Source: Pseudomonas putida (lineage in GTDB: Bacteria > Pseudomonadota > Gammaproteobacteria > Pseudomonadales > Pseudomonadaceae). Taken from it: a stretch of 64,000 nucleotides of DNA. Below are positions 1 through 64,000 of this stretch, in pieces. Positions within the stretch are counted from its first letter, which is position 1; every line of letters begins with the position of its first letter. Where the stretch lies: the NCBI RefSeq assembly GCF_003228315.1, contig NZ_CP029693.1:3046001-3110000 (forward strand), written 5' to 3'. Under the pieces are notes generated by a model. The model ran no database searches and was not told where the DNA came from. It saw only the letters and a list, made by a program, of their open reading frames with translations. The translations under genes were made by a program, and so were the position numbers.

Positions 1-245
1 GAGGTACTGCCGGTACGGTCGGCGACGACCTTGCAGCCGTACTTGTCTTCGAAGGTCGCGGCGATGTTGCGCAGTGCTGCCAGGCCGGTGTCATCGGACC
101 AGGTCAGCAGTTTCAGGGTCTTGCCGGCAAAGCGGGTGTCGCTGGCGTTGGCCTTGACGAACGGCAGGCTCATGGCCGCCGCGGCAACCGAGGCTACGCC
201 CACGGTCTTGATGAATTGACGTCTGTTCAGATCATGCTCGCCCAT
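1..245 (-). CDS. Extracellular solute-binding protein, N-terminal part only
   Basis: The gene runs off the left edge, so only about the first 80 residues are visible. The start ATG is read on the minus strand at 243-245. The N-terminus has a twin-arginine motif (RRQFIK) followed by an Ala-rich hydrophobic stretch ending near KANAS, which points to Tat export to the periplasm. The mature start (GKTLKLLTWSDDTGLAALRN) resembles PotD/polyamine-type or iron-type substrate-binding proteins of ABC importers. It lies downstream of, and co-directional with, the aldehyde dehydrogenase and ThDP decarboxylase genes but is separated from them by a REP pair. It may bring in the substrate of that catabolic cluster; this is inference. 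The ligand cannot be read from the visible part. Confidence 0.8.
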   Translation of the reverse strand, partial: MGEHDLNRRQFIKTVGVASVAAAAMSLPFVKANASDTRFAGKTLKLLTWSDDTGLAALRNIAATFEDKYGCKVVADRTGST

Positions 246-552
246 TACGGACTCCCTTTGTTTTTGTAGGTATGAGGCAGGTCGAAACTGTTGCATCCGC
301 GCGGTCGGATCAGCGCTGGCTCCCGTATCTTCGGGGGCTTGGTTGAACCGGTGAGTTCATCCTGAGGTCGTGCAAAACAACTGACTATCGATAAAAAATC
401 ATTGGAGCCATGACGTAGGCGCATGACTCTTTTTACCTGTGGGAGCGAGCCTGCTCGCGATGGACGTCAACGAAAACGCGGGGCATCAGACGGCCCGTGT
501 CGCCTATGAGTGCATCGCGAGCAGGGCTCGCTCCTACAGTGTGATAGGGGCG
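246..552. other. Intergenic region with REPIN
   Basis: This gap of about 300 bases between the aldehyde dehydrogenase and the solute-binding protein holds a REP pair at 437-540. Upstream of the binding-protein start there is AT-richer DNA (about 370-435) that may carry its promoter. I see no further gene. Confidence 0.6.
437..540. repeat. REPIN (inverted pair of REP units)
   Basis: A forward REP arm (GGGAGCGAGCCTGCTCGCGAT) and a reverse arm flank a spacer of about 50 bases. The reverse arm carries one extra G in its loop (GCAGGGCTCG). The spacer begins GGACGTCAACGAAAACGCGG, the conserved interior shared with several other copies in this window. Confidence 0.9.
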
Positions 553-2013
553 TCAGACAGCCCGAATCACGTGTTTGATTTCCTGGAAAGCCTGCAAGCC
601 CCACGGCCCCAATTCGCGGCCGATGCTGCTCTGCTTGTAGCCACCCCAGGCGGTCTGCGGGAAGATCACCTGCGGTGCGTTGATCCATACAAGCCCCGCC
701 TGCAGGGCGTTGGCGACGCGATCCGCCGTTTCGGCATTGCTGCTGACCACGCTGGCCACCAGACCGAACTGACTGTCGTTGGCCAGGGCGATCGCCTCGG
801 CTTCGGAGTTGAAACGACGTACGCAGATCACCGGGCCGAAGATCTCCTCACACCACAGCGCACTGTCCAGGGGCACGTCGGTGAAGACCGTCGGCTGCAA
901 AAAATATCCGCGCGCAAGATCCGCCGGACGATTGCCGCCGCACACCAACGTGGCGCCGGCACTCAGGCCGCGATCGATGTGGCCGAGCACGCGCTGGTAT
1001 TGCGCCTGATTGACCAGTGCGCCCATCTCTACATTCGGGTCGAACGGATCGGCCACGCGAATCGCTTCGGCGCGGGCCTTCAGACGGGTCATGAATTCAT
1101 CGGCCAACTCATCGGCAACCAGCACGCGGCTGGTGGCGGAGCACATTTGCCCGGCGTTGAAGAAACCGCCACCGCAGGCCACGTCCACCGCCAGGTCGAT
1201 GTCGGCATCAGCCAGCACCAGCAGCGACGACTTGCCGCCCAGTTCCAGGCTCACACCCTTGACGGTTTCCGCCGCGCGCTGCATGACCTGTACGCCCACC
1301 GCATTGCTGCCGGTGAAGGAAATCTTGGCGATGCGCGGGTCCGCCGACAGTGGCGCGCCCACGGCCAGGCCGGTACCGCAAACCAGGTTGAACACACCGG
1401 CCGGCAAACCGGCTTGGGCAATGATGGTTGCCAGTTCAAGTTCCGGCAGCGGCGTCACTTCCGATGGCTTGAGCACCACGCAGCAACCGGCGGCCAGGGC
1501 CGGGGCGAGTTTCCAGGCGGTGGTGACCATCGGGAAGTTCCACGGCACGATCAGGCCGACTACACCGCAGGGTTCGCGGCGCAGGCGTGCACTGAAATCA
1601 TCGCTTGGCAGCTCGACGGTGCTGTCCTGCTTCGCGTCCAGGCCTTCGGCCAGACCTGCGTAGTACTCGAAGGTAGCGATCACATCATCGACGTCGATGG
1701 CCGCTTCGAACTGTGGCTTGCCGTTGTTGCTCGACTGCAACTGCATCAAGCGCTCACGAGCAGCCGACACGCCGGCAGCGATCTTGCGCAGAATCGCGCC
1801 GCGCTCGGCGCCGGAGGTCTTCGACCAGTCGGCGAACGCCCGGGTGGCCGCGCTGACGGCCTGCTCGACCGCTTGTTCATCACCGCCCACCACCGTGGTC
1901 AGCAGCGCTTCGGTGGCCGGGTTGATCACCCGCAGGTGCTCGTTGCCGGCGGACCATTGGCCGTCGATGTACAGGCCGTCCAGGGTGGTTGGCAGAGTCA
2001 GGGATACGCTCAT
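553..2013 (-). CDS. NAD(P)-dependent aldehyde dehydrogenase
   Basis: A 486-residue member of the aldehyde dehydrogenase superfamily, the usual length. Visible hallmarks are PWNFP in the Rossmann region, FTGSNAVG for NAD binding, LELGGKS with the catalytic Glu region, and FNAGQMCSATSR with the nucleophilic Cys. The start codon overlaps the stop of the upstream ThDP decarboxylase (ATGA at 2010-2013), so the two are translationally coupled. The open frame extends further upstream, but that part is antisense-like sequence inside the decarboxylase gene. The decarboxylase should release an aldehyde, which this enzyme would oxidise to the acid; 4-guanidinobutyraldehyde is the natural guess if the partner is AruI. 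The substrate assignment is inference from context. Confidence 0.9.
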   Translation of the reverse strand: MSVSLTLPTTLDGLYIDGQWSAGNEHLRVINPATEALLTTVVGGDEQAVEQAVSAATRAFADWSKTSGAERGAILRKIAAGVSAARERLMQLQSSNNGKPQFEAAIDVDDVIATFEYYAGLAEGLDAKQDSTVELPSDDFSARLRREPCGVVGLIVPWNFPMVTTAWKLAPALAAGCCVVLKPSEVTPLPELELATIIAQAGLPAGVFNLVCGTGLAVGAPLSADPRIAKISFTGSNAVGVQVMQRAAETVKGVSLELGGKSSLLVLADADIDLAVDVACGGGFFNAGQMCSATSRVLVADELADEFMTRLKARAEAIRVADPFDPNVEMGALVNQAQYQRVLGHIDRGLSAGATLVCGGNRPADLARGYFLQPTVFTDVPLDSALWCEEIFGPVICVRRFNSEAEAIALANDSQFGLVASVVSSNAETADRVANALQAGLVWINAPQVIFPQTAWGGYKQSSIGRELGPWGLQAFQEIKHVIRAV

Positions 2014-3647
2014 TTCGACACCGCCTGGGTCCACGCGGTCTGGTCGATTTCGATCAGGGTGGGCCCCTGACGATCGGCGGCGGCACGCAGGGCAATGCGC
2101 AGCTTGTCGGCGTCGCTGACGGCTTCCGCCGCACAGCCCAGGGCCTTGGCCACACCGATGAAGTCCGGGGTGTAGATGTCCACGCCCACCGGCTCGATGG
2201 CGCGGTTGACCATGTATTTCTTGATCTCTTCGTAACCCTGGTTGTTCCACAGCAGCACGATCACCGGGGTGCGCGCTTCAACGGCGCTGGCCAGTTCCGG
2301 CAGGGTGAATTGCAGGCCGCCGTCACCGATCAGGCACACCACCGGTGGGCGGGTGCCGCTCTCAGTGCTGCCGCCGAGCCAGGCGCCAATCGCCGCCGGC
2401 AAGGCATAACCGAGGGTGCCGTAGCCAGTGGACGAGTTGAACCAGCGGCGCGGGCGCTCCGGGTTGAACGTCAGGTTGCCGGTGTACACCGGTTGGGTCG
2501 AGTCGCCGACGAATACCGCGTCCGGCAATTCGCGCAGAACGGTTTCCAGGAAATGCGTCTGGGCCAGGGTCGGGGCATCCCAGCTGGCAGCCAGTTCTTC
2601 GCGCAGACGGGCGGCACGCACGTGGCCCCAATCGTTGCTGCGCGCGGCCAGGGTCTTGTGGGACAGCGAGCTGAGCAAGGCCTGGGCGGCGTTGCGCGAG
2701 TCAGCTACCAAGGCCACGTGCGGCGGGTAGTTGCGCACGGTCTGGTCCGGATCGATGTCGATGCGCAGCAGCTTGCCGGGAATCTCGAAACCACCTTTGA
2801 AGGTGACGTCGTAGTCGGTCTCGGCCAGCTCGGTACCGATGGCCAGCACCACGTCGGCCTCGGCCACCAGGGCACGGGTGGCGACCAGGCTCTGGGTCGA
2901 ACCGATCAACAGCGGGTGAGCGGATGCGAGCATGCCCTTGGCGTTGATGGTCAGGGCCACCGGTGCGTCCAGCAGTTCGGCCAGCTGGGTCAGCTCGGCG
3001 GCAGCATCGATGGCGCCGCCGCCAGCGAGGATCAGCGGACGCTGGGCGCTGGCCAGCAGTTCAGTCATGCGGCTGACGGCGGAAGGTGCGGCACCGGCGC
3101 GGTCGATGTTGACCGGCAGGCTGGCGAGCAGGTCGTCGGCTTCTTCAACCAGTACGTCCAACGGGATTTCGATGTGTACCGGGCGTGGACGACCGGCCTG
3201 GAACAGCGCGAAGGCGCGGGCCAGCACGACCGGCAACTCGGACGCCGACATCAGGGTGTGGGAGAACTCGGCGACACCGGCACACAGCGCGCTCTGGTTC
3301 GGCAGTTCGTGCAGCTTGCCGCGACCGCCGCCCAACTGGCTGCGCGATTGCACGCTGGAAATCACCAGCATCGGGATCGAGTCGGCGTAGGCCTGACCCA
3401 TCGCGGTGGTGATGTTGGTCATGCCAGGGCCGGTGATGATGAAGCACACACCCGGCTTGCCGCTGGTGCGGGCATAGCCGTCGGCCATGAAGCCGGCGCC
3501 CTGCTCGTGGCGCGGGGTGACGTGGTTGATGCTCGAACGGGCCAGCCCGCGATACAGCTCCACGGTATGAACGCCCGGAATGCCGAATACCTGCTCGACA
3601 CCGTAACCTTCGAGTAACTTGACCAATACTTCGCCGCACGTCGCCAT
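2010..3647 (-). CDS. aruI: ThDP-dependent 2-keto acid decarboxylase, AruI-like (5-guanidino-2-oxopentanoate decarboxylase)
   Basis: A 545-residue member of the acetolactate synthase/benzoylformate decarboxylase superfamily. The N-terminal Pyr domain has GIPGVHTVELYRGL and RHEQGAGFMADGYAR with the catalytic Glu. The central domain follows. The C-terminal PP domain has the ThDP motif GDGGLQFTLPEL...LLWNN. The sequence resembles AruI, which decarboxylates 2-ketoarginine to 4-guanidinobutyraldehyde in the arginine transaminase pathway; I assign the symbol by memory of that family, and other 2-keto acids remain possible. The start at 3647 (MATCGEVLVKLL) matches the family N-terminus; the longer frame to 3743 is not supported. 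It is the first gene of a two-gene unit with the aldehyde dehydrogenase, divergent from a LysR regulator. No arginine:pyruvate transaminase (aruH) is seen in the window. Confidence 0.72.
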   Translation of the reverse strand: MATCGEVLVKLLEGYGVEQVFGIPGVHTVELYRGLARSSINHVTPRHEQGAGFMADGYARTSGKPGVCFIITGPGMTNITTAMGQAYADSIPMLVISSVQSRSQLGGGRGKLHELPNQSALCAGVAEFSHTLMSASELPVVLARAFALFQAGRPRPVHIEIPLDVLVEEADDLLASLPVNIDRAGAAPSAVSRMTELLASAQRPLILAGGGAIDAAAELTQLAELLDAPVALTINAKGMLASAHPLLIGSTQSLVATRALVAEADVVLAIGTELAETDYDVTFKGGFEIPGKLLRIDIDPDQTVRNYPPHVALVADSRNAAQALLSSLSHKTLAARSNDWGHVRAARLREELAASWDAPTLAQTHFLETVLRELPDAVFVGDSTQPVYTGNLTFNPERPRRWFNSSTGYGTLGYALPAAIGAWLGGSTESGTRPPVVCLIGDGGLQFTLPELASAVEARTPVIVLLWNNQGYEEIKKYMVNRAIEPVGVDIYTPDFIGVAKALGCAAEAVSDADKLRIALRAAADRQGPTLIEIDQTAWTQAVSK

Positions 3648-3806
3648 GTGTATGCCCTTCTTGTTCGTTTGAGACGCCGGGCCTGCGCCGTGTTTATGAT
3701 GATTGGGCAGGTCCAGGGATGGCCTCATTGGAACGGGCGACACGTAGCCGTAACAATGGATAAAAAGTCATACTAGCCATGTCCTCACGTCATACCTTGG
3801 ATCCCA

Positions 3807-4688
3807 ATGAAACGACTGCCTCCCCTGCCGGCGCTGCACACTTTTCTGATTACCGCGCAGTGCTGCAATTTCACCCGGGCCGCCGAGCAACTGCACATCA
3901 CCCAGGGCGCGGTCAGCCGGCAGATCGCCGGGCTGGAAGATTTTCTCGGTTATGAGTTGTTCATCCGTCAGGCCCGGGGCCTGGACCTGACCGCCGAGGG
4001 ACGTGAATGGCTGCCACGGGTGCAGCAGATTTTCGGCCTGATCGACGAGGCGGTGGAGCAGATCGGCGAGAAGCGCGAAACCCTGCAACTCAAGGCCCCG
4101 ACCTGCGTCATGCGCTGGTTGCTGCCGCGCTTGCTGCAATGGCAGCGGGAGCGGCCGGACGTGCCGGTGGAATTGACCACCACGGTCAAGCACGGGGTGG
4201 ATTTTCATCTGGAGCAATTCGATGCGGCGGTGATGTATGGCGCGCCACCGGATCGCGCGCTGGAGTCGCACCTGCTGTTTGATGAACAACTCACCCCGGT
4301 CTGCTCCCGGCCCATGCTCGAAGGCACGTTGGCCTTGCAGGCGCCGACGGACTTGCAGCACCACCTGTTGCTGCACCCCACCCGCGATGAACGGGACTGG
4401 AAAGCCTGGTTGAAAGCGGCGGATGTGCATTTGACCAATGTCAGCAAGGGCCAGCATTTCGAAACCCTGGACCTGGCGATGTCGATGGCGTCCCAGGGGA
4501 CTGGCGTGGCGATCGGCGACTGGTCGCTGATCGGCGATGACCTGAATGCCGGACGGCTGGTCATGCCTTTCGATCTGAAGGTAAAAACCGGGCTGGCGTA
4601 TTACCTGGTTTTCCCGGAGAAACCCGCGCCTTCGCCGAAGTTGCGTGAGTTGATGGGGTGGTTGGTGGAGCAGGCGCAGTCGCGCTGA
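3807..4688 (+). CDS. LysR family regulator (GcvA-like)
   Basis: A 293-residue LysR-type regulator. The winged HTH is at residues 5-65 (FTRAAEQLHITQGAVSRQIAGLEDFLGYELF), followed by a periplasmic-binding-like effector domain. The opening MKRLPPLPALHTF and the GLDLTAEG segment are typical of the GcvA branch. It is transcribed away from the decarboxylase/aldehyde dehydrogenase pair across a gap of about 160 bases. The usual LysR arrangement suggests it controls that pair in response to the substrate or an intermediate. The ligand is unknown. Confidence 0.9.
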   Translation: MKRLPPLPALHTFLITAQCCNFTRAAEQLHITQGAVSRQIAGLEDFLGYELFIRQARGLDLTAEGREWLPRVQQIFGLIDEAVEQIGEKRETLQLKAPTCVMRWLLPRLLQWQRERPDVPVELTTTVKHGVDFHLEQFDAAVMYGAPPDRALESHLLFDEQLTPVCSRPMLEGTLALQAPTDLQHHLLLHPTRDERDWKAWLKAADVHLTNVSKGQHFETLDLAMSMASQGTGVAIGDWSLIGDDLNAGRLVMPFDLKVKTGLAYYLVFPEKPAPSPKLRELMGWLVEQAQSR

Positions 4689-4704
4689 ACTCCGCACCGC
4701 TTCT

Positions 4705-4806
4705 CTGTAGGAGCGAGCCTGCTCGCGATGATCGCAAGGGCACCGCGATTTACCTGGCAGCCCGCGTCATCGTTAACGACCATCGCGAGCAGGCTCGCTC
4801 CTACAG
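4705..4806. repeat. REPIN
   Basis: An inverted pair of REP arms (CTGTAGGAGCGAGCCTGCTC... and its complement) about 100 bases long. The interior next to the right arm reads GCGTCATCGTTAACGACCAT, the same conserved inner segment seen in other long copies. It lies between convergent genes. Confidence 0.9.
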
Positions 4807-4820
4807 GGAGAGGTGTCGTT

Positions 4821-5435
4821 TCAGTAGCCGACCGTGAACCGTTGTTTTGAATGCTTCGGCACTTCGATTTCATCGAGCATCGCAATCGCAAAATCGGCAA
4901 ACGAGATCCAGCTGCGCCCTTCGCGGCTCACCAGCAAATCATCCTTGCCAACCCGGAACGACGCCGTGCGCTCGCCTTCGACAAACTCCGCCGACGGCGA
5001 CAGGAAGGTCCAGTCCAGATCCTTTTCCTGACGTAGATTGTCCAGAAACACCGCACCGGCACCCGCCTCGGCCTTGTACTCCGCCGGAAAGCCTGCGCTG
5101 TCGATCACCCGGGTACCGTCCGGCAACAACAGCGAACCGGCACCGCCCACCACCAGCAGGCGCTTGACCCCGGCGGCCCTCACCGGCCCGATCACGGCGC
5201 TGGCCGGCAGCGTCGCGAAATGCGCCGCGCTGATCACCACGTCATGCCCGGCGATTGCCGCTTGCAGCGCAGCGCCATCCAGCGCATCGACGGCCTTGCT
5301 GACCACGCCTTCACGCTGGCCGATTTTCGAAGGATCGCGGGCGATGGCGGTGACGCTGTGACCGCGACGCAGGGCTTCTTCCAGGAGTTGGCTGCCGGCA
5401 CGGCCGGTGGCACCGATGATTGCGATTTTGCTCAT
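4821..5435 (-). CDS. NAD(P)H-binding oxidoreductase, YwnB/atypical SDR type
   Basis: A 204-residue protein with the Rossmann motif GATGRAGSQLLEEALRRGHSV at the N-terminus (IAIIGATGRAG). It belongs to the short atypical SDR family that binds NAD(P)H, with no Tyr-x3-Lys catalytic pair. The start at 5435 (MSKIAIIG) is preceded by GGAG; the frame upstream of it runs into a repeat. The exact reaction is unknown. It is probably a cytosolic NADPH-dependent reductase or a redox-sensing NmrA-like protein. It is a single gene between repeats. Confidence 0.82.
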   Translation of the reverse strand: MSKIAIIGATGRAGSQLLEEALRRGHSVTAIARDPSKIGQREGVVSKAVDALDGAALQAAIAGHDVVISAAHFATLPASAVIGPVRAAGVKRLLVVGGAGSLLLPDGTRVIDSAGFPAEYKAEAGAGAVFLDNLRQEKDLDWTFLSPSAEFVEGERTASFRVGKDDLLVSREGRSWISFADFAIAMLDEIEVPKHSKQRFTVGY

Positions 5436-5465
5436 GACGTTCTCCAGTTGGCTGTACTCGTAAGT

Positions 5466-5570
5466 GATCGTTCCCACGCTCTGCGTGGGAATGCCTCAAG
5501 GGACGCTCTGCGTTCCAATGGGACGCAGAGCGTCCCGGGCTGCATTCCCACGCGGAGCGTGGGAACGATC
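5466..5570. repeat. Extragenic palindromic repeat, GATCGTTCCCACGC family
   Basis: The block begins GATCGTTCCCACGCTCTGCG and ends with its near-complement (CGCGGAGCGTGGGAACGATC). Inside are a second nested inverted pair, GGACGCTCTGCGTTCC and GGACGCAGAGCGTCC. This family is distinct from the REP units elsewhere in the window. It could fold into a long cruciform or hairpin between two genes on the same strand. Confidence 0.85.
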
Positions 5571-5583
5571 AGGGAACTGCGCA

Positions 5584-6459
5584 CTACCACTTCATCTCGC
5601 CCTTGGCGACTTTGGCGCTCAGCTCCAGGGAGCTTTCCTCGCCCAGGGTCGGGTAGCGTTTTTTCATCGCGGCGATCAGCGCGGCAGAATCCTTGGCCTT
5701 GGCGGTTTCTTCGTCGAAAGCCTTGATGTAGTCAGCCGTGAACTGCACCGCAGCCAGGGACCGGGCACTTTCACCAAGGTAGTGACCCGGCACGACGGTC
5801 TTCGGTTTCAGCGTTTCGATGGAGTGCAGCGTAGCCAACCAATCGGCATGGGACTGCGGCGTCTGGGTGTCGGCCATCCACACGTGGATGTTTTCCGCGA
5901 CGACTACGCCACCGACCACGGCCTTGATCGACGGGATCCAGACGAAGGTGCGATCGGGCTGTTTGCTCTCCAGACCGACGACCTGCAATTTCTGCCCTTC
6001 GAGGATCAGGCTGTCGCCCTTGAGCACCTGGGGCACGACGGTTTTGGCCGGCGCATCAGCGCCCAGTTTCGGCCCCCAGAACGCCAGTTTGCCGGCCACG
6101 GTCTGCTTGATGTGATCGACGGTTGGCTGCGAGGCGAGAACCTTGGCCTTGGGGAAGGCAGCGGTCAGGGTGTCGAGGCCGAAGTAATAATCCGGGTCAC
6201 CGTGGCTGATGTAGATGGTGGTCAGTTGCTTGCCGCTGGCGCGGATTTTTTCCACCAGTTGCTCGGCCTGGGATTTGCCGAACTGCGCGTCCACCAGGAT
6301 CGCGTCCTTGTCGCCGCTGACCAGCACCGAGGTCACCGGGAAAATCGCCTTTTCGCCGGGGTTGTAGACGTCCAGCGTCAAGGTCGATGCGCTGGCCTGG
6401 CCAGCAAAGCCAAGGGCGGTGGCCAGCAGAATGCGTTTGAGAGAGGTAATGCCGATCAT
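5584..6459 (-). CDS. Exported MBL-fold metallo-hydrolase with altered metal motif
   Basis: A 291-residue protein with an N-terminal signal peptide (LKRILLATALGFAGQASAS) and then a metallo-beta-lactamase fold: DAILVDAQFGKSQAEQLVEKI, TIYISHGDPDYYFGLD and VVPGHY. In the usual HxHxDH motif the second His is Asp here (H86-G-D88-P-D90-Y), so site 1 is atypical while VPGH is kept. I chose the start at 6459 (MIGITSLK); the longer frame reads through a REP element. The protein is probably periplasmic. It stands next to a divergent LysR regulator that may control it. The substrate is unknown. Confidence 0.82.
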   Translation of the reverse strand: MIGITSLKRILLATALGFAGQASASTLTLDVYNPGEKAIFPVTSVLVSGDKDAILVDAQFGKSQAEQLVEKIRASGKQLTTIYISHGDPDYYFGLDTLTAAFPKAKVLASQPTVDHIKQTVAGKLAFWGPKLGADAPAKTVVPQVLKGDSLILEGQKLQVVGLESKQPDRTFVWIPSIKAVVGGVVVAENIHVWMADTQTPQSHADWLATLHSIETLKPKTVVPGHYLGESARSLAAVQFTADYIKAFDEETAKAKDSAALIAAMKKRYPTLGEESSLELSAKVAKGEMKW

Positions 6460-6495
6460 TGTTCGCACCGTTATCGGAATGGAAAACCCGCCTCC

Positions 6496-6598
6496 CTGTA
6501 GGAGCGAGCCTGCTCGCGATGGACGACAGGACACCGCGGGGTATCAGGTTTCCAGCGTCATCGTTGACGACCATCGCGAGCCTGCTCGCTCCTACAGG
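6496..6598. repeat. REPIN with inverted loop in the right arm
   Basis: A REP pair in which the right arm reads CATCGCGAGCCTGCTCGCTC. Its loop has the same orientation as the left arm (CCTGC) instead of the expected CAGGC. The conserved interior GCGTCATCGTTGACGACCAT is present. It lies between the divergent MBL and LysR genes. Confidence 0.9.
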
Positions 6599-6692
6599 GG
6601 AGCAGAAGGACATGGAGAGAGAGCTTAGTTGCCTGGTTCGTTACAAAAAATGCGATGCTGAAACACAGATTGTTTCTGAAATCGGGCAAATC

Positions 6693-7598
6693 ATGGATCG
6701 TCTACAAGCAATGCGGGTGTTCGTCACGGTGGTCGACCTGGGCAGCCAGTCGGCCGCCGCCGATCATCTGGAGCTGTCCCGGCCGGTAGTTTCACGGTAT
6801 CTGGCGGAACTGGAGGACTGGGTCGGCGCGCGTCTGATGCACCGCACGACCCGCAAGTTGAGCCTGACCGCCGCCGGCAATGAAACCCTGCCCCGCTGCC
6901 GGCAGATGCTGGAGCTGTGCAACGACTTGCAGGCCGCCGTCAGTGAACCGGACGATGCCCCGCGCGGCCTGCTGCGCATCAGCGTCAGTACCTCGTTCGG
7001 CCAGGCGCAACTGGCCGATGCCGTGGCGGCCTTCGTCAAGCGCTACCCCGGCGTGAGCATCGATCTGCAGATGCTTGATCGCACGGTGAACCTGGTGGAT
7101 GAGCGCATCGACCTGGCGATTCGCACCAGCACCGAACTGGACCCCAACCTGATCGCCCGGCGCCTGACCGTCTGTCGTTCGGTGATCTGCGCCTCCCCCG
7201 CTTACCTGCGCGAGCACCCGGCACCGCAGCGGGTCGAGGACCTGAGCCGGCACAACTGCCTGACCCATTCCTACTTCGGCAAGAGCCTGTGGCATTTCGA
7301 ACAGGACGGCGAACAGCTATCGGTCCCGGTGCAGGGCAACATCAGCGCCAACGAAGCCAGCACCCTGTTGCGCGCAGCGATAGCCGGGGCCGGCGTGGCG
7401 ATGCTGCCCACGTATCAGGCCGGGGTGCATATCCACAGCGGTGAACTGGTGCGCCTGCTGCCAAGGGCCGAGCCGCGACAGATGCAGGTGTACGCGGTGT
7501 ATGCCTCACGCAAGCACATGCCGGCGGCGTTGCGCAGCCTGGTGGATTTTCTGGTGCAACGGTTTCCCGAAGAACCTGCGTGGGATGTGGGTCTGTAG
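6693..7598 (+). CDS. LysR family regulator (CrgA-like)
   Basis: A 301-residue LysR-type regulator. The HTH is at residues 5-60 (SQSAAADHLELSRPVVSRYLAELEDWVGARLM), followed by the TTRKLSLTAAG hinge and a type-2 periplasmic-binding effector domain. The start at 6693 (MDRLQAMRVF) fits the family; the longer frame upstream is REP sequence. It is divergent from the exported MBL-fold gene, so that gene is a possible target. The effector is unknown. Confidence 0.88.
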   Translation: MDRLQAMRVFVTVVDLGSQSAAADHLELSRPVVSRYLAELEDWVGARLMHRTTRKLSLTAAGNETLPRCRQMLELCNDLQAAVSEPDDAPRGLLRISVSTSFGQAQLADAVAAFVKRYPGVSIDLQMLDRTVNLVDERIDLAIRTSTELDPNLIARRLTVCRSVICASPAYLREHPAPQRVEDLSRHNCLTHSYFGKSLWHFEQDGEQLSVPVQGNISANEASTLLRAAIAGAGVAMLPTYQAGVHIHSGELVRLLPRAEPRQMQVYAVYASRKHMPAALRSLVDFLVQRFPEEPAWDVGL

Positions 7599-7608
7599 AC
7601 ACAATTCA

Positions 7609-7700
7609 TTGTAGGAGCGAGCCTGCTCGCGAAAGCGGTGGGTCAGCCAACAAACATCGTGTATGTGAAGGCCTCATCGCGAGCAGGCTCGCTCCTACAA
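7609..7700. repeat. REPIN, short subtype
   Basis: A forward arm GTAGGAGCGAGCCTGCTCGC and a reverse arm about 90 bases apart. It lacks the conserved inner GGTCGTTAACGATAACGCGG segment found in the longer copies. Confidence 0.9.
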
Positions 7701-7759
7701 AGGCATCAGTGTTCTGCCGTTGCGCTGGCAACTCACCACCCCTGACCTATGCTCAAGGT

Positions 7760-7775
7760 AATACCCAAGGGTATT
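7760..7775. promoter_or_regulatory. Perfect 7-2-7 palindrome upstream of small membrane gene
   Basis: AATACCC-AA-GGGTATT lies 18 bases before the start codon of the 58-residue membrane protein. It could be an operator or part of the promoter; no regulator is identified. Confidence 0.35.
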
Positions 7776-7793
7776 CGTTCAGAGGTCTACGCC

Positions 7794-7970
7794 ATGAACA
7801 TCAGAACAAGAAGGTACCTGGCCATTTTCATCACCTGCGCGGTCACGCTCGGGCTGTATGGCGCGGCAGCCTGGCGCGTCGAGCAGTTGCGCAACCTGCC
7901 CCGTGACTACGCCAGCTGCAATTTCGAGCGTTGCATTCCGCACAACGCCACCCTCAACGCCCTGCGCTGA
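7794..7970 (+). CDS. Small membrane protein with C-x4-C-x2-H tail, hypothetical
   Basis: A 58-residue protein. It has a short basic N-terminus (MNIRTRRYL), one hydrophobic segment (residues 8-27, LAIFITCAVTLGLYGAAAW) and a soluble tail ending in CNFERCIPHNATLNALR. The two Cys and one His could bind metal or form a disulfide on the periplasmic side. The ATG is preceded by AGAGGT at a suitable distance. I do not recognise a family. It lies alone between a REP pair and the convergent pobR-like gene. Confidence 0.6.
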   Translation: MNIRTRRYLAIFITCAVTLGLYGAAAWRVEQLRNLPRDYASCNFERCIPHNATLNALR

Positions 7971-7978
7971 CCACAGGC

Positions 7979-8875
7979 TCAGGCCGGGTTGTCCTGGTCG
8001 GCCTTCAAGCGGTCGCGAAAGGCCTTGGGCGAGATGCCGACCCGACGCCGGAACAGGCGTGTGAAGTTGGTCGGATCGGAAAAGCCCAGCAAGTCCGACA
8101 TCTCATAAATCGTCATGCTGGTGTAGGTCAGCAACCGCTTGGCCTCCAGCAACTGCCGCTCGTGCATGATCTGCAGCGCCGGCTGCCCCGCCAGTTCGCG
8201 GCAAGTGCCATTGAGGTGCGACACGGAAATGCCCAGGCGATGGGCCAGGTCCTCGACCTTGACGTGCTGCCGGTAAGTCTCTTCCACCAGTTGAATGAAA
8301 CCGTTGAGGTATTCCCTCGCGCGCTGTGGCCGTTGCGTGGCCGTGTGTCGCTGGATCACCCGGCGGCTGACCCACACCATGATCACGCTGACCAAAGAAT
8401 GCATGAGCATGTCCCGGGCAGGCTGGTGGCTGGTGTATTCGGCTTGCAGGGCGGCGAACAGGCTGTTGAGGTAGTCGGCGTCCTGACCGGCCGGGTAGCT
8501 CTCGGCGTGGGCCAGGGCATTCACCGAATGCCCCAATTGCGCCTGAAGATGAGCGATCAAGGGTGCTGCCAGGGTCACGACAAACCCTTCGACGTCCTCT
8601 GAAAAACGGAATCCGTGCACCGACAGCGGTGGCAGGATCTGGATGGCAGGCTCAGTCAGTTGCGTACGTTTGCCTTCGATTTCAAGCTCTGCCTGACCTT
8701 TGAATACGAAGAGCAACTGGCACAAATCGGCGTGGCGGTGGGGTTTGATTTCCCATTGATGTTCGCGGCTGCGTTTGGAGATGGTTTCACAGTGCAGCAA
8801 GTCCGGGGTTGGCCAATCCAGGCCTTCACCGTAGAGCTTGAACACTGGAATCGAAGGCAGGTCAGGCTTGTTCAT
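7979..8875 (-). CDS. pobR: AraC family regulator, PobR-like (activator of pobA)
   Basis: A 298-residue AraC/XylS-type regulator. It has an N-terminal cupin-like sensing domain (HRHADLCQLLFVFKGQAELEIEG) and a C-terminal double HTH (LAHRLGISVSHLNGTCRELAG and MSDLLGFSDPTNFTRLFRRR). It is divergent from pobA, the gene activated by PobR in Pseudomonas when 4-hydroxybenzoate is present, and the N-terminal sequence fits that group. I prefer ATG at 8875 over an adjacent GTG codon at 8878. Regulation of pobA is inferred from family and position. Confidence 0.82.
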   Translation of the reverse strand: MNKPDLPSIPVFKLYGEGLDWPTPDLLHCETISKRSREHQWEIKPHRHADLCQLLFVFKGQAELEIEGKRTQLTEPAIQILPPLSVHGFRFSEDVEGFVVTLAAPLIAHLQAQLGHSVNALAHAESYPAGQDADYLNSLFAALQAEYTSHQPARDMLMHSLVSVIMVWVSRRVIQRHTATQRPQRAREYLNGFIQLVEETYRQHVKVEDLAHRLGISVSHLNGTCRELAGQPALQIMHERQLLEAKRLLTYTSMTIYEMSDLLGFSDPTNFTRLFRRRVGISPKAFRDRLKADQDNPA

Positions 8876-9034
8876 CACTTCAATCCAGGCCTCGCGTTGA
8901 TGACGGGCGATAATCGCACCGATTGGCAGAAAGTACAGATATCGGCTCAGTTTTCACCTTCAATTGACAGACCCGCAAGTGAAAAATGCAAGCACTCGAT
9001 CCATAAAACTCATTCACCGGCCAAGGCTGCGTGA

Positions 9035-10249
<1,215 letters not shown>

Positions 10250-10328
10250 CCTGCTACCGACTTACACTGGCGAGCATCCCCGCTCGCCCTTGCCTCGCGC
10301 GGGACTTTCACTGCCCGCAGGTTCTGCC

Positions 10329-11846
10329 GTGACCAATCTCAATCATCCCGAAACGCCCAAGCCCGCCATCCGCAGCGTGTTGATCGCGCTGATGCTGGCG
10401 ATTTTTCTCGGTGCCCTGGACCAGACCATCGTCGCGGTGTCGATGCCGGCCATCTCCGCGCAGTTCAAGGATGTCAGCCTGCTGGCCTGGGTGATTTCCG
10501 GCTACATGGTGGCGATGACGGTGTCGGTGCCGATCTACGGAAAACTCGGCGACCTGTATGGGCGGCGCAAATTGATGCTGTTCGGCATGGGCCTGTTCAC
10601 CATCGCCTCGCTGTTTTGCGGCATGGCCCAGAGCATGGAGCAACTGGTGCTGGCGCGGATTATCCAGGGCATCGGTGCCGGCGGGATGATTTCCGTCAGT
10701 CAGGCGATCATTGGTGACATCGTGCCGCCACGCGAACGCGGACGCTATCAGGGTTATTTCAGCAGCATGTATGCGGCCGCCAGCGTGGCCGGCCCGGTAC
10801 TGGGCGGCTACATGACCGAATACCTGTCCTGGCGCTGGGTGTTTTTGATCAACCTGCCGCTGGGCCTCGGCGCGTACTGGGTCGCCCGACGCAACCTGAT
10901 GGGCTTGCCGATTCCTCACCGCAAACCGGTCATCGACTATCTCGGCACGCTGTTGATGATCATCGGCCTGACCGCACTGTTGCTGGCGATCACCGAGGTC
11001 GGCCAGGGTTATCCATGGACCAGCAGCCAGGTGCTGGGGCTGTTTGCCTGTGCGGTGGTGGTGCTGGCGGTGTTCGTCTGGCATGAGCGTCGTGCGCGGG
11101 AGCCGTTGCTGCCCATGCATTTGTTCGCCAATAGCAACGCATTGCTGTGCTGGTGCGCGATTTTCATCACCAGTTTCCAGGCGATTTCCCTGACCGTACT
11201 GATGCCGCTGCGCTTTCAGAGCGTGACCGGTGCCGGGGCCGACAGCGCGGCCCTGCATTTGCTGCCGCTGGCGATGGGTTTGCCGATCGGGGCGTATTTT
11301 GCCGGGCGCCGCACCTCGGTGACCGGGCGCTATAAACCGCAGATTCTCACTGGCGCGCTGCTGATGCCGCTGGCGATCCTGGGCATGGCGTTCAGCCCGC
11401 CCCAGGCCTTTTTGCTGAGCAGCCTGTTCATGCTGCTCAGCGGCATCGCTTCGGGGATGCAGTTCCCGACATCTTTGGTAGGCGCACAGAATTCCGTGGA
11501 GCAACGCGACATCGGCGTCGCCACCAGCACCACCAACCTGTTCCGTTCCCTGGGCGGTGCGGTGGGCGTGGCGCTGATGTCGGCGCTGTTGCTGGCATTG
11601 TTGCAGGATTCGAGTTTCGCCCATCTGACCGGCTCGGCGCTGGTCGGCGAAGGGCATTCAGGCAATGTCCTGCTGGACGGCCTGAACGCCGCACCGGGGG
11701 ATGCGCAGACTGCCTTGCGCGGTGAACTGCTGCTGACCTTCCGGCATTTGCTGATGGTCAGTGCGGGGGTTTCACTGGTGGGGCTGGCGGCGGCGATTGC
11801 CATGCCGAACCGGTTGTTGCGGGGGCGGGAGGACAAGGTTCGGTAG
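10329..11846 (+). CDS. DHA2 family MFS multidrug exporter (EmrB/QacA type)
   Basis: An inner-membrane drug:H+ antiporter of 505 residues with about 14 predicted membrane segments. Family signatures are LDQTIVAVSMPAIS in TM1, GKLGDLYGRRKLM (motif A) and RIIQGIGAGGMI. The start is placed at GTG 10329 (MTNLNHPETPKPAIRSV). The frame is open further upstream into the end of pobA, but those residues are not membrane-protein-like. No membrane-fusion partner is adjacent, so it may work alone. Substrates are unknown; linkage to pobA (80 bases upstream) may mean aromatic acid efflux, which is speculation. Confidence 0.88.
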   Translation: MTNLNHPETPKPAIRSVLIALMLAIFLGALDQTIVAVSMPAISAQFKDVSLLAWVISGYMVAMTVSVPIYGKLGDLYGRRKLMLFGMGLFTIASLFCGMAQSMEQLVLARIIQGIGAGGMISVSQAIIGDIVPPRERGRYQGYFSSMYAAASVAGPVLGGYMTEYLSWRWVFLINLPLGLGAYWVARRNLMGLPIPHRKPVIDYLGTLLMIIGLTALLLAITEVGQGYPWTSSQVLGLFACAVVVLAVFVWHERRAREPLLPMHLFANSNALLCWCAIFITSFQAISLTVLMPLRFQSVTGAGADSAALHLLPLAMGLPIGAYFAGRRTSVTGRYKPQILTGALLMPLAILGMAFSPPQAFLLSSLFMLLSGIASGMQFPTSLVGAQNSVEQRDIGVATSTTNLFRSLGGAVGVALMSALLLALLQDSSFAHLTGSALVGEGHSGNVLLDGLNAAPGDAQTALRGELLLTFRHLLMVSAGVSLVGLAAAIAMPNRLLRGREDKVR

Positions 11847-11864
11847 CTGGACCGCGTCGCCTGC

Positions 11865-11930
11865 ATCGCGGGCAAGCCTTGCTCCTACAGAGTTTGCGCA
11901 ACACTTGTAGGAGCAAGGCTTGCCCGCGAT
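11865..11930. repeat. REP pair in opposite orientation (GCGGGCAAGCCTTGCTCC family)
   Basis: Two arms, ATCGCGGGCAAGCCTTGCTC... and its complement, face outward compared with the other pairs. The core also differs (GGGCAAGCCTTGC instead of GAGCAGGCTCGC). The arms are separated by about 17 bases. It lies between convergent genes and may also serve as a bidirectional terminator. Confidence 0.85.
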
Positions 11931-11954
11931 GGCGCCACCACTGTCGCCAAATAT

Positions 11955-12803
11955 TCAAGGGCTGTAATAACCGACAGCCACCAGCAAATGCCCGACCTTC
12001 TTCAGGTAGGCATGCTTGTCCTCGACCTTGCCGGTCACCGGATTTTTCCAGCGATATTCGTACTCGCCATAATCCTGCTTGCTCATCAGCGCCAGGATCG
12101 GCTCGCCCACCGGTTTGCCTTCCGGGTCCTTGATCTTGCCAAAATCGGTGTTGATCAACCGCAGGTTGGTGCCGTGGGCCAGGTAGCGCTGGGTGTTCAG
12201 GTCAACGACAAACACATACAGGTCATCCTGCAGGTAACCACCCTTGAGGGAGTTGATCGCTGCAAGGGTGCCCTTTTCATCCTTGGTCAGGTCGATCGCC
12301 GCCTTGTTCAACAGGGCCATGGCCTGCTCCGCCGACGCCCGAGGAAGGTAGTAGCCAACCGCGAGAATTCGCTGGCCGACACGCTGGTAGTACACATGCT
12401 TGCGTTCGACCTTGCCATCGGCCCAGTTCTGCCAGCGGTAGTCGGCCTGCTGAATGCCATTGCCCTCCGGCACTTTCAGGGCGTCCTTGAAGGTTTTCTG
12501 CAAATCCGGCCCGAGGACCGTCGACACATCCCGGCCAATCAGCGCCGCCGACGGCCCGCCACTGGCGAGCATTACGCCGTTGGTGTCGAGGACGAACACG
12601 TAACGGTCCTTGTCGACGAACTCGCCCTGACGGCTGAAGGCAGCGAAGGCCTTGTCGCCATGGTCGTGATAGTAAGCCAGGGCCTTTTCCAGCAAGGCGA
12701 TGGCGGCCTGGCTGTCGGCCTTTTCCGATTCAGCGGCGTGAACCTGGCCCAGACACAACACGAGCATGCCGCCCAGCCAGGCGAGCTTATGCAGAAATCC
12801 CAT
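11955..12803 (-). CDS. Periplasmic double Cache domain protein
   Basis: A 282-residue protein with a Sec signal peptide (LAWLGGMLVLCLGQVHAAES). Two similar Cache-type sensing modules follow, each with a YVFVLDTNGVMLASG / YVFVVDLNTQRYLAHG core and a KHVYYQRVGQRILAVGYY / KHAYLKKVGHLLVAVGYYSP end. The internal duplication is clear by eye. There is no membrane helix or output domain after the signal, so this is a free periplasmic ligand-binding protein, not a chemoreceptor. The start at 12803 has GAGGAG upstream. The ligand and partner are unknown. Confidence 0.82.
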   Translation of the reverse strand: MGFLHKLAWLGGMLVLCLGQVHAAESEKADSQAAIALLEKALAYYHDHGDKAFAAFSRQGEFVDKDRYVFVLDTNGVMLASGGPSAALIGRDVSTVLGPDLQKTFKDALKVPEGNGIQQADYRWQNWADGKVERKHVYYQRVGQRILAVGYYLPRASAEQAMALLNKAAIDLTKDEKGTLAAINSLKGGYLQDDLYVFVVDLNTQRYLAHGTNLRLINTDFGKIKDPEGKPVGEPILALMSKQDYGEYEYRWKNPVTGKVEDKHAYLKKVGHLLVAVGYYSP

Positions 12804-12887
12804 AGCGCACTCCTCGTTCCTCTTGGTGTTTGAGGAGCGTAGACGGCTTGGGGATATGTACGAATATTCCGGAAACGGTAGCAAGGC

Positions 12888-12988
12888 CTGTAGGAGCGAG
12901 CCTGCTCGCAATGGACTCAAGAACGCCGCGCTTATCCTTTAGCCAGCGTTATCGTTGACGACCATCGCGAGCTTGCTCGCTCCTACAA
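12888..12988. repeat. REPIN with inverted loop in the right arm
   Basis: A REP pair whose right arm reads CATCGCGAGCTTGCTCGCTC; its loop is CTTGC instead of CAGGC. The interior near that arm is GCGTTATCGTTGACGACCAT, the conserved inner segment. Confidence 0.9.
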
Positions 12989-12997
12989 GTGAACGCG

Positions 12998-13864
12998 TTA
13001 CTGCCGTGCGCGCAGCTGTTGCTGCAGATTCTGGATCTGCGCCTGAAGGGTGTTGATGTTGCGCGTCACCTGGCCACGGAAGGCGTCGAATTCCGCGGTG
13101 TTGGTTGCGCCTTGAGCCGGTGCGGGACGATTGTCCTGCACGCTTTTGAGCACCACGACTTCCTGTTCCAGACGCTCGATAGCGGCACTCGGGTTGCCTT
13201 GTTTCTTCAGTGCGGTGATATCGGCACCCAGGCTCTTGAGTTGTGCATCGAACTTCTCGCTGTCAGCCGGGGCATTTTTCAGGGCTGTCAGCTCGCCCGT
13301 CACGGTTTTCAGCTGGGCCTGCAATTGAGCGTTGGCGGCCTGTTGTTCGGTGTTCTGGGCAACGGCTTGCGCCAGGCGCTTGTCCAGCTCGCTGGTCTGG
13401 GCACTCATCTGTGCCAGGCGCTTGTCCAGATCCGAGGCCTGGCCGGCCACGCCCTGTTGCTGCTGGTCCTGATCGCGCAGCCGGGTTTCCAGCTGTTTGA
13501 TTTGCAGCTTCAAGGCTTCGCTGTCGGTGGTGACGTTGGTCTGGCTGGCGACCACCTTGCCGGAAATGTCCTGCAAGCGCCCCGCCGCTTCCTCACTGAT
13601 CCGCGCGAAGCTTTCCTGGGTCGCGACCAGTTGTTGCTCCATCAGGGAAATCTGCTGAAAGCTCCACCAGGCCAGGCCCGCGAACGCAAAGAACAACGCG
13701 CCAACCAGTGCCCACAACGGCCCGGTGCTCGCCGCCCGGACCCTGGTCACCGGCGCAGGCCGTGAATGCACGGAGTTGCGAGCGGTGACCGGAAAATCAT
13801 CGTCGTCGAGGCTGTCGGCACGCAGGCTCGGTACATCGAAGTCGTCGTTGGCATCGTTACGCAT
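12998..13864 (-). CDS. Inner-membrane coiled-coil protein, hypothetical
   Basis: A 288-residue protein with an acidic cytoplasmic N-terminus of about 48 residues and one membrane segment (residues 49-70, GPLWALVGALFFAFAGLAWWSF). A long periplasmic coiled coil follows, rich in Gln, Ala, Lys and Glu (residues 72-288) with repeated LDKRLAQ heptads. Pseudomonas homologues are often labelled ATPase, but no Walker motif is visible here, so I do not use that name. It sits upstream of, and is transcribed in the same direction as, nothing obviously related; the epimerase gene is its upstream neighbour on the same strand, 111 bases away. The role may be structural or scaffolding in the envelope; this is inference. 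Confidence 0.75.
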   Translation of the reverse strand: MRNDANDDFDVPSLRADSLDDDDFPVTARNSVHSRPAPVTRVRAASTGPLWALVGALFFAFAGLAWWSFQQISLMEQQLVATQESFARISEEAAGRLQDISGKVVASQTNVTTDSEALKLQIKQLETRLRDQDQQQQGVAGQASDLDKRLAQMSAQTSELDKRLAQAVAQNTEQQAANAQLQAQLKTVTGELTALKNAPADSEKFDAQLKSLGADITALKKQGNPSAAIERLEQEVVVLKSVQDNRPAPAQGATNTAEFDAFRGQVTRNINTLQAQIQNLQQQLRARQ

Positions 13865-13975
13865 GGCTATTGAGTCAACCTTTGTGAATCGGTGATGGCT
13901 TTATGCTGCGAGTATACCCCCCAACCGCCGCAACGATTGACCCTCAACCCTGGAGTCGGTTCATTGCGCGGCGGC

Positions 13976-14968
13976 TCAGCTGATCGCCTGGGCTTTCCAC
14001 CAAGTACAGAATTCATCGAGGGCGGTCCACAGGCTGACCTTGGGGTCGTAGTCCAGATAATGCCGGGCGCGGCTGATGTCGAGGGTGAAGTTTTTGTTCA
14101 TGACCTGCATGCCCAGGCGCGACAGCGTCGGCTCCGGGCGCCCCGGCCACAACTTGCAGGCGCCTTCATTGAGTGCCGCGACAGAGTAGGCCAGGCCGTA
14201 GGAACGGTAGCGTGTCACCTGTGGGACTTCCATGTTGCGCATGACGTAATTGACCACGTCCCACAGGGGAATCGGCGTACCGTTGCTGATGTTGTAGGCA
14301 CGACCCAGGGCCGACCCGCTGGCCAGCAAACTGCTGAGCAACGCCTCGTTGAGGTTTTGCACGCTGGTGAAATCTACCTTGTTCAGGCCGTTGCCAATGA
14401 TCGCCAGGCGCCCCTTGCGCTGCATCTTGAGCAAGCGCGGGAAGATGCTCATGTCGCCGGCGCCGGTGACGAAACGCGGGCGCAGGGCCAGGGTTTCAAG
14501 CCCGAACTCCTGGGCGCCGAAGACCTTCTGCTCGGCCAGGTATTTGGTCGCAGCGTACGGATGTTTGAAGCGTTTCGGCACTTGCTCTTCGGTCAGTCCC
14601 AGATGATCGCGGCCGTCGAAGTAGATCGATGGCGAGGACAAATGCACCAGCCGCCGGACCCGCTGCTTCAGGCAGGCTTCAACCACGTTTTCGGTGACTT
14701 CGACATTGCCCTGGTGGAAGTCCTGATAGCGCCCCCACAGGCCGACCGCACCGGCGCAATGCACCACGGCTTCGACGTCGGTACATAGCTGACGGGTGAA
14801 CTCCGGGTCGCTCAGATCACCCTGGGCAAAATCGGCGCCACGGCGCACCAGGTGCTCCACGCCTTCGGCCCGGCGTCCGTTGATCCGCACCTCTAGCCCC
14901 TGCTCCAGGGCAAAACGCGCAAAGCGCCCGCCAATGAAGCCGCTCGCGCCGGTGACCAGAATTTTCAT
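13976..14968 (-). CDS. NAD-dependent epimerase/dehydratase (extended SDR, 3-beta-HSD-like)
   Basis: A 330-residue extended SDR. The cofactor motif TGASGFIGG is near the N-terminus (MKILVTGASGFIGGRFARF), the active-site SSPSIY is central, and the catalytic pair is in YAATK. The sequence resembles the 3-beta-hydroxysteroid dehydrogenase/OleD-like branch more than sugar-nucleotide epimerases. It is followed on the same strand by the coiled-coil membrane protein gene. The substrate is unknown; a lipid, sterol-like or ketone substrate is plausible from the branch. Confidence 0.85.
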   Translation of the reverse strand: MKILVTGASGFIGGRFARFALEQGLEVRINGRRAEGVEHLVRRGADFAQGDLSDPEFTRQLCTDVEAVVHCAGAVGLWGRYQDFHQGNVEVTENVVEACLKQRVRRLVHLSSPSIYFDGRDHLGLTEEQVPKRFKHPYAATKYLAEQKVFGAQEFGLETLALRPRFVTGAGDMSIFPRLLKMQRKGRLAIIGNGLNKVDFTSVQNLNEALLSSLLASGSALGRAYNISNGTPIPLWDVVNYVMRNMEVPQVTRYRSYGLAYSVAALNEGACKLWPGRPEPTLSRLGMQVMNKNFTLDISRARHYLDYDPKVSLWTALDEFCTWWKAQAIS

Positions 14969-15063
14969 GGGGGGGTTCCTTCGGATACAGCTGCAGGCTT
15001 TCTGTTAAAAGCTGCAAGTTTAAATAATGCGCTGGCCTTCGCTTGGCGCTTGCAGCTTGACGC

Positions 15064-15963
15064 TTAAAGCGGCCCGAAGGGCACGAGCCATTGTTTGGTT
15101 GCGCGCAGCAATTGGTCGGTGAGTACCCCGAGCAATTGCCCGCCATTGCGCCAATGATGCCAGTACAGCGGCACATCGATCGGTTTATCTGGAAGAAGCT
15201 CGCGCAACGTGCCGCTTTTCAGCTGATCACGAGCCTGCAACTCCGGCACCAGGCCCCAGCCGAGCCCCGCTTCGGCCAAGCGCAGGAAGCCTTCGGACGA
15301 GGGGCACAAATGGTGCTCGAAGCCGCCATCGACACCGAGGGACGCCAGGTAGCGATGTTGCAGGAAGTCATCCGGGCCGAAGACCAGGGCCGGGGTCCGA
15401 GCCAATTGCTCGGCACGCACACCGTCCGGGAAATGCCGTTCGATGAAAGCCGGGCTGGCCAGTGCGCGATATCGCATCGCCCCCAGCAAGACGCTGCGGG
15501 CACCGGCCACCGGCCGCTCGCTGGCGCACAGACAGGCCGCCACTTCCCCCGCGCGCATGCGCTTGAGGCCGACTGTCTGGTCTTCCACGATCAGCTCCAT
15601 CAGCACATGCTGCTCGGCGCAAAAGTCCCCCACGGCCTGCGCCCACCAGGTCGCCAGGCTGTCGGCGTTCAAGGCGATGCGCAAGCGTTCCGGCAGCCCT
15701 TCTTCATCCAGCGCCGGCACCAGGCTTTGCAGATCGCGCTCGAGCAGGCGCACCTGTTGCACATGGTTGAGCAGGCGTCGGCCGATTTCCGTCGGCGACG
15801 GCGGCGTGCCACGCACCAGCACCGGTTGCCCTACCCGCGCTTCGAGCAATTTGATGCGCTGGGAGATCGCCGATTGCGACAGCCCAAGCACCTGTGCGGC
15901 CCGTTCGAAACCCGCCTGTTCGACCACGGCAGCCAGGGCGGACAGTAATTTATAGTCGAACAT
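15064..15963 (-). CDS. argP: LysR family regulator ArgP (IciA)
   Basis: A 299-residue ArgP-type LysR regulator. The N-terminus MFDYKLLSALAAVVEQAGFE and the HTH LGLSQSAISQRIKLLEARVG match the ArgP family. In other proteobacteria ArgP controls the arginine/lysine exporter ArgO/LysE in response to basic amino acids. Here it is divergent from an ACT-domain gene and a LysE/ArgO gene, 95 bases away, which supports the assignment. The start at 15963 is chosen over a longer frame by family N-terminus. Gene order (argP, ACT, lysE, sodB, bifA) matches PAO1 as I recall. Confidence 0.9.
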   Translation of the reverse strand: MFDYKLLSALAAVVEQAGFERAAQVLGLSQSAISQRIKLLEARVGQPVLVRGTPPSPTEIGRRLLNHVQQVRLLERDLQSLVPALDEEGLPERLRIALNADSLATWWAQAVGDFCAEQHVLMELIVEDQTVGLKRMRAGEVAACLCASERPVAGARSVLLGAMRYRALASPAFIERHFPDGVRAEQLARTPALVFGPDDFLQHRYLASLGVDGGFEHHLCPSSEGFLRLAEAGLGWGLVPELQARDQLKSGTLRELLPDKPIDVPLYWHHWRNGGQLLGVLTDQLLRATKQWLVPFGPL

Positions 15964-16058
15964 CAGTTTTCCTAATGAGCGATCAGCAGTATTGGTTTTT
16001 CTTATACAGCGAAGTGCCCGAGAATGACCAGCAAGAACTCTTGAACAGGAAACACCCC

Positions 16059-16460
16059 ATGGCTGGCGAAACTTCATTGGCAACGCTGCTGCGCAGCATG
16101 AGCCCGCAACTCAACGCTGGCGAATATGTGTTCTGCACCCTGCACGACGGTCAGTTGCCGCAAGGCCTGGACATAATCGGCAGCTTTCGCGAGCAGGAAG
16201 GCCTGACAGTCATTCTCGAACGCTCTCACGCCGAACAGGCCGGTTTCAGTTTCGACTACATCGCGGCCTGGATCACCCTGAACGTGCACTCGGCCCTGGA
16301 AGCCGTCGGCCTCACCGCCGCCTTCGCCACGGCATTGGGCAAGGCTGGCATCAGTTGCAACGTGATCGCCGGCTACTACCACGACCATTTGTTTGTCGGC
16401 CAGGCCGACGCCGAACGCGCCATGCAAGTGCTGCGCGACCTGGCAGCGAACGCGGAGTAA
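16059..16460 (+). CDS. ACT domain-containing protein
   Basis: A 133-residue cytosolic protein of the small two-ACT-domain type (DUF2241-like). It has LNAGEYVFCTLHDGQLPQG at the front and a second half with WITLNVHSALEAVGLTAAFA and NVIAGYYHDHLFV. ACT domains bind amino acids, so it may be a sensor or modulator. AGGA lies 8 bases before ATG 16059; the frame extends upstream into the argP promoter but lacks support. It is the first gene of a two-gene unit with the LysE/ArgO exporter. No effector is identified. Confidence 0.88.
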   Translation: MAGETSLATLLRSMSPQLNAGEYVFCTLHDGQLPQGLDIIGSFREQEGLTVILERSHAEQAGFSFDYIAAWITLNVHSALEAVGLTAAFATALGKAGISCNVIAGYYHDHLFVGQADAERAMQVLRDLAANAE

Positions 16461-16465
16461 TCATC

Positions 16466-17068
16466 ATGTGGCAAAGCTATGTAAATGGCCTGTTGGTGGC
16501 CTTCGGCCTGATCATGGCGATCGGCACGCAAAACGCGTTTGTGCTGGCGCAGAGCCTGCGACGTGAACATCACCTGCCGGTGGCGGCACTGTGCGTGGCT
16601 TGCGATGCGATTCTGGTGGCCGCCGGGGTATTCGGCCTGGCCACGGTGCTGGCGCAGAACCCGACCTTGTTGGCGGTCGCCCGTTGGGGTGGTGCGGTGT
16701 TTTTGATCTGGTACGGCAGCCAGGCGTTGCGCCGGGCCTTTTCGAAACAAAGCCTGCAACAGGGTGAGAATCAGACCGTTCGTTCGCTGCGGGCGGTGAT
16801 GCTCAGCGCGTTGGCCGTGACCCTGCTCAACCCCCATGTGTATCTGGACACCGTCTTGCTGATTGGCTCCCTGGGAGCGCAACAAACCGAACCCGGTGCT
16901 TATGTAGTGGGTGCGGCCAGTGCTTCATTGCTGTGGTTCTTTACCCTGGCGCTGGGCGCTGCGTGGTTGGCGCCATGGCTGGCCCGCCCAAGTACCTGGC
17001 GCATTCTTGACCTGTTGGTGGCGGTGATGATGTTCGCGGTAGCTTTGCAACTGATCACGGCTGGCTGA
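16466..17068 (+). CDS. argO: LysE/ArgO family amino acid exporter
   Basis: A 200-residue inner-membrane protein with about six hydrophobic segments and LysE-superfamily signatures: FGLIMAIGTQNAFVLAQSLRR near the N-terminus and LNPHVYLDTVLLIGS in the middle. It begins 5 bases after the ACT gene and faces away from argP. Family knowledge makes it an exporter of arginine and/or lysine, activated by ArgP. The symbol argO is by similarity; lysine export is equally possible. Confidence 0.85.
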   Translation: MWQSYVNGLLVAFGLIMAIGTQNAFVLAQSLRREHHLPVAALCVACDAILVAAGVFGLATVLAQNPTLLAVARWGGAVFLIWYGSQALRRAFSKQSLQQGENQTVRSLRAVMLSALAVTLLNPHVYLDTVLLIGSLGAQQTEPGAYVVGAASASLLWFFTLALGAAWLAPWLARPSTWRILDLLVAVMMFAVALQLITAG

Positions 17069-17109
17069 TTTATTCCAAAAGGCTCTGGAACCTCTATTCC
17101 ACACAGTTG

Positions 17110-17143
17110 TTGCGTGGTTATGCCGCACCCCCGGTGCTATGAT
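17110..17143 (+). promoter_or_regulatory. Probable sodB promoter (extended -10)
   Basis: TGCTATGAT at 17135-17143 is a good extended -10 element about 100 bases before the sodB start. A TTGCGT at 17110 is too far upstream for an ordinary -35, so the extended -10 probably carries the promoter. Confidence 0.45.
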
Positions 17144-17244
17144 CCGACCCTGCGCCGCAAAGAGTATAAAACTCCCCGGCGCTTGTCTGGCCGCCCGTGA
17201 TCGGCCTTGCGCTCACCGCACCTGACCTGATTAGGAGATCCACC

Positions 17245-17841
17245 ATGGCTTTCGAATTGCCGCCACTGCCTTACGCTCACGATGCACTGCAGCCGCACAT
17301 TTCCAAGGAAACTCTGGAATTCCACCACGACAAGCACCACAACACCTACGTCGTGAACCTGAACAACCTGGTGCCAGGCACCGAGTTCGAAGGCAAGACC
17401 CTGGAAGAAATCGTCAAGACTTCCTCGGGCGGTATCTTCAACAACGCCGCTCAGGTCTGGAACCACACTTTCTACTGGAACTGCCTGGCACCAAACGCCG
17501 GCGGTCAACCAACCGGCGCACTGGCTGAAGCCATCAACGCCGCTTTCGGTTCCTTCGACAAGTTCAAGGAAGAATTCAGCAAGACTTCCATCGGCACCTT
17601 CGGTTCCGGCTGGGGCTGGCTGGTGAAAAAGGCTGACGGTTCCCTGGCACTGGCCAGCACCATCGGCGCCGGCAACCCGCTGACCAACGGCGACACCCCG
17701 CTGCTGACCTGCGACGTCTGGGAACACGCCTACTACATCGACTACCGTAACCTGCGTCCTAAGTACGTTGAAGCGTTCTGGAACCTGGTTAACTGGAAAT
17801 TCGTGGCTGAGCAGTTCGAAGGCAAAACCTTCACCGCTTAA
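17245..17841 (+). CDS. sodB: Iron superoxide dismutase
   Basis: A 198-residue Fe-type superoxide dismutase that converts superoxide to O2 and H2O2 in the cytosol. Metal ligands fall exactly at H27, H74, D157 and H161. The Gln in NNAAQVWNH is in the position typical of Fe-SODs. AGGAG precedes ATG 17245. A strong terminator follows. It lies between lysE/argO and bifA as in PAO1. Confidence 0.97.
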
Positions 17842-17858
17842 GCTCGTATGCCAGACAA

Positions 17859-17887
17859 AAACCCGGCTTTCATGCCGGGTTTTTTTA
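17859..17887 (+). terminator. sodB terminator
   Basis: Stem AAACCCGGC / GCCGGGTTT with a short loop (TTTCAT), followed by a run of T. Confidence 0.92.
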
Positions 17888-17921
17888 TGGCTGCAAGAGA
17901 TTGATTGCCTGCCGGGCCGCC

Positions 17922-18016
17922 ATCGCGAGCAGGCTCGCTCCTACAGGGATGGGGTACATCCGCTAAATCAGGTCGGCTGTCAGGCCGCCATCGCTGGCAA
18001 GCCTTACTCCTACAGG
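17922..18016. repeat. Two REP units in the same orientation
   Basis: The first unit is ATCGCGAGCAGGCTCGCTCC and the second ATCGCTGGCAAGCCTTACTC, about 65 bases apart and in direct orientation. They belong to different REP subfamilies, so this is not a REPIN. Confidence 0.85.
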
Positions 18017-18019
18017 GGT

Positions 18020-18365
18020 GCGGCGAACACCCGCTCCGCTCTACACCACTCAACAGGCCGAGCGTTAGCTCGCCTGCCGCTTTTGATTTTGATCCACCCG
18101 CCCCTTAGGGAGGCTGAGTGGAGGCGTTTATCCGGGGGGAAGGCGCGTAGCGCCGTGCGGCGAAGCCGCACACATCGAGAGGAGGTGCAGCGAAGCAAAC
18201 CGGAGGCGATGCCCCCGGATGAATGCCGGAGCGAAGGAACCCCGAGCCTCAGCGAGGGGCCGGACTCCGGGGCGAGACCTTTGCTTCCTTTGGGGCGTTT
18301 GCCAAAGGGAGTCGACCGTCAGGTCGAAACCATAAGTGGCCGTTACCGCAGAAATGGATATGTAC
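18020..18365. repeat. Long GC-rich dispersed extragenic repeat
   Basis: This non-coding stretch has many short inverted repeats (for example GCGCGTAGCGCC, GTGCGGCGAAGCCGCAC, CCTCAGCGAGG and GAAGGAACCCCGAGCC) and the phrase GAGGAGGTGCAGCGAAGCAA. I recognise it from memory as a sequence that recurs between genes in many fluorescens-group genomes. That recollection was not checked here. It has frames open on both strands but none looks like a protein. Confidence 0.6.
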
Positions 18366-18370
18366 CCACC

Positions 18371-18633
18371 CCAAAATGAAACGAATCCCCAACCCCTTGC
18401 CCCAGAGCCACACCCGTCTACCATCAATCAAAAGGAAATTTTCTCCACCTCCCCTCAAGTTGAAGGACTCGACAACCGACACAGTACTAATCGGAGATTT
18501 ACCCCGGTCAACAGCATATCGGCCAAGCTGCAGGCAAAATCCCGCACGCATGATTGACCCTTTGACTGCCATCACGGGATTGCCAATACTCATGGCTACT
18601 TGATGCTACCCGCACGGAACAAGGAATAACCCT
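18371..18633 (+). other. bifA upstream region
   Basis: About 260 bases of AT-richer DNA between the dispersed repeat and bifA. It probably contains the bifA promoter. No gene or clear operator is visible. Confidence 0.4.
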
Positions 18634-20685
18634 TTGAAGCTGGAACTCAAGAACAGCTTGTCGGTGAAGTTGCTCCGGGTCGTGCTCCTGTCGGCATTGA
18701 TCGTCGGCGTGGTCTTGAGCTGCGCACAGATCGTTTTCGATGCCTATAAAACACGCCAGGCCGTCGCCAATGATGCCGAACGCATCCTCGACATGTTTCG
18801 CGATCCCTCGACCCAGGCCGTCTACAGCCTGGACCGTGAGATGGGCATGCAGGTCATCGAAGGCCTGTTCCAGGACGACGCCGTGCGCCAAGCGTCCATC
18901 GGCCATCCCAATGAAGCCATGCTCGCGCAAAAATCCCGCGACTTGCAGCAATCCAACAGTCGCTGGCTGACCGACCTGATCCTCGGCCAGGAACGCACCT
19001 TCACCACCCAGTTGGTGGGCCGCGGGCCTTACAGCGAGTATTACGGCGACCTGAGCATCACCCTCGACACCGCCACCTATGGGCAAGGTTTCATCGTCAG
19101 TTCGGTGATCATCTTCATTTCCGGCGTACTGCGCGCCATGGCGATGGGGCTGGTGCTGTATCTGGTCTATCACTGGCTGCTGACCAAGCCGCTGTCGCGG
19201 ATCATCGAGCACCTGACCGAAATCAACCCGGACCGCCCCAGCGAACACAAGATTCCGCAGCTCAAGGGCCACGAAAAGAACGAGTTGGGCATCTGGATCA
19301 ACACCGCCAACCAGTTGCTGGAGTCCATCGAGCGCAATACCCATCTGCGTCACGAGGCGGAAAACAGCCTGCTGCGCATGGCCCAGTACGATTTTCTGAC
19401 CGGCCTGCCGAACCGCCAGCAATTGCAGACGCAACTGGACAAGATTCTCGTTGATGCCGGCAAGCTGCAGCGGCGGGTCGCGGTGTTGTGTGTCGGCCTG
19501 GATGACTTCAAGGGCATCAACGAACAGTTCAGCTACCAGACCGGCGACCAGTTGCTGCTGGCCCTGGCCGATCGCTTGCGGGCGCACAGTGGACGCCTCG
19601 GCGCCCTCGCCCGTCTCGGCGGTGACCAGTTCGCCCTGGTGCAGGCCGATATCGAACAGCCTTACGAGGCCGCCGAACTGGCACAAAGCATTCTCGATGA
19701 CCTGGAAGCGGCGTTTGCCCTCGATCATCAGGAAATCCGCCTGCGCGCCACCATCGGCATCACCCTCTTCCCCGAAGACGGTGACAGCACCGAGAAGCTG
19801 CTGCAAAAAGCCGAGCAGACCATGACCCTGGCCAAGACCCGCTCGCGCAACCGTTATCAGTTCTACATCGCCAGTGTCGACACCGAGATGCGCCGTCGCC
19901 GCGAGCTGGAAAAAGACCTGCGCGATGCCCTGACCCGCGAGCAGTTCTACCTCGTCTATCAGCCGCAAATCAGCTATCGCGATAACCGTGTGGTTGGCGT
20001 AGAGGCGCTGATTCGCTGGCAGCACCCCGAGCACGGGCTGGTTCCGCCGGACCTGTTCATCCCGCTGGCCGAGCAGAACGGCACCATCATTGCCATCGGC
20101 GAGTGGGTGCTGGACCAGGCCTGCAAGCAATTGCGCGACTGGCATGACCAGGGCTTCAGCGACCTGCGCATGGCGGTGAACCTGTCCACGGTTCAACTGC
20201 ACCACGCCGAGTTGCCACGGGTGGTCAACAACCTGCTGCAGATGTATCGCCTGCCGCCGCGCAGCCTGGAACTGGAGGTCACCGAGACCGGCCTGATGGA
20301 AGACATCAGCACCGCCGCCCAGCACTTGCTCAGCCTGCGCCGCTCCGGCGCATTGATTGCGATTGACGACTTCGGCACGGGCTACTCGTCACTGAGTTAT
20401 CTGAAAAGCCTGCCGCTGGACAAGATCAAGATCGACAAGAGCTTTGTGCAGGACCTGCTCGATGACGACGATGACGCGACCATCGTTCGCGCCATCATCC
20501 AGTTGGGCAAGAGCCTGGGCATGCAGGTGATTGCCGAAGGCGTGGAAACCGCCGAGCAGGAGGCCTACATCATCTCCGAAGGCTGCCATGAAGGTCAGGG
20601 TTATCACTACAGCAAACCGCTGTCGGCCCGGGAATTGGGGGCCTATCTGAAGCAGGCCCAGCGCAGCAACGCCGCCATCTGGTAA
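18634..20685 (+). CDS. bifA: Cyclic-di-GMP phosphodiesterase BifA
   Basis: A 683-residue inner-membrane protein. TM1 is at residues 12-32, a periplasmic domain follows, and TM2 is at about 157-182. A HAMP-like linker, a degenerate GGDEF domain (GGDQF at 329-333) and an intact EAL domain come next: EAL at 457-459, NLST, ELEVTET, IDDFGTGYSSL and IAEGVE. In P. aeruginosa BifA degrades c-di-GMP and controls biofilm formation and swarming; the same GGDQF variant and the position beside sodB support the name. The start is TTG with AAGGA 8 bases upstream, and no ATG fits as well. Confidence 0.95.
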   Translation: MKLELKNSLSVKLLRVVLLSALIVGVVLSCAQIVFDAYKTRQAVANDAERILDMFRDPSTQAVYSLDREMGMQVIEGLFQDDAVRQASIGHPNEAMLAQKSRDLQQSNSRWLTDLILGQERTFTTQLVGRGPYSEYYGDLSITLDTATYGQGFIVSSVIIFISGVLRAMAMGLVLYLVYHWLLTKPLSRIIEHLTEINPDRPSEHKIPQLKGHEKNELGIWINTANQLLESIERNTHLRHEAENSLLRMAQYDFLTGLPNRQQLQTQLDKILVDAGKLQRRVAVLCVGLDDFKGINEQFSYQTGDQLLLALADRLRAHSGRLGALARLGGDQFALVQADIEQPYEAAELAQSILDDLEAAFALDHQEIRLRATIGITLFPEDGDSTEKLLQKAEQTMTLAKTRSRNRYQFYIASVDTEMRRRRELEKDLRDALTREQFYLVYQPQISYRDNRVVGVEALIRWQHPEHGLVPPDLFIPLAEQNGTIIAIGEWVLDQACKQLRDWHDQGFSDLRMAVNLSTVQLHHAELPRVVNNLLQMYRLPPRSLELEVTETGLMEDISTAAQHLLSLRRSGALIAIDDFGTGYSSLSYLKSLPLDKIKIDKSFVQDLLDDDDDATIVRAIIQLGKSLGMQVIAEGVETAEQEAYIISEGCHEGQGYHYSKPLSARELGAYLKQAQRSNAAIW

Positions 20686-20696
20686 CCCCGTTTCAC

Positions 20697-20800
20697 CTGT
20701 AGGAGCAAAGCTTGCTCGCGATGCATCCGAGAACGCCGTGAACTGTCAGACAGCCAGCGTTATCGTTTGCGACCATCGCGAGCAAGCTTTGCTCCTACAG
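20697..20800. repeat. REPIN, AAAGCTTGC variant
   Basis: Arms read TAGGAGCAAAGCTTGCTCGC and its complement, a stem variant of the main REP unit. The interior GCGTTATCGTTTGCGACCAT matches the conserved inner segment. It lies after bifA. Confidence 0.9.
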
Positions 20801-20855
20801 ATCGCTTACACATGCCCCCCTGAATAAGAAATATTTCCAAGAACAACTCTTTACA

Positions 20856-20880
20856 CATAATGCGAAAGATTTGCATTATG
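20856..20880. promoter_or_regulatory. Palindrome CATAATGC-N9-GCATTATG, possible Fur or other operator
   Basis: A perfect 8-bp inverted repeat 57 bases before the first imelysin gene. The centre, TGCGAAAGATTTGCA, partly resembles the 7-1-7 Fur consensus (9 of 14 positions). The imelysin neighbourhood makes iron control plausible. Confidence 0.45.
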
Positions 20881-20937
20881 TCGCAGTTTTGCGCGACGAA
20901 CGCGCCATACCACCCCTCTCGAAGCAGGATGTTCGCC

Positions 20938-22293
20938 ATGATTCGTATGCCTCTGGCTACCGCCAGTCTGTTGGCCATCGCTATTTCCCTCGCCGGTTGC
21001 GGCGAAGGCAAAGACAAAGAAAAAGCTGCCGCCCCTGCGCCAGCGGCCAGCACCGCTGCTGCCCCGGCGACTCCAGCCGCCGCACCTGCCGCAGCCGGCA
21101 AAGTCGATGAAGCCGCCGCCAAAGCCGTTGTCGCGCATTACGCCGACATGGTTTTCGCCGTTTACAGCGATGCCGAATCCACCGCGAAAAACCTGCAAAA
21201 AGCCGTGGATGCCTTCCTCGCCAAGCCGAACGCCGACACCCTGAAAGCGGCCAAGGAAGCCTGGGTCGCTGCCCGCGTTCCTTACCTGCAGAGCGAAGTA
21301 TTCCGCTTCGGCAACACCATCATCGACGACTGGGAAGGTCAGGTGAACTCCTGGCCTCTGGACGAAGGCCTGATCGACTACGTCGACAAATCCTACGAGC
21401 ACGCACTGGGTAACCCGGGCGCCACCGCCAACATCATCGCCAATACCGAGATCCAGATCGGCGAAGACAAGGTCGACGTGAAAGACATCACCCCGGAAAA
21501 ACTCGCCAGCCTGAACGAGCTGGGCGGTTCCGAGGCCAACGTCGCCACCGGCTACCACGCCATCGAATTCCTGCTGTGGGGCCAGGACCTGAACGGCACC
21601 GGCCCTGGTGCCGGCAACCGTCCGGCTTCGGATTACCTGGAAGGCGCCGGCGCCACCGGCGGCCACAACGACCGTCGCCGTGCCTACCTGAAAGCCGTAA
21701 CCCAACTGCTGGTCAGCGACCTGGAAGAAATGGTCGGCAACTGGAAGCCGAACGTGGCCGACAACTACCGCGCCACCCTCGAAGCCGAACCGGCTGAAAG
21801 CGGCCTGCGCAAAATGCTGTTCGGCATGGGCAGCCTGTCCCTGGGCGAACTGGCGGGCGAGCGCATGAAGGTTTCCCTGGAAGCCAACTCCCCTGAAGAC
21901 GAGCAGGATTGCTTCAGCGACAACACTCACAACTCGCACTTCTACGATGCCAAGGGCATTCGTAACGTGTACCTGGGCGAGTACACCCGCGTCGATGGCA
22001 CCAAAATGACCGGCGCCAGCCTGTCGTCTCTGGTGGCCAAGGCCGACCCGGCTGCCGACACCGCGCTGAAAGCCGACCTGGCCGCGACCGAAGCCAAGAT
22101 CCAACTGATGGTTGACCACGCCAACAAGGGTGAGCACTACGACCAGTTGATCGCCGCTGGCAATACCGCCGGTAACCAGATCGTGCGCGATGCGATCGCC
22201 TCCCTGGTCAAACAGACCGGTTCGATCGAAGCGGCCGCCGGCAAACTGGGCATCACCGACCTGAACCCGGACAACGCTGATCACGAATTCTGA
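20938..22293 (+). CDS. icmP: Imelysin family lipoprotein, IcmP-like
   Basis: A 451-residue protein with a lipoprotein signal (LLAIAISLAGC) and an Ala/Pro-rich linker (about residues 25-58). A large imelysin (peptidase M75) domain follows with the motif GYHAIE at 205-210. Imelysin proteins are iron-responsive and related to EfeO. P. aeruginosa IcmP was described as an insulin-cleaving metalloproteinase, although proteolysis by this family is doubted. ATG 20938 has AGGA 8 bases upstream. It is followed by a terminator, then a di-heme protein and a second imelysin. Location is the outer or inner membrane facing the periplasm. Confidence 0.9.
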   Translation: MIRMPLATASLLAIAISLAGCGEGKDKEKAAAPAPAASTAAAPATPAAAPAAAGKVDEAAAKAVVAHYADMVFAVYSDAESTAKNLQKAVDAFLAKPNADTLKAAKEAWVAARVPYLQSEVFRFGNTIIDDWEGQVNSWPLDEGLIDYVDKSYEHALGNPGATANIIANTEIQIGEDKVDVKDITPEKLASLNELGGSEANVATGYHAIEFLLWGQDLNGTGPGAGNRPASDYLEGAGATGGHNDRRRAYLKAVTQLLVSDLEEMVGNWKPNVADNYRATLEAEPAESGLRKMLFGMGSLSLGELAGERMKVSLEANSPEDEQDCFSDNTHNSHFYDAKGIRNVYLGEYTRVDGTKMTGASLSSLVAKADPAADTALKADLAATEAKIQLMVDHANKGEHYDQLIAAGNTAGNQIVRDAIASLVKQTGSIEAAAGKLGITDLNPDNADHEF

Positions 22294-22314
22294 TCAACGC
22301 GGGTTTGAGTGAAC

Positions 22315-22346
22315 AAGAAAGGCGACCTTCGGGTCGCCTTTTTTAT
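22315..22346 (+). terminator. Terminator after icmP
   Basis: Stem AAGGCGACC / GGGTCGCCTT with loop TTC, followed by a T run. Confidence 0.9.
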
Positions 22347-22364
22347 TGGCCTGAACGCAATCCC

Positions 22365-22456
22365 CTGTAGGAGCGAGCCTGCTCGCGAAGAGGCCATCAC
22401 AGTCAACATCTTCAGTGCGGCCAATACCGCGATCGCGAGCAGGCTCGCTCCTACAA
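22365..22456. repeat. REPIN, short subtype
   Basis: Forward arm CTGTAGGAGCGAGCCTGCTC and reverse arm ATCGCGAGCAGGCTCGCTCC about 92 bases end to end, without the conserved inner segment. Confidence 0.9.
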
Positions 22457-22502
22457 AGGGAGTTGTGGTGTCATCGTGAATTTTGCCCCACATCAAGCAA
22501 AC

Positions 22503-22521
22503 GATAATTCCTCTTATTCAA
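22503..22521. promoter_or_regulatory. Weak Fur-like sequence upstream of the di-heme gene
   Basis: GATAATTCCTCTTATTCAA matches the 19-bp Fur consensus at about 10 positions, all of the first six included. It lies 57 bases before the gene. This is suggestive only. Confidence 0.25.
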
Positions 22522-22578
22522 ATTCCCATCCCCTGTTAGACTTTGCGCCCTTATTTTGCTCGTCTTGCAGGATGTCTG

Positions 22579-24006
22579 ATGCCCCCGCTGCCTCTTCGCT
22601 TATCCGCACTGGTCATGGCCCTGTGCCTGAGTGCCTGCGATGATGCCCCGCGTTTTACCAAGGCCGAACCCGGTGAAGCCCGGTCCGGGGGCAGTGCGAC
22701 CGTGCGCAAGACTGATCAGAACGCCTTTTCCCTGCCTTCCGCCAACCTGCCGCCTTCGCGACGGGTGGACTTCAGTGTCGGCAATAGTTTCTTCCGCAGC
22801 CCCTGGGTGATCGCGCCGTCGACGACGACCGCTCGCGACGGTCTTGGCCCATTGTTCAACACCAATGCCTGTCAGGGCTGCCACATCAAGGATGGCCGCG
22901 GCCATCCGCCGGCTCCGGACGATGCAAACGCCGTGTCGATGCTGGTGCGGCTGTCGATTCCCGATACCCCGGCCTACGCCAAAATCATCGAGCAACAGGG
23001 TGTGGTGCCCGAGCCGGTCTACGGCGGGCAATTCCAGGACATGGCCGTGCCCGGTGTCGCCCCGGAGGGCAAGGTGCGAGTGGATTACACGCCGGTGCCG
23101 GTTCGCTTCAAGGACGGCACCGAAGTCCAGCTGCGCAAGCCGACCTTGAACATCACCCAGCTGGGCTATGGCCCGATGCACCCCGATACGCGCTTCTCGG
23201 CTCGGGTTGCCCCGCCCATGATTGGCCTGGGACTGCTCGAAGCCATTCCTGAAGAGGCCATCCTGGCCAATGCCCAGGCGCAGGTGAAAGAGAACAAAGG
23301 CATCGCCGGTCGCCCGAACCGGGTCTGGGATGACGCCCAGCAGAAAACCGTCCTCGGGCGATTTGGCTGGAAAGCCGGGCAACCGAACCTCAATCAACAG
23401 AATGTTCACGCCTTTTCTGGTGATATGGGCCTCACGACCAGCCTGAGACCCTTTGATGACTGCACGGACGCACAAACAGCCTGCAAACAGGCACCCAATG
23501 GCACCGGCCCCGATGGCGAGCCGGAAGTCAGCGACAACATCCTGCGCCTGGTGCTTTTTTATACCCGAAATCTCGCCGTACCGGCGCGCCGCAATGTCGG
23601 CGCCCCCGAGGTACTGGCCGGCAAGAACCTGTTCTATCAGGCTGGCTGCCAGTCCTGTCACACACCGACCTACACCACCGCCGCCAACGCCGCCGAACCT
23701 GAACTGGCCAATCAAGTGATTCGCCCTTACAGCGATCTGCTGCTGCACGACATGGGCGACGGACTGGCCGACAACCGCAGCGAATTCCAGGCCGGTGGCC
23801 GCGACTGGCGCACACCGCCGTTGTGGGGCATCGGTTTGACCGAAGCGGTCAGCGGCCACACCCAGTTTTTGCATGACGGTCGCGCCCGCAATCTGCTCGA
23901 AGCCGTGCTCTGGCATGGCGGCGAAGCGCAGGCCGCACAGCAACAGGTTTTGTCTTTCAACGCCGTCCAGCGTGCTGCGTTGCTGGCGTTTTTGAATTCC
24001 CTTTAA
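22579..24006 (+). CDS. Di-heme oxidoreductase lipoprotein (DUF1111 family)
   Basis: A 475-residue protein with a lipoprotein signal peptide ending LCLSAC and two c-type heme motifs, CQGCH (98-102) and CQSCH (357-361). Later features are HDMGDGLADN and RTPPLWGIGLTEAVSGHTQF, typical of the family annotated as thiol oxidoreductase or di-heme oxidoredutase. It probably acts in the periplasm in electron transfer. It sits between two imelysin genes, an arrangement conserved in Pseudomonas (PA4370-PA4373 as I recall), which suggests a redox step in iron handling. ATG 22579 has AGGA 6 bases upstream. Confidence 0.88.
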   Translation: MPPLPLRLSALVMALCLSACDDAPRFTKAEPGEARSGGSATVRKTDQNAFSLPSANLPPSRRVDFSVGNSFFRSPWVIAPSTTTARDGLGPLFNTNACQGCHIKDGRGHPPAPDDANAVSMLVRLSIPDTPAYAKIIEQQGVVPEPVYGGQFQDMAVPGVAPEGKVRVDYTPVPVRFKDGTEVQLRKPTLNITQLGYGPMHPDTRFSARVAPPMIGLGLLEAIPEEAILANAQAQVKENKGIAGRPNRVWDDAQQKTVLGRFGWKAGQPNLNQQNVHAFSGDMGLTTSLRPFDDCTDAQTACKQAPNGTGPDGEPEVSDNILRLVLFYTRNLAVPARRNVGAPEVLAGKNLFYQAGCQSCHTPTYTTAANAAEPELANQVIRPYSDLLLHDMGDGLADNRSEFQAGGRDWRTPPLWGIGLTEAVSGHTQFLHDGRARNLLEAVLWHGGEAQAAQQQVLSFNAVQRAALLAFLNSL

Positions 24007-24033
24007 TACCCATTCCACTCGCGGGAGCCCTGC

Positions 24034-25098
24034 ATGTTCCGTCCCAAACTGTTGTTCACCAGCCTGGCCGCGCTAGCCCTGGGCGCCTGTTCGCCACAGG
24101 ACCCGCAGGCCGTCACCTCGGCGGCCATCGCCAAATCGGTGATTCTGCCGACCTACACCCGCTGGGTCGAAGCCGACCGCCAACTGGCCGTCAGCGCCCT
24201 CGCCTACTGCGAAGGCAAGGAAACCCTGGAAACCGCCCGCGCCGACTTCCTGCACGCACAAAAAGCCTGGGCCGAGCTGCAACCGTTGCTGATCGGTCCC
24301 CTGGCCGAAGGCAACCGTTCGTGGCAGATACAGTTCTGGCCGGACAAGAAAAACCTCGTCGGTCGTCAGGTCGAACAACTGGTCACCGCCCAGCCACAGA
24401 TCGACGCCGCTGCGCTGGCCAAATCCAGCGTCGTGGTTCAGGGCCTGTCGGCCTACGAATACATCCTGTTCGACAGCAAGCCTGATGTGGAAAACGCCGA
24501 GCAAAAAGCCCGCTACTGCCCGCTGCTGGTCGCCATTGGCGAGCGTCAGAAGCAACTGGCCGAAGAGATCCTGAAAACCTGGAACAACACCGACGGCATG
24601 CTCGCGCAGTTGAGCAAGTTCCCCAACCAGCGCTATGCCGACTCCCACGAAGCGATCGCCGATCTGCTGCGCGTGCAGGTCACCGCACTCGACAGCCTGA
24701 AGAAGAAACTCGGCACGCCGATGGGCCGCCAGACCAAAGGTGTGCCGCAACCGTTCCAGGCCGATGCATGGCGCAGCCAGTCGTCCCTGACGAGCATGGA
24801 AGCCAGCCTCGCCGCCGCCAAAACCGTGTGGGAAGGTGTCGACAACAAGGGCATTCGTGGCTTGTTGCCAAGCGACCAGAAAGCCTTGGCCGACAAGATC
24901 GACGCCGCCTACGCCGCATCGCTCAAACTGTTCGCCAGCAACCAGCGCTCGCTGACTGAAATGCTCAACGACGACGCCGGTCGCCAGCAACTCAACGATC
25001 TTTACGACAGCCTCAACGTGGTCCACCGCTTGCACGAAAGCGATCTGGCCAAGGCGCTGGGCATCCAACTGGGCTTCAACGCCAACGACGGTGACTGA
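24034..25098 (+). CDS. Second imelysin family lipoprotein
   Basis: A 354-residue protein with the lipoprotein signal LAALALGAC and an imelysin-type helical domain. The place where the first paralogue has GYHAIE reads GLSAYEYILF here, so the His of the GxHxxE motif is replaced by Ala or Ser. The Glu is retained. It starts 27 bases after the di-heme gene and its stop overlaps the next gene region (TGATG at 25096-25100), consistent with one operon. It may bind metal differently from the first imelysin. The function is inferred from family and context. Confidence 0.85.
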   Translation: MFRPKLLFTSLAALALGACSPQDPQAVTSAAIAKSVILPTYTRWVEADRQLAVSALAYCEGKETLETARADFLHAQKAWAELQPLLIGPLAEGNRSWQIQFWPDKKNLVGRQVEQLVTAQPQIDAAALAKSSVVVQGLSAYEYILFDSKPDVENAEQKARYCPLLVAIGERQKQLAEEILKTWNNTDGMLAQLSKFPNQRYADSHEAIADLLRVQVTALDSLKKKLGTPMGRQTKGVPQPFQADAWRSQSSLTSMEASLAAAKTVWEGVDNKGIRGLLPSDQKALADKIDAAYAASLKLFASNQRSLTEMLNDDAGRQQLNDLYDSLNVVHRLHESDLAKALGIQLGFNANDGD

Positions 25099-25112
25099 TG
25101 AGGACGAGTGCC

Positions 25113-26213
25113 ATGCTGCGACGTCAGGCTCTGACTTTAGGTAGTTTGCTGCTGGGAGCAGTGACACTGGGCGGCTGGACGCTGTTCAAACGCAAGGATC
25201 AGAGCCCGTTGCTGCTGTCGGCGCGGGACGATACCGACGGCAAGCACTATGCCGTCGGTTATCGGCTGGATGGCACCCGGGTGTTTGCCACCCAGGTCGG
25301 CCAGCGCTGCCACGACATCATCAACCACCCGGCGCAGCCCATCGCGCTGTTCGTGGCCCGGCGCCCGGGTACCGAGAGTTACCTGATCGACCTGCGTGAC
25401 GGTACGCTGCTGCAAACGGTAACTTCGCAGCCGAACCGGCACTTCTACGGTCACGCGGTGATTCACCACAGCGGCGACTGGCTGTACGCCACCGAGAACG
25501 ACACCACCGATCCGGGTCGCGGCCTGCTCGGTGTTTACAAGTTCGAAGGCGAGCGCCTGGTGCACAGCGGCGAGATTTCCACCCATGGCCTGGGTCCGCA
25601 TCAGGTGTCGTGGATGCCCGACGGCGAAACCCTGGTGGTGGCCAATGGCGGGATTCGCACCGAGGCCGAAAGCCGCGTCGACATGAACCTCAACGCCATG
25701 GAGCCGAGCCTGGTGCTGATGCAACGCGACGGCACCCTGCTGAGCAAGGAAACCCTCGCCCAGCAGATGAACAGCGTGCGTCACCTGGGCATTGCCAGCG
25801 ACGGCACCATCGTCGCCGGCCAGCAATTCATGGGGGCATCCCATGAGCGCTCGGAACTGCTGGCGATCAAGCGTCCCGGGCAGCCATTCGTGGCATTCCC
25901 GGTGCCCGAGCATCAGTTGCAGGCCATGGGGCACTACACCGCGAGCGTCGCGGTGCACAGTGACTTGCGCCTGGTGGCGTTGACTGCGCCACGGGGCAAC
26001 CGCTTTTTCATCTGGGACCTGGACAGCGGCGAAGTGCGCCTGGATGCACCACTTCCCGATTGCGCCGGCGTGGGCGCCGTGGCCGACGGGTTTGTCGTGA
26101 CCTCGGGCCAGGGCCGCTGCCGCTACTATGACTGCCGCCAGACAAACCTTGTTGCAAAACCGCTGGAGCTACCGGCGGGGCTCTGGGACAACCATCTGCA
26201 TCTGATGGCGTAA
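25113..26213 (+). CDS. DUF1513 protein, Tat-exported beta-propeller
   Basis: A 366-residue protein. The N-terminus MLRRQALTLGSLLLGAVTLGG has twin arginines and a hydrophobic segment, suggesting Tat export. The rest looks like a seven-bladed propeller, with HYAVGYRLDG, HFYGHAVIHHSGDWLYATEND, HGLGPHQVSWMPDGETLVVANGG and HLGIASDGTIVAGQQF. I prefer ATG 25113 because GAGGA stands 8 bases upstream; an ATG at 25098 overlapping the previous stop is also possible. It is the last gene of the imelysin/di-heme operon. The biochemical role is unknown; a folded, possibly cofactor-carrying periplasmic partner is inferred. Confidence 0.85.
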   Translation: MLRRQALTLGSLLLGAVTLGGWTLFKRKDQSPLLLSARDDTDGKHYAVGYRLDGTRVFATQVGQRCHDIINHPAQPIALFVARRPGTESYLIDLRDGTLLQTVTSQPNRHFYGHAVIHHSGDWLYATENDTTDPGRGLLGVYKFEGERLVHSGEISTHGLGPHQVSWMPDGETLVVANGGIRTEAESRVDMNLNAMEPSLVLMQRDGTLLSKETLAQQMNSVRHLGIASDGTIVAGQQFMGASHERSELLAIKRPGQPFVAFPVPEHQLQAMGHYTASVAVHSDLRLVALTAPRGNRFFIWDLDSGEVRLDAPLPDCAGVGAVADGFVVTSGQGRCRYYDCRQTNLVAKPLELPAGLWDNHLHLMA

Positions 26214-26220
26214 CCGCCCC

Positions 26221-26321
26221 CTGCAGGAGCGAGCCTGCTCGCGATGGACGTCAACGATGACGTGGGCTGCCGGAATGCCTGCGTTGCCATGAAGTTCTTC
26301 GCGAGCAGGCTCGCTCCTATG
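26221..26321. repeat. REPIN
   Basis: Left arm CTGCAGGAGCGAGCCTGCTC, right arm TTCGCGAGCAGGCTCGCTCC. The interior next to the left arm is GATGGACGTCAACGATGACG, a variant of the conserved inner segment. Confidence 0.88.
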
Positions 26322-26470
26322 GGTTTTTGCGCTCTGCGCAGGCTGCGATCTTTTCAGGGTTTTAACGTTCTAATACCTCGCTACCTGTAAAAACTGGCAG
26401 TTGGATTCCCCTTCCCACTCGCGGTAATGTGCCCGACTGTCTCACCTGATTTCTCCAAGGAACTGGAAAT

Positions 26471-27619
26471 ATGCTGCGTCGCCGCATGCTGATCATGTTG
26501 GGTGTTGTGCTGCTGATCGTGCTGGTACTGGCCGGGTACAAAGCCTTCTCCATCTATACGATGATTCAAGGTTTCTCCGCGCCCAAACCGCCCATCAGCG
26601 TCGCCGTGGCCACGGCTACCGAAAAACCATGGCAAGCGCGCCTGCCGACTGTCGGTACGCTCAAGGCATTGCAGGGCGTGGACCTGAGCCTGGAGACCGA
26701 CGGCACGGTCGTCGATTTGCAGTTCGAGTCAGGGCAGAAGGTCAAGGCCGGTCAGCCCCTGCTACGACTCGACAGCGCGGTGGAAACAGCCCTGCTCGAA
26801 ACCGCCCAGGCTGACCTGGGGCTGGCCCAGGTCGATTTTGGCCGAGGCAGCCAACTGGTCGGCAGCCAGGCGATTTCCAAAGGTGAATTCGACCGACTCT
26901 CGGCGGTGCTGAAAAAGAGTAAGGCCACGGTCAATCAGCTCAAGGCGGCCCTGGGCAAGAAGAGCATCGTCGCACCGTTCAGCGGGACCATCGGCATTCG
27001 TCAGGTAGACATCGGCGACTATCTGGCCAGCGGCACCATGATCGCCACCCTGCAAGACCTCAGCAGCCTCTACGTCGACTTTTATGTACCGGAACAGTCG
27101 GTACCGAAAATCGCCCTCGGCCAGCCGGTTGAAATCATCGTCTCGGCGTATCCCTCCCAGTCCTTCCCCGGCACCATCAGCGCGATCAACCCGAAGCTCG
27201 AAAACAGCACGCGCAACATGCAGGTTCGCGCGACCCTGGCCAACCCGGACGGCAAATTGCTGCCGGGAATGTTCGCCAGCCTTCAGGTCATGCTGCCCAA
27301 CCCGCAGCAGCGCATCGTCGTGCCGGAAAGTGCGATCACCTACACCCTCTATGGCAACTCGGTGTATGTCGCCGCGCAGAAGAAAGCCGAAGACGGCAGC
27401 GTGGAGAAAGACGACAAGGGCCAGCCGATCCTGGTCGCCGAACGACGCTTCGTCGAAACCGGCGAACGCCGTGACGGGATGGTGATGATCACCAAGGGCG
27501 TACAGAACGGCGAAACCGTCGTCACCGCCGGCCAGATCAAACTGGACAACGGTGCCCACATCGCCATCAGCGATGACAAGACCCTGGTCGAGAAGAACAG
27601 CCAGCCACGCGCTGACTGA
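26471..27619 (+). CDS. mexV: RND efflux membrane-fusion protein, MexV-like
   Basis: A 382-residue periplasmic adaptor anchored by one N-terminal hydrophobic segment (residues 6-24). A lipoyl/barrel-sandwich domain (GTVVDLQFESGQKVKAGQPL), a short alpha-helical hairpin and a beta-barrel (VDFYVPEQSVPKIALGQPVE) follow. It is followed 13 bases later by the RND pump gene. In P. aeruginosa MexVW pairs with OprM; no outer-membrane channel gene is present here either. Conserved position next to the DUF1513 gene supports the name. AAGGA is upstream of the ATG. Confidence 0.88.
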   Translation: MLRRRMLIMLGVVLLIVLVLAGYKAFSIYTMIQGFSAPKPPISVAVATATEKPWQARLPTVGTLKALQGVDLSLETDGTVVDLQFESGQKVKAGQPLLRLDSAVETALLETAQADLGLAQVDFGRGSQLVGSQAISKGEFDRLSAVLKKSKATVNQLKAALGKKSIVAPFSGTIGIRQVDIGDYLASGTMIATLQDLSSLYVDFYVPEQSVPKIALGQPVEIIVSAYPSQSFPGTISAINPKLENSTRNMQVRATLANPDGKLLPGMFASLQVMLPNPQQRIVVPESAITYTLYGNSVYVAAQKKAEDGSVEKDDKGQPILVAERRFVETGERRDGMVMITKGVQNGETVVTAGQIKLDNGAHIAISDDKTLVEKNSQPRAD

Positions 27620-27632
27620 TCAAGGAATCCAC

Positions 27633-30600
27633 ATGGCTTTTACCGATCCGTTCATCCGCCGCCCGGTACTCGCGACCGTGGTGAGCCTGCTGATTGTGCT
27701 GCTGGGCTTCCAGGCCTGGAGCAAGCTGCCGCTGCGCCAGTATCCGCAAATGGAAAACGCCCTGATCACGGTCACTACCGCGTACCCCGGGGCCAACGCC
27801 GAAACCATCCAGGGCTACATCACCCAGCCGATGCAGCAGAGCCTGGCCAGTGCCGAGGGCATCGACTACATGACCTCGGTCAGTCGTCAGAATTTCTCGG
27901 TGATCTCGATCTACGCGCGTATCGGCTCCAACAGTGACCGCCTGTTCACGGAACTGCTGGCCAAGGCCAACGAGGTCAAGAACCAGTTGCCCCAGGACGC
28001 CGAGGACCCGGTCCTGAGCAAGGAAGCCGCCGACGCTTCGGCACTGATGTACATCAGCTTTTTCAGCAAGGAACTGAGCAACCCGCAGATCACCGACTAC
28101 CTGTCGCGGGTCATCCAGCCGAAGCTGGCGACCCTGCCCGGCATGGCCGAAGCCGAGATTCTCGGCAACCAGGTCTTCGCCATGCGCCTGTGGCTGGACC
28201 CGGTGAAACTCGCCGGCTTCGGCCTGACGGCCAGTGACGTGACCAATGCGGTGCGCCAGTACAACTTCCTCTCCGCCGCCGGCGAGGTTAAAGGCGAATA
28301 CGTCGTCACCAGCATTAACGCCAGCACCGAACTCAAGTCCGCCGAAGCCTTCGCCGCCATTCCACTGAAGGTCGATGGCGACAGTCGAGTGCTGTTGCGT
28401 GACGTCGCGCGGGTCGAGATGGGCGCAGAAAACTACGACACCATCAGTTCCTTCGGTGGCACGCCCTCGGTGTATATCGGCATCAAGGCCACCCCCGGCG
28501 CCAACCCGCTGGACGTGATCAAGGAAGTGCGCAAGATCATGCCGGACCTTGAGGCGCAGCTTCCGCCCAACCTCAAGGCCGAAATCGCCTACGACGCCAC
28601 GCTGTTCATCCAGGCATCGATCGATGAAGTGGTGAAAACCCTGTTCGAGGCGGTGCTGATCGTCATTGTGGTGGTGTTCCTGTTCCTCGGAGCGTTGCGT
28701 TCGGTGGTGATCCCGGTGGTGACCATTCCGCTGTCGATGATCGGCGTGATGTTCTTCATGCAGATGATGGGCTATTCGATCAACCTGCTGACTTTGCTGG
28801 CGATGGTGTTGGCCATCGGCCTCGTGGTGGACGACGCCATTGTGGTGGTGGAAAACATTCACCGGCACATCGAGGAAGGCAAGACACCGCTGGAGGCCGC
28901 CCTCGAAGGTGCACGGGAAATCGCCATGCCGGTGGTGTCGATGACCATCACCCTGGCGGCTGTGTATGCGCCGATCGGCTTCCTGACCGGGCTGACCGGG
29001 GCGCTGTTCAAGGAGTTCGCCCTGACCCTGGCCGGAGCGGTGGTGATCTCCGGCATCGTCGCCCTGACGCTGTCACCGATGATGTGCGCCTTCTTGCTGC
29101 GCCACGACGAAAACCCCACGGGCCTGGCACACCGCCTCGACCGGATTTTCGAAAGCCTCAAACGCCGCTACCAAAGCCTGCTGCACGGCACGCTCAATAC
29201 CCGGCCGGTGGTGCTGGTGTTTGCCGTGATCGTGCTGTGCCTGATTCCGGTCCTGCTCAAATTCACCAAGTCGGAACTGGCGCCGGATGAAGACCAGGGC
29301 ATCATTTTCATGATGGCCAGCGCCCCGCAACCGACCAACCTCGATTACCTGAACACCTACACCGACGAGTTCGTCTCGATCTTCAAGGCTTTTCCCGAGT
29401 ACTACTCCTCGTTCCAGATCAACGGGTTCAACGGTGTGCAATCGGGCATCGGCGGCTTCCTGCTCAAGCCCTGGAACGAACGGCACCGAACCCAGATGCA
29501 GATCCTGCCCGACGTACAAGCCAAGCTTGAGGGCATCGCGGGCCTGCAGATTTTCGGATTCAACCTGCCTTCCTTGCCGGGTACCGGGGAGGGTCTGCCA
29601 TTCCAGTTCGTCATCAACACCGCCAACGATTACGAGTTGCTGTTGCAGGTGGTCGACCGGGTGAAGAAACGCGCCGTCGAGTCCGGCAAGTTCGCGTTTG
29701 TCGACGTCGATCTGGCCTTCGACAAGCCTGAAGTGGTGGTGGATATCGATCGCGCCAAGGCGGCGCAGATGGGCGTATCGATGCAGGACCTCGGCGGCAC
29801 GCTGGCGACCTTGCTGGGTGAAGCGGAAATCAACCGATTCACCATCGAGGGTCGAAGCTACAAAGTCATCGCACAGGTCGAGCGACCGTTCCGTGACAAC
29901 CCGGACTGGCTGAACAATTACTACGTCAGAAACAACAAGGGCGAACTGCTGGCCCTGTCGACCCTGATTACCGTGACTGACCGGGCCCGACCGCGGCAGT
30001 TGAACCAGTTCCAGCAGCTCAACTCGGCGATTCTCTCCGGCGTGCCGCTGGTGAGCATGGGTGAAGCCATCGATACCGTACGCCAGATCGCCCGGGAAGA
30101 AGCCCCCGTGGGCTTCGCCGTCGATTACGCCGGCGCCTCGCGGCAATACGTGCAGGAAGGCAGCGCATTGTGGGTAACCTTCGCCCTGGCACTGGCCATC
30201 ATCTTCCTGGTGCTGGCGGCACAGTTCGAAAGCTTCCGCGACCCGCTGGTGATTCTGGTGACCGTGCCGCTGTCGATCTGCGGCGCATTGCTCCCGCTGT
30301 TCCTCGGCTGGTCGAGCATGAATATCTACACCCAGGTCGGGCTGGTGACGCTGATCGGCCTGATCAGCAAACACGGGATCCTGATCGTCGAATTCGCCAA
30401 CCAGCTACGCAAGGACAAGGGTCTGACGCCACGCGAGGCCGTGGAAGAAGCCGCCTCCATCCGCCTGCGTCCGGTCCTGATGACAACCGCTGCCATGGTG
30501 TTCGGCATGGTGCCCTTGATCATCGCCACCGGTGCGGGCGCGGTCAGCCGGTTCGATATCGGCACCGTGATCGCGACGGGGATGTCCATCGGCACGTTGT

Positions 30601-30668
30601 TTACGTTGTTTGTCCTGCCGTGCGTTTACACGCTTCTGGCCAAACCCGATAAGCCTGAACAGCACTGA
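27633..30668 (+). CDS. mexW: RND multidrug efflux pump, MexW-like
   Basis: A 1011-residue inner-membrane RND transporter with 12 predicted membrane helices and two large periplasmic loops. It begins MAFTDPFIRRPVLATVVSLL. The proton-relay acidic pair is in TM4 (GLVVDDAIVVVENI), and a second copy region is GLISKHGILIVEFANQ. Length equals MexW (about 1018). It exports drugs by proton antiport in complex with the adjacent MexV-like adaptor and an unlinked OprM-type channel. Substrates cannot be predicted from sequence. Confidence 0.92.
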   Translation: MAFTDPFIRRPVLATVVSLLIVLLGFQAWSKLPLRQYPQMENALITVTTAYPGANAETIQGYITQPMQQSLASAEGIDYMTSVSRQNFSVISIYARIGSNSDRLFTELLAKANEVKNQLPQDAEDPVLSKEAADASALMYISFFSKELSNPQITDYLSRVIQPKLATLPGMAEAEILGNQVFAMRLWLDPVKLAGFGLTASDVTNAVRQYNFLSAAGEVKGEYVVTSINASTELKSAEAFAAIPLKVDGDSRVLLRDVARVEMGAENYDTISSFGGTPSVYIGIKATPGANPLDVIKEVRKIMPDLEAQLPPNLKAEIAYDATLFIQASIDEVVKTLFEAVLIVIVVVFLFLGALRSVVIPVVTIPLSMIGVMFFMQMMGYSINLLTLLAMVLAIGLVVDDAIVVVENIHRHIEEGKTPLEAALEGAREIAMPVVSMTITLAAVYAPIGFLTGLTGALFKEFALTLAGAVVISGIVALTLSPMMCAFLLRHDENPTGLAHRLDRIFESLKRRYQSLLHGTLNTRPVVLVFAVIVLCLIPVLLKFTKSELAPDEDQGIIFMMASAPQPTNLDYLNTYTDEFVSIFKAFPEYYSSFQINGFNGVQSGIGGFLLKPWNERHRTQMQILPDVQAKLEGIAGLQIFGFNLPSLPGTGEGLPFQFVINTANDYELLLQVVDRVKKRAVESGKFAFVDVDLAFDKPEVVVDIDRAKAAQMGVSMQDLGGTLATLLGEAEINRFTIEGRSYKVIAQVERPFRDNPDWLNNYYVRNNKGELLALSTLITVTDRARPRQLNQFQQLNSAILSGVPLVSMGEAIDTVRQIAREEAPVGFAVDYAGASRQYVQEGSALWVTFALALAIIFLVLAAQFESFRDPLVILVTVPLSICGALLPLFLGWSSMNIYTQVGLVTLIGLISKHGILIVEFANQLRKDKGLTPREAVEEAASIRLRPVLMTTAAMVFGMVPLIIATGAGAVSRFDIGTVIATGMSIGTLFTLFVLPCVYTLLAKPDKPEQH

Positions 30669-30674
30669 TAAACA

Positions 30675-30766
30675 CTGTGGGAGCGAGCCTGCTCGCGAAT
30701 ACGGACTGTCATTCAACGAATTTGTTGAATGGAAAGCCGCTTTCGCGAGCAGGCTCGCTCCCACAG
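30675..30766. repeat. REPIN, short subtype
   Basis: Arms CTGTGGGAGCGAGCCTGCTC and its complement about 92 bases end to end, after mexW. No conserved inner segment. Confidence 0.9.
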
Positions 30767-30799
30767 TAGATTTCATTGAGATTCAGGACAGGTAAATGA

Positions 30800-30832
30800 A
30801 AAAGGCCTCGCATCAGCGAGGCCTTTTATTTT
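30800..30832. terminator. Bidirectional terminator between mexW and the small gene
   Basis: Stem AAAAGGCCTCGC / GCGAGGCCTTTT with loop ATCA; A and T runs on either side allow use from both strands. Confidence 0.88.
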
Positions 30833-30851
30833 GGCTTCAATCGTTTCAACG

Positions 30852-31070
30852 CTATGGCCTCAACCCTTGAGACATTCCAAACACGAACAGCAATAAATCA
30901 TGATCAGGCTGAGTCGCCACGGATGCTTTGGTAATCCGCGGCAATGGGCAACTTTCCCCATTGCCTGAACTGAAAACCTGCGTGCGTGGCTGCTCCCAGG
31001 CAGCCACCGCCAGTGAAGCAACTGCCAAGGCTCCTACTAGAAACAAACCTCGCGCAACTTCGAGTTTCAT
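30852..31070 (-). CDS. Small exported protein downstream of inaA, hypothetical
   Basis: A 72-residue protein with a signal-peptide-like N-terminus (MKLEVARGLFLVGALAVASLAVAAWE) and a polar tail with one Cys (SCPLPRITKA). It starts 2 bases after the inaA stop, so it is probably co-transcribed with the methyltransferase and inaA. I do not recognise a named family; a short hypothetical gene is also found next to inaA in PAO1 as I recall. Confidence 0.65.
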   Translation of the reverse strand: MKLEVARGLFLVGALAVASLAVAAWEQPRTQVFSSGNGESCPLPRITKASVATQPDHDLLLFVFGMSQGLRP

Positions 31071-31072
31071 CG

Positions 31073-31786
31073 CTATAAACCTTTGATAGCGCTGCCAAAC
31101 GCCGTCTTATAAAAGTAGACGAGCTTTCCCCAATCCGCCGGGTTGAACGACGAGTGGCGACGCAACTGTTTCATATCGTGTGCAGCCGCTTGCCCTGCGG
31201 TCAGACGCTGCCGGCATTTCTCCAGATCGATCAATGCGACCTCGACCTGGGCGGCTTCACCCTCGCCGGTCACACGGAGAAAAACGTGCTTGATGTACAG
31301 GCAACTGTGCTGCCAACGGCCCTTGTGCATGCGCGCCAGGTTCTCGGCCAGATCCTTTAACACGCGATCATGCACCGCTTCGCCGTGGCGCTCCCGGCCA
31401 CCACTGGCGTACCAGTTTTCGATTTCATCGAAGCCATCCAGTGATTTGGTGACCAGCAGCGCGCGCCATTTGTGCACCGGATCACGCTGAGCGCCGCAGT
31501 AGATGATCTGCGGGACACGAACACCGAGCTTGCTGACACCCGTGAGGGCGTCACGTTCGCGCAGTACCGTTGGCCGGCCGAACGGGTGCAGCAGCGTACG
31601 ATGGATATGCCCGGTCTGACGCTTCACATAAAGCAACTGACCATCACTGCCCATGACCCGCTGAACACCACTTTCTCCACCACGGCGGACGTTGGGTTCT
31701 TCTACCCAATCACCGCGCTGATTCCAGAAATAGTCGAAGCGGTCCTGGGACCCCATATCCGATCCCTCTGCATACTGCACTGCCAT
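31073..31786 (-). CDS. inaA: InaA/WapQ-like lipopolysaccharide kinase family protein
   Basis: A 237-residue protein of the protein-kinase-like LPS kinase family. Features are LLYVKRQTGHIHRT (Lys-containing strand), RTLLHPFGRPTVLRERDALT, ENLARMHKGRWQHSCLYIKHVFLR (catalytic-loop region) and VALIDLEKCR (metal-binding Asp). It probably phosphorylates core heptose or acts on a related envelope substrate in the cytosol. The start at 31786 (MAVQYAEGSDMG) has GAGG upstream; the methyltransferase stop is 4 bases before it. In P. fluorescens and P. putida the methyltransferase-inaA(wapQ) pair is reported as a ColRS target. Confidence 0.85.
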   Translation of the reverse strand: MAVQYAEGSDMGSQDRFDYFWNQRGDWVEEPNVRRGGESGVQRVMGSDGQLLYVKRQTGHIHRTLLHPFGRPTVLRERDALTGVSKLGVRVPQIIYCGAQRDPVHKWRALLVTKSLDGFDEIENWYASGGRERHGEAVHDRVLKDLAENLARMHKGRWQHSCLYIKHVFLRVTGEGEAAQVEVALIDLEKCRQRLTAGQAAAHDMKQLRRHSSFNPADWGKLVYFYKTAFGSAIKGL

Positions 31787-31790
31787 CCTG

Positions 31791-32462
31791 TTACCTCTTG
31801 CGTAATACGTAAACCCGCCACATGGCATAGAGCGGGATAAAGTCCAATCGTTCCTGAATCCGGAACCCTGCCTGCTCAAATTCCTTTTCTACCGTAGCGG
31901 CCGGTAACACAAATCGATTTTGGTAACCGACCTGCCCACGTGTTTTCTCTGCGCGCTTGCGTTTCCAGGCTTTGAAATTGCCGTCCACCCACAGCGAAAG
32001 GATCACGCTGTCACGGCTAACGCGTTCGAATTCGCGCAAAATAGCCATTCGATGCTCGGCTTCACCGATGTGATGAAGCAAACGCATACAGAATATGCTG
32101 TCGACGGCGTTATCAGGTAACGCGATGTCGAATGCAGAAGTGTGCAAGGGTTGTACCCGTTTCACCACATCGGCCGGTTGTGCCTGTGTGGCGATCTTGA
32201 TCATGGACTCGGAATTGTCGGCGCCGATGATCACGCGATTGGGTTTTTCCGCCAGCATTGGCCAGAAACGCCCCGCGCCACAGGGCAGATCAAGAACCAG
32301 TCCTGGCTCACCGACCGCAGTCAGGGCCTTTCGAGCCATCTGAACATCACGCCAGTGCGACAGCCGCCGACCCAAGCCATCCTTATGCTTGCGCAGATAG
32401 CGCTTGGCATGTTCATCATCATACTTCTCGGAAAAGTCTAGCTTGATCGGGCCAGCCATCAT
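31791..32462 (-). CDS. SAM-dependent methyltransferase of the ColRS region
   Basis: A class I methyltransferase of 223 residues. The SAM-binding motif is VLDLPCGAGRFWPML, followed by IGADNSESMI and DSIFCMRLLHHIGE. It is the first gene of a unit with inaA and a small exported protein. Two adjacent ATG codons (32462 and 32459) both suit the AGGAG upstream. The substrate is unknown; the LPS-kinase partner suggests an envelope molecule. A ColR-like box stands 68 bases upstream. Confidence 0.85.
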   Translation of the reverse strand: MMAGPIKLDFSEKYDDEHAKRYLRKHKDGLGRRLSHWRDVQMARKALTAVGEPGLVLDLPCGAGRFWPMLAEKPNRVIIGADNSESMIKIATQAQPADVVKRVQPLHTSAFDIALPDNAVDSIFCMRLLHHIGEAEHRMAILREFERVSRDSVILSLWVDGNFKAWKRKRAEKTRGQVGYQNRFVLPAATVEKEFEQAGFRIQERLDFIPLYAMWRVYVLRKR

Positions 32463-32530
32463 CAGGTCTCCTGTACTTTCGAATGGCAACCACCTTAGGC
32501 AGCAAAATGTCCGCGTCAGGTCATGCAATT

Positions 32531-32546
32531 GTGAAAATTTTGTCAA
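32531..32546 (-). promoter_or_regulatory. Putative ColR box of the methyltransferase-inaA unit
   Basis: On the minus strand the sequence is TTGACAAAATTTTCAC. It matches the motif upstream of the LTA-synthase-like gene at 14 of 16 positions. It ends 68 bases before the start codon, and a weak -10 (GACATT) begins 19 bases after it. It resembles the published P. putida ColR consensus as I recall it. Confidence 0.6.
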
Positions 32547-32614
32547 GAAAACATCAAATTATTTCGAGATTTTACAAGATGCATCAATTGTCAGAATAGC
32601 TCGTCCTCAACCGA

Positions 32615-33898
32615 TCATTTTGTATCCGAGTTATACAAATCCACCTGGAAACGACAACCATTGGGTTCCATGGTGGTGAGGCTGACTGTCCAGCCCTGGT
32701 TTTCACAGATGCGTTGCACCAGCGACAACCCCAATCCCAACCCCTCCCCACGCTTCTCCGTGCCCCGCACGAAAGGCTCGAACATCGCTTCGCGTTTTTC
32801 CTCGGGGATGCCTACGCCGCTGTCCTCCACCGTGAAACCGTTACGGGTCAAGGTCAGGCGAATGAAACCTTGCTCGGTGTAATGCAATGCATTGCGCAGC
32901 AGATTGCCCATGACCGCATGCAGCAACGTTGCGTTATACCGCCCGTCCTGCTCGCTGCCCGGCTCAAAGGTCAGTAGTAGACCTTTGGTCTCGATCGGCT
33001 CGCGCCACAGATTGAGCAACCCCTCGGCCACCTGACGCAACGACTGTTGCGGCGACATGCTGGCGTCTTCGCGCTGAGCACGGGCCAGCATCAGGAAGGT
33101 TTGCACCAGTTCGCGCATTTCTTCACTGGCGCGGGCAATTCGCTCGACCTGAGCACGGCCGCGCTGATCGATTCGGGGGTTTTCCAGCAGCAGCTCGCAT
33201 GAACTGGCGAGCACCATCAATGGCGTGCGCAGTTCGTGGCTGACGTCACTGGTAAATAAGCGTTCCCGGGTCAACGCCTGGCGCAAACGGCCGAGGGTTG
33301 CATCGAAAGCCACAGCCAGTTCACCGACCTCATCAGCCGCGTAATCCGGAGCTAGCGGCGGCGCCAGCCCGAGCAATTGGTCGCGGTGACGTACCTGACG
33401 GGCCAAGCGCACAACCGGCGCCATCACCTTGCGCGCCAGCACCCAACCGAGGAAGACTGCCAATGCCAGGCTCAGTACGAAACCCACCAGCACCACGGCG
33501 AACAGCACCCGCTCGCGTTCTTCGAAGTCACTCTGGTCCTGCAACAGCACATAACGCCGTCCATCGACGACTTCGACCATCGCGTGATAGGACAGCTGCT
33601 CGCGAAACACCTCGTGAAACCCCGGATCCAGGTGCCGCAGATCCTTGGGCAACTCGAAATCACCCGGCCCACCACTGAAGTAGAACAACTGGTCCGGCTC
33701 GGGGCGATGGCTCCAGTCCGCGACGTTATCCATCAGCAACAAACGCTGCAAATCGCCGCCCAGGCCCGCCGAGATCAGCTTTTCTTCTACCAGGTGCACG
33801 GTCGCGACAATGCCCATGGCGAAGGCGCCGGCCACCAGCGCGCTCATCAGTGCAAAGGCAATGATGATCCGCTGACTGAGGCTCTGCTTAAACTCCAT
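32615..33898 (-). CDS. colS: Two-component sensor histidine kinase ColS
   Basis: A 427-residue inner-membrane kinase. TM1 is at residues 11-33, a periplasmic domain of about 95 residues follows, and TM2 is at about 143-167. A HAMP linker, the HisKA box (DVSHELRTPL, His221) and a HATPase domain (LLRNALHYTE, VEDSGVGIPEE, GEGLGLGLSLV) come next. ColS responds to metals such as zinc and ferric iron in P. putida. It overlaps the end of colR by 11 bases. A TTTGTAT/ATACAAA inverted repeat (32619-32639) spans its last codons. Confidence 0.92.
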   Translation of the reverse strand: MEFKQSLSQRIIIAFALMSALVAGAFAMGIVATVHLVEEKLISAGLGGDLQRLLLMDNVADWSHRPEPDQLFYFSGGPGDFELPKDLRHLDPGFHEVFREQLSYHAMVEVVDGRRYVLLQDQSDFEERERVLFAVVLVGFVLSLALAVFLGWVLARKVMAPVVRLARQVRHRDQLLGLAPPLAPDYAADEVGELAVAFDATLGRLRQALTRERLFTSDVSHELRTPLMVLASSCELLLENPRIDQRGRAQVERIARASEEMRELVQTFLMLARAQREDASMSPQQSLRQVAEGLLNLWREPIETKGLLLTFEPGSEQDGRYNATLLHAVMGNLLRNALHYTEQGFIRLTLTRNGFTVEDSGVGIPEEKREAMFEPFVRGTEKRGEGLGLGLSLVQRICENQGWTVSLTTMEPNGCRFQVDLYNSDTK

Positions 33899-34571
33899 CA
33901 CGCCCCTCGGCCAATCGATAACCCACGCCGTGCACGGTATGCAGCAAGGGTTTGGCAAACGGCTTGTCGATCACCTGGCGCAACTGATGGACATGGCTGC
34001 GCAGGCTGTCGCTGTCCGGGCAGTCATCGCCCCACAACGCTTCTTCAAGAATTTCCCGACGCAATACGTGGGGACTTTTCTGCATCAGCACCGCCAGCAA
34101 CTTCAGGCCTACCGGGTTGAGCTTGAGCAAGCGACCTTCACGGGTCACTTCCAGGGTGTCGAGGTCATAGTTCAGATCTGCAACTTGCAGGGTACGACGG
34201 CCTCCACCCTGGGTGCGACGCATGACCGCCTCGACCCGCGCTGCCAACTCCGAAAGGGCGAAAGGCTTGATCAGGTAATCGTCGGCACCGGATTTGAAGC
34301 CCTGCAACCGATCGTCCAGCTGATCACGGGCGGTGAGCATGATCACCGGTGTGTCCCGACGGGCATCCTCGCGCAGGCGTTTGCACAGGGTGTAGCCGTC
34401 GATACCGGGCAGCATGATGTCGAGCACGATCAAGTCATAGTGCTCGGTGGCTGCCAGATGCAGGCCCGACAAACCGTCCTGCGCGCAATCCACGGTGTAG
34501 CCTTTGAGCCCCAGGTAATCAGCCAGATTGGCCAGGATGTCGCGGTTGTCTTCAACCAATAAAATTCGCAT
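33888..34571 (-). CDS. colR: Response regulator ColR
   Basis: A 227-residue OmpR/PhoB-type regulator with a receiver domain (acidic ED near residues 8-9, phosphoacceptor D51, Lys in DDYLIKPF) and a C-terminal winged helix (LRREILEEALWGDD, SLRSHVHQLRQVI, HTVHGVGYRL). ATG 34571 is 8 bases after GGAGG and matches the family N-terminus MRILLVEDN. It is divergent from the LTA-synthase-like gene. ColRS maintains outer-membrane integrity, root colonisation and metal tolerance in Pseudomonas. Confidence 0.93.
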   Translation of the reverse strand: MRILLVEDNRDILANLADYLGLKGYTVDCAQDGLSGLHLAATEHYDLIVLDIMLPGIDGYTLCKRLREDARRDTPVIMLTARDQLDDRLQGFKSGADDYLIKPFALSELAARVEAVMRRTQGGGRRTLQVADLNYDLDTLEVTREGRLLKLNPVGLKLLAVLMQKSPHVLRREILEEALWGDDCPDSDSLRSHVHQLRQVIDKPFAKPLLHTVHGVGYRLAEGRDGV

Positions 34572-34688
34572 GGGCATCTCCTCCGTACACAGTAACGGCC
34601 GTCTTGGCCCGCGCAGCTTACGGTCAAGTGTGGCCCACGGCTAGGGGAAGGCCACCGAGGAATCGATCCGCTCAACCAAAGCACCGAA

Positions 34689-34704
34689 TTGACAAGTTTT
34701 TCAC
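34689..34704 (+). promoter_or_regulatory. Putative ColR box of the LTA-synthase-like gene
   Basis: TTGACAAGTTTTTCAC ends 69 bases before ATG 34774. A -10-like TACAGT begins 19 bases after it, the same geometry as the methyltransferase site. It also lies in the colR divergent promoter region. Confidence 0.62.
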
Positions 34705-34773
34705 TATCGATTCACACCTCGGCTACAGTGGTTGCGTCAAACTGTCACTTGATTGCTATAAGGAATGTAGATA

Positions 34774-36720
34774 ATGGACTTTCTGAAGACGGCACCAATG
34801 CGCTTTTTGCTATTGGTTACCGGCTCCTGGCTGATTATTTTTCTTCTGACCCGAACCGTTCTGCTCCTCACCCATCTTGATGAGGCCGGCAGCGGATTTT
34901 TGTCGGTCTTCGGTATTGGCCTGCTTTACGACCTGGGTTTCCTGGCCTATGCGGCGCTGCCCATGGGGCTCTATCTGTTGCTATGCCCGCCAGCCTTGTG
35001 GCGCCGGCGCGGACACCGCTGGTTTCTTCAGGCACTGCTCACCGTCAGCCTGTTTGCGATGCTGTTCACTTCCGTCGCCGAATGGCTGTTCTGGGATGAA
35101 TTCGGTGTGCGTTTCAACTTCATCGCCGTCGATTACCTGGTGTATTCCGACGAAGTGCTGAACAACCTGCTCGAGTCGTATCCGATCGGCACGCTGCTGA
35201 GTATCCTCGCCGTGCTCGCCGTGGCCTTGAGCTTCGTATTGCGCAAGCCCTTCATTGCCGCGCTGGATGCACCCTTGCCGCCCCTGCGTGGACGTCTGGT
35301 CAATGCCTTGGGCCTTGTCCTTGTCGCCGGCCTCAGCCTGCAGTTGCTGAGCCAGGACGCACCGCGCGCCCAAGGCGGCAATGCCTATCAGAACGAGTTG
35401 GCCAGCAACGGCCCCTACCAGTTTTTCGCAGCCTTCCGTAACAACGAACTGGATTACCCGCAGTTCTATAGCACGCTGCCATCGGCGGTCGTTGCCCAAC
35501 AGATTCGCGATGAGTTGAAGGAACCCAATGCCCGCTTCATCGGCGAGGACCCACAGGACATTCGTCGGCAAATCGATAATCCGGGTACGTTGCGCAAACC
35601 CAACATCGTGCTGGTCACCATTGAAAGCTTCAGCGCCAAATACATGGGCAGCAACGGTGATGAGCGCAACCTGACGCCCAACCTGGATGCCCTGCGCAAA
35701 CTGAGCCTGTACTTCAACAACTTCTACGCCACCGGTACCCGTACCGACCGAGGCCTGGAAGCCATCACCCTGGCCATTCCTCCGACGCCGGGACGTTCGA
35801 TCGTCAAGCGCGTGGGTCGTGAAAGCGGTTTCGCCAGCCTCGGCCAGCAACTCAATGCCGTGGGTTACGACAGTGTGTTTGTCTATGGCGGGCGCGGCTA
35901 TTTCGACAACATGAATGCTTTCTTCAGCGGCAACGGTTATCGCGTTGTCGACCAGAGCAGCGTCGACGAGTCAGAGATTCACTTCAAAAATGCCTGGGGC
36001 ATGGCCGATGAGGACCTCTACAAACAAACAATCAAACTGGCCGACGCCGACTACGCCTTGCAAAAGCCATTTCTGCTGCAGTTGATGACGACTTCCAACC
36101 ATCGTCCTTATACCTACCCGGAAAATCGGATCGATATCAAATCCGGCAACGGGCGCGACGGTGCGGTGAAATACACCGACTACGCCATTGGTCAGTTCCT
36201 CGATCAGGCGCGTCAGAAACCGTGGTTCGACAATACTATTTTCATCTTCGTCGCCGACCACACGGCGGGCAGCGCCGGCAAGGAAGACCTGCCGATCAGC
36301 AACTACCAGATTCCATTGTTCATTTATGCACCGAAATTGATCGAGGCCCGCGAGACTGCGCAACTGGCCAGCCAGATCGACCTGGCCCCCACTTTGCTGG
36401 GCCTGTTGAATCTGGATTATCAGTCGACGTTCTTTGGGCGTAACCTGTTGCAGGACAATTCGTTGCCACCACGTGTAGTGGTCGGCAACTATCAGCACCT
36501 GGGATTGTTCGACGGTAAAGATCTTGCGATTCTGAGCCCGCGCCAGGGATTGCGTCGTCACGATGCAGCCTTGACCGAAAGTCGCGAGTCCCGATCCAGC
36601 ACCAGTGACCCATTGATCACCCGCGCGATCACCTATTACCAAACCGCCAGTTATGGCTTCAAGCAGCAGCTGCTTGGCTGGAAAGTGCCCAAGGAGGGCA
36701 CCGCCCAAGTCAGCGAATGA
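34774..36720 (+). CDS. LTA synthase family sulfatase-fold phosphotransferase
   Basis: A 648-residue inner-membrane enzyme with about five N-terminal membrane helices (residues 10-205). A large periplasmic alkaline-phosphatase-fold domain follows, with the metal Glu in VTIESFS (E284), the likely catalytic Thr in TGTRTDRG (T324) and DH in VADHTA (D495, H496). Gram-negative members transfer phosphoglycerol or similar head groups to glucans or envelope glycolipids. The substrate here is unknown. It is divergent from colR and preceded by a ColR-like box, so ColRS control is likely. AAGGA is upstream of the ATG. Confidence 0.88.
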   Translation: MDFLKTAPMRFLLLVTGSWLIIFLLTRTVLLLTHLDEAGSGFLSVFGIGLLYDLGFLAYAALPMGLYLLLCPPALWRRRGHRWFLQALLTVSLFAMLFTSVAEWLFWDEFGVRFNFIAVDYLVYSDEVLNNLLESYPIGTLLSILAVLAVALSFVLRKPFIAALDAPLPPLRGRLVNALGLVLVAGLSLQLLSQDAPRAQGGNAYQNELASNGPYQFFAAFRNNELDYPQFYSTLPSAVVAQQIRDELKEPNARFIGEDPQDIRRQIDNPGTLRKPNIVLVTIESFSAKYMGSNGDERNLTPNLDALRKLSLYFNNFYATGTRTDRGLEAITLAIPPTPGRSIVKRVGRESGFASLGQQLNAVGYDSVFVYGGRGYFDNMNAFFSGNGYRVVDQSSVDESEIHFKNAWGMADEDLYKQTIKLADADYALQKPFLLQLMTTSNHRPYTYPENRIDIKSGNGRDGAVKYTDYAIGQFLDQARQKPWFDNTIFIFVADHTAGSAGKEDLPISNYQIPLFIYAPKLIEARETAQLASQIDLAPTLLGLLNLDYQSTFFGRNLLQDNSLPPRVVVGNYQHLGLFDGKDLAILSPRQGLRRHDAALTESRESRSSTSDPLITRAITYYQTASYGFKQQLLGWKVPKEGTAQVSE

Positions 36721-36730
36721 TAACCGGAAC

Positions 36731-36760
36731 GCCCCGGGCTGATGCCCCGGGGCTTTTTCC
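36731..36760 (+). terminator. Terminator after the LTA-synthase-like gene
   Basis: Stem GCCCCGGG / CCCGGGGC followed by TTTTT, 10 bases after the stop and 18 bases before the PAP2 start. Confidence 0.88.
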
Positions 36761-36777
36761 TTTGTTCAGGATCCACC

Positions 36778-37521
36778 ATGTCATCAACCGTTGCCCGCCC
36801 TGCCTCTCGACCACTCAACCTGTGGGTGTGTCTGGGCGTTCCCGCCATCACGGCCATCATTCTGGTCCTGCTCGAACTGACCTCACTGGACATGGATCTG
36901 GCGAGGATGTTCTACGACCCTGCGGCTGGAGACTTCATCGGGCGCCACAGTTACTTCCTCGAAACCATCCTGCATGACCGTGCCAAACAGGTAGTCATCG
37001 CTTTCTCGGTGTTCGCGATCCTCGGCTTCATCGGTTCGTTTTTCATCGACAGGCTCAAGCCGTTCAAACGGGAGCTGGGCTGCCTGGTGTTGTCGCTGGG
37101 TCTGGCAACGTCCTTTGTCACGCCCATGAAAGCGGTGACAGCGGTGCAATGCCCGTGGAGCCTGGAACAGTTCGGCGGCCACGAAAAGTACAGCGAACTG
37201 CTGAGCCCTCGCCCACATACCGACAAACCCGGGCGCTGCTGGCCTGGCGGACATGCCGCGACGGGCTTCACGTTGTTTGCGCTGTTCTTCGTATTGCGTG
37301 ACCGTCGCCCACGACTGGCCCGCGCGGCGCTCGTCTTCGCTTTCGCACTGGGTACGGTGTTTTCCGTTGGCCGGATGATGCAAGGCGCGCACTTCTTTTC
37401 GCACAACGTGTGGACGGCAGTGTTCTGCTGGCTGATTTGCCTGGGTTCGTATTACTGGATTCTGTATCGACCGGCGTCCAAGACTGAGCCCGTAACCAAG
37501 GCCAAGACTGTCGGCGCCTGA
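36778..37521 (+). CDS. PAP2 family membrane phosphatase
   Basis: A 247-residue protein with about six hydrophobic segments and PAP2 signatures: PGGHAATG (156-163) in place of PSGH, and GRMMQGAHFFSH (198-209) in place of the SRx5Hx3D motif. The position usually held by Asp is His209. The first motif (KAVTAVQCPW) is also atypical. This fits the COG3907-like branch of membrane-associated PAP2 enzymes. It probably removes phosphate from a lipid or an undecaprenyl or lipid A pyrophosphate. AGGA precedes ATG 36778. It lies downstream of the LTA-synthase-like gene, beyond a terminator. Confidence 0.82.
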   Translation: MSSTVARPASRPLNLWVCLGVPAITAIILVLLELTSLDMDLARMFYDPAAGDFIGRHSYFLETILHDRAKQVVIAFSVFAILGFIGSFFIDRLKPFKRELGCLVLSLGLATSFVTPMKAVTAVQCPWSLEQFGGHEKYSELLSPRPHTDKPGRCWPGGHAATGFTLFALFFVLRDRRPRLARAALVFAFALGTVFSVGRMMQGAHFFSHNVWTAVFCWLICLGSYYWILYRPASKTEPVTKAKTVGA

Positions 37522-37533
37522 AATACGATCCAT

Positions 37534-37622
37534 TGTAGGAGCGAGCCTGCTCGCGATTGCGGTGGATCAGTCACCGCTCCATCGCCGGGCAAATCGCCAT
37601 CGCGAGCAGGCTCGCTCCCACA
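37534..37622. repeat. REPIN, short subtype
   Basis: Arms TGTAGGAGCGAGCCTGCTCG and its complement ending GCTCCCACA, between the convergent PAP2 and groL genes. Confidence 0.9.
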
Positions 37623-37656
37623 TGGGTCCGATGTGAAATTCAGAAATCCCGGCAAT

Positions 37657-37691
37657 AAAAAACCCCGCCTGCTTTCGCAGGCGGGGTTTTT
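37657..37691. terminator. groSL terminator (bidirectional)
   Basis: Stem AACCCCGCCTGC / GCAGGCGGGGTT with loop TTTC, flanked by an A run on one side and T run on the other. Confidence 0.93.
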
Positions 37692-37712
37692 CGTTACAGG
37701 GGTAAGGCTGGC

Positions 37713-39371
<1,659 letters not shown>

Positions 39372-39408
39372 TTAAATACTTTGTAGTAGCGGGAAAATGA
39401 GCGGGAAA

Positions 39409-39702
39409 TCAGCCTTCGATAACAGCGAGAATCTCGTTCTCAGCCATTACCAGCAGGTCTTCGCCGTCGACTTTCACAGTGTTGCTGCCGGAGTAAGGAC
39501 CGAACACAACCTTGTCGCCCACTTTGACGGACAGTGCACGCACTTCACCGTTTTCCAGCACGCGGCCGGTACCTACAGCGAGGATTTCGCCGCTGTTGGC
39601 TTTTTCGGCTGCCGAACCTGGCAGGACGATACCGCCAGCGGTTTTCTTTTCTTCTTCGCTGCGACGGATGACGACGCGGTCATGCAGAGGACGAAGCTTC
39701 AT
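39409..39702 (-). CDS. groS: 10 kDa co-chaperonin GroES
   Basis: A 97-residue GroES. It starts [14 protein letters not shown] and contains the mobile loop ([16 protein letters not shown]) that binds GroEL. AGGAG is upstream of the ATG. It is the first gene of the groSL operon. Confidence 0.99.
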
Positions 39703-39871
39703 TGTCGATCTCTCCTAATTGTGGTTTTCATCGGCCGGTGTAGTCCCGGCGGGTTAACAAAGTCCGGCGGTGCCGGGTGCGGCTCGACGAGCGAGACGCG
39801 GAAGTCTGTCTGGCGCAATTGCCAGAAACCTTGCGGTGACCGTTACATAAGGGCGCATAAGCTTATTACAA

Positions 39872-39897
39872 GGGTGGGGATCGAAAAATTTTCAGGT
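39872..39897 (-). promoter_or_regulatory. Possible sigma-32 promoter of groSL
   Basis: On the minus strand CCTGAAA and CCCCACCC resemble the heat-shock -35 (CTTGAAA) and -10 (CCCCATNT). The spacer is about 2 bases shorter than in E. coli groE, so the call is tentative. Confidence 0.35.
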
Positions 39898-39906
39898 CGA
39901 TTCCCC

Positions 39907-39938
39907 GCAAACGAACACGGCACCCGAAGGTGCCGTGT
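39907..39938 (-). terminator. fxsA terminator
   Basis: A perfect hairpin ACACGGCACC / GGTGCCGTGT with loop CGAA, followed on the minus strand by a weak T-rich stretch. It separates fxsA from groS. Confidence 0.75.
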
Positions 39939-39950
39939 GAATACGTGTGG

Positions 39951-40427
39951 TTACTTGCTGTCGCGGTGTTCGAATTCGCCTTCGATCACATTGGGCTCCC
40001 GACCCAGCGGCTCACGCGGCGAGGGACCGCCACGGGGCTGAAGGTCGTCGGCGAATGCACGCTGGCGGATTGCCTGTTCCTCGGCACGCTGACGCATCTT
40101 GTTGGCCAGCAGACGGCGGCTCATCGGTAACAGCATGATCAAGCCGATCACGTCGCTGATGAAGCCCGGAAGAATCAACAAACCACCGGCCAGTGCCAGC
40201 ATCAGGCCTTCGAGCATGGTCTGCGCCGGCAGTTCACCGCGATTCAGGCTTTCACGGGCACGCAATGCCGTAGCCAGGCCCGCTACCCGCAGCACGAAAA
40301 TACCGAACATCGAGCCAAGAATGATCAGCAGCAGGGCCGGGAAGAACCCGATAGCCCCTGCCACCTTGACGAATACGAACAGCTCCAGCACCGGAAACAG
40401 CAGAAAGAGCAACAAAAAAGGGCGCAT
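39951..40427 (-). CDS. fxsA: FxsA family membrane protein
   Basis: A 158-residue inner-membrane protein with hydrophobic segments at residues 3-19, 23-45 and 70-100, and a charged C-terminal tail. FxsA in E. coli counters F exclusion of phage T7; the cellular role is unclear. The start at 40427 (MRPFLLLFLLFPVLELFVF) has GAGGAA 8 bases upstream. It is upstream of groSL on the same strand, as in PAO1. Confidence 0.88.
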   Translation of the reverse strand: MRPFLLLFLLFPVLELFVFVKVAGAIGFFPALLLIILGSMFGIFVLRVAGLATALRARESLNRGELPAQTMLEGLMLALAGGLLILPGFISDVIGLIMLLPMSRRLLANKMRQRAEEQAIRQRAFADDLQPRGGPSPREPLGREPNVIEGEFEHRDSK

Positions 40428-40493
40428 CAAATAGTTCCTCAACGCAAGAATGCCTTGCCAGTTCAACCTAGATGACGTCGCCGATTCGTGAAT

Positions 40494-41225
40494 TCAAGCG
40501 TCGGCCACTTCATTTTTCGGCCAATGTTCGGCGTGAGCCAGGAAAACCAAGGCCTCGCGAACTTGTGTCGGGGTATTACATGGGGCTTGGAAAGGTAGCC
40601 AGTAGATCCCCTGGCCGATACGCAAATGCATGCCCTCGGTATCGATCCCGACCATTTGTGCCGGTGCGGTTTTCGGCAATCCCGCCAGGTCGACGTAGTG
40701 GGCAATGGCCTTGGCGTGATCATCATTCATGTGTTCGACCATGCTCACTTCGGCCTTGCCGGCGAAAGGGTTAGCCAGTGTCAGGTCATTGACCCAGTGG
40801 ATGGCGCCAAAACCGCCGATGTAGCGATGACGTACCGGTTGCAGCACCCAGAAATCGAAATCATGGGCCTTGTGATAATTGCGCGAGTCGGGGAAGTAAC
40901 GGTAGTAGCGCTCGGCTGCGGCCTCGATGGCCGCCTCATCCTCGATCCGTTGGGCCTCTGCCAGATAGGTCAGGCGCCCGACGGCCTGAACGTCTTCAGC
41001 TTCACGCTCGCCCACCAGCAAAGAACATTTGGGATCCTTTTGCAGGTTGTGCGTGTGCTGGGCGATGCGGCTGATCAGAATCAGCGGCCGCCCCAACTCG
41101 TCCAGACAGTAGGGAACCACGGAACCGAACGGGAAACCGGGCATGGCCTTGGAGAGCGTCGACAGGACTCCGCGGTATTCCTTGAGCAGCAATTCTCGTG
41201 CATGCTTGGCAACTTCAACGCTCAA
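40494..41225 (-). CDS. HugZ/pyridoxamine-oxidase-like protein with DUF2470 domain
   Basis: A 243-residue protein. The N-terminal split-barrel FMN-type domain (YRGVLSTLSKAMPGFPFGSVVPY, HTHNLQKDPKCSLLVGE) is followed by a DUF2470 domain (VEHMNDDHAKAIAHYVDLAG). This layout is that of the HugZ heme-utilisation family; whether this one degrades heme is unknown. The start is TTG at 41225, supported by AAGGAG 7 bases upstream and by the absence of an ATG before residue 28. Confidence 0.85.
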   Translation of the reverse strand: MSVEVAKHARELLLKEYRGVLSTLSKAMPGFPFGSVVPYCLDELGRPLILISRIAQHTHNLQKDPKCSLLVGEREAEDVQAVGRLTYLAEAQRIEDEAAIEAAAERYYRYFPDSRNYHKAHDFDFWVLQPVRHRYIGGFGAIHWVNDLTLANPFAGKAEVSMVEHMNDDHAKAIAHYVDLAGLPKTAPAQMVGIDTEGMHLRIGQGIYWLPFQAPCNTPTQVREALVFLAHAEHWPKNEVADA

Positions 41226-41388
41226 TTTATGACTCCTTATATAGAATCCGTCAGAAAAACGGACAGGCGACTGATGATAGTTTCAGTACGCCATCGGGGC
41301 AGTTCTCATGTGCAGCCAGGCCACGTCGGGCGCAGATCGAGAGGCTCACTATAAAAAAACCAATCAGACCTGCTACCGGGGCATGCGA

Positions 41389-42147
41389 ATGCAACTCACT
41401 GACAAAGTAATCATTATCACTGGCGGTTGCCAGGGTTTGGGCCGCTCCATGGCCGAGTATTTCGCCGGCAAGGGCGCGAAGCTGGCGCTGGTCGACCTCA
41501 ATCAGGAAAAGCTCGACGAGGCCGTGGCCGCCTGCCAGGCCAAAGGCGTCGAAGCCCGCGCTTACCTGTGCAACGTGGCCAATGAAGAGCAGGTAACTCA
41601 CATGGTCGCTCAGGTCGCTGATGATTTTGGCGCGATCCATGGCCTGATCAATAACGCCGGCATCCTGCGCGACGGGCTGCTGCTCAAGGCCAAGGATGGC
41701 GAGATGACCAAAATGAGCCTGGCCCAGTGGCAGGCGGTCATCGACGTCAATCTGACCGGGGTGTTCCTGTGCACCCGTGAGGTCGCGGCGAAAATGGTCG
41801 AGCTGAACAATACCGGCGCGATCATCAATATCTCGTCGATCTCCCGTGCTGGCAACGTCGGCCAGACCAACTACTCCGCCGCCAAGGCCGGTGTCGCCGC
41901 CGCGACCGTGACCTGGGCCAAGGAACTCGCGCGCTACGGCATTCGTGTGGCCGGCATTGCGCCAGGCTTCATTGAAACCGAGATGACCCTGGGCATGAAG
42001 CCTGAAGCGCTGGAAAAGATGACATCGGGGATTCCGCTCAAGCGCATGGGCAAGCCGGAAGAGATCGCCCATTCGGCGGCCTACATTTTCGAGAACGACT
42101 ACTACACCGGTCGGATTCTGGAGATGGATGGCGGGTTGCGGATCTAA
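41389..42147 (+). CDS. SDR family oxidoreductase (FabG-like)
   Basis: A 252-residue classical short-chain dehydrogenase. Cofactor motif TGGCQGLG (residues 13-20), NNAG in the middle, [19 protein letters not shown] with the catalytic Ser, Tyr and Lys, and PGFIETEMT near the C-terminus. It resembles 3-oxoacyl-ACP reductases but is unlinked to fatty-acid genes. ATG 41389 is 7 bases after GGGG. The substrate is unknown. Confidence 0.9.
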
Positions 42148-42163
42148 GACTTGCCACAAAACA

Positions 42164-42254
42164 CTGTGGGAGCGAGCTTGCTCGCGATTGCGGAATGTCA
42201 GACACCTCAATGGTGAATGTGACGCCCTCATCGCGAGCAAGCTCGCTCCCACAG
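42164..42254. repeat. REPIN, GAGCTTGCTCGC variant
   Basis: Arms CTGTGGGAGCGAGCTTGCTC and its complement GAGCAAGCTCGCTCCCACAG, about 90 bases, between the convergent SDR and apbC genes. Confidence 0.9.
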
Positions 42255-42278
42255 GTTCTGTGTCTTATTCGACGGGCT

Positions 42279-43373
42279 TCAATCGTCGCTGATGGTGATG
42301 TTCGGCATTGCCGGCGTTGCCGCTTCCTGCAACACGATCCGCGCGCCGACATGGCGAGCCAGCTCCTGGTAAACCATGGCGATCTGGCTGTCCGGCTCGG
42401 CGATGACCGTCGGCTTGCCGCCATCGGCCTGCTCACGGATGACCATCGACAGTGGTAGCGACGCCAGCAGTTCGACGCCGTACTGGCTGGCCAGTTTCAC
42501 CCCGCCGCCCTCACCGAACAGATGCTCTGCGTGTCCGCAATTGGAGCAGATGTGTACAGCCATGTTTTCCACCACGCCCAATACCGGGATGTTGACCTTG
42601 CGGAACATCTCCACCCCCTTGCGCGCGTCGAGCAGTGCCAGGTCCTGAGGTGTGGTGACGATGACCGCGCCGGCCACCGGGACTTTCTGCGCCAGGGTCA
42701 ACTGGATGTCGCCGGTGCCAGGCGGCATGTCGATGACCAGATAATCCAGGTCACCCCATGCGGTCTGGGTCACCAGTTGCAGCAAGGCGCCGGACACCAT
42801 GGGTCCGCGCCAGACCATCGGCGTGTTGTCGTCGGTCAGGAACGCCATGGACATCACTTCGACACCGTGGGACTGGATCGGCACGAACCACTTCTGATCC
42901 TTGATCTGCGGGCGGGTGCCTTCGGCGATGCCAAACATGATGCCCTGGCTTGGGCCATAGATGTCGGCATCGAGGATGCCGACCTTGGCGCCTTCTCGGG
43001 CCAGGGCCAGGGCCAGATTGGCGGCAGTCGTGGACTTGCCCACGCCACCCTTGCCGGAGGCCACGGCCACCACATTCTTGACGTTGGCCAGACCCGGGAC
43101 TTGCGCTTGAGCCTTGTGCGCGGCAATCACACTGGTGATATCGACGCGGGCGCTGGTGACGCCATCGAGGCCTTCGATGGCCATTTGCAGCATTTGCGCC
43201 CAACCGCTCTTGAACAGACCGGCGGCGTAGCCCAGTTCGAGCTGAACGCTGACACGGTCGCCCTGCACATCGATGTTGCGCACACACCCGGCGCTGACCG
43301 GGTCCTGGTTCAGGTAAGGATCGGTGTATTGGCGAAGGACGGCTTCCACCGCTGCGCGATTGACGGCGCTCAT
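42279..43373 (-). CDS. apbC: Iron-sulfur cluster carrier ApbC/Mrp
   Basis: A 364-residue P-loop protein. It has an N-terminal MIP18-like domain (VLRQYTDPYLNQDPVSAG), a deviant Walker A (GKGGVGKST), DADIYGPSQ, IDMPPGTGD and a CxxC cluster site (CSNCGH). It carries and delivers Fe-S clusters in the cytosol. GGAG precedes ATG 43373. It is divergent from metG, a pairing conserved in many gammaproteobacteria. Confidence 0.94.
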   Translation of the reverse strand: MSAVNRAAVEAVLRQYTDPYLNQDPVSAGCVRNIDVQGDRVSVQLELGYAAGLFKSGWAQMLQMAIEGLDGVTSARVDITSVIAAHKAQAQVPGLANVKNVVAVASGKGGVGKSTTAANLALALAREGAKVGILDADIYGPSQGIMFGIAEGTRPQIKDQKWFVPIQSHGVEVMSMAFLTDDNTPMVWRGPMVSGALLQLVTQTAWGDLDYLVIDMPPGTGDIQLTLAQKVPVAGAVIVTTPQDLALLDARKGVEMFRKVNIPVLGVVENMAVHICSNCGHAEHLFGEGGGVKLASQYGVELLASLPLSMVIREQADGGKPTVIAEPDSQIAMVYQELARHVGARIVLQEAATPAMPNITISDD

Positions 43374-43526
43374 GGGCAACTCCGGTAACAAGACAGGGAA
43401 AATATGGCGGGTATCCTACCCCTTCTGTCCTCCGGACGGCACGCCCGGCAACTATTTGCAGGGGTGAAATATCTTTCCCGGCGCTTTATAGTGGCCGACC
43501 TCCGTTTCATCAAGTAGCCGAGCCCC

Positions 43527-45578
43527 ATGTCCGAGCCACGCAAGATTCTCGTCACCAGCGCCCTGCCCTATGCCAATGGTTCGATTCACCTTGGCCATAT
43601 GCTGGAATACATCCAGACCGATATGTGGGTGCGCTTCCAGAAGCACCGCGGCAATCAATGCATTTATGTCTGCGCCGACGACGCCCACGGTTCGGCGATC
43701 ATGCTGCGCGCGGAAAAGGAAGGCATCACCCCGGAACAACTGATCGCCAACGTCCAGGCTGAACACAGCAGCGACTTTGCCGACTTCCTGGTGGACTTCG
43801 ACAATTTCCACTCCACTCACGCCGAAGAAAACCGTGAGCTGTCGAGCCATATCTACCTGAAACTGCGCGACGCCGGGCACATCGCCACGCGTTCGATCAC
43901 CCAGTATTTCGACCCGGAAAAGAAAATGTTCCTGGCCGACCGCTTCATCAAGGGCACCTGCCCGAAATGCGGCACGGAAGACCAGTACGGCGACAACTGC
44001 GAAAAATGCGGCGCCACCTACGCTCCGACCGACCTGAAGGATCCGAAGTCTGCGATCTCCGGCGCCACACCGGTGCTCAAGGACTCCCAGCACTTCTTCT
44101 TCAAGCTGCCGGACTTCCAGGAAATGCTGCAAACCTGGACCCGTAGCGGCACCCTGCAAGACGCCGTTGCCAACAAGATCGCCGAATGGCTGGATGCCGG
44201 CCTGCAACAATGGGACATCTCCCGTGATGCGCCGTATTTCGGCTTCGAAATTCCCGACGAGCCGGGCAAATATTTCTACGTGTGGCTGGATGCGCCGATC
44301 GGCTACATGGCGAGCTTCAAGAACCTGTGCAACCGCACGCCGGAGCTGGACTTCGACGCGTTCTGGGGCAAGGACTCCACTGCCGAGCTGTACCACTTCA
44401 TCGGCAAGGACATCGTCAACTTCCACGCCCTGTTCTGGCCAGCCATGCTCGAAGGCGCGGGCTACCGCAAGCCGACCGGGATCAACGTGCACGGCTACCT
44501 GACCGTCAACGGTCAGAAAATGTCCAAGTCCCGCGGCACCTTCATCAAGGCCCGGACCTATCTGGATCACCTGTCGCCGGAGTACCTGCGTTACTACTAC
44601 GCCTCCAAGCTGAGCCGTGGCGTCGACGACCTGGACCTGAACCTCGAAGACTTTGTGCAGAAGGTCAACTCCGACCTGGTGGGCAAAGTCGTCAACATCG
44701 CCAGCCGTTGCGCCGGTTTCATCCACAAAGGCAACGCCGGCGTGATGGTCGACACCAATGCCGCGCCGGAGCTGACCGAAGCGTTCCTGGCCGCCGCGCC
44801 TGGCATCGCCGACGCCTATGAAGCCCGCGATTTCGCCCGCGCCATGCGCGAAATCATGGCCCTGGCCGACCGTGCCAACGCCTGGATCGCCGACAAGGCA
44901 CCCTGGTCGTTGAACAAGCAGGAAGGCAAGCAGGATGAAGTCCAGGCCATCTGCGCCACCGGCGTCAACCTGTTCCGCCAGTTGGTGATTTTCCTCAAGC
45001 CCGTGCTGCCGCTGCTGGCCGCCGATGCCGAGGCATTCCTGAATGTCGCGCCATTGACCTGGAACGACCACGCCATCTGGCTGGCCAACCATCAGCTGAA
45101 CGAATTCAAACCGCTGATGACTCGGATCGACCCGGTCAAGGTACAAGCCATGACCGACGCCTCCAAAGAGGACCTGACTGCCAGCCAGACCGACACCGGC
45201 GCAGCTCAACCTGCCGGTAACGGCGAGCTGGCCAAGGATCCGCTGTCGCCGGAAATCGATTTCGACACCTTTGCCGCCGTCGACCTGCGCGTCGCGCTGA
45301 TCGTCAAGGCTGAGCACGTGGAAGGCGCCGACAAGCTGCTGCGCCTGACCCTGGACATCGGCGACGAGCAACGCAACGTGTTCTCCGGCATCAAGAGCGC
45401 TTACCCGGATCCGTCCAAGCTCGACGGTCGCCTGACCATGATGATCGCCAACCTCAAGCCACGGAAAATGAAGTTCGGGATCTCCGAAGGCATGGTGATG
45501 GCAGCTGGTCCTGGCGGTGAAGAAATCTACCTGCTGAGCCCGGACAGCGGCGCCAAGCCCGGTCAGCGGATCAAGTAA
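43527..45578 (+). CDS. metG: Methionyl-tRNA synthetase
   Basis: A 683-residue class I aminoacyl-tRNA synthetase charging tRNA-Met. HIGH-type motif in [12 protein letters not shown], a zinc-knuckle region ([18 protein letters not shown]) and KMSKS. The C-terminal tRNA-binding OB domain ([20 protein letters not shown]) is present, which dimerises the enzyme. A terminator follows. Confidence 0.98.
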
Positions 45579-45595
45579 GGCACAGCGGTAAACCG

Positions 45596-45632
45596 ATCCC
45601 ACAGTCGTGCCTGGCGCGACTGTGGGATTTTC
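45596..45632 (+). terminator. metG terminator
   Basis: Stem ATCCCACAGTCG / CGACTGTGGGAT with a 9-base loop, followed by TTTT. Confidence 0.88.
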
Positions 45633-45719
45633 ATGTCCGGGCACCCTCCGTCACCGCCGGATAATGCCTAAGCTTTTTAGACCGCCGCTTGAAAAAGCCA
45701 CGTTCCCGTCGGCACGATC

Positions 45720-46289
45720 ATGACCGAAGCATTTCTCACGCTTGTCAGCACTGCCCTGATCAACAACCTCGTGTTGAATTGGCCGCTGGGCGTCGATCCG
45801 CTGCTGGCCAGCCAACGAAAGCAAGTTCACGCCTTGGGCATCGCAACGACATGCCTGATGGTTATCGTCGGTCTGCTCGGCTACGCGCTTTATCATTGGC
45901 TGCTGATCCCGTTGCAGCTCACGTCGCTGAACCTGTTCGTGTTCCTTCCCTTGAGCGTGCTGCTGATCAGCCCCTTGCTCACCGGCTTGTCAAAGATGCT
46001 CCCAACGTTGCCCTTCGACGGTCTCTGGCCACTGCTACTGGGCAACGCTGGCGTGCTGGGCGTAGCGCTTTTCAATGAGCGCAATGATCAGGGATTCCTG
46101 TCTGCCACGGCCCTGAGCCTGGACGCAGGACTCGGTTTCTGGCTGGTGCTGAGCCTGTTCAACGATCTGCGCCAACGCACAATCGACAACGATGTTCCCC
46201 TGCCCTTTCGCGGCCTGCCGATCGACCTGATCGGCGCCGGACTGATCGCAGTGGCTTTTCTCGGATTCAGCGGACTGATCAAAACATGA
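45720..46289 (+). CDS. rnfA: Rnf electron-transport complex subunit A
   Basis: A 189-residue inner-membrane protein with about six hydrophobic helices. The N-terminal [21 protein letters not shown] motif follows the RnfA/NqrE pattern (NN-x-V/I-L), although several residues usually conserved there are changed. It is the first gene of a tightly packed unit with rnfB, D, G, E and nth. Its stop overlaps the rnfB start (ATGA). The complex couples electron transfer to ion movement or to SoxR reduction. Confidence 0.85.
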
Positions 46290-47302
46290 GTCTGATTCAA
46301 AGCATCGACGCGCTCCTGCCGCAGACCCAGTGCGGCAAATGCGGCCATCCCGGATGCAAGCCCTACGCTGAAGGCATCGCCAACGGCGAGCCGATCAACA
46401 AATGCCCACCGGGTGGCAACGAAACCATCAATGCCCTGGCCGAATTGCTGAATGTGCCGGTACTGGAGCTTGATGTAAGCCGCGGGCCGGCTCCCGCGCA
46501 GATCGCCTATATCCGCGAAGCCGAATGCATCGGCTGCACCAAATGCATCCAGGCCTGCCCGGTAGATGCCATCGTCGGCGCCGCCAAGCTGATGCACACG
46601 GTCATCATCGATGAATGCACCGGTTGCGATTTGTGTGTGGCACCTTGCCCCGTGGACTGCATCGAAATGCGGCCATTGCCGATAGCCACGGTTCTGCCGA
46701 TTGTCGGCGGCCTGGCCTTCAGCCTCGAAGAACAACAGGCCCGCGCGGCCAAACGCAATCACGCACGGCGCCGCTTTGAACAACGCAATGCCCGATTGCA
46801 ACGTGAAGAACAGCAGAAAGCCGCCGAGCGCCAGGCTCGGGCGCAACGGTCCGCCCAACCGGCTGAAGTGACTCTCGACCCGGTGCAGGCTGCGCTTGAG
46901 CGTGTACGCGCACAGAAAGCCGCCAATGCCGATGCGGCACTGAAAAAAGCCAAAATTGATGTTGCGATGAGCCGGGCGCAACTGACCAAATCCCTCAAGG
47001 CATTCGGCCATCCGCCGACCTTCGAACAGCAGTCGCAGTTGATTGTCCTGCAACAACAATTCGAGGCTGCCGAACAGGCACTCAAACAACTGGAAAACGC
47101 CGCGCCGCCTATGTCGACTCCGGCACCCTCGCCCGCTCCGGAGAAGAATGCCGAATTGAATCGGGCGAAGATCCAGTTGGCCATGCGCCGCGCGGAGCTG
47201 AAAAAGGCCCAGGCCGCCCAGGCATCCGCCGAGCAGATCGAAGCCCTGGAGCGTGCACTCGGCGAAGCCGAGCGTCTGGTGGATGCCCATGCCACTTCTT
47301 GA
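46286..47302 (+). CDS. rnfB: RnfB-like Fe-S protein with RnfC-like C-terminal tail
   Basis: A 338-residue protein. It has the RnfB four-Cys cluster motif (C16, C19, C24, C40 in [10 protein letters not shown]...CPPGG) and two ferredoxin-type 4Fe-4S motifs (C81-C91 [11 protein letters not shown] and C111-C121 [11 protein letters not shown]). Two things are odd. The N-terminal membrane segment of normal RnfB is missing: the protein starts directly at [10 protein letters not shown], and rnfA overlaps the start so no extension is possible. A charged Ala/Arg/Gln/Lys-rich tail (residues 140-338) resembles the C-terminal repeat region of RnfC, for example [19 protein letters not shown] and [12 protein letters not shown]. 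No rnfC follows. The gene is either a natural RnfB/RnfC-tail chimera or a divergent RnfB. Confidence 0.85.
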
Positions 47303-48275
47303 GTCGGTCGACACCCGCCTGCAACAAGCCATGAAACTGGTGCTCCTGGCGACGCTGCCAGGGATGCTGGCGATGTTCTGGTTTTATGGCTGGGGTGTGC
47401 TGATCAATTTGCTGCTGGCCGGCATCGGGGCATTGGCCTCTGAAGCGGTAGCGCTGCACTTGCGCAAGCGTGCACTCCTGCCGACCTTGAGCGACGGCAG
47501 TGCCCTCGTCAGCGCCACGCTACTGGCTCTCGCCCTGCCGCCCTATTGTCCGTGGTGGCTCACCCTCAGCGCCGCCATGTTTGCGATGCTGTTCGGCAAG
47601 CATTTGTACGGCGGTGTCGGCAGTAATCCGTTCAACCCGGCCATGCTCGGTTTCGCTCTGGTAATGGTGACCTTTCCACAAGCAATGACCCAATGGCCCG
47701 CGGCCCATGGCATGGACTTGTGGGGCGGCTTGCAACAGGTCTTCGGCTTCGGTCAACAGCCGGACGCGTGGGTTGGGGCCACCGCACTGGACAGCCTGCG
47801 TATCAACAAAAGCCTGACTATGGACGAACTGTTCTCGACGAATCCTGCGTTCGGTCACTTCGGCGGTCGCGGCGTGGAATGGATCAACCTGGCCTTTCTC
47901 GCAGGCGGCGCATTCCTTCTGCAGCGGCGGCTGTACAGCTGGCATGCGCCGGTCGGCATGCTCGCCAGCCTGTTCATCATCAGCCTTTTGTGCTGGAACG
48001 GCTCCGGTTCGGATTCCCATGGCTCGCCGTTATTTCATCTGCTGACCGGCGCCAGCATGCTGGGTGCGTTTTTCATCGTCACGGAACCGGTGTCCGGCCC
48101 CAAAAGCGCCGGAGCGCGATTGATGTTCGGAATCGGTGTCGGGCTGCTGACGTACCTGATTCGAACCTGGGGCGGCTATCCGGACGGCGTGGCCTTCGCC
48201 GTGCTGTTGATGAACCTTTGTGTGCCGACGCTTGAGCGGCTTGTCGTCGCCAGACAGGAGCGAACCAGGCCATGA
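47289..48275 (+). CDS. rnfD: Rnf complex subunit D
   Basis: A 328-residue inner-membrane subunit with about nine hydrophobic helices. [16 protein letters not shown] and the flavin-attachment region GAT at 163-165 ([13 protein letters not shown]) are seen; RnfD carries a covalent FMN. It begins inside the end of rnfB (14-base overlap), directly where rnfC would normally lie. ATG 47283 is an alternative start two codons upstream. Confidence 0.92.
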
Positions 48276-48883
48276 GCCGCCTATCGAGTGCAGTCATACT
48301 TGGATTGCTCGCCGTCCTGGGGATCGGCCTGACCTGGGTTGTACAGCACAGCAGCGCGCCGCACATTGCAACACAGCAGCGCTTGATCGACAGTCGCAAT
48401 CTGCTGGACCTGCTGCCACCCGACAGCTACGACAATCAGCCGCTGGAGCAATCGCTCACACTGGAAAAGCCAGAACTGGGCAACAGCACACTGCTGGCGG
48501 GTTTCCGCGCAACCAGAGCCGGTCAACCCTCTGCCGTCCTGTTGCGTAGCCAGACCCTTGGATATGAAGGCAGCATCGAGTTGCTGATCGCCATCGATCC
48601 CAACGGCAGGTTGATTGGTGTGAAAACCCTCAAACAAACGGAGACGCCAGGACTCGGTGCGCGGATCGGAGAATGGCCCAACGCGTGGCTCGAGCTGTTT
48701 GCCGGCAAATCTCTCACCGATCCGGGTGACAACGGCTGGGCATTGAAAAAAGATCAGGGACAATTCGACCAGATTGCCGGTGCGACCATCACATCGAGAG
48801 CCGTGATCAACGCTACCCACGATGCTCTGCGCTACTTTGATGAACACCGGCAACAACTGCTCTGGAGCCCCTCCCATGAGTAA
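48272..48883 (+). CDS. rnfG: Rnf complex subunit G
   Basis: A 203-residue protein with one N-terminal membrane helix (residues 5-24) and a periplasmic FMN-binding domain. The FMN-attachment motif is AGATITS near residue 172, and KQTETPGLGARI is a family signature. Its start overlaps the rnfD stop (ATGA). It transfers electrons within the Rnf complex on the periplasmic face. Confidence 0.92.
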   Translation: MSRLSSAVILGLLAVLGIGLTWVVQHSSAPHIATQQRLIDSRNLLDLLPPDSYDNQPLEQSLTLEKPELGNSTLLAGFRATRAGQPSAVLLRSQTLGYEGSIELLIAIDPNGRLIGVKTLKQTETPGLGARIGEWPNAWLELFAGKSLTDPGDNGWALKKDQGQFDQIAGATITSRAVINATHDALRYFDEHRQQLLWSPSHE

Positions 48884-49463
48884 ATCACCGCTATTACAGA
48901 ACTCTTTGATGCTCGCGCCACTGATCGGCGCCACCGGCTCAGTCATGAGCGCGCTGGGTCTGTGGCTGATGTTCATGGTGGTAATCGGGGTTTTCAACGG
49001 AGTGATGAGTGCATTGAGGTCACGACTGCACGCGGCAATGCATTTGCTGGCAAGTGTGGTTCTTGCCGCAACACTGACCAGTAGTGTTCAGCTCTGTGCG
49101 CAAGTCTGGTCGCTGCAGTGGTATCAACAGGTGGGAATTTATTCAGCGTTGATCGCTTTGCAATGTGTCGTGCTGGAGTGTTCGGGATTCTTCCAGACCC
49201 CTTGGCGAAATCGCGTGCATCTGTGTGTCCTGTTCGGCACCTTGCTGGTGGGCCTGGGTCTGCTGCGCGAACTGCTTGGCAACGGCACACTCGGCTCTCA
49301 CCTGTCGTGGCTCGCGGGAGGGATACAAACGGATTGGCAAGGCTGGAAGTTGACCGCCGACGGTGGCTTGCGTGTACTTTCCCTGGCCCCCGGTGGCTTC
49401 ATCCTGCTGGGATTGCTGGTCGCCGCATGGCAGACCTGGCACCGTCAGAGATCCGAACAATGA
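48876..49463 (+). CDS. rnfE: Rnf complex subunit E
   Basis: A 195-residue inner-membrane protein with about six helices, homologous to RnfE/NqrD. It starts within the end of rnfG (8-base overlap). The NNLV-like motif expected near the N-terminus of RnfE (NN-x-V-Q-x-LG-LCP) is replaced by MSKSPLLQNSLMLAPLIGAT, so this member is divergent. Nth follows 25 bases later. Confidence 0.82.
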   Translation: MSKSPLLQNSLMLAPLIGATGSVMSALGLWLMFMVVIGVFNGVMSALRSRLHAAMHLLASVVLAATLTSSVQLCAQVWSLQWYQQVGIYSALIALQCVVLECSGFFQTPWRNRVHLCVLFGTLLVGLGLLRELLGNGTLGSHLSWLAGGIQTDWQGWKLTADGGLRVLSLAPGGFILLGLLVAAWQTWHRQRSEQ

Positions 49464-49488
49464 TTGCTCTTAAGGAAACGCAATACCC

Positions 49489-50127
49489 ATGAATGCCGCT
49501 AAACGCCTGGAAATATTCCGCAGGCTGCATGAAGACAACCCGGAACCGAAGACCGAACTGGCCTACTCGTCGCCCTTCGAGTTGCTGATTGCGGTGATCC
49601 TGTCGGCACAATCCACCGACGTTGGCGTCAATAAAGCCACGGCAAAACTGTTCCCGGTCGCCAATACGCCGGCCGCGATTCATGCACTGGGGGTCGAGGG
49701 GTTATCGGAATACATCAAGACCATCGGCTTGTTCAACAGCAAGGCGAAAAACGTGATCGAAACCTGTCGGTTACTGGTCGAGCGCCATGCCGGTGAAGTA
49801 CCGCAGACTCGCGAAGAACTGGAAGCGCTGCCCGGCGTAGGCCGCAAGACCGCCAACGTGGTGCTCAATACCGCATTCCGTCAGCTGACGATGGCTGTCG
49901 ACACCCATATCTTCCGGGTCAGCAACCGCACTGGCATTGCACCAGGCAAGAATGTGGTCGAGGTCGAGCATAAACTGATGAAGTTCGTGCCCAAGCAGTA
50001 CCTGCTCGACTCCCATCACTGGCTGATCCTTCACGGACGCTATGTTTGCCTGGCCCGCAAGCCTCGCTGCGGCAGTTGTCGCATAGAAGACTTGTGCGAA
50101 TACAAGCACAAGACCTCGGACGATTGA
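49489..50127 (+). CDS. nth: Endonuclease III
   Basis: A 212-residue DNA glycosylase/AP lyase that removes oxidised pyrimidines. It has the helix-hairpin-helix LPGVGRKTANVV with the catalytic Lys, the catalytic Asp in AVDTHIFRV, and the 4Fe-4S Cys set CLARKPRCGSCRIEDLC. It is the last gene of the rnf operon, an association common in gammaproteobacteria. Confidence 0.97.
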   Translation: MNAAKRLEIFRRLHEDNPEPKTELAYSSPFELLIAVILSAQSTDVGVNKATAKLFPVANTPAAIHALGVEGLSEYIKTIGLFNSKAKNVIETCRLLVERHAGEVPQTREELEALPGVGRKTANVVLNTAFRQLTMAVDTHIFRVSNRTGIAPGKNVVEVEHKLMKFVPKQYLLDSHHWLILHGRYVCLARKPRCGSCRIEDLCEYKHKTSDD

Positions 50128-50233
50128 GCCTCTATTAAAATAATTGATATATCGATTGAAAAAATCTTTTTTACCCGCCGGGCGATTATCGATATAAGGG
50201 GCGCCAAAGGCCTTCTTAGCCTGAGGTAACTAA

Positions 50234-50413
50234 ATGAGCACTGGCAAAGAGCAATTGGACGTAGATGATGAGTTCACTGCCGTTGAAGCTGATGAAGCGG
50301 AGCCGGTTGTCGAAGTAGCGAAAACCAACCTTAGCAAACGCCGTACCATCGACAATCTTCTGGAGGAGCGCCGACTGCAAAAGCAATTGGCCGACTACGA
50401 TTTTGACTTATGA
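50234..50413 (+). CDS. PA3496-family small protein (putative envelope integrity)
   Basis: A 59-residue acidic protein: MSTGKEQLDVDDEFTAVEAD at the front and a basic core KRRTIDNLLEERRLQKQLAD at the end. The core KRR-x-IDN-x-LEER-x-L-x-KQL is the family signature. In PAO1 PA3496 also follows nth. It is predicted soluble. The function is unknown beyond the family label. GAGG lies upstream of the ATG. A terminator follows at once. Confidence 0.8.
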   Translation: MSTGKEQLDVDDEFTAVEADEAEPVVEVAKTNLSKRRTIDNLLEERRLQKQLADYDFDL

Positions 50414-50419
50414 CACCTG

Positions 50420-50447
50420 AAAGCCTCCCGAAACGGAGGCTTTTTTC
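50420..50447 (+). terminator. Terminator after the PA3496-like gene
   Basis: Stem AAGCCTCCC / GGAGGCTT with loop GAAAC, followed by TTTTT. Confidence 0.92.
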
Positions 50448-50505
50448 ATTGTGTTGTATTGCGATAATTGCCTGCTAATCACGACCTTTTTCTCCTGGGG
50501 TAAAG

Positions 50506-51132
50506 TCACACTATTCCATTTCGTTGAGCCAACTCAATCAAGTCGACCAATGAGCGAGCGTTGAGCTTCAACAACAAGCGTGTCTTGTAAGTGCTGACGG
50601 TCTTGTTACTCAGAAACATTCCGTCGGCAATTTCCTTGTTGGTCTTGCCCCTGGCCAACTGTTGCAACACCATCATTTCCCGCCCCGAGAGACGATCCAC
50701 CATTTCCGCCTCGCTGGCGTTACCCAAGCTCGCCCGCACTGTATGCAAAGCCTGGTTGGGGAAATAGCTGTAACCGGACAAAACCGCCTTTATTGCGCTG
50801 AGAAGTTCAGTCAGATCCTGCTGCTTGCATACATATCCGGCGGCCCCCGATTGCATGCAGCGCATGGAAAAGTGTCCGGGAGTCTGGGAAGTCAATATCA
50901 GCACCTTGATTGGCATGGCTGTCGATGCCAGTCGCGCGATAACTTCCAGCCCATCCAGTTTCGGTATTCCGATATCCAGAATGACAATATCCGGCATCAA
51001 CTCCCGCGCCAATTGCAATGCATCCACGCCATTATCGGTTTCTGCGACAACCTCGTAACCATGACGCTCCATCAACATGCGTACTGCAAGACGTATGACG
51101 GGATGATCATCCACGATCAGCACTTTATTCAT
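50506..51132 (-). CDS. NarL/FixJ-type response regulator, orphan
   Basis: A 208-residue regulator. The receiver domain has DD at residues 8-9, the phosphoacceptor D53 (IVILDIGIP) and a Lys in YVCKQQ. The LuxR-type HTH is at the C-terminus (LSGREMMVLQQLARGKTNKEIADGMFLSNKTVSTYKTRLLLKL). It resembles the EvgA/BvgA group. No histidine kinase gene is next to it. The start at ATG 51132 (MNKVLIVDDHP) fits the family; a TTG at 51144 is in frame. Target and partner are unknown. Confidence 0.88.
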   Translation of the reverse strand: MNKVLIVDDHPVIRLAVRMLMERHGYEVVAETDNGVDALQLARELMPDIVILDIGIPKLDGLEVIARLASTAMPIKVLILTSQTPGHFSMRCMQSGAAGYVCKQQDLTELLSAIKAVLSGYSYFPNQALHTVRASLGNASEAEMVDRLSGREMMVLQQLARGKTNKEIADGMFLSNKTVSTYKTRLLLKLNARSLVDLIELAQRNGIV

Positions 51133-51567
51133 GGGCAGGTCCAATTTTCGCTGTTCGAATTTTTAGAGCCCGCACAATAGCCTAGTCGTTTCACCCGTTG
51201 CATGCCGCGCCCCCCGGCGATCCGCACCGAGAGACATTCCCTACAAGATTCGCGGATTAATCCTACAAAAAACCAGCGAACACAACGCCATAAAAACTGT
51301 ATCCAAGGCACTGAAAATCTTGCCTGCCGGCTTCCCTCCTGAACGGACGCTCTGAAACCAGAAATGTAAAAGGCATGGCGTGCTCATATATTACGGACAC
51401 CGGAGGCGAAAACATTAACACCAGAAATATCACACATCAGGCATATACTTGCTCTTACAGCAAAAAATCATGCATGGACAATCATTAACAACACCAAACC
51501 ATTAACCTAAACAACAACTCCAAATAAACCAACCAAACAGGCATCGACAACACCATGAGTAATAAAC
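51133..51567. other. AT-rich intergenic region
   Basis: About 435 bases without a gene. Base composition shifts to AT-rich and A-rich from about 51240, with runs such as AACAACACCAAACCATTAAC, unlike the rest of the window. It holds the promoters of both divergent neighbours. A short 26-codon reading frame at 51555-51635 overlaps the start of the next gene in another frame. Confidence 0.55.
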
Positions 51568-52215
51568 ATGACCAAACTCAAAAAAAGAATGAGCAACCCT
51601 ATGACAATAATCGCCACATTCGCAACTCTGTCTGAGACCTCGGCAGCCATTTCCCTGCCTTTTCTCGATAATGATGAAAGAGAAATCTATGTCTGGTTTC
51701 TCATCAGCTTCCCGTTTTATCTACTGTTTCTTTTCTTCGCCACTCTCAATTTCAATTATCGGTCGCTGTATTCGCCTTCGGACTTCGAAAAGGACGAGCA
51801 CTTCCTCAAAGCCATGGACGAAGTTGATCCACCTCCAGGCTGCGCGTCAGTGCAAGATCCTCGGTCTGGAGACTTTCCTTGCCGCGCCCAGGCACCACCC
51901 GACGAAACCGACCTGCATTACATTGCCCTGCCCAAGCAGCTCAAGGGCATTCACATCATCGATACACGCTGGATGAAAAGCAGGAGGGAGTTCAAGGCGT
52001 TACTGGGGAAGACAAGGAAGCCGCAGGAAGGAAAAGCTCAGGTGATCGTGTTTCTCACCGACAACGCATTGGAAAATCCACTAGGGGACAGCGTCACGGA
52101 GTTTTCCAGACAGAATAACAAGCGCGGTCGTGCCAATTGCTGCGTGGCTTACGACTTGAATTCACAAAGGGCGACCGTCATGGACTGGAGCCCGCTGGCA
52201 AACACTCAATCCTGA
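51568..52215 (+). CDS. Membrane protein of unknown function in an AT-rich islet
   Basis: A 215-residue protein with one or two hydrophobic segments: a moderate one at residues 13-33 and a strong one at 41-62 (VWFLISFPFYLLFLFFATLN), then NFNYRSLYSPSDFEKDEHFL. The C-terminal 120 residues are soluble with HYIALPKQLKGIHIIDTRWM, QVIVFLTDNALENP and a TVMDWSPL end. I do not recognise a family with a known function. The 5-prime half is AT-rich compared with the 3-prime half and the neighbours. The start is uncertain: ATG 51568, 51589 and 51601 are all in frame and none has a good Shine-Dalgarno. Confidence 0.6.
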   Translation: MTKLKKRMSNPMTIIATFATLSETSAAISLPFLDNDEREIYVWFLISFPFYLLFLFFATLNFNYRSLYSPSDFEKDEHFLKAMDEVDPPPGCASVQDPRSGDFPCRAQAPPDETDLHYIALPKQLKGIHIIDTRWMKSRREFKALLGKTRKPQEGKAQVIVFLTDNALENPLGDSVTEFSRQNNKRGRANCCVAYDLNSQRATVMDWSPLANTQS

Positions 52216-52293
52216 GGCAGGTCTTATCAGTGAGATGCAGAAACGGAGGTATCAGACAGGTCGGCGTGAAATCGTCGTATCGTGAATTCAAAC

Positions 52294-52336
52294 CGAAAAA
52301 AAAGTGGTGGCCTCGCCGATGACGAAACCACCACTT
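52294..52336 (-). terminator. argG terminator
   Basis: Stem AAGTGGTGG / CCACCACTT with a long loop, followed on the minus strand by eight T. Confidence 0.82.
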
Positions 52337-52356
52337 CATTTACAGGCTCAAGGCAC

Positions 52357-53574
52357 TCAGAACAGTTTCCGGCCCTTGTTTGCAGCAATACGCATGCGCA
52401 AGGCGTTGAGCTTGATGAAGCCCGCCGCATCGGCCTGGTTGTAGGCGCCGCCATCTTCTTCGAAGGTCGCGATGTTGGCGTCGAACAAAGAATCGTCGGA
52501 CTTGCGGCCGGTGACAATCACATTGCCCTTGTACAGCTTCAGGCGTACGACACCATTCACGTTCACTTGGGAAGCGTCGATCATCTGTTGCAGCATCAGA
52601 CGCTCAGGGCTCCACCAGTAGCCGGTGTAGATCAGGCTGGCGTACTTCGGCATCAGCTCATCCTTGAGGTGAGCCACTTCGCGGTCCAGGGTGATCGATT
52701 CGATCGCACGGTGGGCACGCAGCATGATGGTGCCGCCCGGGGTTTCGTAGCAGCCACGGGACTTCATGCCCACGTAACGGTTCTCGACGATGTCCAGACG
52801 ACCGATACCGTGTTCACCACCGATACGGTTCAGGGTCGCCAGCACGGTAGCCGGAGTCATTTCAACGCCGTCCAGTGCCACGATGTCGCCGTTGCGGTAG
52901 GTCAACTCCAGGTACTGCGGCTTGTCGGGAGCCTTCTCCGGGGAGACGGTCCAGCGCCACATGTCTTCTTCGTGCTCGGTCCAGGTGTCTTCCAGCACGC
53001 CGCCTTCATAGGAGATGTGCAGCAGGTTGGCGTCCATCGAGTACGGGGATTTTTTCTTGCCGTGGCGCTCGATCGGGATCGCGTGCTTTTCTGCGTAATC
53101 CATCAGCTTTTCACGGGACAGCAGGTCCCATTCGCGCCATGGGGCAATCACTTTCACACCCGGTTTCAAGGCGTAGGCGCCCAGTTCGAAACGAACCTGG
53201 TCGTTACCCTTGCCGGTGGCACCGTGGGAAATGGCGTCAGCGCCAGTTTCGTTGGCGATTTCGATCAGGCGCTTGGCAATCAATGGACGAGCGATGGAAG
53301 TACCCAGCAGGTACTCACCTTCGTAAACGGTGTTGGCGCGGAACATCGGGAACACGAAATCGCGCACGAATTCTTCGCGCAAGTCGTCGATGTAGATTTC
53401 TTTCACGCCCATGGCCTGAGCCTTGGCACGTGCAGGTTCAACCTCTTCGCCCTGACCCAGGTCAGCGGTAAAGGTCACCACTTCACAGTTATAAGTATCC
53501 TGCAGCCACTTGAGGATCACCGAAGTGTCCAGGCCGCCGGAATACGCCAGAACGACCTTGTTTACGTCCGCCAT
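52357..53574 (-). CDS. argG: Argininosuccinate synthase
   Basis: A 405-residue enzyme that joins citrulline and aspartate using ATP in arginine synthesis. It starts [20 protein letters not shown] with the PP-loop SGGLDTS, and has [12 protein letters not shown]. Its length matches the family. It is read as a single gene; a direct-repeat ArgR-type operator lies 55-96 bases upstream and a terminator follows. Confidence 0.98.
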
Positions 53575-53628
53575 GCCATCACTCCACGGGGTTCTACGGA
53601 AAGCCGGGAAGTCTACCGCTCATGCAGA

Positions 53629-53670
53629 ATAAATTACAGTGGCGCGACAGCTTATGACGACGAAGCGACA
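53629..53670 (-). promoter_or_regulatory. Putative ArgR operator of argG
   Basis: On the minus strand TGTCGC occurs at 53670-53665 and again exactly 21 bases later at 53649-53644. The second half is a perfect TGTCGC-N8-AA; the first has CA in place of AA. This fits the Pseudomonas ArgR site, two direct half-sites TGTCGCN8AAN5. Confidence 0.7.
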
Positions 53671-53703
53671 GATTATGTCAAACGCGCGACGATGACCAAT
53701 CGG

Positions 53704-54609
53704 TCAGGATGTTGCCGAAGTGGCTTGTTTGGTGGCTTGAGGAGCCACTTGTTCTGACGGCGCGCCTCGTTCCAGGCGTACGGCAACCCGGCGGTTTTTC
53801 GCGCGATTGGTATTGTTGGTGTTGGGCACCAGAGGATAACTCTCACCATGGAAGCGCACGGTAATCTGCGATTCCTGGATGCCATTGGCCTTGAAGAACT
53901 CCATGACGGCCAAGGCCCGACGACGAGACAGGTCGCGATTGGTCAGGCGATTGCCACCGTTATCGGAGTGGCCGTCGAGCTCGATGCGATTGACCGTCGG
54001 ATCGGCCTTCATGTACTCCAGCATCACCTGCAACCTGGCTTTCGCGGCCGCGTCCAGGTCGATACCCCCACCGGGAAAACCGATCTGTGACTGTTTCACC
54101 TGATCGAAATTCTGTGGCAACAATTTGGCCACGCACCCCTGATAGTCGGCAAACGCCTTGTTGAACCTGACCGGCAACAGGCGCACTTCCGACACCCGCC
54201 CGTCCCCCGAGGCATGGCGAACCACGGGACTGCGACCATCGATCAGACCACTGATCAAGCCTCCGGCCTGAGCCTGTGAGCTGTTGAACAGCACATTGCC
54301 GCTGCCGATGCGCACGGTGCCCAGATTGATATCGCCCCGCCCGGGTTGCCATGGCGCGGCAGCGGCCAGCAAGGTGGCCGAACCTCCGCCCATCATTGCG
54401 TTGTAGGCGTTGAGCCGAAACGTCGCCTGCTCGCCTGCGCGACGCACGAACTGCCCCGAACCGAAATCGGTGATCGGTTGTGTCAGGCGGCATTCGAACT
54501 TGTCGCCCTCGACCGTCCACTCAATGCTCTCCAGACGGGTCTGGAAAGTGAGCGCCATCGCGGGAAGGCTGGCAAACACACTGAGCAAGGCTAAATAACG
54601 CTGGCGCAC
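53704..54609 (-). CDS. motY: Flagellar motor protein MotY
   Basis: A 301-residue protein with a signal peptide (YLALLSVFASLPAMA), an N-terminal MotY-specific domain and a C-terminal OmpA-like peptidoglycan-binding domain (IELDGHSDNGGNRLTNRDLSRRRALAV). MotY helps anchor and power the MotAB stator in P. aeruginosa; position between argG and pyrC matches. GTG 54609 is preceded by GGAG 6 bases upstream; a second GTG at 54621 is in frame. Confidence 0.88.
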   Translation of the reverse strand: MRQRYLALLSVFASLPAMALTFQTRLESIEWTVEGDKFECRLTQPITDFGSGQFVRRAGEQATFRLNAYNAMMGGGSATLLAAAAPWQPGRGDINLGTVRIGSGNVLFNSSQAQAGGLISGLIDGRSPVVRHASGDGRVSEVRLLPVRFNKAFADYQGCVAKLLPQNFDQVKQSQIGFPGGGIDLDAAAKARLQVMLEYMKADPTVNRIELDGHSDNGGNRLTNRDLSRRRALAVMEFFKANGIQESQITVRFHGESYPLVPNTNNTNRAKNRRVAVRLERGAPSEQVAPQATKQATSATS

Positions 54610-54768
54610 GGGAGGCTCCACTGGCTTCTACAACACAAAGACCGACACACAGATGTTTACGGCATACCTGTTGGATATCGGAAGCTTGCGGCAAAACTTG
54701 ATAGCGAGTGCCTGCAAGAGTCTTTTCCGGTAGCATTCCCCTCAGTTTGACCCGCCTGGAATCCCCTC

Positions 54769-55815
54769 ATGTCCGACCGCCTGACCCTGCTGCGTCCCGA
54801 CGACTGGCACATTCATCTTCGCGATGGTGCCGTGTTGACCAATACCGTCGCGGATGTCGCGCGCACCTTTGGTCGCGCCATCATCATGCCCAACCTGGTT
54901 CCTCCGGTCCGCAATGCGGCCGAGGCCGACGGCTACCGCCAGCGGATCCTCGCTGCCCGCCCGGCCGGCAACCGGTTCGAACCATTGATGGTTCTATACC
55001 TGACCGACCGCACCCAGCCTGAAGAAATTCGCGAGGCCAAGGCCACCGGTTTCATTCACGCCGCCAAGCTGTACCCGGCCGGCGCGACCACCAATTCGGA
55101 TTCTGGCGTCACCAGCATCGACAAGATCTTCCCTGCACTGGAGGCGATGGCCGAAGTCGGGATGCCCCTGTTGATTCACGGTGAAGTCACTCGCGGCGAC
55201 GTCGATGTCTTCGACCGCGAAAAAATCTTCATCGATGAGCACATGCGTCGTGTGGTCGAGCGTTTCCCGACCCTCAAAGTGGTGTTCGAACACATCACCA
55301 CCGCTGACGCCGTGCAGTTCGTCAACTCGGCTTCGGCCAACGTTGGCGCGACCATCACCGCACATCACCTGCTGTACAACCGCAACCACATGCTGGTGGG
55401 CGGGATTCGGCCGCACTTCTATTGCCTGCCGATCCTCAAGCGCAACACGCATCAGGAAGCCCTGCTCGACGCCGCCACCAGCGGCAGTGAAAAGTTCTTC
55501 CTCGGCACCGACTCGGCACCCCATGCCCAACACGCCAAGGAAGCTGCCTGCGGTTGCGCCGGCTGCTATACCGCTTATGCGGCGATCGAGATGTATGCCG
55601 AAGCCTTCGAACAGCGCAATGCGCTGGACAAGCTCGAAGCCTTCGCCAGCCTCAATGGCCCGCGCTTCTATGGCCTGCCGGCGAACACCGATCGTATCAC
55701 CCTGGTTCGTGAAGAATGGACCGCCCCAAGCAGCCTGCCGTTTGGCGAGCTGACCGTTATCCCGCTGCGCGCCGGTGAAAAACTGCGCTGGCGCCTGCTG
55801 GAGGAACACGCGTGA
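54769..55815 (+). CDS. pyrC: Dihydroorotase
   Basis: A 348-residue zinc amidohydrolase of pyrimidine synthesis, class II PyrC. Metal ligands are in [10 protein letters not shown], the carbamylated Lys in [16 protein letters not shown] and the catalytic Asp in LGTDSAPHA. It is followed by rnt with overlapping stop and start (GTGA). Confidence 0.97.
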
Positions 55816-56489
55816 GTGAAGACCATTTCGACGACGAACTGGACGGTCAAGGTGGCGGGGGCGGTTCCCGTCATCCAATGGCTGCCAGGTTCCGTGGTTA
55901 CCTGCCCGTAGTCGTCGACGTAGAAACCGGTGGCTTCAACTCGGCCACCGACGCCCTGCTGGAAATCGCCGCGACCACCATCGCCATGGATGAAAAGGGT
56001 TTCGTTTACCCCGATCACACCTACTTCTTCCGGGTCGAGCCCTTTGAAGGCGCGAACATCGAGGCGGCAGCCCTGGAGTTCACCGGAATCAAGCTCGACC
56101 ACCCACTGCGCATGGCCGTGAGTGAAGAGACCGCACTGAACGATATCTTCCGTGGCGTGCGCAAGGCGCTGAAGGCCAACGGCTGCAAGCGGGCGATTCT
56201 GGTCGGGCACAACAGCAGCTTCGACCTGGGCTTCCTTAACGCCGCGGTTGCGCGTCTGGACATGAAGCGCAACCCGTTTCACCCGTTCTCCAGTTTCGAC
56301 ACCGCCACCCTCGCCGGCCTGGCTTATGGCCAGACGGTGCTGGCCAAGGCCTGTCAGGCTGCCGATATCGACTTCGATGGTCGCGAGGCCCACTCCGCTC
56401 GTTACGACACCGAGAAGACCGCCGAGCTGTTCTGCGGCATCGTCAATCGCTGGAAGCAGATGGGCGGCTGGGAAGATTTCGACGATTGA
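55812..56489 (+). CDS. rnt: Ribonuclease T
   Basis: A 225-residue DEDD exonuclease that trims tRNA 3-prime ends and stable RNAs. The first acidic motif is in [11 protein letters not shown], further residues are in [12 protein letters not shown] and [15 protein letters not shown] start overlaps the pyrC stop, so translation is coupled. Confidence 0.96.
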
Positions 56490-56490
56490 T

Positions 56491-56591
56491 TGTGGGAGCG
56501 AGCCTGCTCGCGATGGTCGCCAACGATAACGCGGGCAGTCTGGTTTCCCGCGGCGTCATTGAATCCATCGCGAGCAGGCTCGCTCCCACAG
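56491..56591. repeat. REPIN
   Basis: Left arm TGTGGGAGCGAGCCTGCTCG with interior GATGGTCGCCAACGATAACG, the conserved inner segment, and right arm ATCGCGAGCAGGCTCGCTCC. Confidence 0.9.
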
Positions 56592-56606
56592 GGTTACTTC
56601 CCCCCA

Positions 56607-56639
56607 TAAAAAAACCGGCCTCAAGGGCCGGTTTTTTAT
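56607..56639. terminator. Terminator between rnt and the peroxiredoxin gene
   Basis: Stem AAAACCGGCC / GGCCGGTTTT with loop TCAAG and A/T runs on both sides; serves the minus-strand peroxiredoxin gene and perhaps both. Confidence 0.9.
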
Positions 56640-56653
56640 GCATGGCAGATGCC

Positions 56654-57256
56654 TTACAGAGCAGCAGCGTGCTCGGTCAGGTAGGCCGCAACGCCTTCTG
56701 GCGAAGCGTTCATGCCTTTGTCGCCTTTTTTCCAGTTGGCAGGGCAGACTTCGCCGTGCTCTTCGTGGAATTGCAGAGCGTCGACCAGACGCAGCAGCTC
56801 TTCCATGTTACGGCCCAGTGGCAGGTCGTTGATGATCTGCGAGCGGACAACACCTTTGTCGTCGATCAGGAATGCGCCACGGAAAGCAACACCGTCAGCG
56901 GACTGAACGTCGTAGGCCTTCATGATTTCCTGCTTGATGTCGGCAGCCATGGTGTAACGGACTTCGCCGATACCGCCATTGTTGACCGGGGTGTTACGCC
57001 AGGCGTTGTGGGTGAAGTGCGAGTCGATCGAAACAGCGACCACTTCAACGTTACGAGCCTTGAATTCCGACATGCGGTTGTCCAGAGCGATCAGCTCGGA
57101 CGGGCAAACGAAGGTGAAGTCCAGTGGGTAGAAGAACACCAGGCCGTATTTGCCTTTGATAGCCGAGGACAGGGTGAAGCTGTCAACGATCTCGCCATTG
57201 CCGAGTACGGCCGGTACGGTGAAGTCAGGGGCTTGTTTGCCTACGAGTACGCTCAT
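56654..57256 (-). CDS. 2-Cys peroxiredoxin (AhpC/Tsa family)
   Basis: A 200-residue cytosolic thiol peroxidase. The peroxidatic Cys is in DFTFVCPSE (C51) and the resolving Cys in HGEVCPANW, with a C-terminal FSxxYF-like tail not evident. It reduces H2O2 and organic peroxides. The start at 57256 (MSVLVGKQAPDF) is preceded by GGAG; upstream frame sequence is not supported. Homologous to PA3529 by position. It is divergent from bfd. Confidence 0.94.
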   Translation of the reverse strand: MSVLVGKQAPDFTVPAVLGNGEIVDSFTLSSAIKGKYGLVFFYPLDFTFVCPSELIALDNRMSEFKARNVEVVAVSIDSHFTHNAWRNTPVNNGGIGEVRYTMAADIKQEIMKAYDVQSADGVAFRGAFLIDDKGVVRSQIINDLPLGRNMEELLRLVDALQFHEEHGEVCPANWKKGDKGMNASPEGVAAYLTEHAAAL

Positions 57257-57561
57257 TGGATATCTCCTGGTGTAGAAACGTGAAAAACCAAGGTTTGCGC
57301 CAGCCTGCCACCCTGAAGCGACAGCCCTGTGACACAACCCCTCTTCGAAAAGACCGGCCATCATACACTGCGTATTTGGACTGTCCTCAACGGTTTTTCC
57401 CACAGAAGTAAAAATCGCGATGGCGAATTGCCCAACCAGACGGCGGAGCAAAACCGTTCGTCAGCCGTGGGAAAAAGCCTCGAGCAAGTACTTTGACAAT
57501 CATTCTCGTTAACATTAAGATCCATCGCATTCGAAACATAAACAAGCGACGGTTTTCACTT
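57257..57561. other. Divergent promoter region, peroxiredoxin and bfd
   Basis: About 305 bases. It contains the Fur-like box close to bfd and no gene. No clear OxyR box was found. Confidence 0.6.
57495..57513 (+). promoter_or_regulatory. Putative Fur box of bfd
   Basis: GACAATCATTCTCGTTAAC matches the 19-bp Fur consensus at 13 positions and lies 48 bases before the start codon. bfd is induced under iron starvation in P. aeruginosa. Confidence 0.7.
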
Positions 57562-57780
57562 ATGTATGTTTGCCTCTGCACTGGCGTCACCGACGGCCAA
57601 ATCCGCGATGCGATCTATGAAGGATGCTGCAGCTACAAGGAAGTCCGCCAGGCCACCGGCGTTGCCAGTCAATGCGGTAAATGTGCCTGCCTCGCCAAGG
57701 AAGTGGTTCGCGAGACGCTGAGCTCACTGCAGACGGCCCAGGCCGCGATTCCCTTTCCTGCAGAATTTACAGCGGCATAA
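57562..57780 (+). CDS. bfd: Bacterioferritin-associated ferredoxin
   Basis: A 72-residue 2Fe-2S protein that reduces ferric iron in BfrB to mobilise it. Cys ligands are in CLC near the N-terminus (residues 4 and 6) and in QCGKCACL. ATG 57562 matches the family N-terminus MYVCLCTGVT. It is followed by a terminator and then bfrB, the same order as PA3530-PA3531. Confidence 0.96.
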   Translation: MYVCLCTGVTDGQIRDAIYEGCCSYKEVRQATGVASQCGKCACLAKEVVRETLSSLQTAQAAIPFPAEFTAA

Positions 57781-57797
57781 AAGCTATTTATTTAAAG

Positions 57798-57822
57798 AAC
57801 CGGACTGATGTCCGGTTTTTTT
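57798..57822 (+). terminator. bfd terminator
   Basis: Stem AACCGGAC / GTCCGGTT with loop TGAT, followed by T run. Confidence 0.93.
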
Positions 57823-57979
57823 ATGTCTGAAAATCAACTGCTTAGACTCTAGACGCGGAACACAAACATTCTTATTCCGATTAATTTTCATATATTATTC
57901 AATAACTTAAGTTTGACACCCTTAGTTGCTCGGCTCAAACTCTGCCTTATAGACGGCTAACAAAGGGCAGGACCCCATC

Positions 57980-58456
57980 ATGAAAGGCGACGTTAAAGTC
58001 ATCCAGCATCTCAACAAGATCCTTGCCAATGAGCTGGTCGCAATCAATCAATACTTCCTGCATGCACGCATGTATGAAGATTGGGGCCTGAACAAGCTCG
58101 GCAAGCACGAATACCACGAATCCATCGACGAGATGAAGCACGCGGACAAGCTGATCAAGCGCATCCTGTTCCTGGAAGGTCTGCCGAACGTCCAGGACCT
58201 GGGCAAGCTGCACATCGGCGAGCACACCAAGGAAATGCTTGAGTGTGACCTGCGTATCGAGAAGACCGGCCACAAAGATCTCAAAGAGGCTATCGCCTTT
58301 TGCGAAACCGCTGGCGACTTCGGCAGTCGTGAACTGCTCGAAGATATCCTCGAGTCCGAAGAAGAACATATCGACTGGCTGGAAACCCAACTTGGCCTGA
58401 TCGACAAGATCGGTATCGAGAACTATCTGCAATCGCAGATGGGTGACGACGAGTAA
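57980..58456 (+). CDS. bfrB: Bacterioferritin BfrB
   Basis: A 158-residue iron-storage subunit forming a 24-mer shell. Heme ligand M52 and ferroxidase residues E18, E51, H54, E94, E127 and H130 are all present. It stores iron; Bfd releases it. Its own promoter lies in the AT-rich stretch before the gene (about 57825-57960). No Fur box is evident directly upstream, consistent with opposite control to bfd. Confidence 0.96.
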
Positions 58457-58484
58457 GTTCCAAGTCGCTGAACTCGATGCAATA

Positions 58485-58523
58485 AAAAGCCCCGCTCTCT
58501 TTTGAAGAGGCGGGGCTTTTTTA
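58485..58523 (+). terminator. bfrB terminator
   Basis: Stem AAAGCCCCGC / GCGGGGCTTT with an interrupted upper stem CTCT...AGAG and a T run. Confidence 0.92.
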
Positions 58524-58554
58524 TATCCGCTGGTTTCAGGATTAATCTGAAACC

Positions 58555-58656
58555 TTGTAGGAGCGAGCCTGCTCGCGATGGTCGTTAACGATAACGCGGG
58601 GTGTCAGGCAACCCGCGGTGTTCTTGAGCCCATCGCGAGCAGGCTCGCTCCTACAG
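58555..58656. repeat. REPIN
   Basis: Left arm TTGTAGGAGCGAGCCTGCTC with interior GATGGTCGTTAACGATAACG, the best match to the conserved inner segment, and right arm ATCGCGAGCAGGCTCGCTCC. Confidence 0.9.
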
Positions 58657-58666
58657 AGAAGCGGGA

Positions 58667-59008
58667 TCAGGCTTCGGTCTTGGCAGCTGCAGCTTTAGCG
58701 GCAGCATCTTTGATCAGCGCCTGCAACGAACCATCAGCCGACATCTCGATCATGATGTCGCTACCACCAACCAGTTCGCCAGCGACCCACAGTTGCGGGA
58801 AGGTTGGCCAGTTGGCGTATTTTGGCAGGTTGGCGCGGATTTCCGGGTTCTGCAGGATGTCCACGTACGCAAACTTTTCACCACAAGCCATCACGGCCTG
58901 TGCGGCTTTCGCGGAGAAGCCACACTGTGGGGCATTCGGCGAGCCTTTCATGTAAAGCAGAATGGTGTTGTTGGCAATCTGCTCTTTAATCGTTTCAATG
59001 ATATCCAT
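58667..59008 (-). CDS. grxD: Monothiol glutaredoxin GrxD
   Basis: A 113-residue CGFS-type glutaredoxin (C29 in PQCGFSAKAAQ) that carries Fe-S clusters with glutathione. Supporting motifs are WPTFPQLWVAGELVGGSDI. The start at 59008 (MDIIETIKEQI) has GAGG upstream. The tail is Ala/Lys-rich (AAAKAAAAKTEA). Position matches PA3533. Confidence 0.95.
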   Translation of the reverse strand: MDIIETIKEQIANNTILLYMKGSPNAPQCGFSAKAAQAVMACGEKFAYVDILQNPEIRANLPKYANWPTFPQLWVAGELVGGSDIMIEMSADGSLQALIKDAAAKAAAAKTEA

Positions 59009-59105
59009 GGAGCACCTCGGCTGAACTTTCCGACTCATGGGTCGGCACGGTGGCGCATTGTAACGGAAAGCCGAGGGCCATGCTCGGTCTCTCCGTCAGA
59101 TACGA

Positions 59106-61214
59106 TCAGGCCGCTGCCACGGTCACCGGAACGCCGTTCAACGCCGCATTCCCCGACAGCTCATCGAGCTGGCATTCGTCTGTCAGGTCGTTGGCGCTGG
59201 AACCTGGCTGGCCACTGGCGATGGTCATCTGCACACCTGGTCGCGCATGACCCCAACCGTGGGGAAGACTGACCACACCTTTCATCATATCCAGGCTGCC
59301 AAGCACTTCCACTTCGATCTCCCCGACGCGGGAACTGACCCGCACGCGCTGCCCATCGCTCAACCCGCGACTGGCCAGATCGTCCGGGTGCATCAACAGT
59401 TGATGACGCGGCTTGCCCTTCACCAGTCGATGGTAGTTGTGCATCCACGAATTGTTACTGCGCACATGTCGCCGGCCAATCATCAACAATTCATCGGCAG
59501 CCGGCGCCTGCAACGCAGCGAAGCGTGCGAGGTCGGCGAGAATCACCTCGGGGGCCGCCTGAACCCGCTGATTGGCCGTCTTCAGGCGAGACGCCAGGTT
59601 GGGCTTGAGTGCGCCCAGATCAACGCCATGGGGATGATCGAACAAGGTCGCCAGGGACAATTTGTGCTCGGAAGCATCGCCATACGCCCCCATGCGCAAG
59701 CCGCGATCGATCATTTGGGCCGGGGCAATGGTCGGTTTGAGCTCCTTGCCGGTCTTGGCCGCAAATGCTTTCGCCAGCCCGACGAAAATCTCCCAGTCAT
59801 GCAGCGCGCCTTGCGGCTTGGCGAGAATCGCCCGGTTGAAACGGCTGACGTTACGCACCGCGAACATATTGAAGGTGGTGTCGTAGTGATCGTTTTCCAG
59901 TGCCGAAGTCGAAGGCAGGATCAGGTCGGCATAACGGGTGGTCTCGTTGATGTACAGGTCGACGCTGACCATGAACTCCAAGCCGTCCAGCGCCTGTTCC
60001 AGCTGGCGGCCGTTCGGTGTGGAAAGCACGGGATTGCCTGCCACGGTGATCAGTGCACGGACCTGCCCTTCCCCTTCGGTCAGCATTTCTTCGGCCAGCG
60101 CCGACACCGGCAACTCGCCGCCGTATTCGGGGCGCCCGGAGACCCGGCTCTGCCACAAATTGAAATGCCCGCCCGAGGTCGAGGCCACCAGATCCACCGC
60201 CGGCTCGGTGCACAGAGCACCACCGACACTATCGAGATTGCCGGTGACCAGATTGATCAACTGCACCAGCCAATGACACAAGGTGCCGAAGGCCTGGGTC
60301 GAGACCCCCATGCGACCGTAGCAAACGGCGCTCGGTGCGGCGGCGAAATCCCGGGCCAACTGGCGGATCTGCTCAGCCGGCACCGCGCACAAAGGGCTCA
60401 TCGCCTCTGCAGAGAAAGCGGCAATGGACTCGCGCACCTGCTCCAGGCCATCCACCGGCAGGTGGCTGTCTCGGGTCAGGCCTTCATCGAACAGGGTGTT
60501 GAGCAGGCCGAACAACAACGCCGCATCGCCACCGGGACGGACGAACAGATGCTGGTCGGCAATGGCGGCTGTCTCGCTGCGACGCGGATCGACCACGACG
60601 ACCTTGCCGCCCCGGGCCTGAATCGCTTTCAGGCGTTTTTCCACATCCGGTACGGTCATGATGCTGCCGTTGGATGCCAGCGGGTTGCCGCCGAGAATCA
60701 GCATGAAGTCGGTGTGATCGATGTCCGGGATCGGCAGCAGAAAGCCATGGCCGTACATCAAATGACTGGTCAGGTGATGGGGCAACTGATCGACCGATGT
60801 CGCGGAATATCGATTACGGGTTTTCAGCAGGCCGAGGAAATAGTTGCTGTGGGTCATCAGCCCATAGTTATGCACGCTGGGATTGCCCTGATAAACCGCC
60901 ACCGCGTTTTGCCCGTGCCTCTCCTGAATCGCCGCCAGGCGCTCGGCGACCAGGTTGAAGGCATCTTCCCATTCGATGGGTTGCCATTCATTGCCTACGC
61001 GTCGCATCGGTTGATGCAGGCGATCCGGATCGTTCTGAATATCCTGCAGGGCCACGGCCTTGGGGCAGATGTGTCCGCGACTGAAGGTATCCAGCGGATC
61101 GCCCTTGATCGAGGTGATTTGTACGTTGCCGGCGTCGACCTCGGTGGTTTCGATGGTCAGGCCGCAAATGGCTTCACACAGGTGGCAGGCACGGTGATGG
61201 AGAGTCTTGGTCAT
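59106..61214 (-). CDS. Molybdopterin oxidoreductase
   Basis: A 702-residue enzyme of the DMSO-reductase superfamily. The N-terminal 4Fe-4S site is CHLCEAIC...GHICPKA, followed by bis-MGD-binding regions (GNPSVHNYG, GGNPLASNG, VDPRRSETA) and the C-terminal MopB-CT domain (LMIGRRHVRSNNSWMHNY, VSLPHGWGH). No Tat signal is seen, so it is cytosolic. No partner subunits are adjacent; it may act as a single-subunit assimilatory-type reductase or formate-dehydrogenase-like protein. The substrate is unknown. Confidence 0.88.
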   Translation of the reverse strand: MTKTLHHRACHLCEAICGLTIETTEVDAGNVQITSIKGDPLDTFSRGHICPKAVALQDIQNDPDRLHQPMRRVGNEWQPIEWEDAFNLVAERLAAIQERHGQNAVAVYQGNPSVHNYGLMTHSNYFLGLLKTRNRYSATSVDQLPHHLTSHLMYGHGFLLPIPDIDHTDFMLILGGNPLASNGSIMTVPDVEKRLKAIQARGGKVVVVDPRRSETAAIADQHLFVRPGGDAALLFGLLNTLFDEGLTRDSHLPVDGLEQVRESIAAFSAEAMSPLCAVPAEQIRQLARDFAAAPSAVCYGRMGVSTQAFGTLCHWLVQLINLVTGNLDSVGGALCTEPAVDLVASTSGGHFNLWQSRVSGRPEYGGELPVSALAEEMLTEGEGQVRALITVAGNPVLSTPNGRQLEQALDGLEFMVSVDLYINETTRYADLILPSTSALENDHYDTTFNMFAVRNVSRFNRAILAKPQGALHDWEIFVGLAKAFAAKTGKELKPTIAPAQMIDRGLRMGAYGDASEHKLSLATLFDHPHGVDLGALKPNLASRLKTANQRVQAAPEVILADLARFAALQAPAADELLMIGRRHVRSNNSWMHNYHRLVKGKPRHQLLMHPDDLASRGLSDGQRVRVSSRVGEIEVEVLGSLDMMKGVVSLPHGWGHARPGVQMTIASGQPGSSANDLTDECQLDELSGNAALNGVPVTVAAA

Positions 61215-61348
61215 GGCCAGTCTCTGTCTTGTTCTGGGCGGTCAATATCAGCCGCGGGAACAAAACTATGGCGCCAGCCCCGCCACCGCGCCAGCGACGT
61301 TTGTCCTGTGAATTGCCGACCATCAGGCCAGCCGATGGCCGCGAAGGT

Positions 61349-61639
61349 TCAGCTCGACGGCAGCCCGGGCGGTGCCTGCAACTGGATTTCCTGGATCGTT
61401 TCGATCTGTTCGTGGCCGACGTGCACGCCAGTCAGTTCGCCGATCAGCCGCCAGTGTTCGTCGAGTCCGGTGCTGATGGTGGCCATGCGATCGATCATGC
61501 GGCGGCCGGCATCCCGTGTCACAGGATCGGGACTTCGCAGCAATTCGAATGACATGGATGTCATGGAGGCGGTCAGGTGTGTCAGGGAGCGGGCCGTCAG
61601 GCCGAGCAATTCCATTAGCTGTTGTTCTTTCGATTCCAT
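61349..61639 (-). CDS. Small hypothetical protein upstream of the molybdopterin enzyme
   Basis: A 96-residue helical protein with Met- and Leu-rich segments (LGLTARSLTHLTASMTSMSF, RRMIDRMATISTGLDEHWRL). GGAG stands 8 bases before ATG 61639. No known family is recognised. It lies 134 bases from the molybdopterin gene on the same strand, as a hypothetical gene does in PAO1 as I recall. Confidence 0.65.
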   Translation of the reverse strand: MESKEQQLMELLGLTARSLTHLTASMTSMSFELLRSPDPVTRDAGRRMIDRMATISTGLDEHWRLIGELTGVHVGHEQIETIQEIQLQAPPGLPSS

Positions 61640-62044
61640 TGCGCAGGCTCCCTGCATCGCGAGTGATTTATTTATAACTCAGCACTTTGCATTAGCAAAT
61701 GTTTCAGATGGAACGCCAGAGGCACGTCCTGTGAACCACCATTCAGAAACCGACCGCGAGTGCTCTGCCACCGCCCGCTGGTTTGCCAAGTCGCGCGGAC
61801 GCGGTGTACAAATGTCTGGCTGCTGTCAGGAAACAGGCTTCAAAAGCGCTACTGCGGTTATCCCGTAGCCCCTCTGAATTCCCCCTAAAAACCGTAGCCC
61901 TATTGGTAAGACGCGACATTTAATTATAAGATCGCGCCTTCCCCTATTTCGTCGCCCCGTGCGGCTTACGCCGCAGGTCTCGCCCGTTGTTCCGTTAAAC
62001 AAGGCTTTGAGCATCTGCGGTTTGTAGCAAAAAGGTAGTCAATG
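61640..62044. other. argF upstream region
   Basis: About 400 bases between divergent genes. It contains a putative ArgR operator at 61898-61939 and no gene. Confidence 0.6.
61898..61939 (-). promoter_or_regulatory. Putative ArgR operator of argF
   Basis: On the minus strand a perfect half-site TGTCGC-N8-AA (61918 to 61898) is preceded exactly 21 bases away by AGGCGC-N8-AA (61939 to 61919), 4 of 6 in the hexamer and AA conserved. This is the direct-repeat form of the Pseudomonas ArgR site, about 105 bases before argF. Confidence 0.7.
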
Positions 62045-62965
62045 ATGAGCGCAAGGCACTTTCTCTCCCTGATGGATTGCACGCCCGAAGAGCTGGTCAG
62101 CGTGATCCGTCGAGGCGTTGAGCTCAAGGACCTGCGTAACCGCGGCGTACTGTTCGAGCCTCTGAAAAACCGCGTGCTCGGGATGATTTTCGAGAAGTCC
62201 TCGACCCGCACCCGCATTTCTTTCGAAGCCGGCATGATCCAGCTCGGCGGCCAGGCGATCTTCCTGTCCCCGCGCGACACCCAGCTGGGCCGTGGCGAGC
62301 CGATCAGCGACGCCGCCATCGTCATGTCGAGCATGCTTGATGTAGTGATGATCCGTACCTATGCCCACAGCACATTGACCGAATTCGCCGCCAATTCGCG
62401 CGTCCCGCTGATCAACGGCCTGTCCGACGATCTGCACCCATGCCAGCTGCTGGCCGACATGCAGACCTTCCTCGAACACCGCGGCTCCATCCAGGGCAAG
62501 ACCGTGGCCTGGATCGGTGACGGCAACAACATGTGCAACAGCTATATAGAAGCAGCGATCCAGTTCGACTTCCATTTGCGCATCGCTTGCCCTGAAGGCT
62601 ACGAGCCGAACCCGAAATTCCTCGCCCAGGCCGGTGATCGGGTGACCATCGTTCGGGACCCGAAAGATGCCGTGCGCGGCGCCCACCTGGTGAGCACCGA
62701 CGTCTGGACCTCCATGGGTCAGGAAGAAGAAACCGCCAAACGCCTGAAGCTGTTCGCCCCCTATCAGGTGAACCGTGCCCTGCTCGACCTGGCCGCCAGC
62801 GACGTGCTGTTCATGCATTGCCTGCCGGCTCACCGTGGCGAGGAAATCAGCGTCGACCTGCTCGACGACCCGCGCTCGGTCGCCTGGGATCAGGCCGAGA
62901 ACCGCCTGCATGCGCAAAAGGCCCTGCTCGAGTTTCTCGTTCCGCCGGCGTACCACCACGCATGA
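62045..62965 (+). CDS. argF: Ornithine carbamoyltransferase, anabolic
   Basis: A 306-residue enzyme making citrulline from ornithine and carbamoyl phosphate. The carbamoyl-phosphate motif STRTRISFE and the ornithine/[12 protein letters not shown] motif are present. The start [11 protein letters not shown] matches Pseudomonas ArgF; ATG 62042 one codon upstream is also possible. AAAGG precedes both. Its stop overlaps the ABC ATPase start (ATGA). It feeds ArgG (52 kb). An ArgR-type operator is upstream. Confidence 0.97.
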
Positions 62966-64000
62966 GCCAGCCATTACTGCTTAACCTGCGCAACCTCGCC
63001 TGCGGCTACCAGGATCAGCGCGTGGTGCAGAACCTCAACCTGCATTTGAACGCCGGCGATATTGGTTGCCTGCTGGGGTCTTCCGGCTGCGGCAAGACCA
63101 CCACTCTGCGTGCAATCGCCGGTTTTGAGCCGGTACACGAAGGTGATATCCAGCTCGCCGGCGAGACCATCTCCAGCGCCGGTTTCACCCTCGCACCGGA
63201 GAAACGCCGGATCGGCATGGTGTTCCAGGACTACGCGCTGTTCCCGCACCTGACCGTGGCCGACAACATCGCCTTCGGCATTCGCAAGCATCCGCAAAAG
63301 GAACGCGTCGTCGAAGAATTGCTGGAACTGGTCAACCTGAAGAATCTCGGCAAGCGTTATCCCCATGAGCTTTCCGGTGGCCAGCAGCAACGTGTCGCCC
63401 TGGCCCGCGCCCTGGCGCCGGAACCGCAACTGTTGCTGCTCGACGAACCCTTCTCCAACCTCGATGGCGAATTGCGCCGCAAGCTCAGCCACGAGGTGCG
63501 CGACATTCTCAAGGCCCGTGGCACCAGCGCCATCCTGGTGACCCACGATCAGGAAGAGGCCTTCGCGGTCAGTGACCACGTCGGCGTGTTCAAGGAAGGC
63601 CGGCTGGAACAGTGGGACACGCCCTACAACCTCTACCACGAACCGCTGACACCCTATGTGGCCAGCTTCATCGGTCAGGGTTACTTCATTCGCGGTCAGT
63701 TGAGCAGCCCGGAGTCGGTGCAGACCGAGCTGGGCGAGTTGCGCGGTAACCGGGCCTACACCTGGCCGGTGGGCGGCGCGGTGGACGTGTTGCTGCGTCC
63801 GGACGACATCGTTTATGCACCGGACAGCGCGTTGAAGGCGCGGATCACAGGCAAGTCATTCCAGGGAGCATCGACGCTTTATCGCCTGCAGATGCCGACC
63901 GGCGCGCAACTGGAGTCGATTTTCCCCAGCCATGTCGATCGTCAGGTTGGTGCTGAAGTAGGGATTCGGGTCGCGGCTGAACACTTGGTGTTGTTCCAGG
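62962..64000 (+). CDS. ABC transporter ATP-binding protein, FbpC/PotA-like (3-prime end outside window)
   Basis: The first 346 residues are visible. The ATPase domain has Walker A ([10 protein letters not shown]), Q-loop ([10 protein letters not shown]), signature [15 protein letters not shown], Walker B ([12 protein letters not shown]) and H-loop (LVTHDQEEA). A TOBE-like C-terminal domain starts near residue 240 ([27 protein letters not shown]). The layout suits iron (FbpC) or polyamine-type importers. The gene is translationally coupled to argF by ATGA and continues past the right edge. Confidence 0.9.

Follow-up and report, generated by a model that had tools for sequence, protein, structure and literature searches.

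An Rnf locus without rnfC and with an RnfC-type tail on RnfB in Pseudomonas

Rnf-type systems and the locus between metG and nth

In the usual Rnf circuit, electrons pass along a series formed by ferredoxin, RnfB, the RnfA/RnfE cluster, RnfG, RnfD, RnfC and NAD. PMC11889175 describes a [2Fe-2S] cluster of RnfA and RnfE, with its four Cys ligands named, as the link from RnfB to RnfG/RnfD, presents this intramembrane cluster as the core of the pump proposed for Rnf/NQR, and reports that the RnfB anchor touches RnfG in A. woodii. Na+-NQR, whose subunits NqrB, NqrC, NqrD and NqrE are homologous to RnfD, RnfG, RnfE and RnfA, delivers electrons straight to quinone within the membrane (PMC12174285). 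Two-subunit NQR/RNF-like systems are, like the locus considered here, partial Rnf-type flavoproteins; according to PMC8238504 and PMC11334425 they are presumed one-way electron carriers, with an NAD-binding domain (PF00175) joined to their RnfD. Lone RsxB/RnfB proteins (NF005415, NF006446) lack the anchor, lie near nth and/or metG and carry an RnfC-like tail.

The stretch of DNA that we analysed (the window) comprises 64,000 nucleotides of a Pseudomonas putida genome and contains, on the + strand, an operon of rnfA (45720-46289, 189 aa), rnfB (46286-47302), rnfD (47289-48275, 328 aa; its ATG is at 47289; searches were run with the frame starting at 47295), rnfG (48272-48883, 203 aa) and rnfE (48876-49463, 195 aa). 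The operon sits between metG (43527-45578, +), the upstream border of the rnf locus in Pseudomonas, and the endonuclease III gene nth (49489-50127, +; TIGR01083, 283 bits), its downstream border, which is also found after rsxE in E. coli. Each of the five rnf genes overlaps the next by 4 to 14 bases and there is no space left for rnfC, so that the coordinates confirm the overlapping order A, B, D, G, E of the original prediction. With RnfABCDGE/RsxABCDGE the locus has in common five homologous subunits, their order, the nth neighbour as in E. coli, the flavin sites and the RnfB Fe-S motifs; by contrast, it has no RnfC, no RnfB anchor and an RnfC tail on RnfB, and its [2Fe-2S] ligands are lost. 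A promoter and terminator scan gave nothing useful.

No rnfC above the TIGR01945 cut-off (246 bits) was found in the window genome, which is a single contig reported to be 100% complete; the search returned three matches, of 55, 27 and 26 bits, all far below this value. RnfC_N (PF13375) gave one match marginally above its cut-off (26.2 versus 25.6 bits), in a frame that, by our reading, resembles a pyruvate-carboxylase/biotin-carrier protein and not RnfC. The claim that rnfC has been lost rather than moved is thus upheld by the genome-wide search. A search for nqrA in the same genome also gave no match, which sets it apart from Na+-NQR, and the window RnfD, matched by PF03116 only, has no C-terminal NAD-binding domain and is still accompanied by RnfA and RnfE, unlike the two-subunit systems.

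An anchor-less RnfB carrying an RnfC-type tail

The front of RnfB (residues 1-128, 46286-46669, +) scores 215.6 bits with TIGR01944, above its cut-off, and contains one 4Fe-4S motif at C16-C40 and two more at C81-C125. Only 15 residues precede its first Cys. Of 99 fused RnfB frames, 33 have at least 19 residues before QTQC, and in these the maximum 19-residue hydropathy of this segment is at most 1.01, as against 2.44-3.14 in 5/5 full-operon RnfB; the other 66 frames have fewer than 19 residues there. The absence of a membrane anchor, as originally read, is therefore supported. The Fe-S ligands are intact (13 Cys columns kept in 42/42 aligned RnfB rows) and the front is under strong purifying selection (median dN/dS 0.054). 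In a tree of RnfB fronts, from which L068, L070 and L136 were left out, the fused RnfB grouped with a support of only 63.

The tail (residues 147-338, 46724-47299, +) is homologous to that of RnfC, and the RnfB/RnfC-tail chimera that had been proposed is confirmed by the alignments. The window tail matches RnfC tails with 72 bits (E 4e-18), where 500 shuffles did not exceed 28.1 bits, and a further match reaches 67 bits over 156 aa. Across 99 RnfB tails compared with 15 RnfC tails, the best blastp scores have a median of 76.3 bits, while shuffled tails gave a median of 18.3 and a maximum of 28.5 bits in 20 rounds; these tests dropped the broken copy G034 (L136) and also 13 of 28 RnfC sequences, because the frame taken lacked the CP[ST].IPL mark. 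The RnfB tail of locus L065 matches RnfC of genome G078 with 140 bits, including a non-repetitive SGKPAP...LKTE segment, and this match together with the shuffles rules out mere composition bias. The segment is absent from the shorter window tail. The predicted structure, whose Fe-S part is poor (pLDDT <50 for residues 64-131) and which served for the tail only, gives helices at 147-189, 199-239, 246-272, 286-310 and 315-336, mostly with pLDDT >80, and the tail has a median dN/dS of 0.14. As rnfB directly precedes rnfC in full operons, the chimera is consistent with an in-frame deletion reaching from the 3' portion of rnfB as far as rnfC.

Lone RnfB proteins differ from the window RnfB in being solitary at the locus, whereas the latter still shares an operon with ADGE; it scores 249.7 bits with NF005415 (residues 2-271), under the cut-off of 281. 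A model built from the tails of lone RnfB in 14 other genomes gives the E. coli RsxC tail 87 bits (best shuffle shown, -0.6), which rules out that long RsxB proteins ordinarily have such a tail independently of RnfC. The same model gives the window tail only 21 bits and scores above zero for only 1/15 Pseudomonas RnfC tails, and the two fusions may therefore be separate events. In genomes G291 and G333, RnfB is fused to the Fe-S domain of RnfC; there too RnfC is lost and its tail joined to RnfB, but both 4Fe-4S motifs of RnfC are kept, as are the cysteines of RnfA and RnfE.

Membrane subunits, cluster ligands and flavin sites

RnfA and RnfE score above PF02508 (65 and 58 bits) but under every listed NCBIfam cut-off (NF003481, 123 bits versus 240; NF009070, 87.5 versus 184) and are therefore divergent, as had been noticed. 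In the window RnfA, the cluster Cys positions are occupied by Asp in GVDPLLA and Ala in GNAGVLG; RnfE has lost its first cluster Cys and retains the second (LQC), so that one of four ligands is kept. Both RnfA and one RnfE cysteine, three of the four ligands, are missing in 81/81 RnfC-less loci read. With the predicted RnfA model (pLDDT 79), Foldseek finds RnfA/NqrE chains from solved structures of Rnf and NQR (E 2.9e-7 to 3.5e-4, TM 0.63-0.70). RnfA and RnfE have dN/dS of 0.11-0.36 and 0.19-0.49 in 13 RnfC-less pairs, and of 0-0.06 and 0.08-0.14 in two full-operon pairs, a faster evolution of the kind that partial decay would also bring.

RnfD and RnfG score above the cut-offs of TIGR01946 (355 bits) and TIGR01947 (164 bits), and carry the FMN-attachment Thr in VGATALD and the motif DQIAGATITS respectively. 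The flavin-attachment residue is Thr or Ser in 80/80 RnfG and 80/80 RnfD (L136 excluded). FMN_bind matches no protein but RnfG in the window genome, in 8/11 ABDGE genomes checked (window included) and in 6/6 ADGE genomes checked. The flavin transferase ApbE is encoded in the window genome, where by our own reading of the neighbouring frames it is flanked by glyceraldehyde-3-phosphate dehydrogenase-like and pyridine nucleotide transhydrogenase-like frames, with no flavinylation substrate recognised among them. ApbE is present in 136/136 RnfD+ genomes and, among NQR-less genomes, in 111/111 RnfD+ versus 11/60 RnfD- genomes. This association is clustered on the tree: among 6 independent pairs (supported branches), the difference lies in the same direction in 3.2 on average, never in the opposite one, and is nil in 2.8, and the sign test is not significant. 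In ten genomes ApbE occurs although neither RnfD nor an FMN_bind match is present, and ApbE alone is therefore no proof of a flavinylated RnfG.

Distribution in Pseudomonas and possible functions

By search thresholds for RnfC, RnfB and RnfD, the 199 Pseudomonas genomes surveyed fall into 24 full, 96 ABDGE, 53 with rnfB without rnfD, 16 ADGE and 10 with neither; RnfC exceeds its cut-off in only 30. The RnfC-less state is no peculiarity of one strain, since 112 of 199 genomes belong to the classes ABDGE or ADGE; P. koreensis, P. chlororaphis and P. brassicacearum are among the species of type ABDGE. Loci were read for 4/24 full, 64/96 ABDGE, 36/53 rnfB-without-rnfD and 16/16 ADGE genomes, the 36 comprising 35 lone rnfB and one broken ABDGE locus (G034); that of G351 stops at the contig edge and is uninformative on rnfC. 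Retention of the ferredoxin half is thus separate from that of the flavoprotein half. Eighty RnfC-less RnfD+G sequences form one clade (SH-aLRT 100, stem 0.41; L068, L070 and L136 left out), which speaks against many independent losses of RnfC. In the MetG+Nth species tree (L043, L068, L070 and L136 left out), full operons are nested among RnfC-less ones; they look like, but do not prove, operon replacement.

We consider it reasonably probable that one ancient remodelling split Rnf into two separate devices: a soluble ferredoxin that bears an RnfC tail, and a membrane module that is flavinylated and free of the cluster. The ancestral rnfABCDGE at metG-nth would have been remodelled a single time in Pseudomonas. 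As judged from the sequences, the NADH/FMN and Fe-S domains of RnfC are gone while a homologue of its C-terminal helical tail stands on RnfB; the RnfB anchor and the RnfA/RnfE cluster ligands are lost, and the RnfB Fe-S and RnfD/RnfG flavin sites are kept. With RnfC and these ligands lost, the usual circuit is therefore cut at both ends of its membrane part. RnfB would then serve cytosolic Fe-S or redox partners, its tail perhaps acting as a protein-docking arm. In the membrane flavoprotein RnfADGE, electrons would have no path other than that between RnfD (riboflavin/FMN) and RnfG (FMN), and RnfA/RnfE would remain as a cluster-free scaffold or ion path. The module would most likely connect a donor or acceptor in the periplasm with the quinone pool, the latter in the manner of NqrB. 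Both putative devices are still encoded in one operon in the window species and the two halves could still be cooperating, as they share an operon in 96/199 genomes, which counts against two separate devices.

An alternative that we think rather unlikely is slow decay of a functionless complex, by way of ABDGE and ending in a lone rnfB, in ADGE or in complete loss. The tree shows the reduced states at scattered positions (with 20 changes of type and 14 of RnfD presence among 118 loci), dN/dS is raised in A and E, and one copy (G034) is broken. Against this stand the single deep clade, near-full-length frames in 80/81 loci read, the flavin sites retained throughout and ApbE in every RnfD+ genome. 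Median dN/dS (A 0.21, D 0.13, G 0.17 and E 0.24, besides the two parts of B given above) and values well under 1 in every computable pair and gene indicate that the RnfC-less locus is under purifying selection.

It is improbable that the complex still conducts, with electrons from a soluble ferredoxin or flavodoxin entering through RnfB and crossing RnfA/RnfE, as the original prediction had it. The conserved Fe-S cysteines and low dN/dS of the RnfB front and the joint occurrence of B and D without C in 96/199 genomes would suit such a route, but the cluster between RnfB and RnfG is without three of its four ligands in every RnfC-less locus read, RnfB lacks the anchor that contacts RnfG in A. 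woodii (PMC11889175), and RnfD and RnfB also occur apart (RnfD without an RnfB match in 16/199, the reverse in 53/199). The loss of rnfC and the chimera thus stand, whereas electron flow through RnfB is unsupported because the cluster ligands are gone. A SoxR-reducing (Rsx-like) role of the remaining subunits is likewise improbable: SoxR is encoded in the window genome (227 bits), and the SoxR response activates E. coli RSX and apbE, among other genes, but PMC12174285, the source for that activation, describes E. coli Rsx as NAD(P)H-dependent, and the NADH subunit and membrane cluster ligands are missing here. That rnfC lies elsewhere and the complex is complete is practically eliminated, since the three weak TIGR01945 matches and the marginal PF13375 one are opposed by the lack of any match over cut-off in a reportedly complete single-contig genome, the biotin-carrier-like frame, the rarity of RnfC in the genus and the accompanying loss of the RnfA/RnfE ligands.

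Literature searches returned no description of an RnfC-less, split Rnf of Pseudomonas. Many species of the genus, the sequences indicate, carry a long-lived, stripped-down Rnf that lacks both its NADH subunit and ligands of the membrane cluster. Tentatively, the RnfADGE clade may be a new machine of the Rnf/NQR family, flavin-only, cluster-free and NADH-free, for exchange between quinone and periplasm, with RnfB now an independent cytosolic ferredoxin. Genomes in which Rnf is annotated on the basis of rnfB or rnfD only could be wrongly credited with ferredoxin:NAD exchange; one published survey (PMC8238504), for instance, scored RNF as present where a flavinylation gene cluster contained RnfB. 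The unexplained RnfC tail gains a context, as it has moved onto RnfB. The two halves of Rnf are evolutionarily separable, and a widespread complex without the cluster ligands and with its flavins apparently kept provides a test of what the flavin half does alone.

Gene order at the locus and absence of rnfC

In the window, five overlapping rnf genes (45720-49463) are arranged as metG - rnfA, rnfB, rnfD, rnfG, rnfE - nth; the counterpart neighbourhood of E. coli is rsxABCDGE-nth, and four Pseudomonas loci with a full operon read metG-rnfABCDGE-nth. The genome is one contig of 6.85 Mb with a reported completeness of 100%, and when the whole of it was searched with the RnfC model TIGR01945 the best score was 55 bits, where the cut-off requires 246; this bears out the original prediction that rnfC has been lost. 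One match to PF13375 (RnfC_N) lay slightly above its cut-off (26.2 vs 25.6 bits), in a frame that we read as biotin-carrier-like and rejected. By eye, a 12-base inverted repeat with a 9-base loop, followed by TTTT, was spotted 3' of metG (45596-45628); it may be the end of metG transcription ahead of rnfA and is absent from the output of a computed terminator scan.

Among 199 Pseudomonas genomes, 24 encode the full rnfABCDGE set, 96 rnfABDGE, 53 RnfB without RnfD, 16 rnfADGE and 10 neither RnfB nor RnfD. The 53 include G034, the genome of a broken rnfABDGE locus (L136) in which the RnfB, RnfD and RnfE frames are shortened, by either decay or sequencing error. Six more genomes exceed the rnfC cut-off, the match belonging either to another set (G022, L068) or to a distant second Rnf-like set (G021, G057, G072, G093, G103). 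This distant set, observed in G093 (C31:167611), G021 (C152:1238), G057 (C1:2459475), G072, G103, G082, G060, G180 and G185, has an RnfC scoring 373-404 bits, and in G093 and G021 an apbE match lies <1 kb away. Of 185 genomes sampled across the class, 112 encode RnfD, and among these an RnfC match at 1e-50 is missing only from the window genome, G291, G333 and G351, the last being uninformative because its locus ends at a contig edge.

Fusion of RnfB to the RnfC tail

Pseudomonas RnfB from full operons has about 191 aa and an N-terminal membrane helix, whereas in RnfC-less loci the RnfB front begins without this helix, the missing anchor having been anticipated, and runs on into an RnfC-tail-like segment. 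RnfC tails beyond the Fe-S domain span 322 to 513 residues (15 tails). Residues 215-401 of RnfB from locus L065 match RnfC 631-812 of genome G078 (140 bits, 51% identity), and in a second segment of this pair 16 residues align with RFEQRQERLRRAEEQK, directly past the RnfC ferredoxin domain. The shorter RnfB tail of the window matches the L005 RnfC tail at 72 bits (49% over 116 aa), the highest of 500 shuffles reaching 28.1. Judged by these alignments, RnfB of RnfC-less loci is an RnfB/RnfC-tail chimera, as first proposed, and its simplest origin would be an in-frame deletion across neighbouring rnfB and rnfC. The tail is predicted to fold as a single long helix plus two helical hairpins. As early as 2005, E. 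coli RnfC was listed as modules 1-448 and 450-740, the second of them without a known function (PMC555942).

In 15 further genomes of the class, RnfB stands by itself at its locus (L185-L190 and L192-L200), near nth and/or metG except in L185, one of these genomes (G280) having a further Rnf set elsewhere; a model built from 14 of the 15 tails scores 87 bits against the tail of E. coli RsxC.

Lost cluster ligands and retained flavin sites

In Acetobacterium woodii Rnf, RnfA C25 and C113 and RnfE C25 and C108 ligate an intramembrane [2Fe-2S] cluster that relays electrons from RnfB to RnfG, RnfD and finally RnfC (PMC11889175, PMC12174285). On an E. coli-based alignment, RnfA Cys26 and Cys114 and RnfE Cys26 are missing in 81/81 RnfC-less loci (65 rnfABDGE, counting the window and broken G034, and 16 rnfADGE), and RnfE Cys109 is kept, its three partners gone, in 77 (rnfE of the window: 48876-49463). 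An Asp occupies the RnfA Cys26 position in 57 of the 81. All four cysteines are present in each of the 6 full sets aligned: that of E. coli, four lying between metG and nth, and the other set of G022. The best 80 of 506 relatives, named loci close to the window and all titled Pseudomonas, comprise 70 rnfABDGE loci and 10 lone rnfB, and the RnfA cysteine motifs occur in 0 of these 70. The protein is still RnfA-like: a profile of 34 sequences matches A. woodii RnfA (136 bits), and the predicted structure of RnfA from the window (mean pLDDT 79) has A. woodii and A. vinelandii RnfA as top PDB matches (TM-score 0.63 and 0.70). With three of four ligands gone, electron flow from RnfB across the complex, as originally envisaged, is not supported; to go by the sequences, the circuit is cut inside the membrane.

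A second, different type of RnfB-RnfC fusion is indicated by the sequences of G291 (L181, 5747-6718) and G333 (L184, 4656-5588), in which RnfB is joined to two RnfC 4Fe-4S motifs and the tail, without the NADH/FMN domain. Unlike the window-type loci, these keep the cluster cysteines, in RnfA of L181 and L184 and in RnfE of L181 and L183. In G333 a non-rnf frame lies 3' of rnfB, and rnfD, rnfG and rnfE are on a separate contig.

The RnfB Fe-S cysteines are retained in 42/42 rows, and the flavin-attachment residue is Thr in 78/80 RnfG (Ser in 2) and in 79/80 RnfD (Ser in 1). ApbE, the enzyme attaching FMN to RnfG/RnfD-type proteins, is encoded in 136/136 Pseudomonas genomes with RnfD. Among NQR-less genomes it occurs in 111/111 with RnfD vs 11/60 without (Fisher p 2e-32, kinship ignored); corrected for the tree, 6 independent pairs on supported branches remain, about 3 in the same direction and 0 opposite, which is not significant. 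In 36 genomes picked by type, FMN_bind, the family matched by RnfG, is found in 17/17 with RnfD and in G034, and in 0/18 others. RnfG is the sole FMN_bind match of the window genome, and the frames neighbouring its apbE include no flavinylation substrate that we recognised. Of the RnfD-less exceptions with ApbE, the apbE neighbourhood of G006 was read (L289, 2531-5675): apbE directly follows a PepSY/flavodoxin-reductase-like gene, another likely use for this ApbE.

Descent, selection and proposed working

In a quick tree, RnfD+RnfG of 80 RnfC-less loci form a single clade with SH-aLRT 100 and a stem of 0.41; five full Pseudomonadaceae lie next to it (support 97), and the root is less certain because long branches join at the outgroup. 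Full operons L030 and L031-L033 fall amid RnfC-less relatives in the MetG+Nth tree and apart from them in the RnfD+RnfG tree, which suggests exchange of whole operons between metG and nth. Median dN/dS over 15 pairs (two from full operons) is 0.21 for A, 0.13 for D, 0.17 for G and 0.24 for E; over the 13 RnfC-less pairs it is 0.22, 0.14, 0.17 and 0.24. Within RnfB, the front has a median of 0.054 (14 pairs) and the tail one of 0.14 (13 pairs); nth and metG give 0.02-0.03 (18 pairs). The rnf genes of RnfC-less loci are thus under selection, RnfA and RnfE less strongly than in the two full pairs.

Since RnfB and RnfADGE each occur alone and the ligands of the joining cluster are lost, the two most likely work separately. 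RnfADGE would retain the RnfD-RnfG flavin route, for which the simplest partner of RnfD without RnfC would be quinone, in an NqrB-like manner (from PMC12174285), and RnfB with the RnfC tail would act as a soluble ferredoxin. The C-terminal helix of RnfC binds RnfB in A. woodii (PMC11889175), so the fusion would preserve a natural contact. In the literature searched, which mostly excludes subscription journals and bioRxiv and was available in part, we recognised no description of an Rnf lacking RnfC, of RnfB fused to RnfC or of RnfA/RnfE free of the cluster; the partial NQR/RNF systems already known are different. NQR has itself been hypothesised to have arisen from Rnf through rnfB loss and decay of RnfC into NqrA (PMC4014512), and the RnfC-less Pseudomonas clade would be a parallel to this, with different losses.
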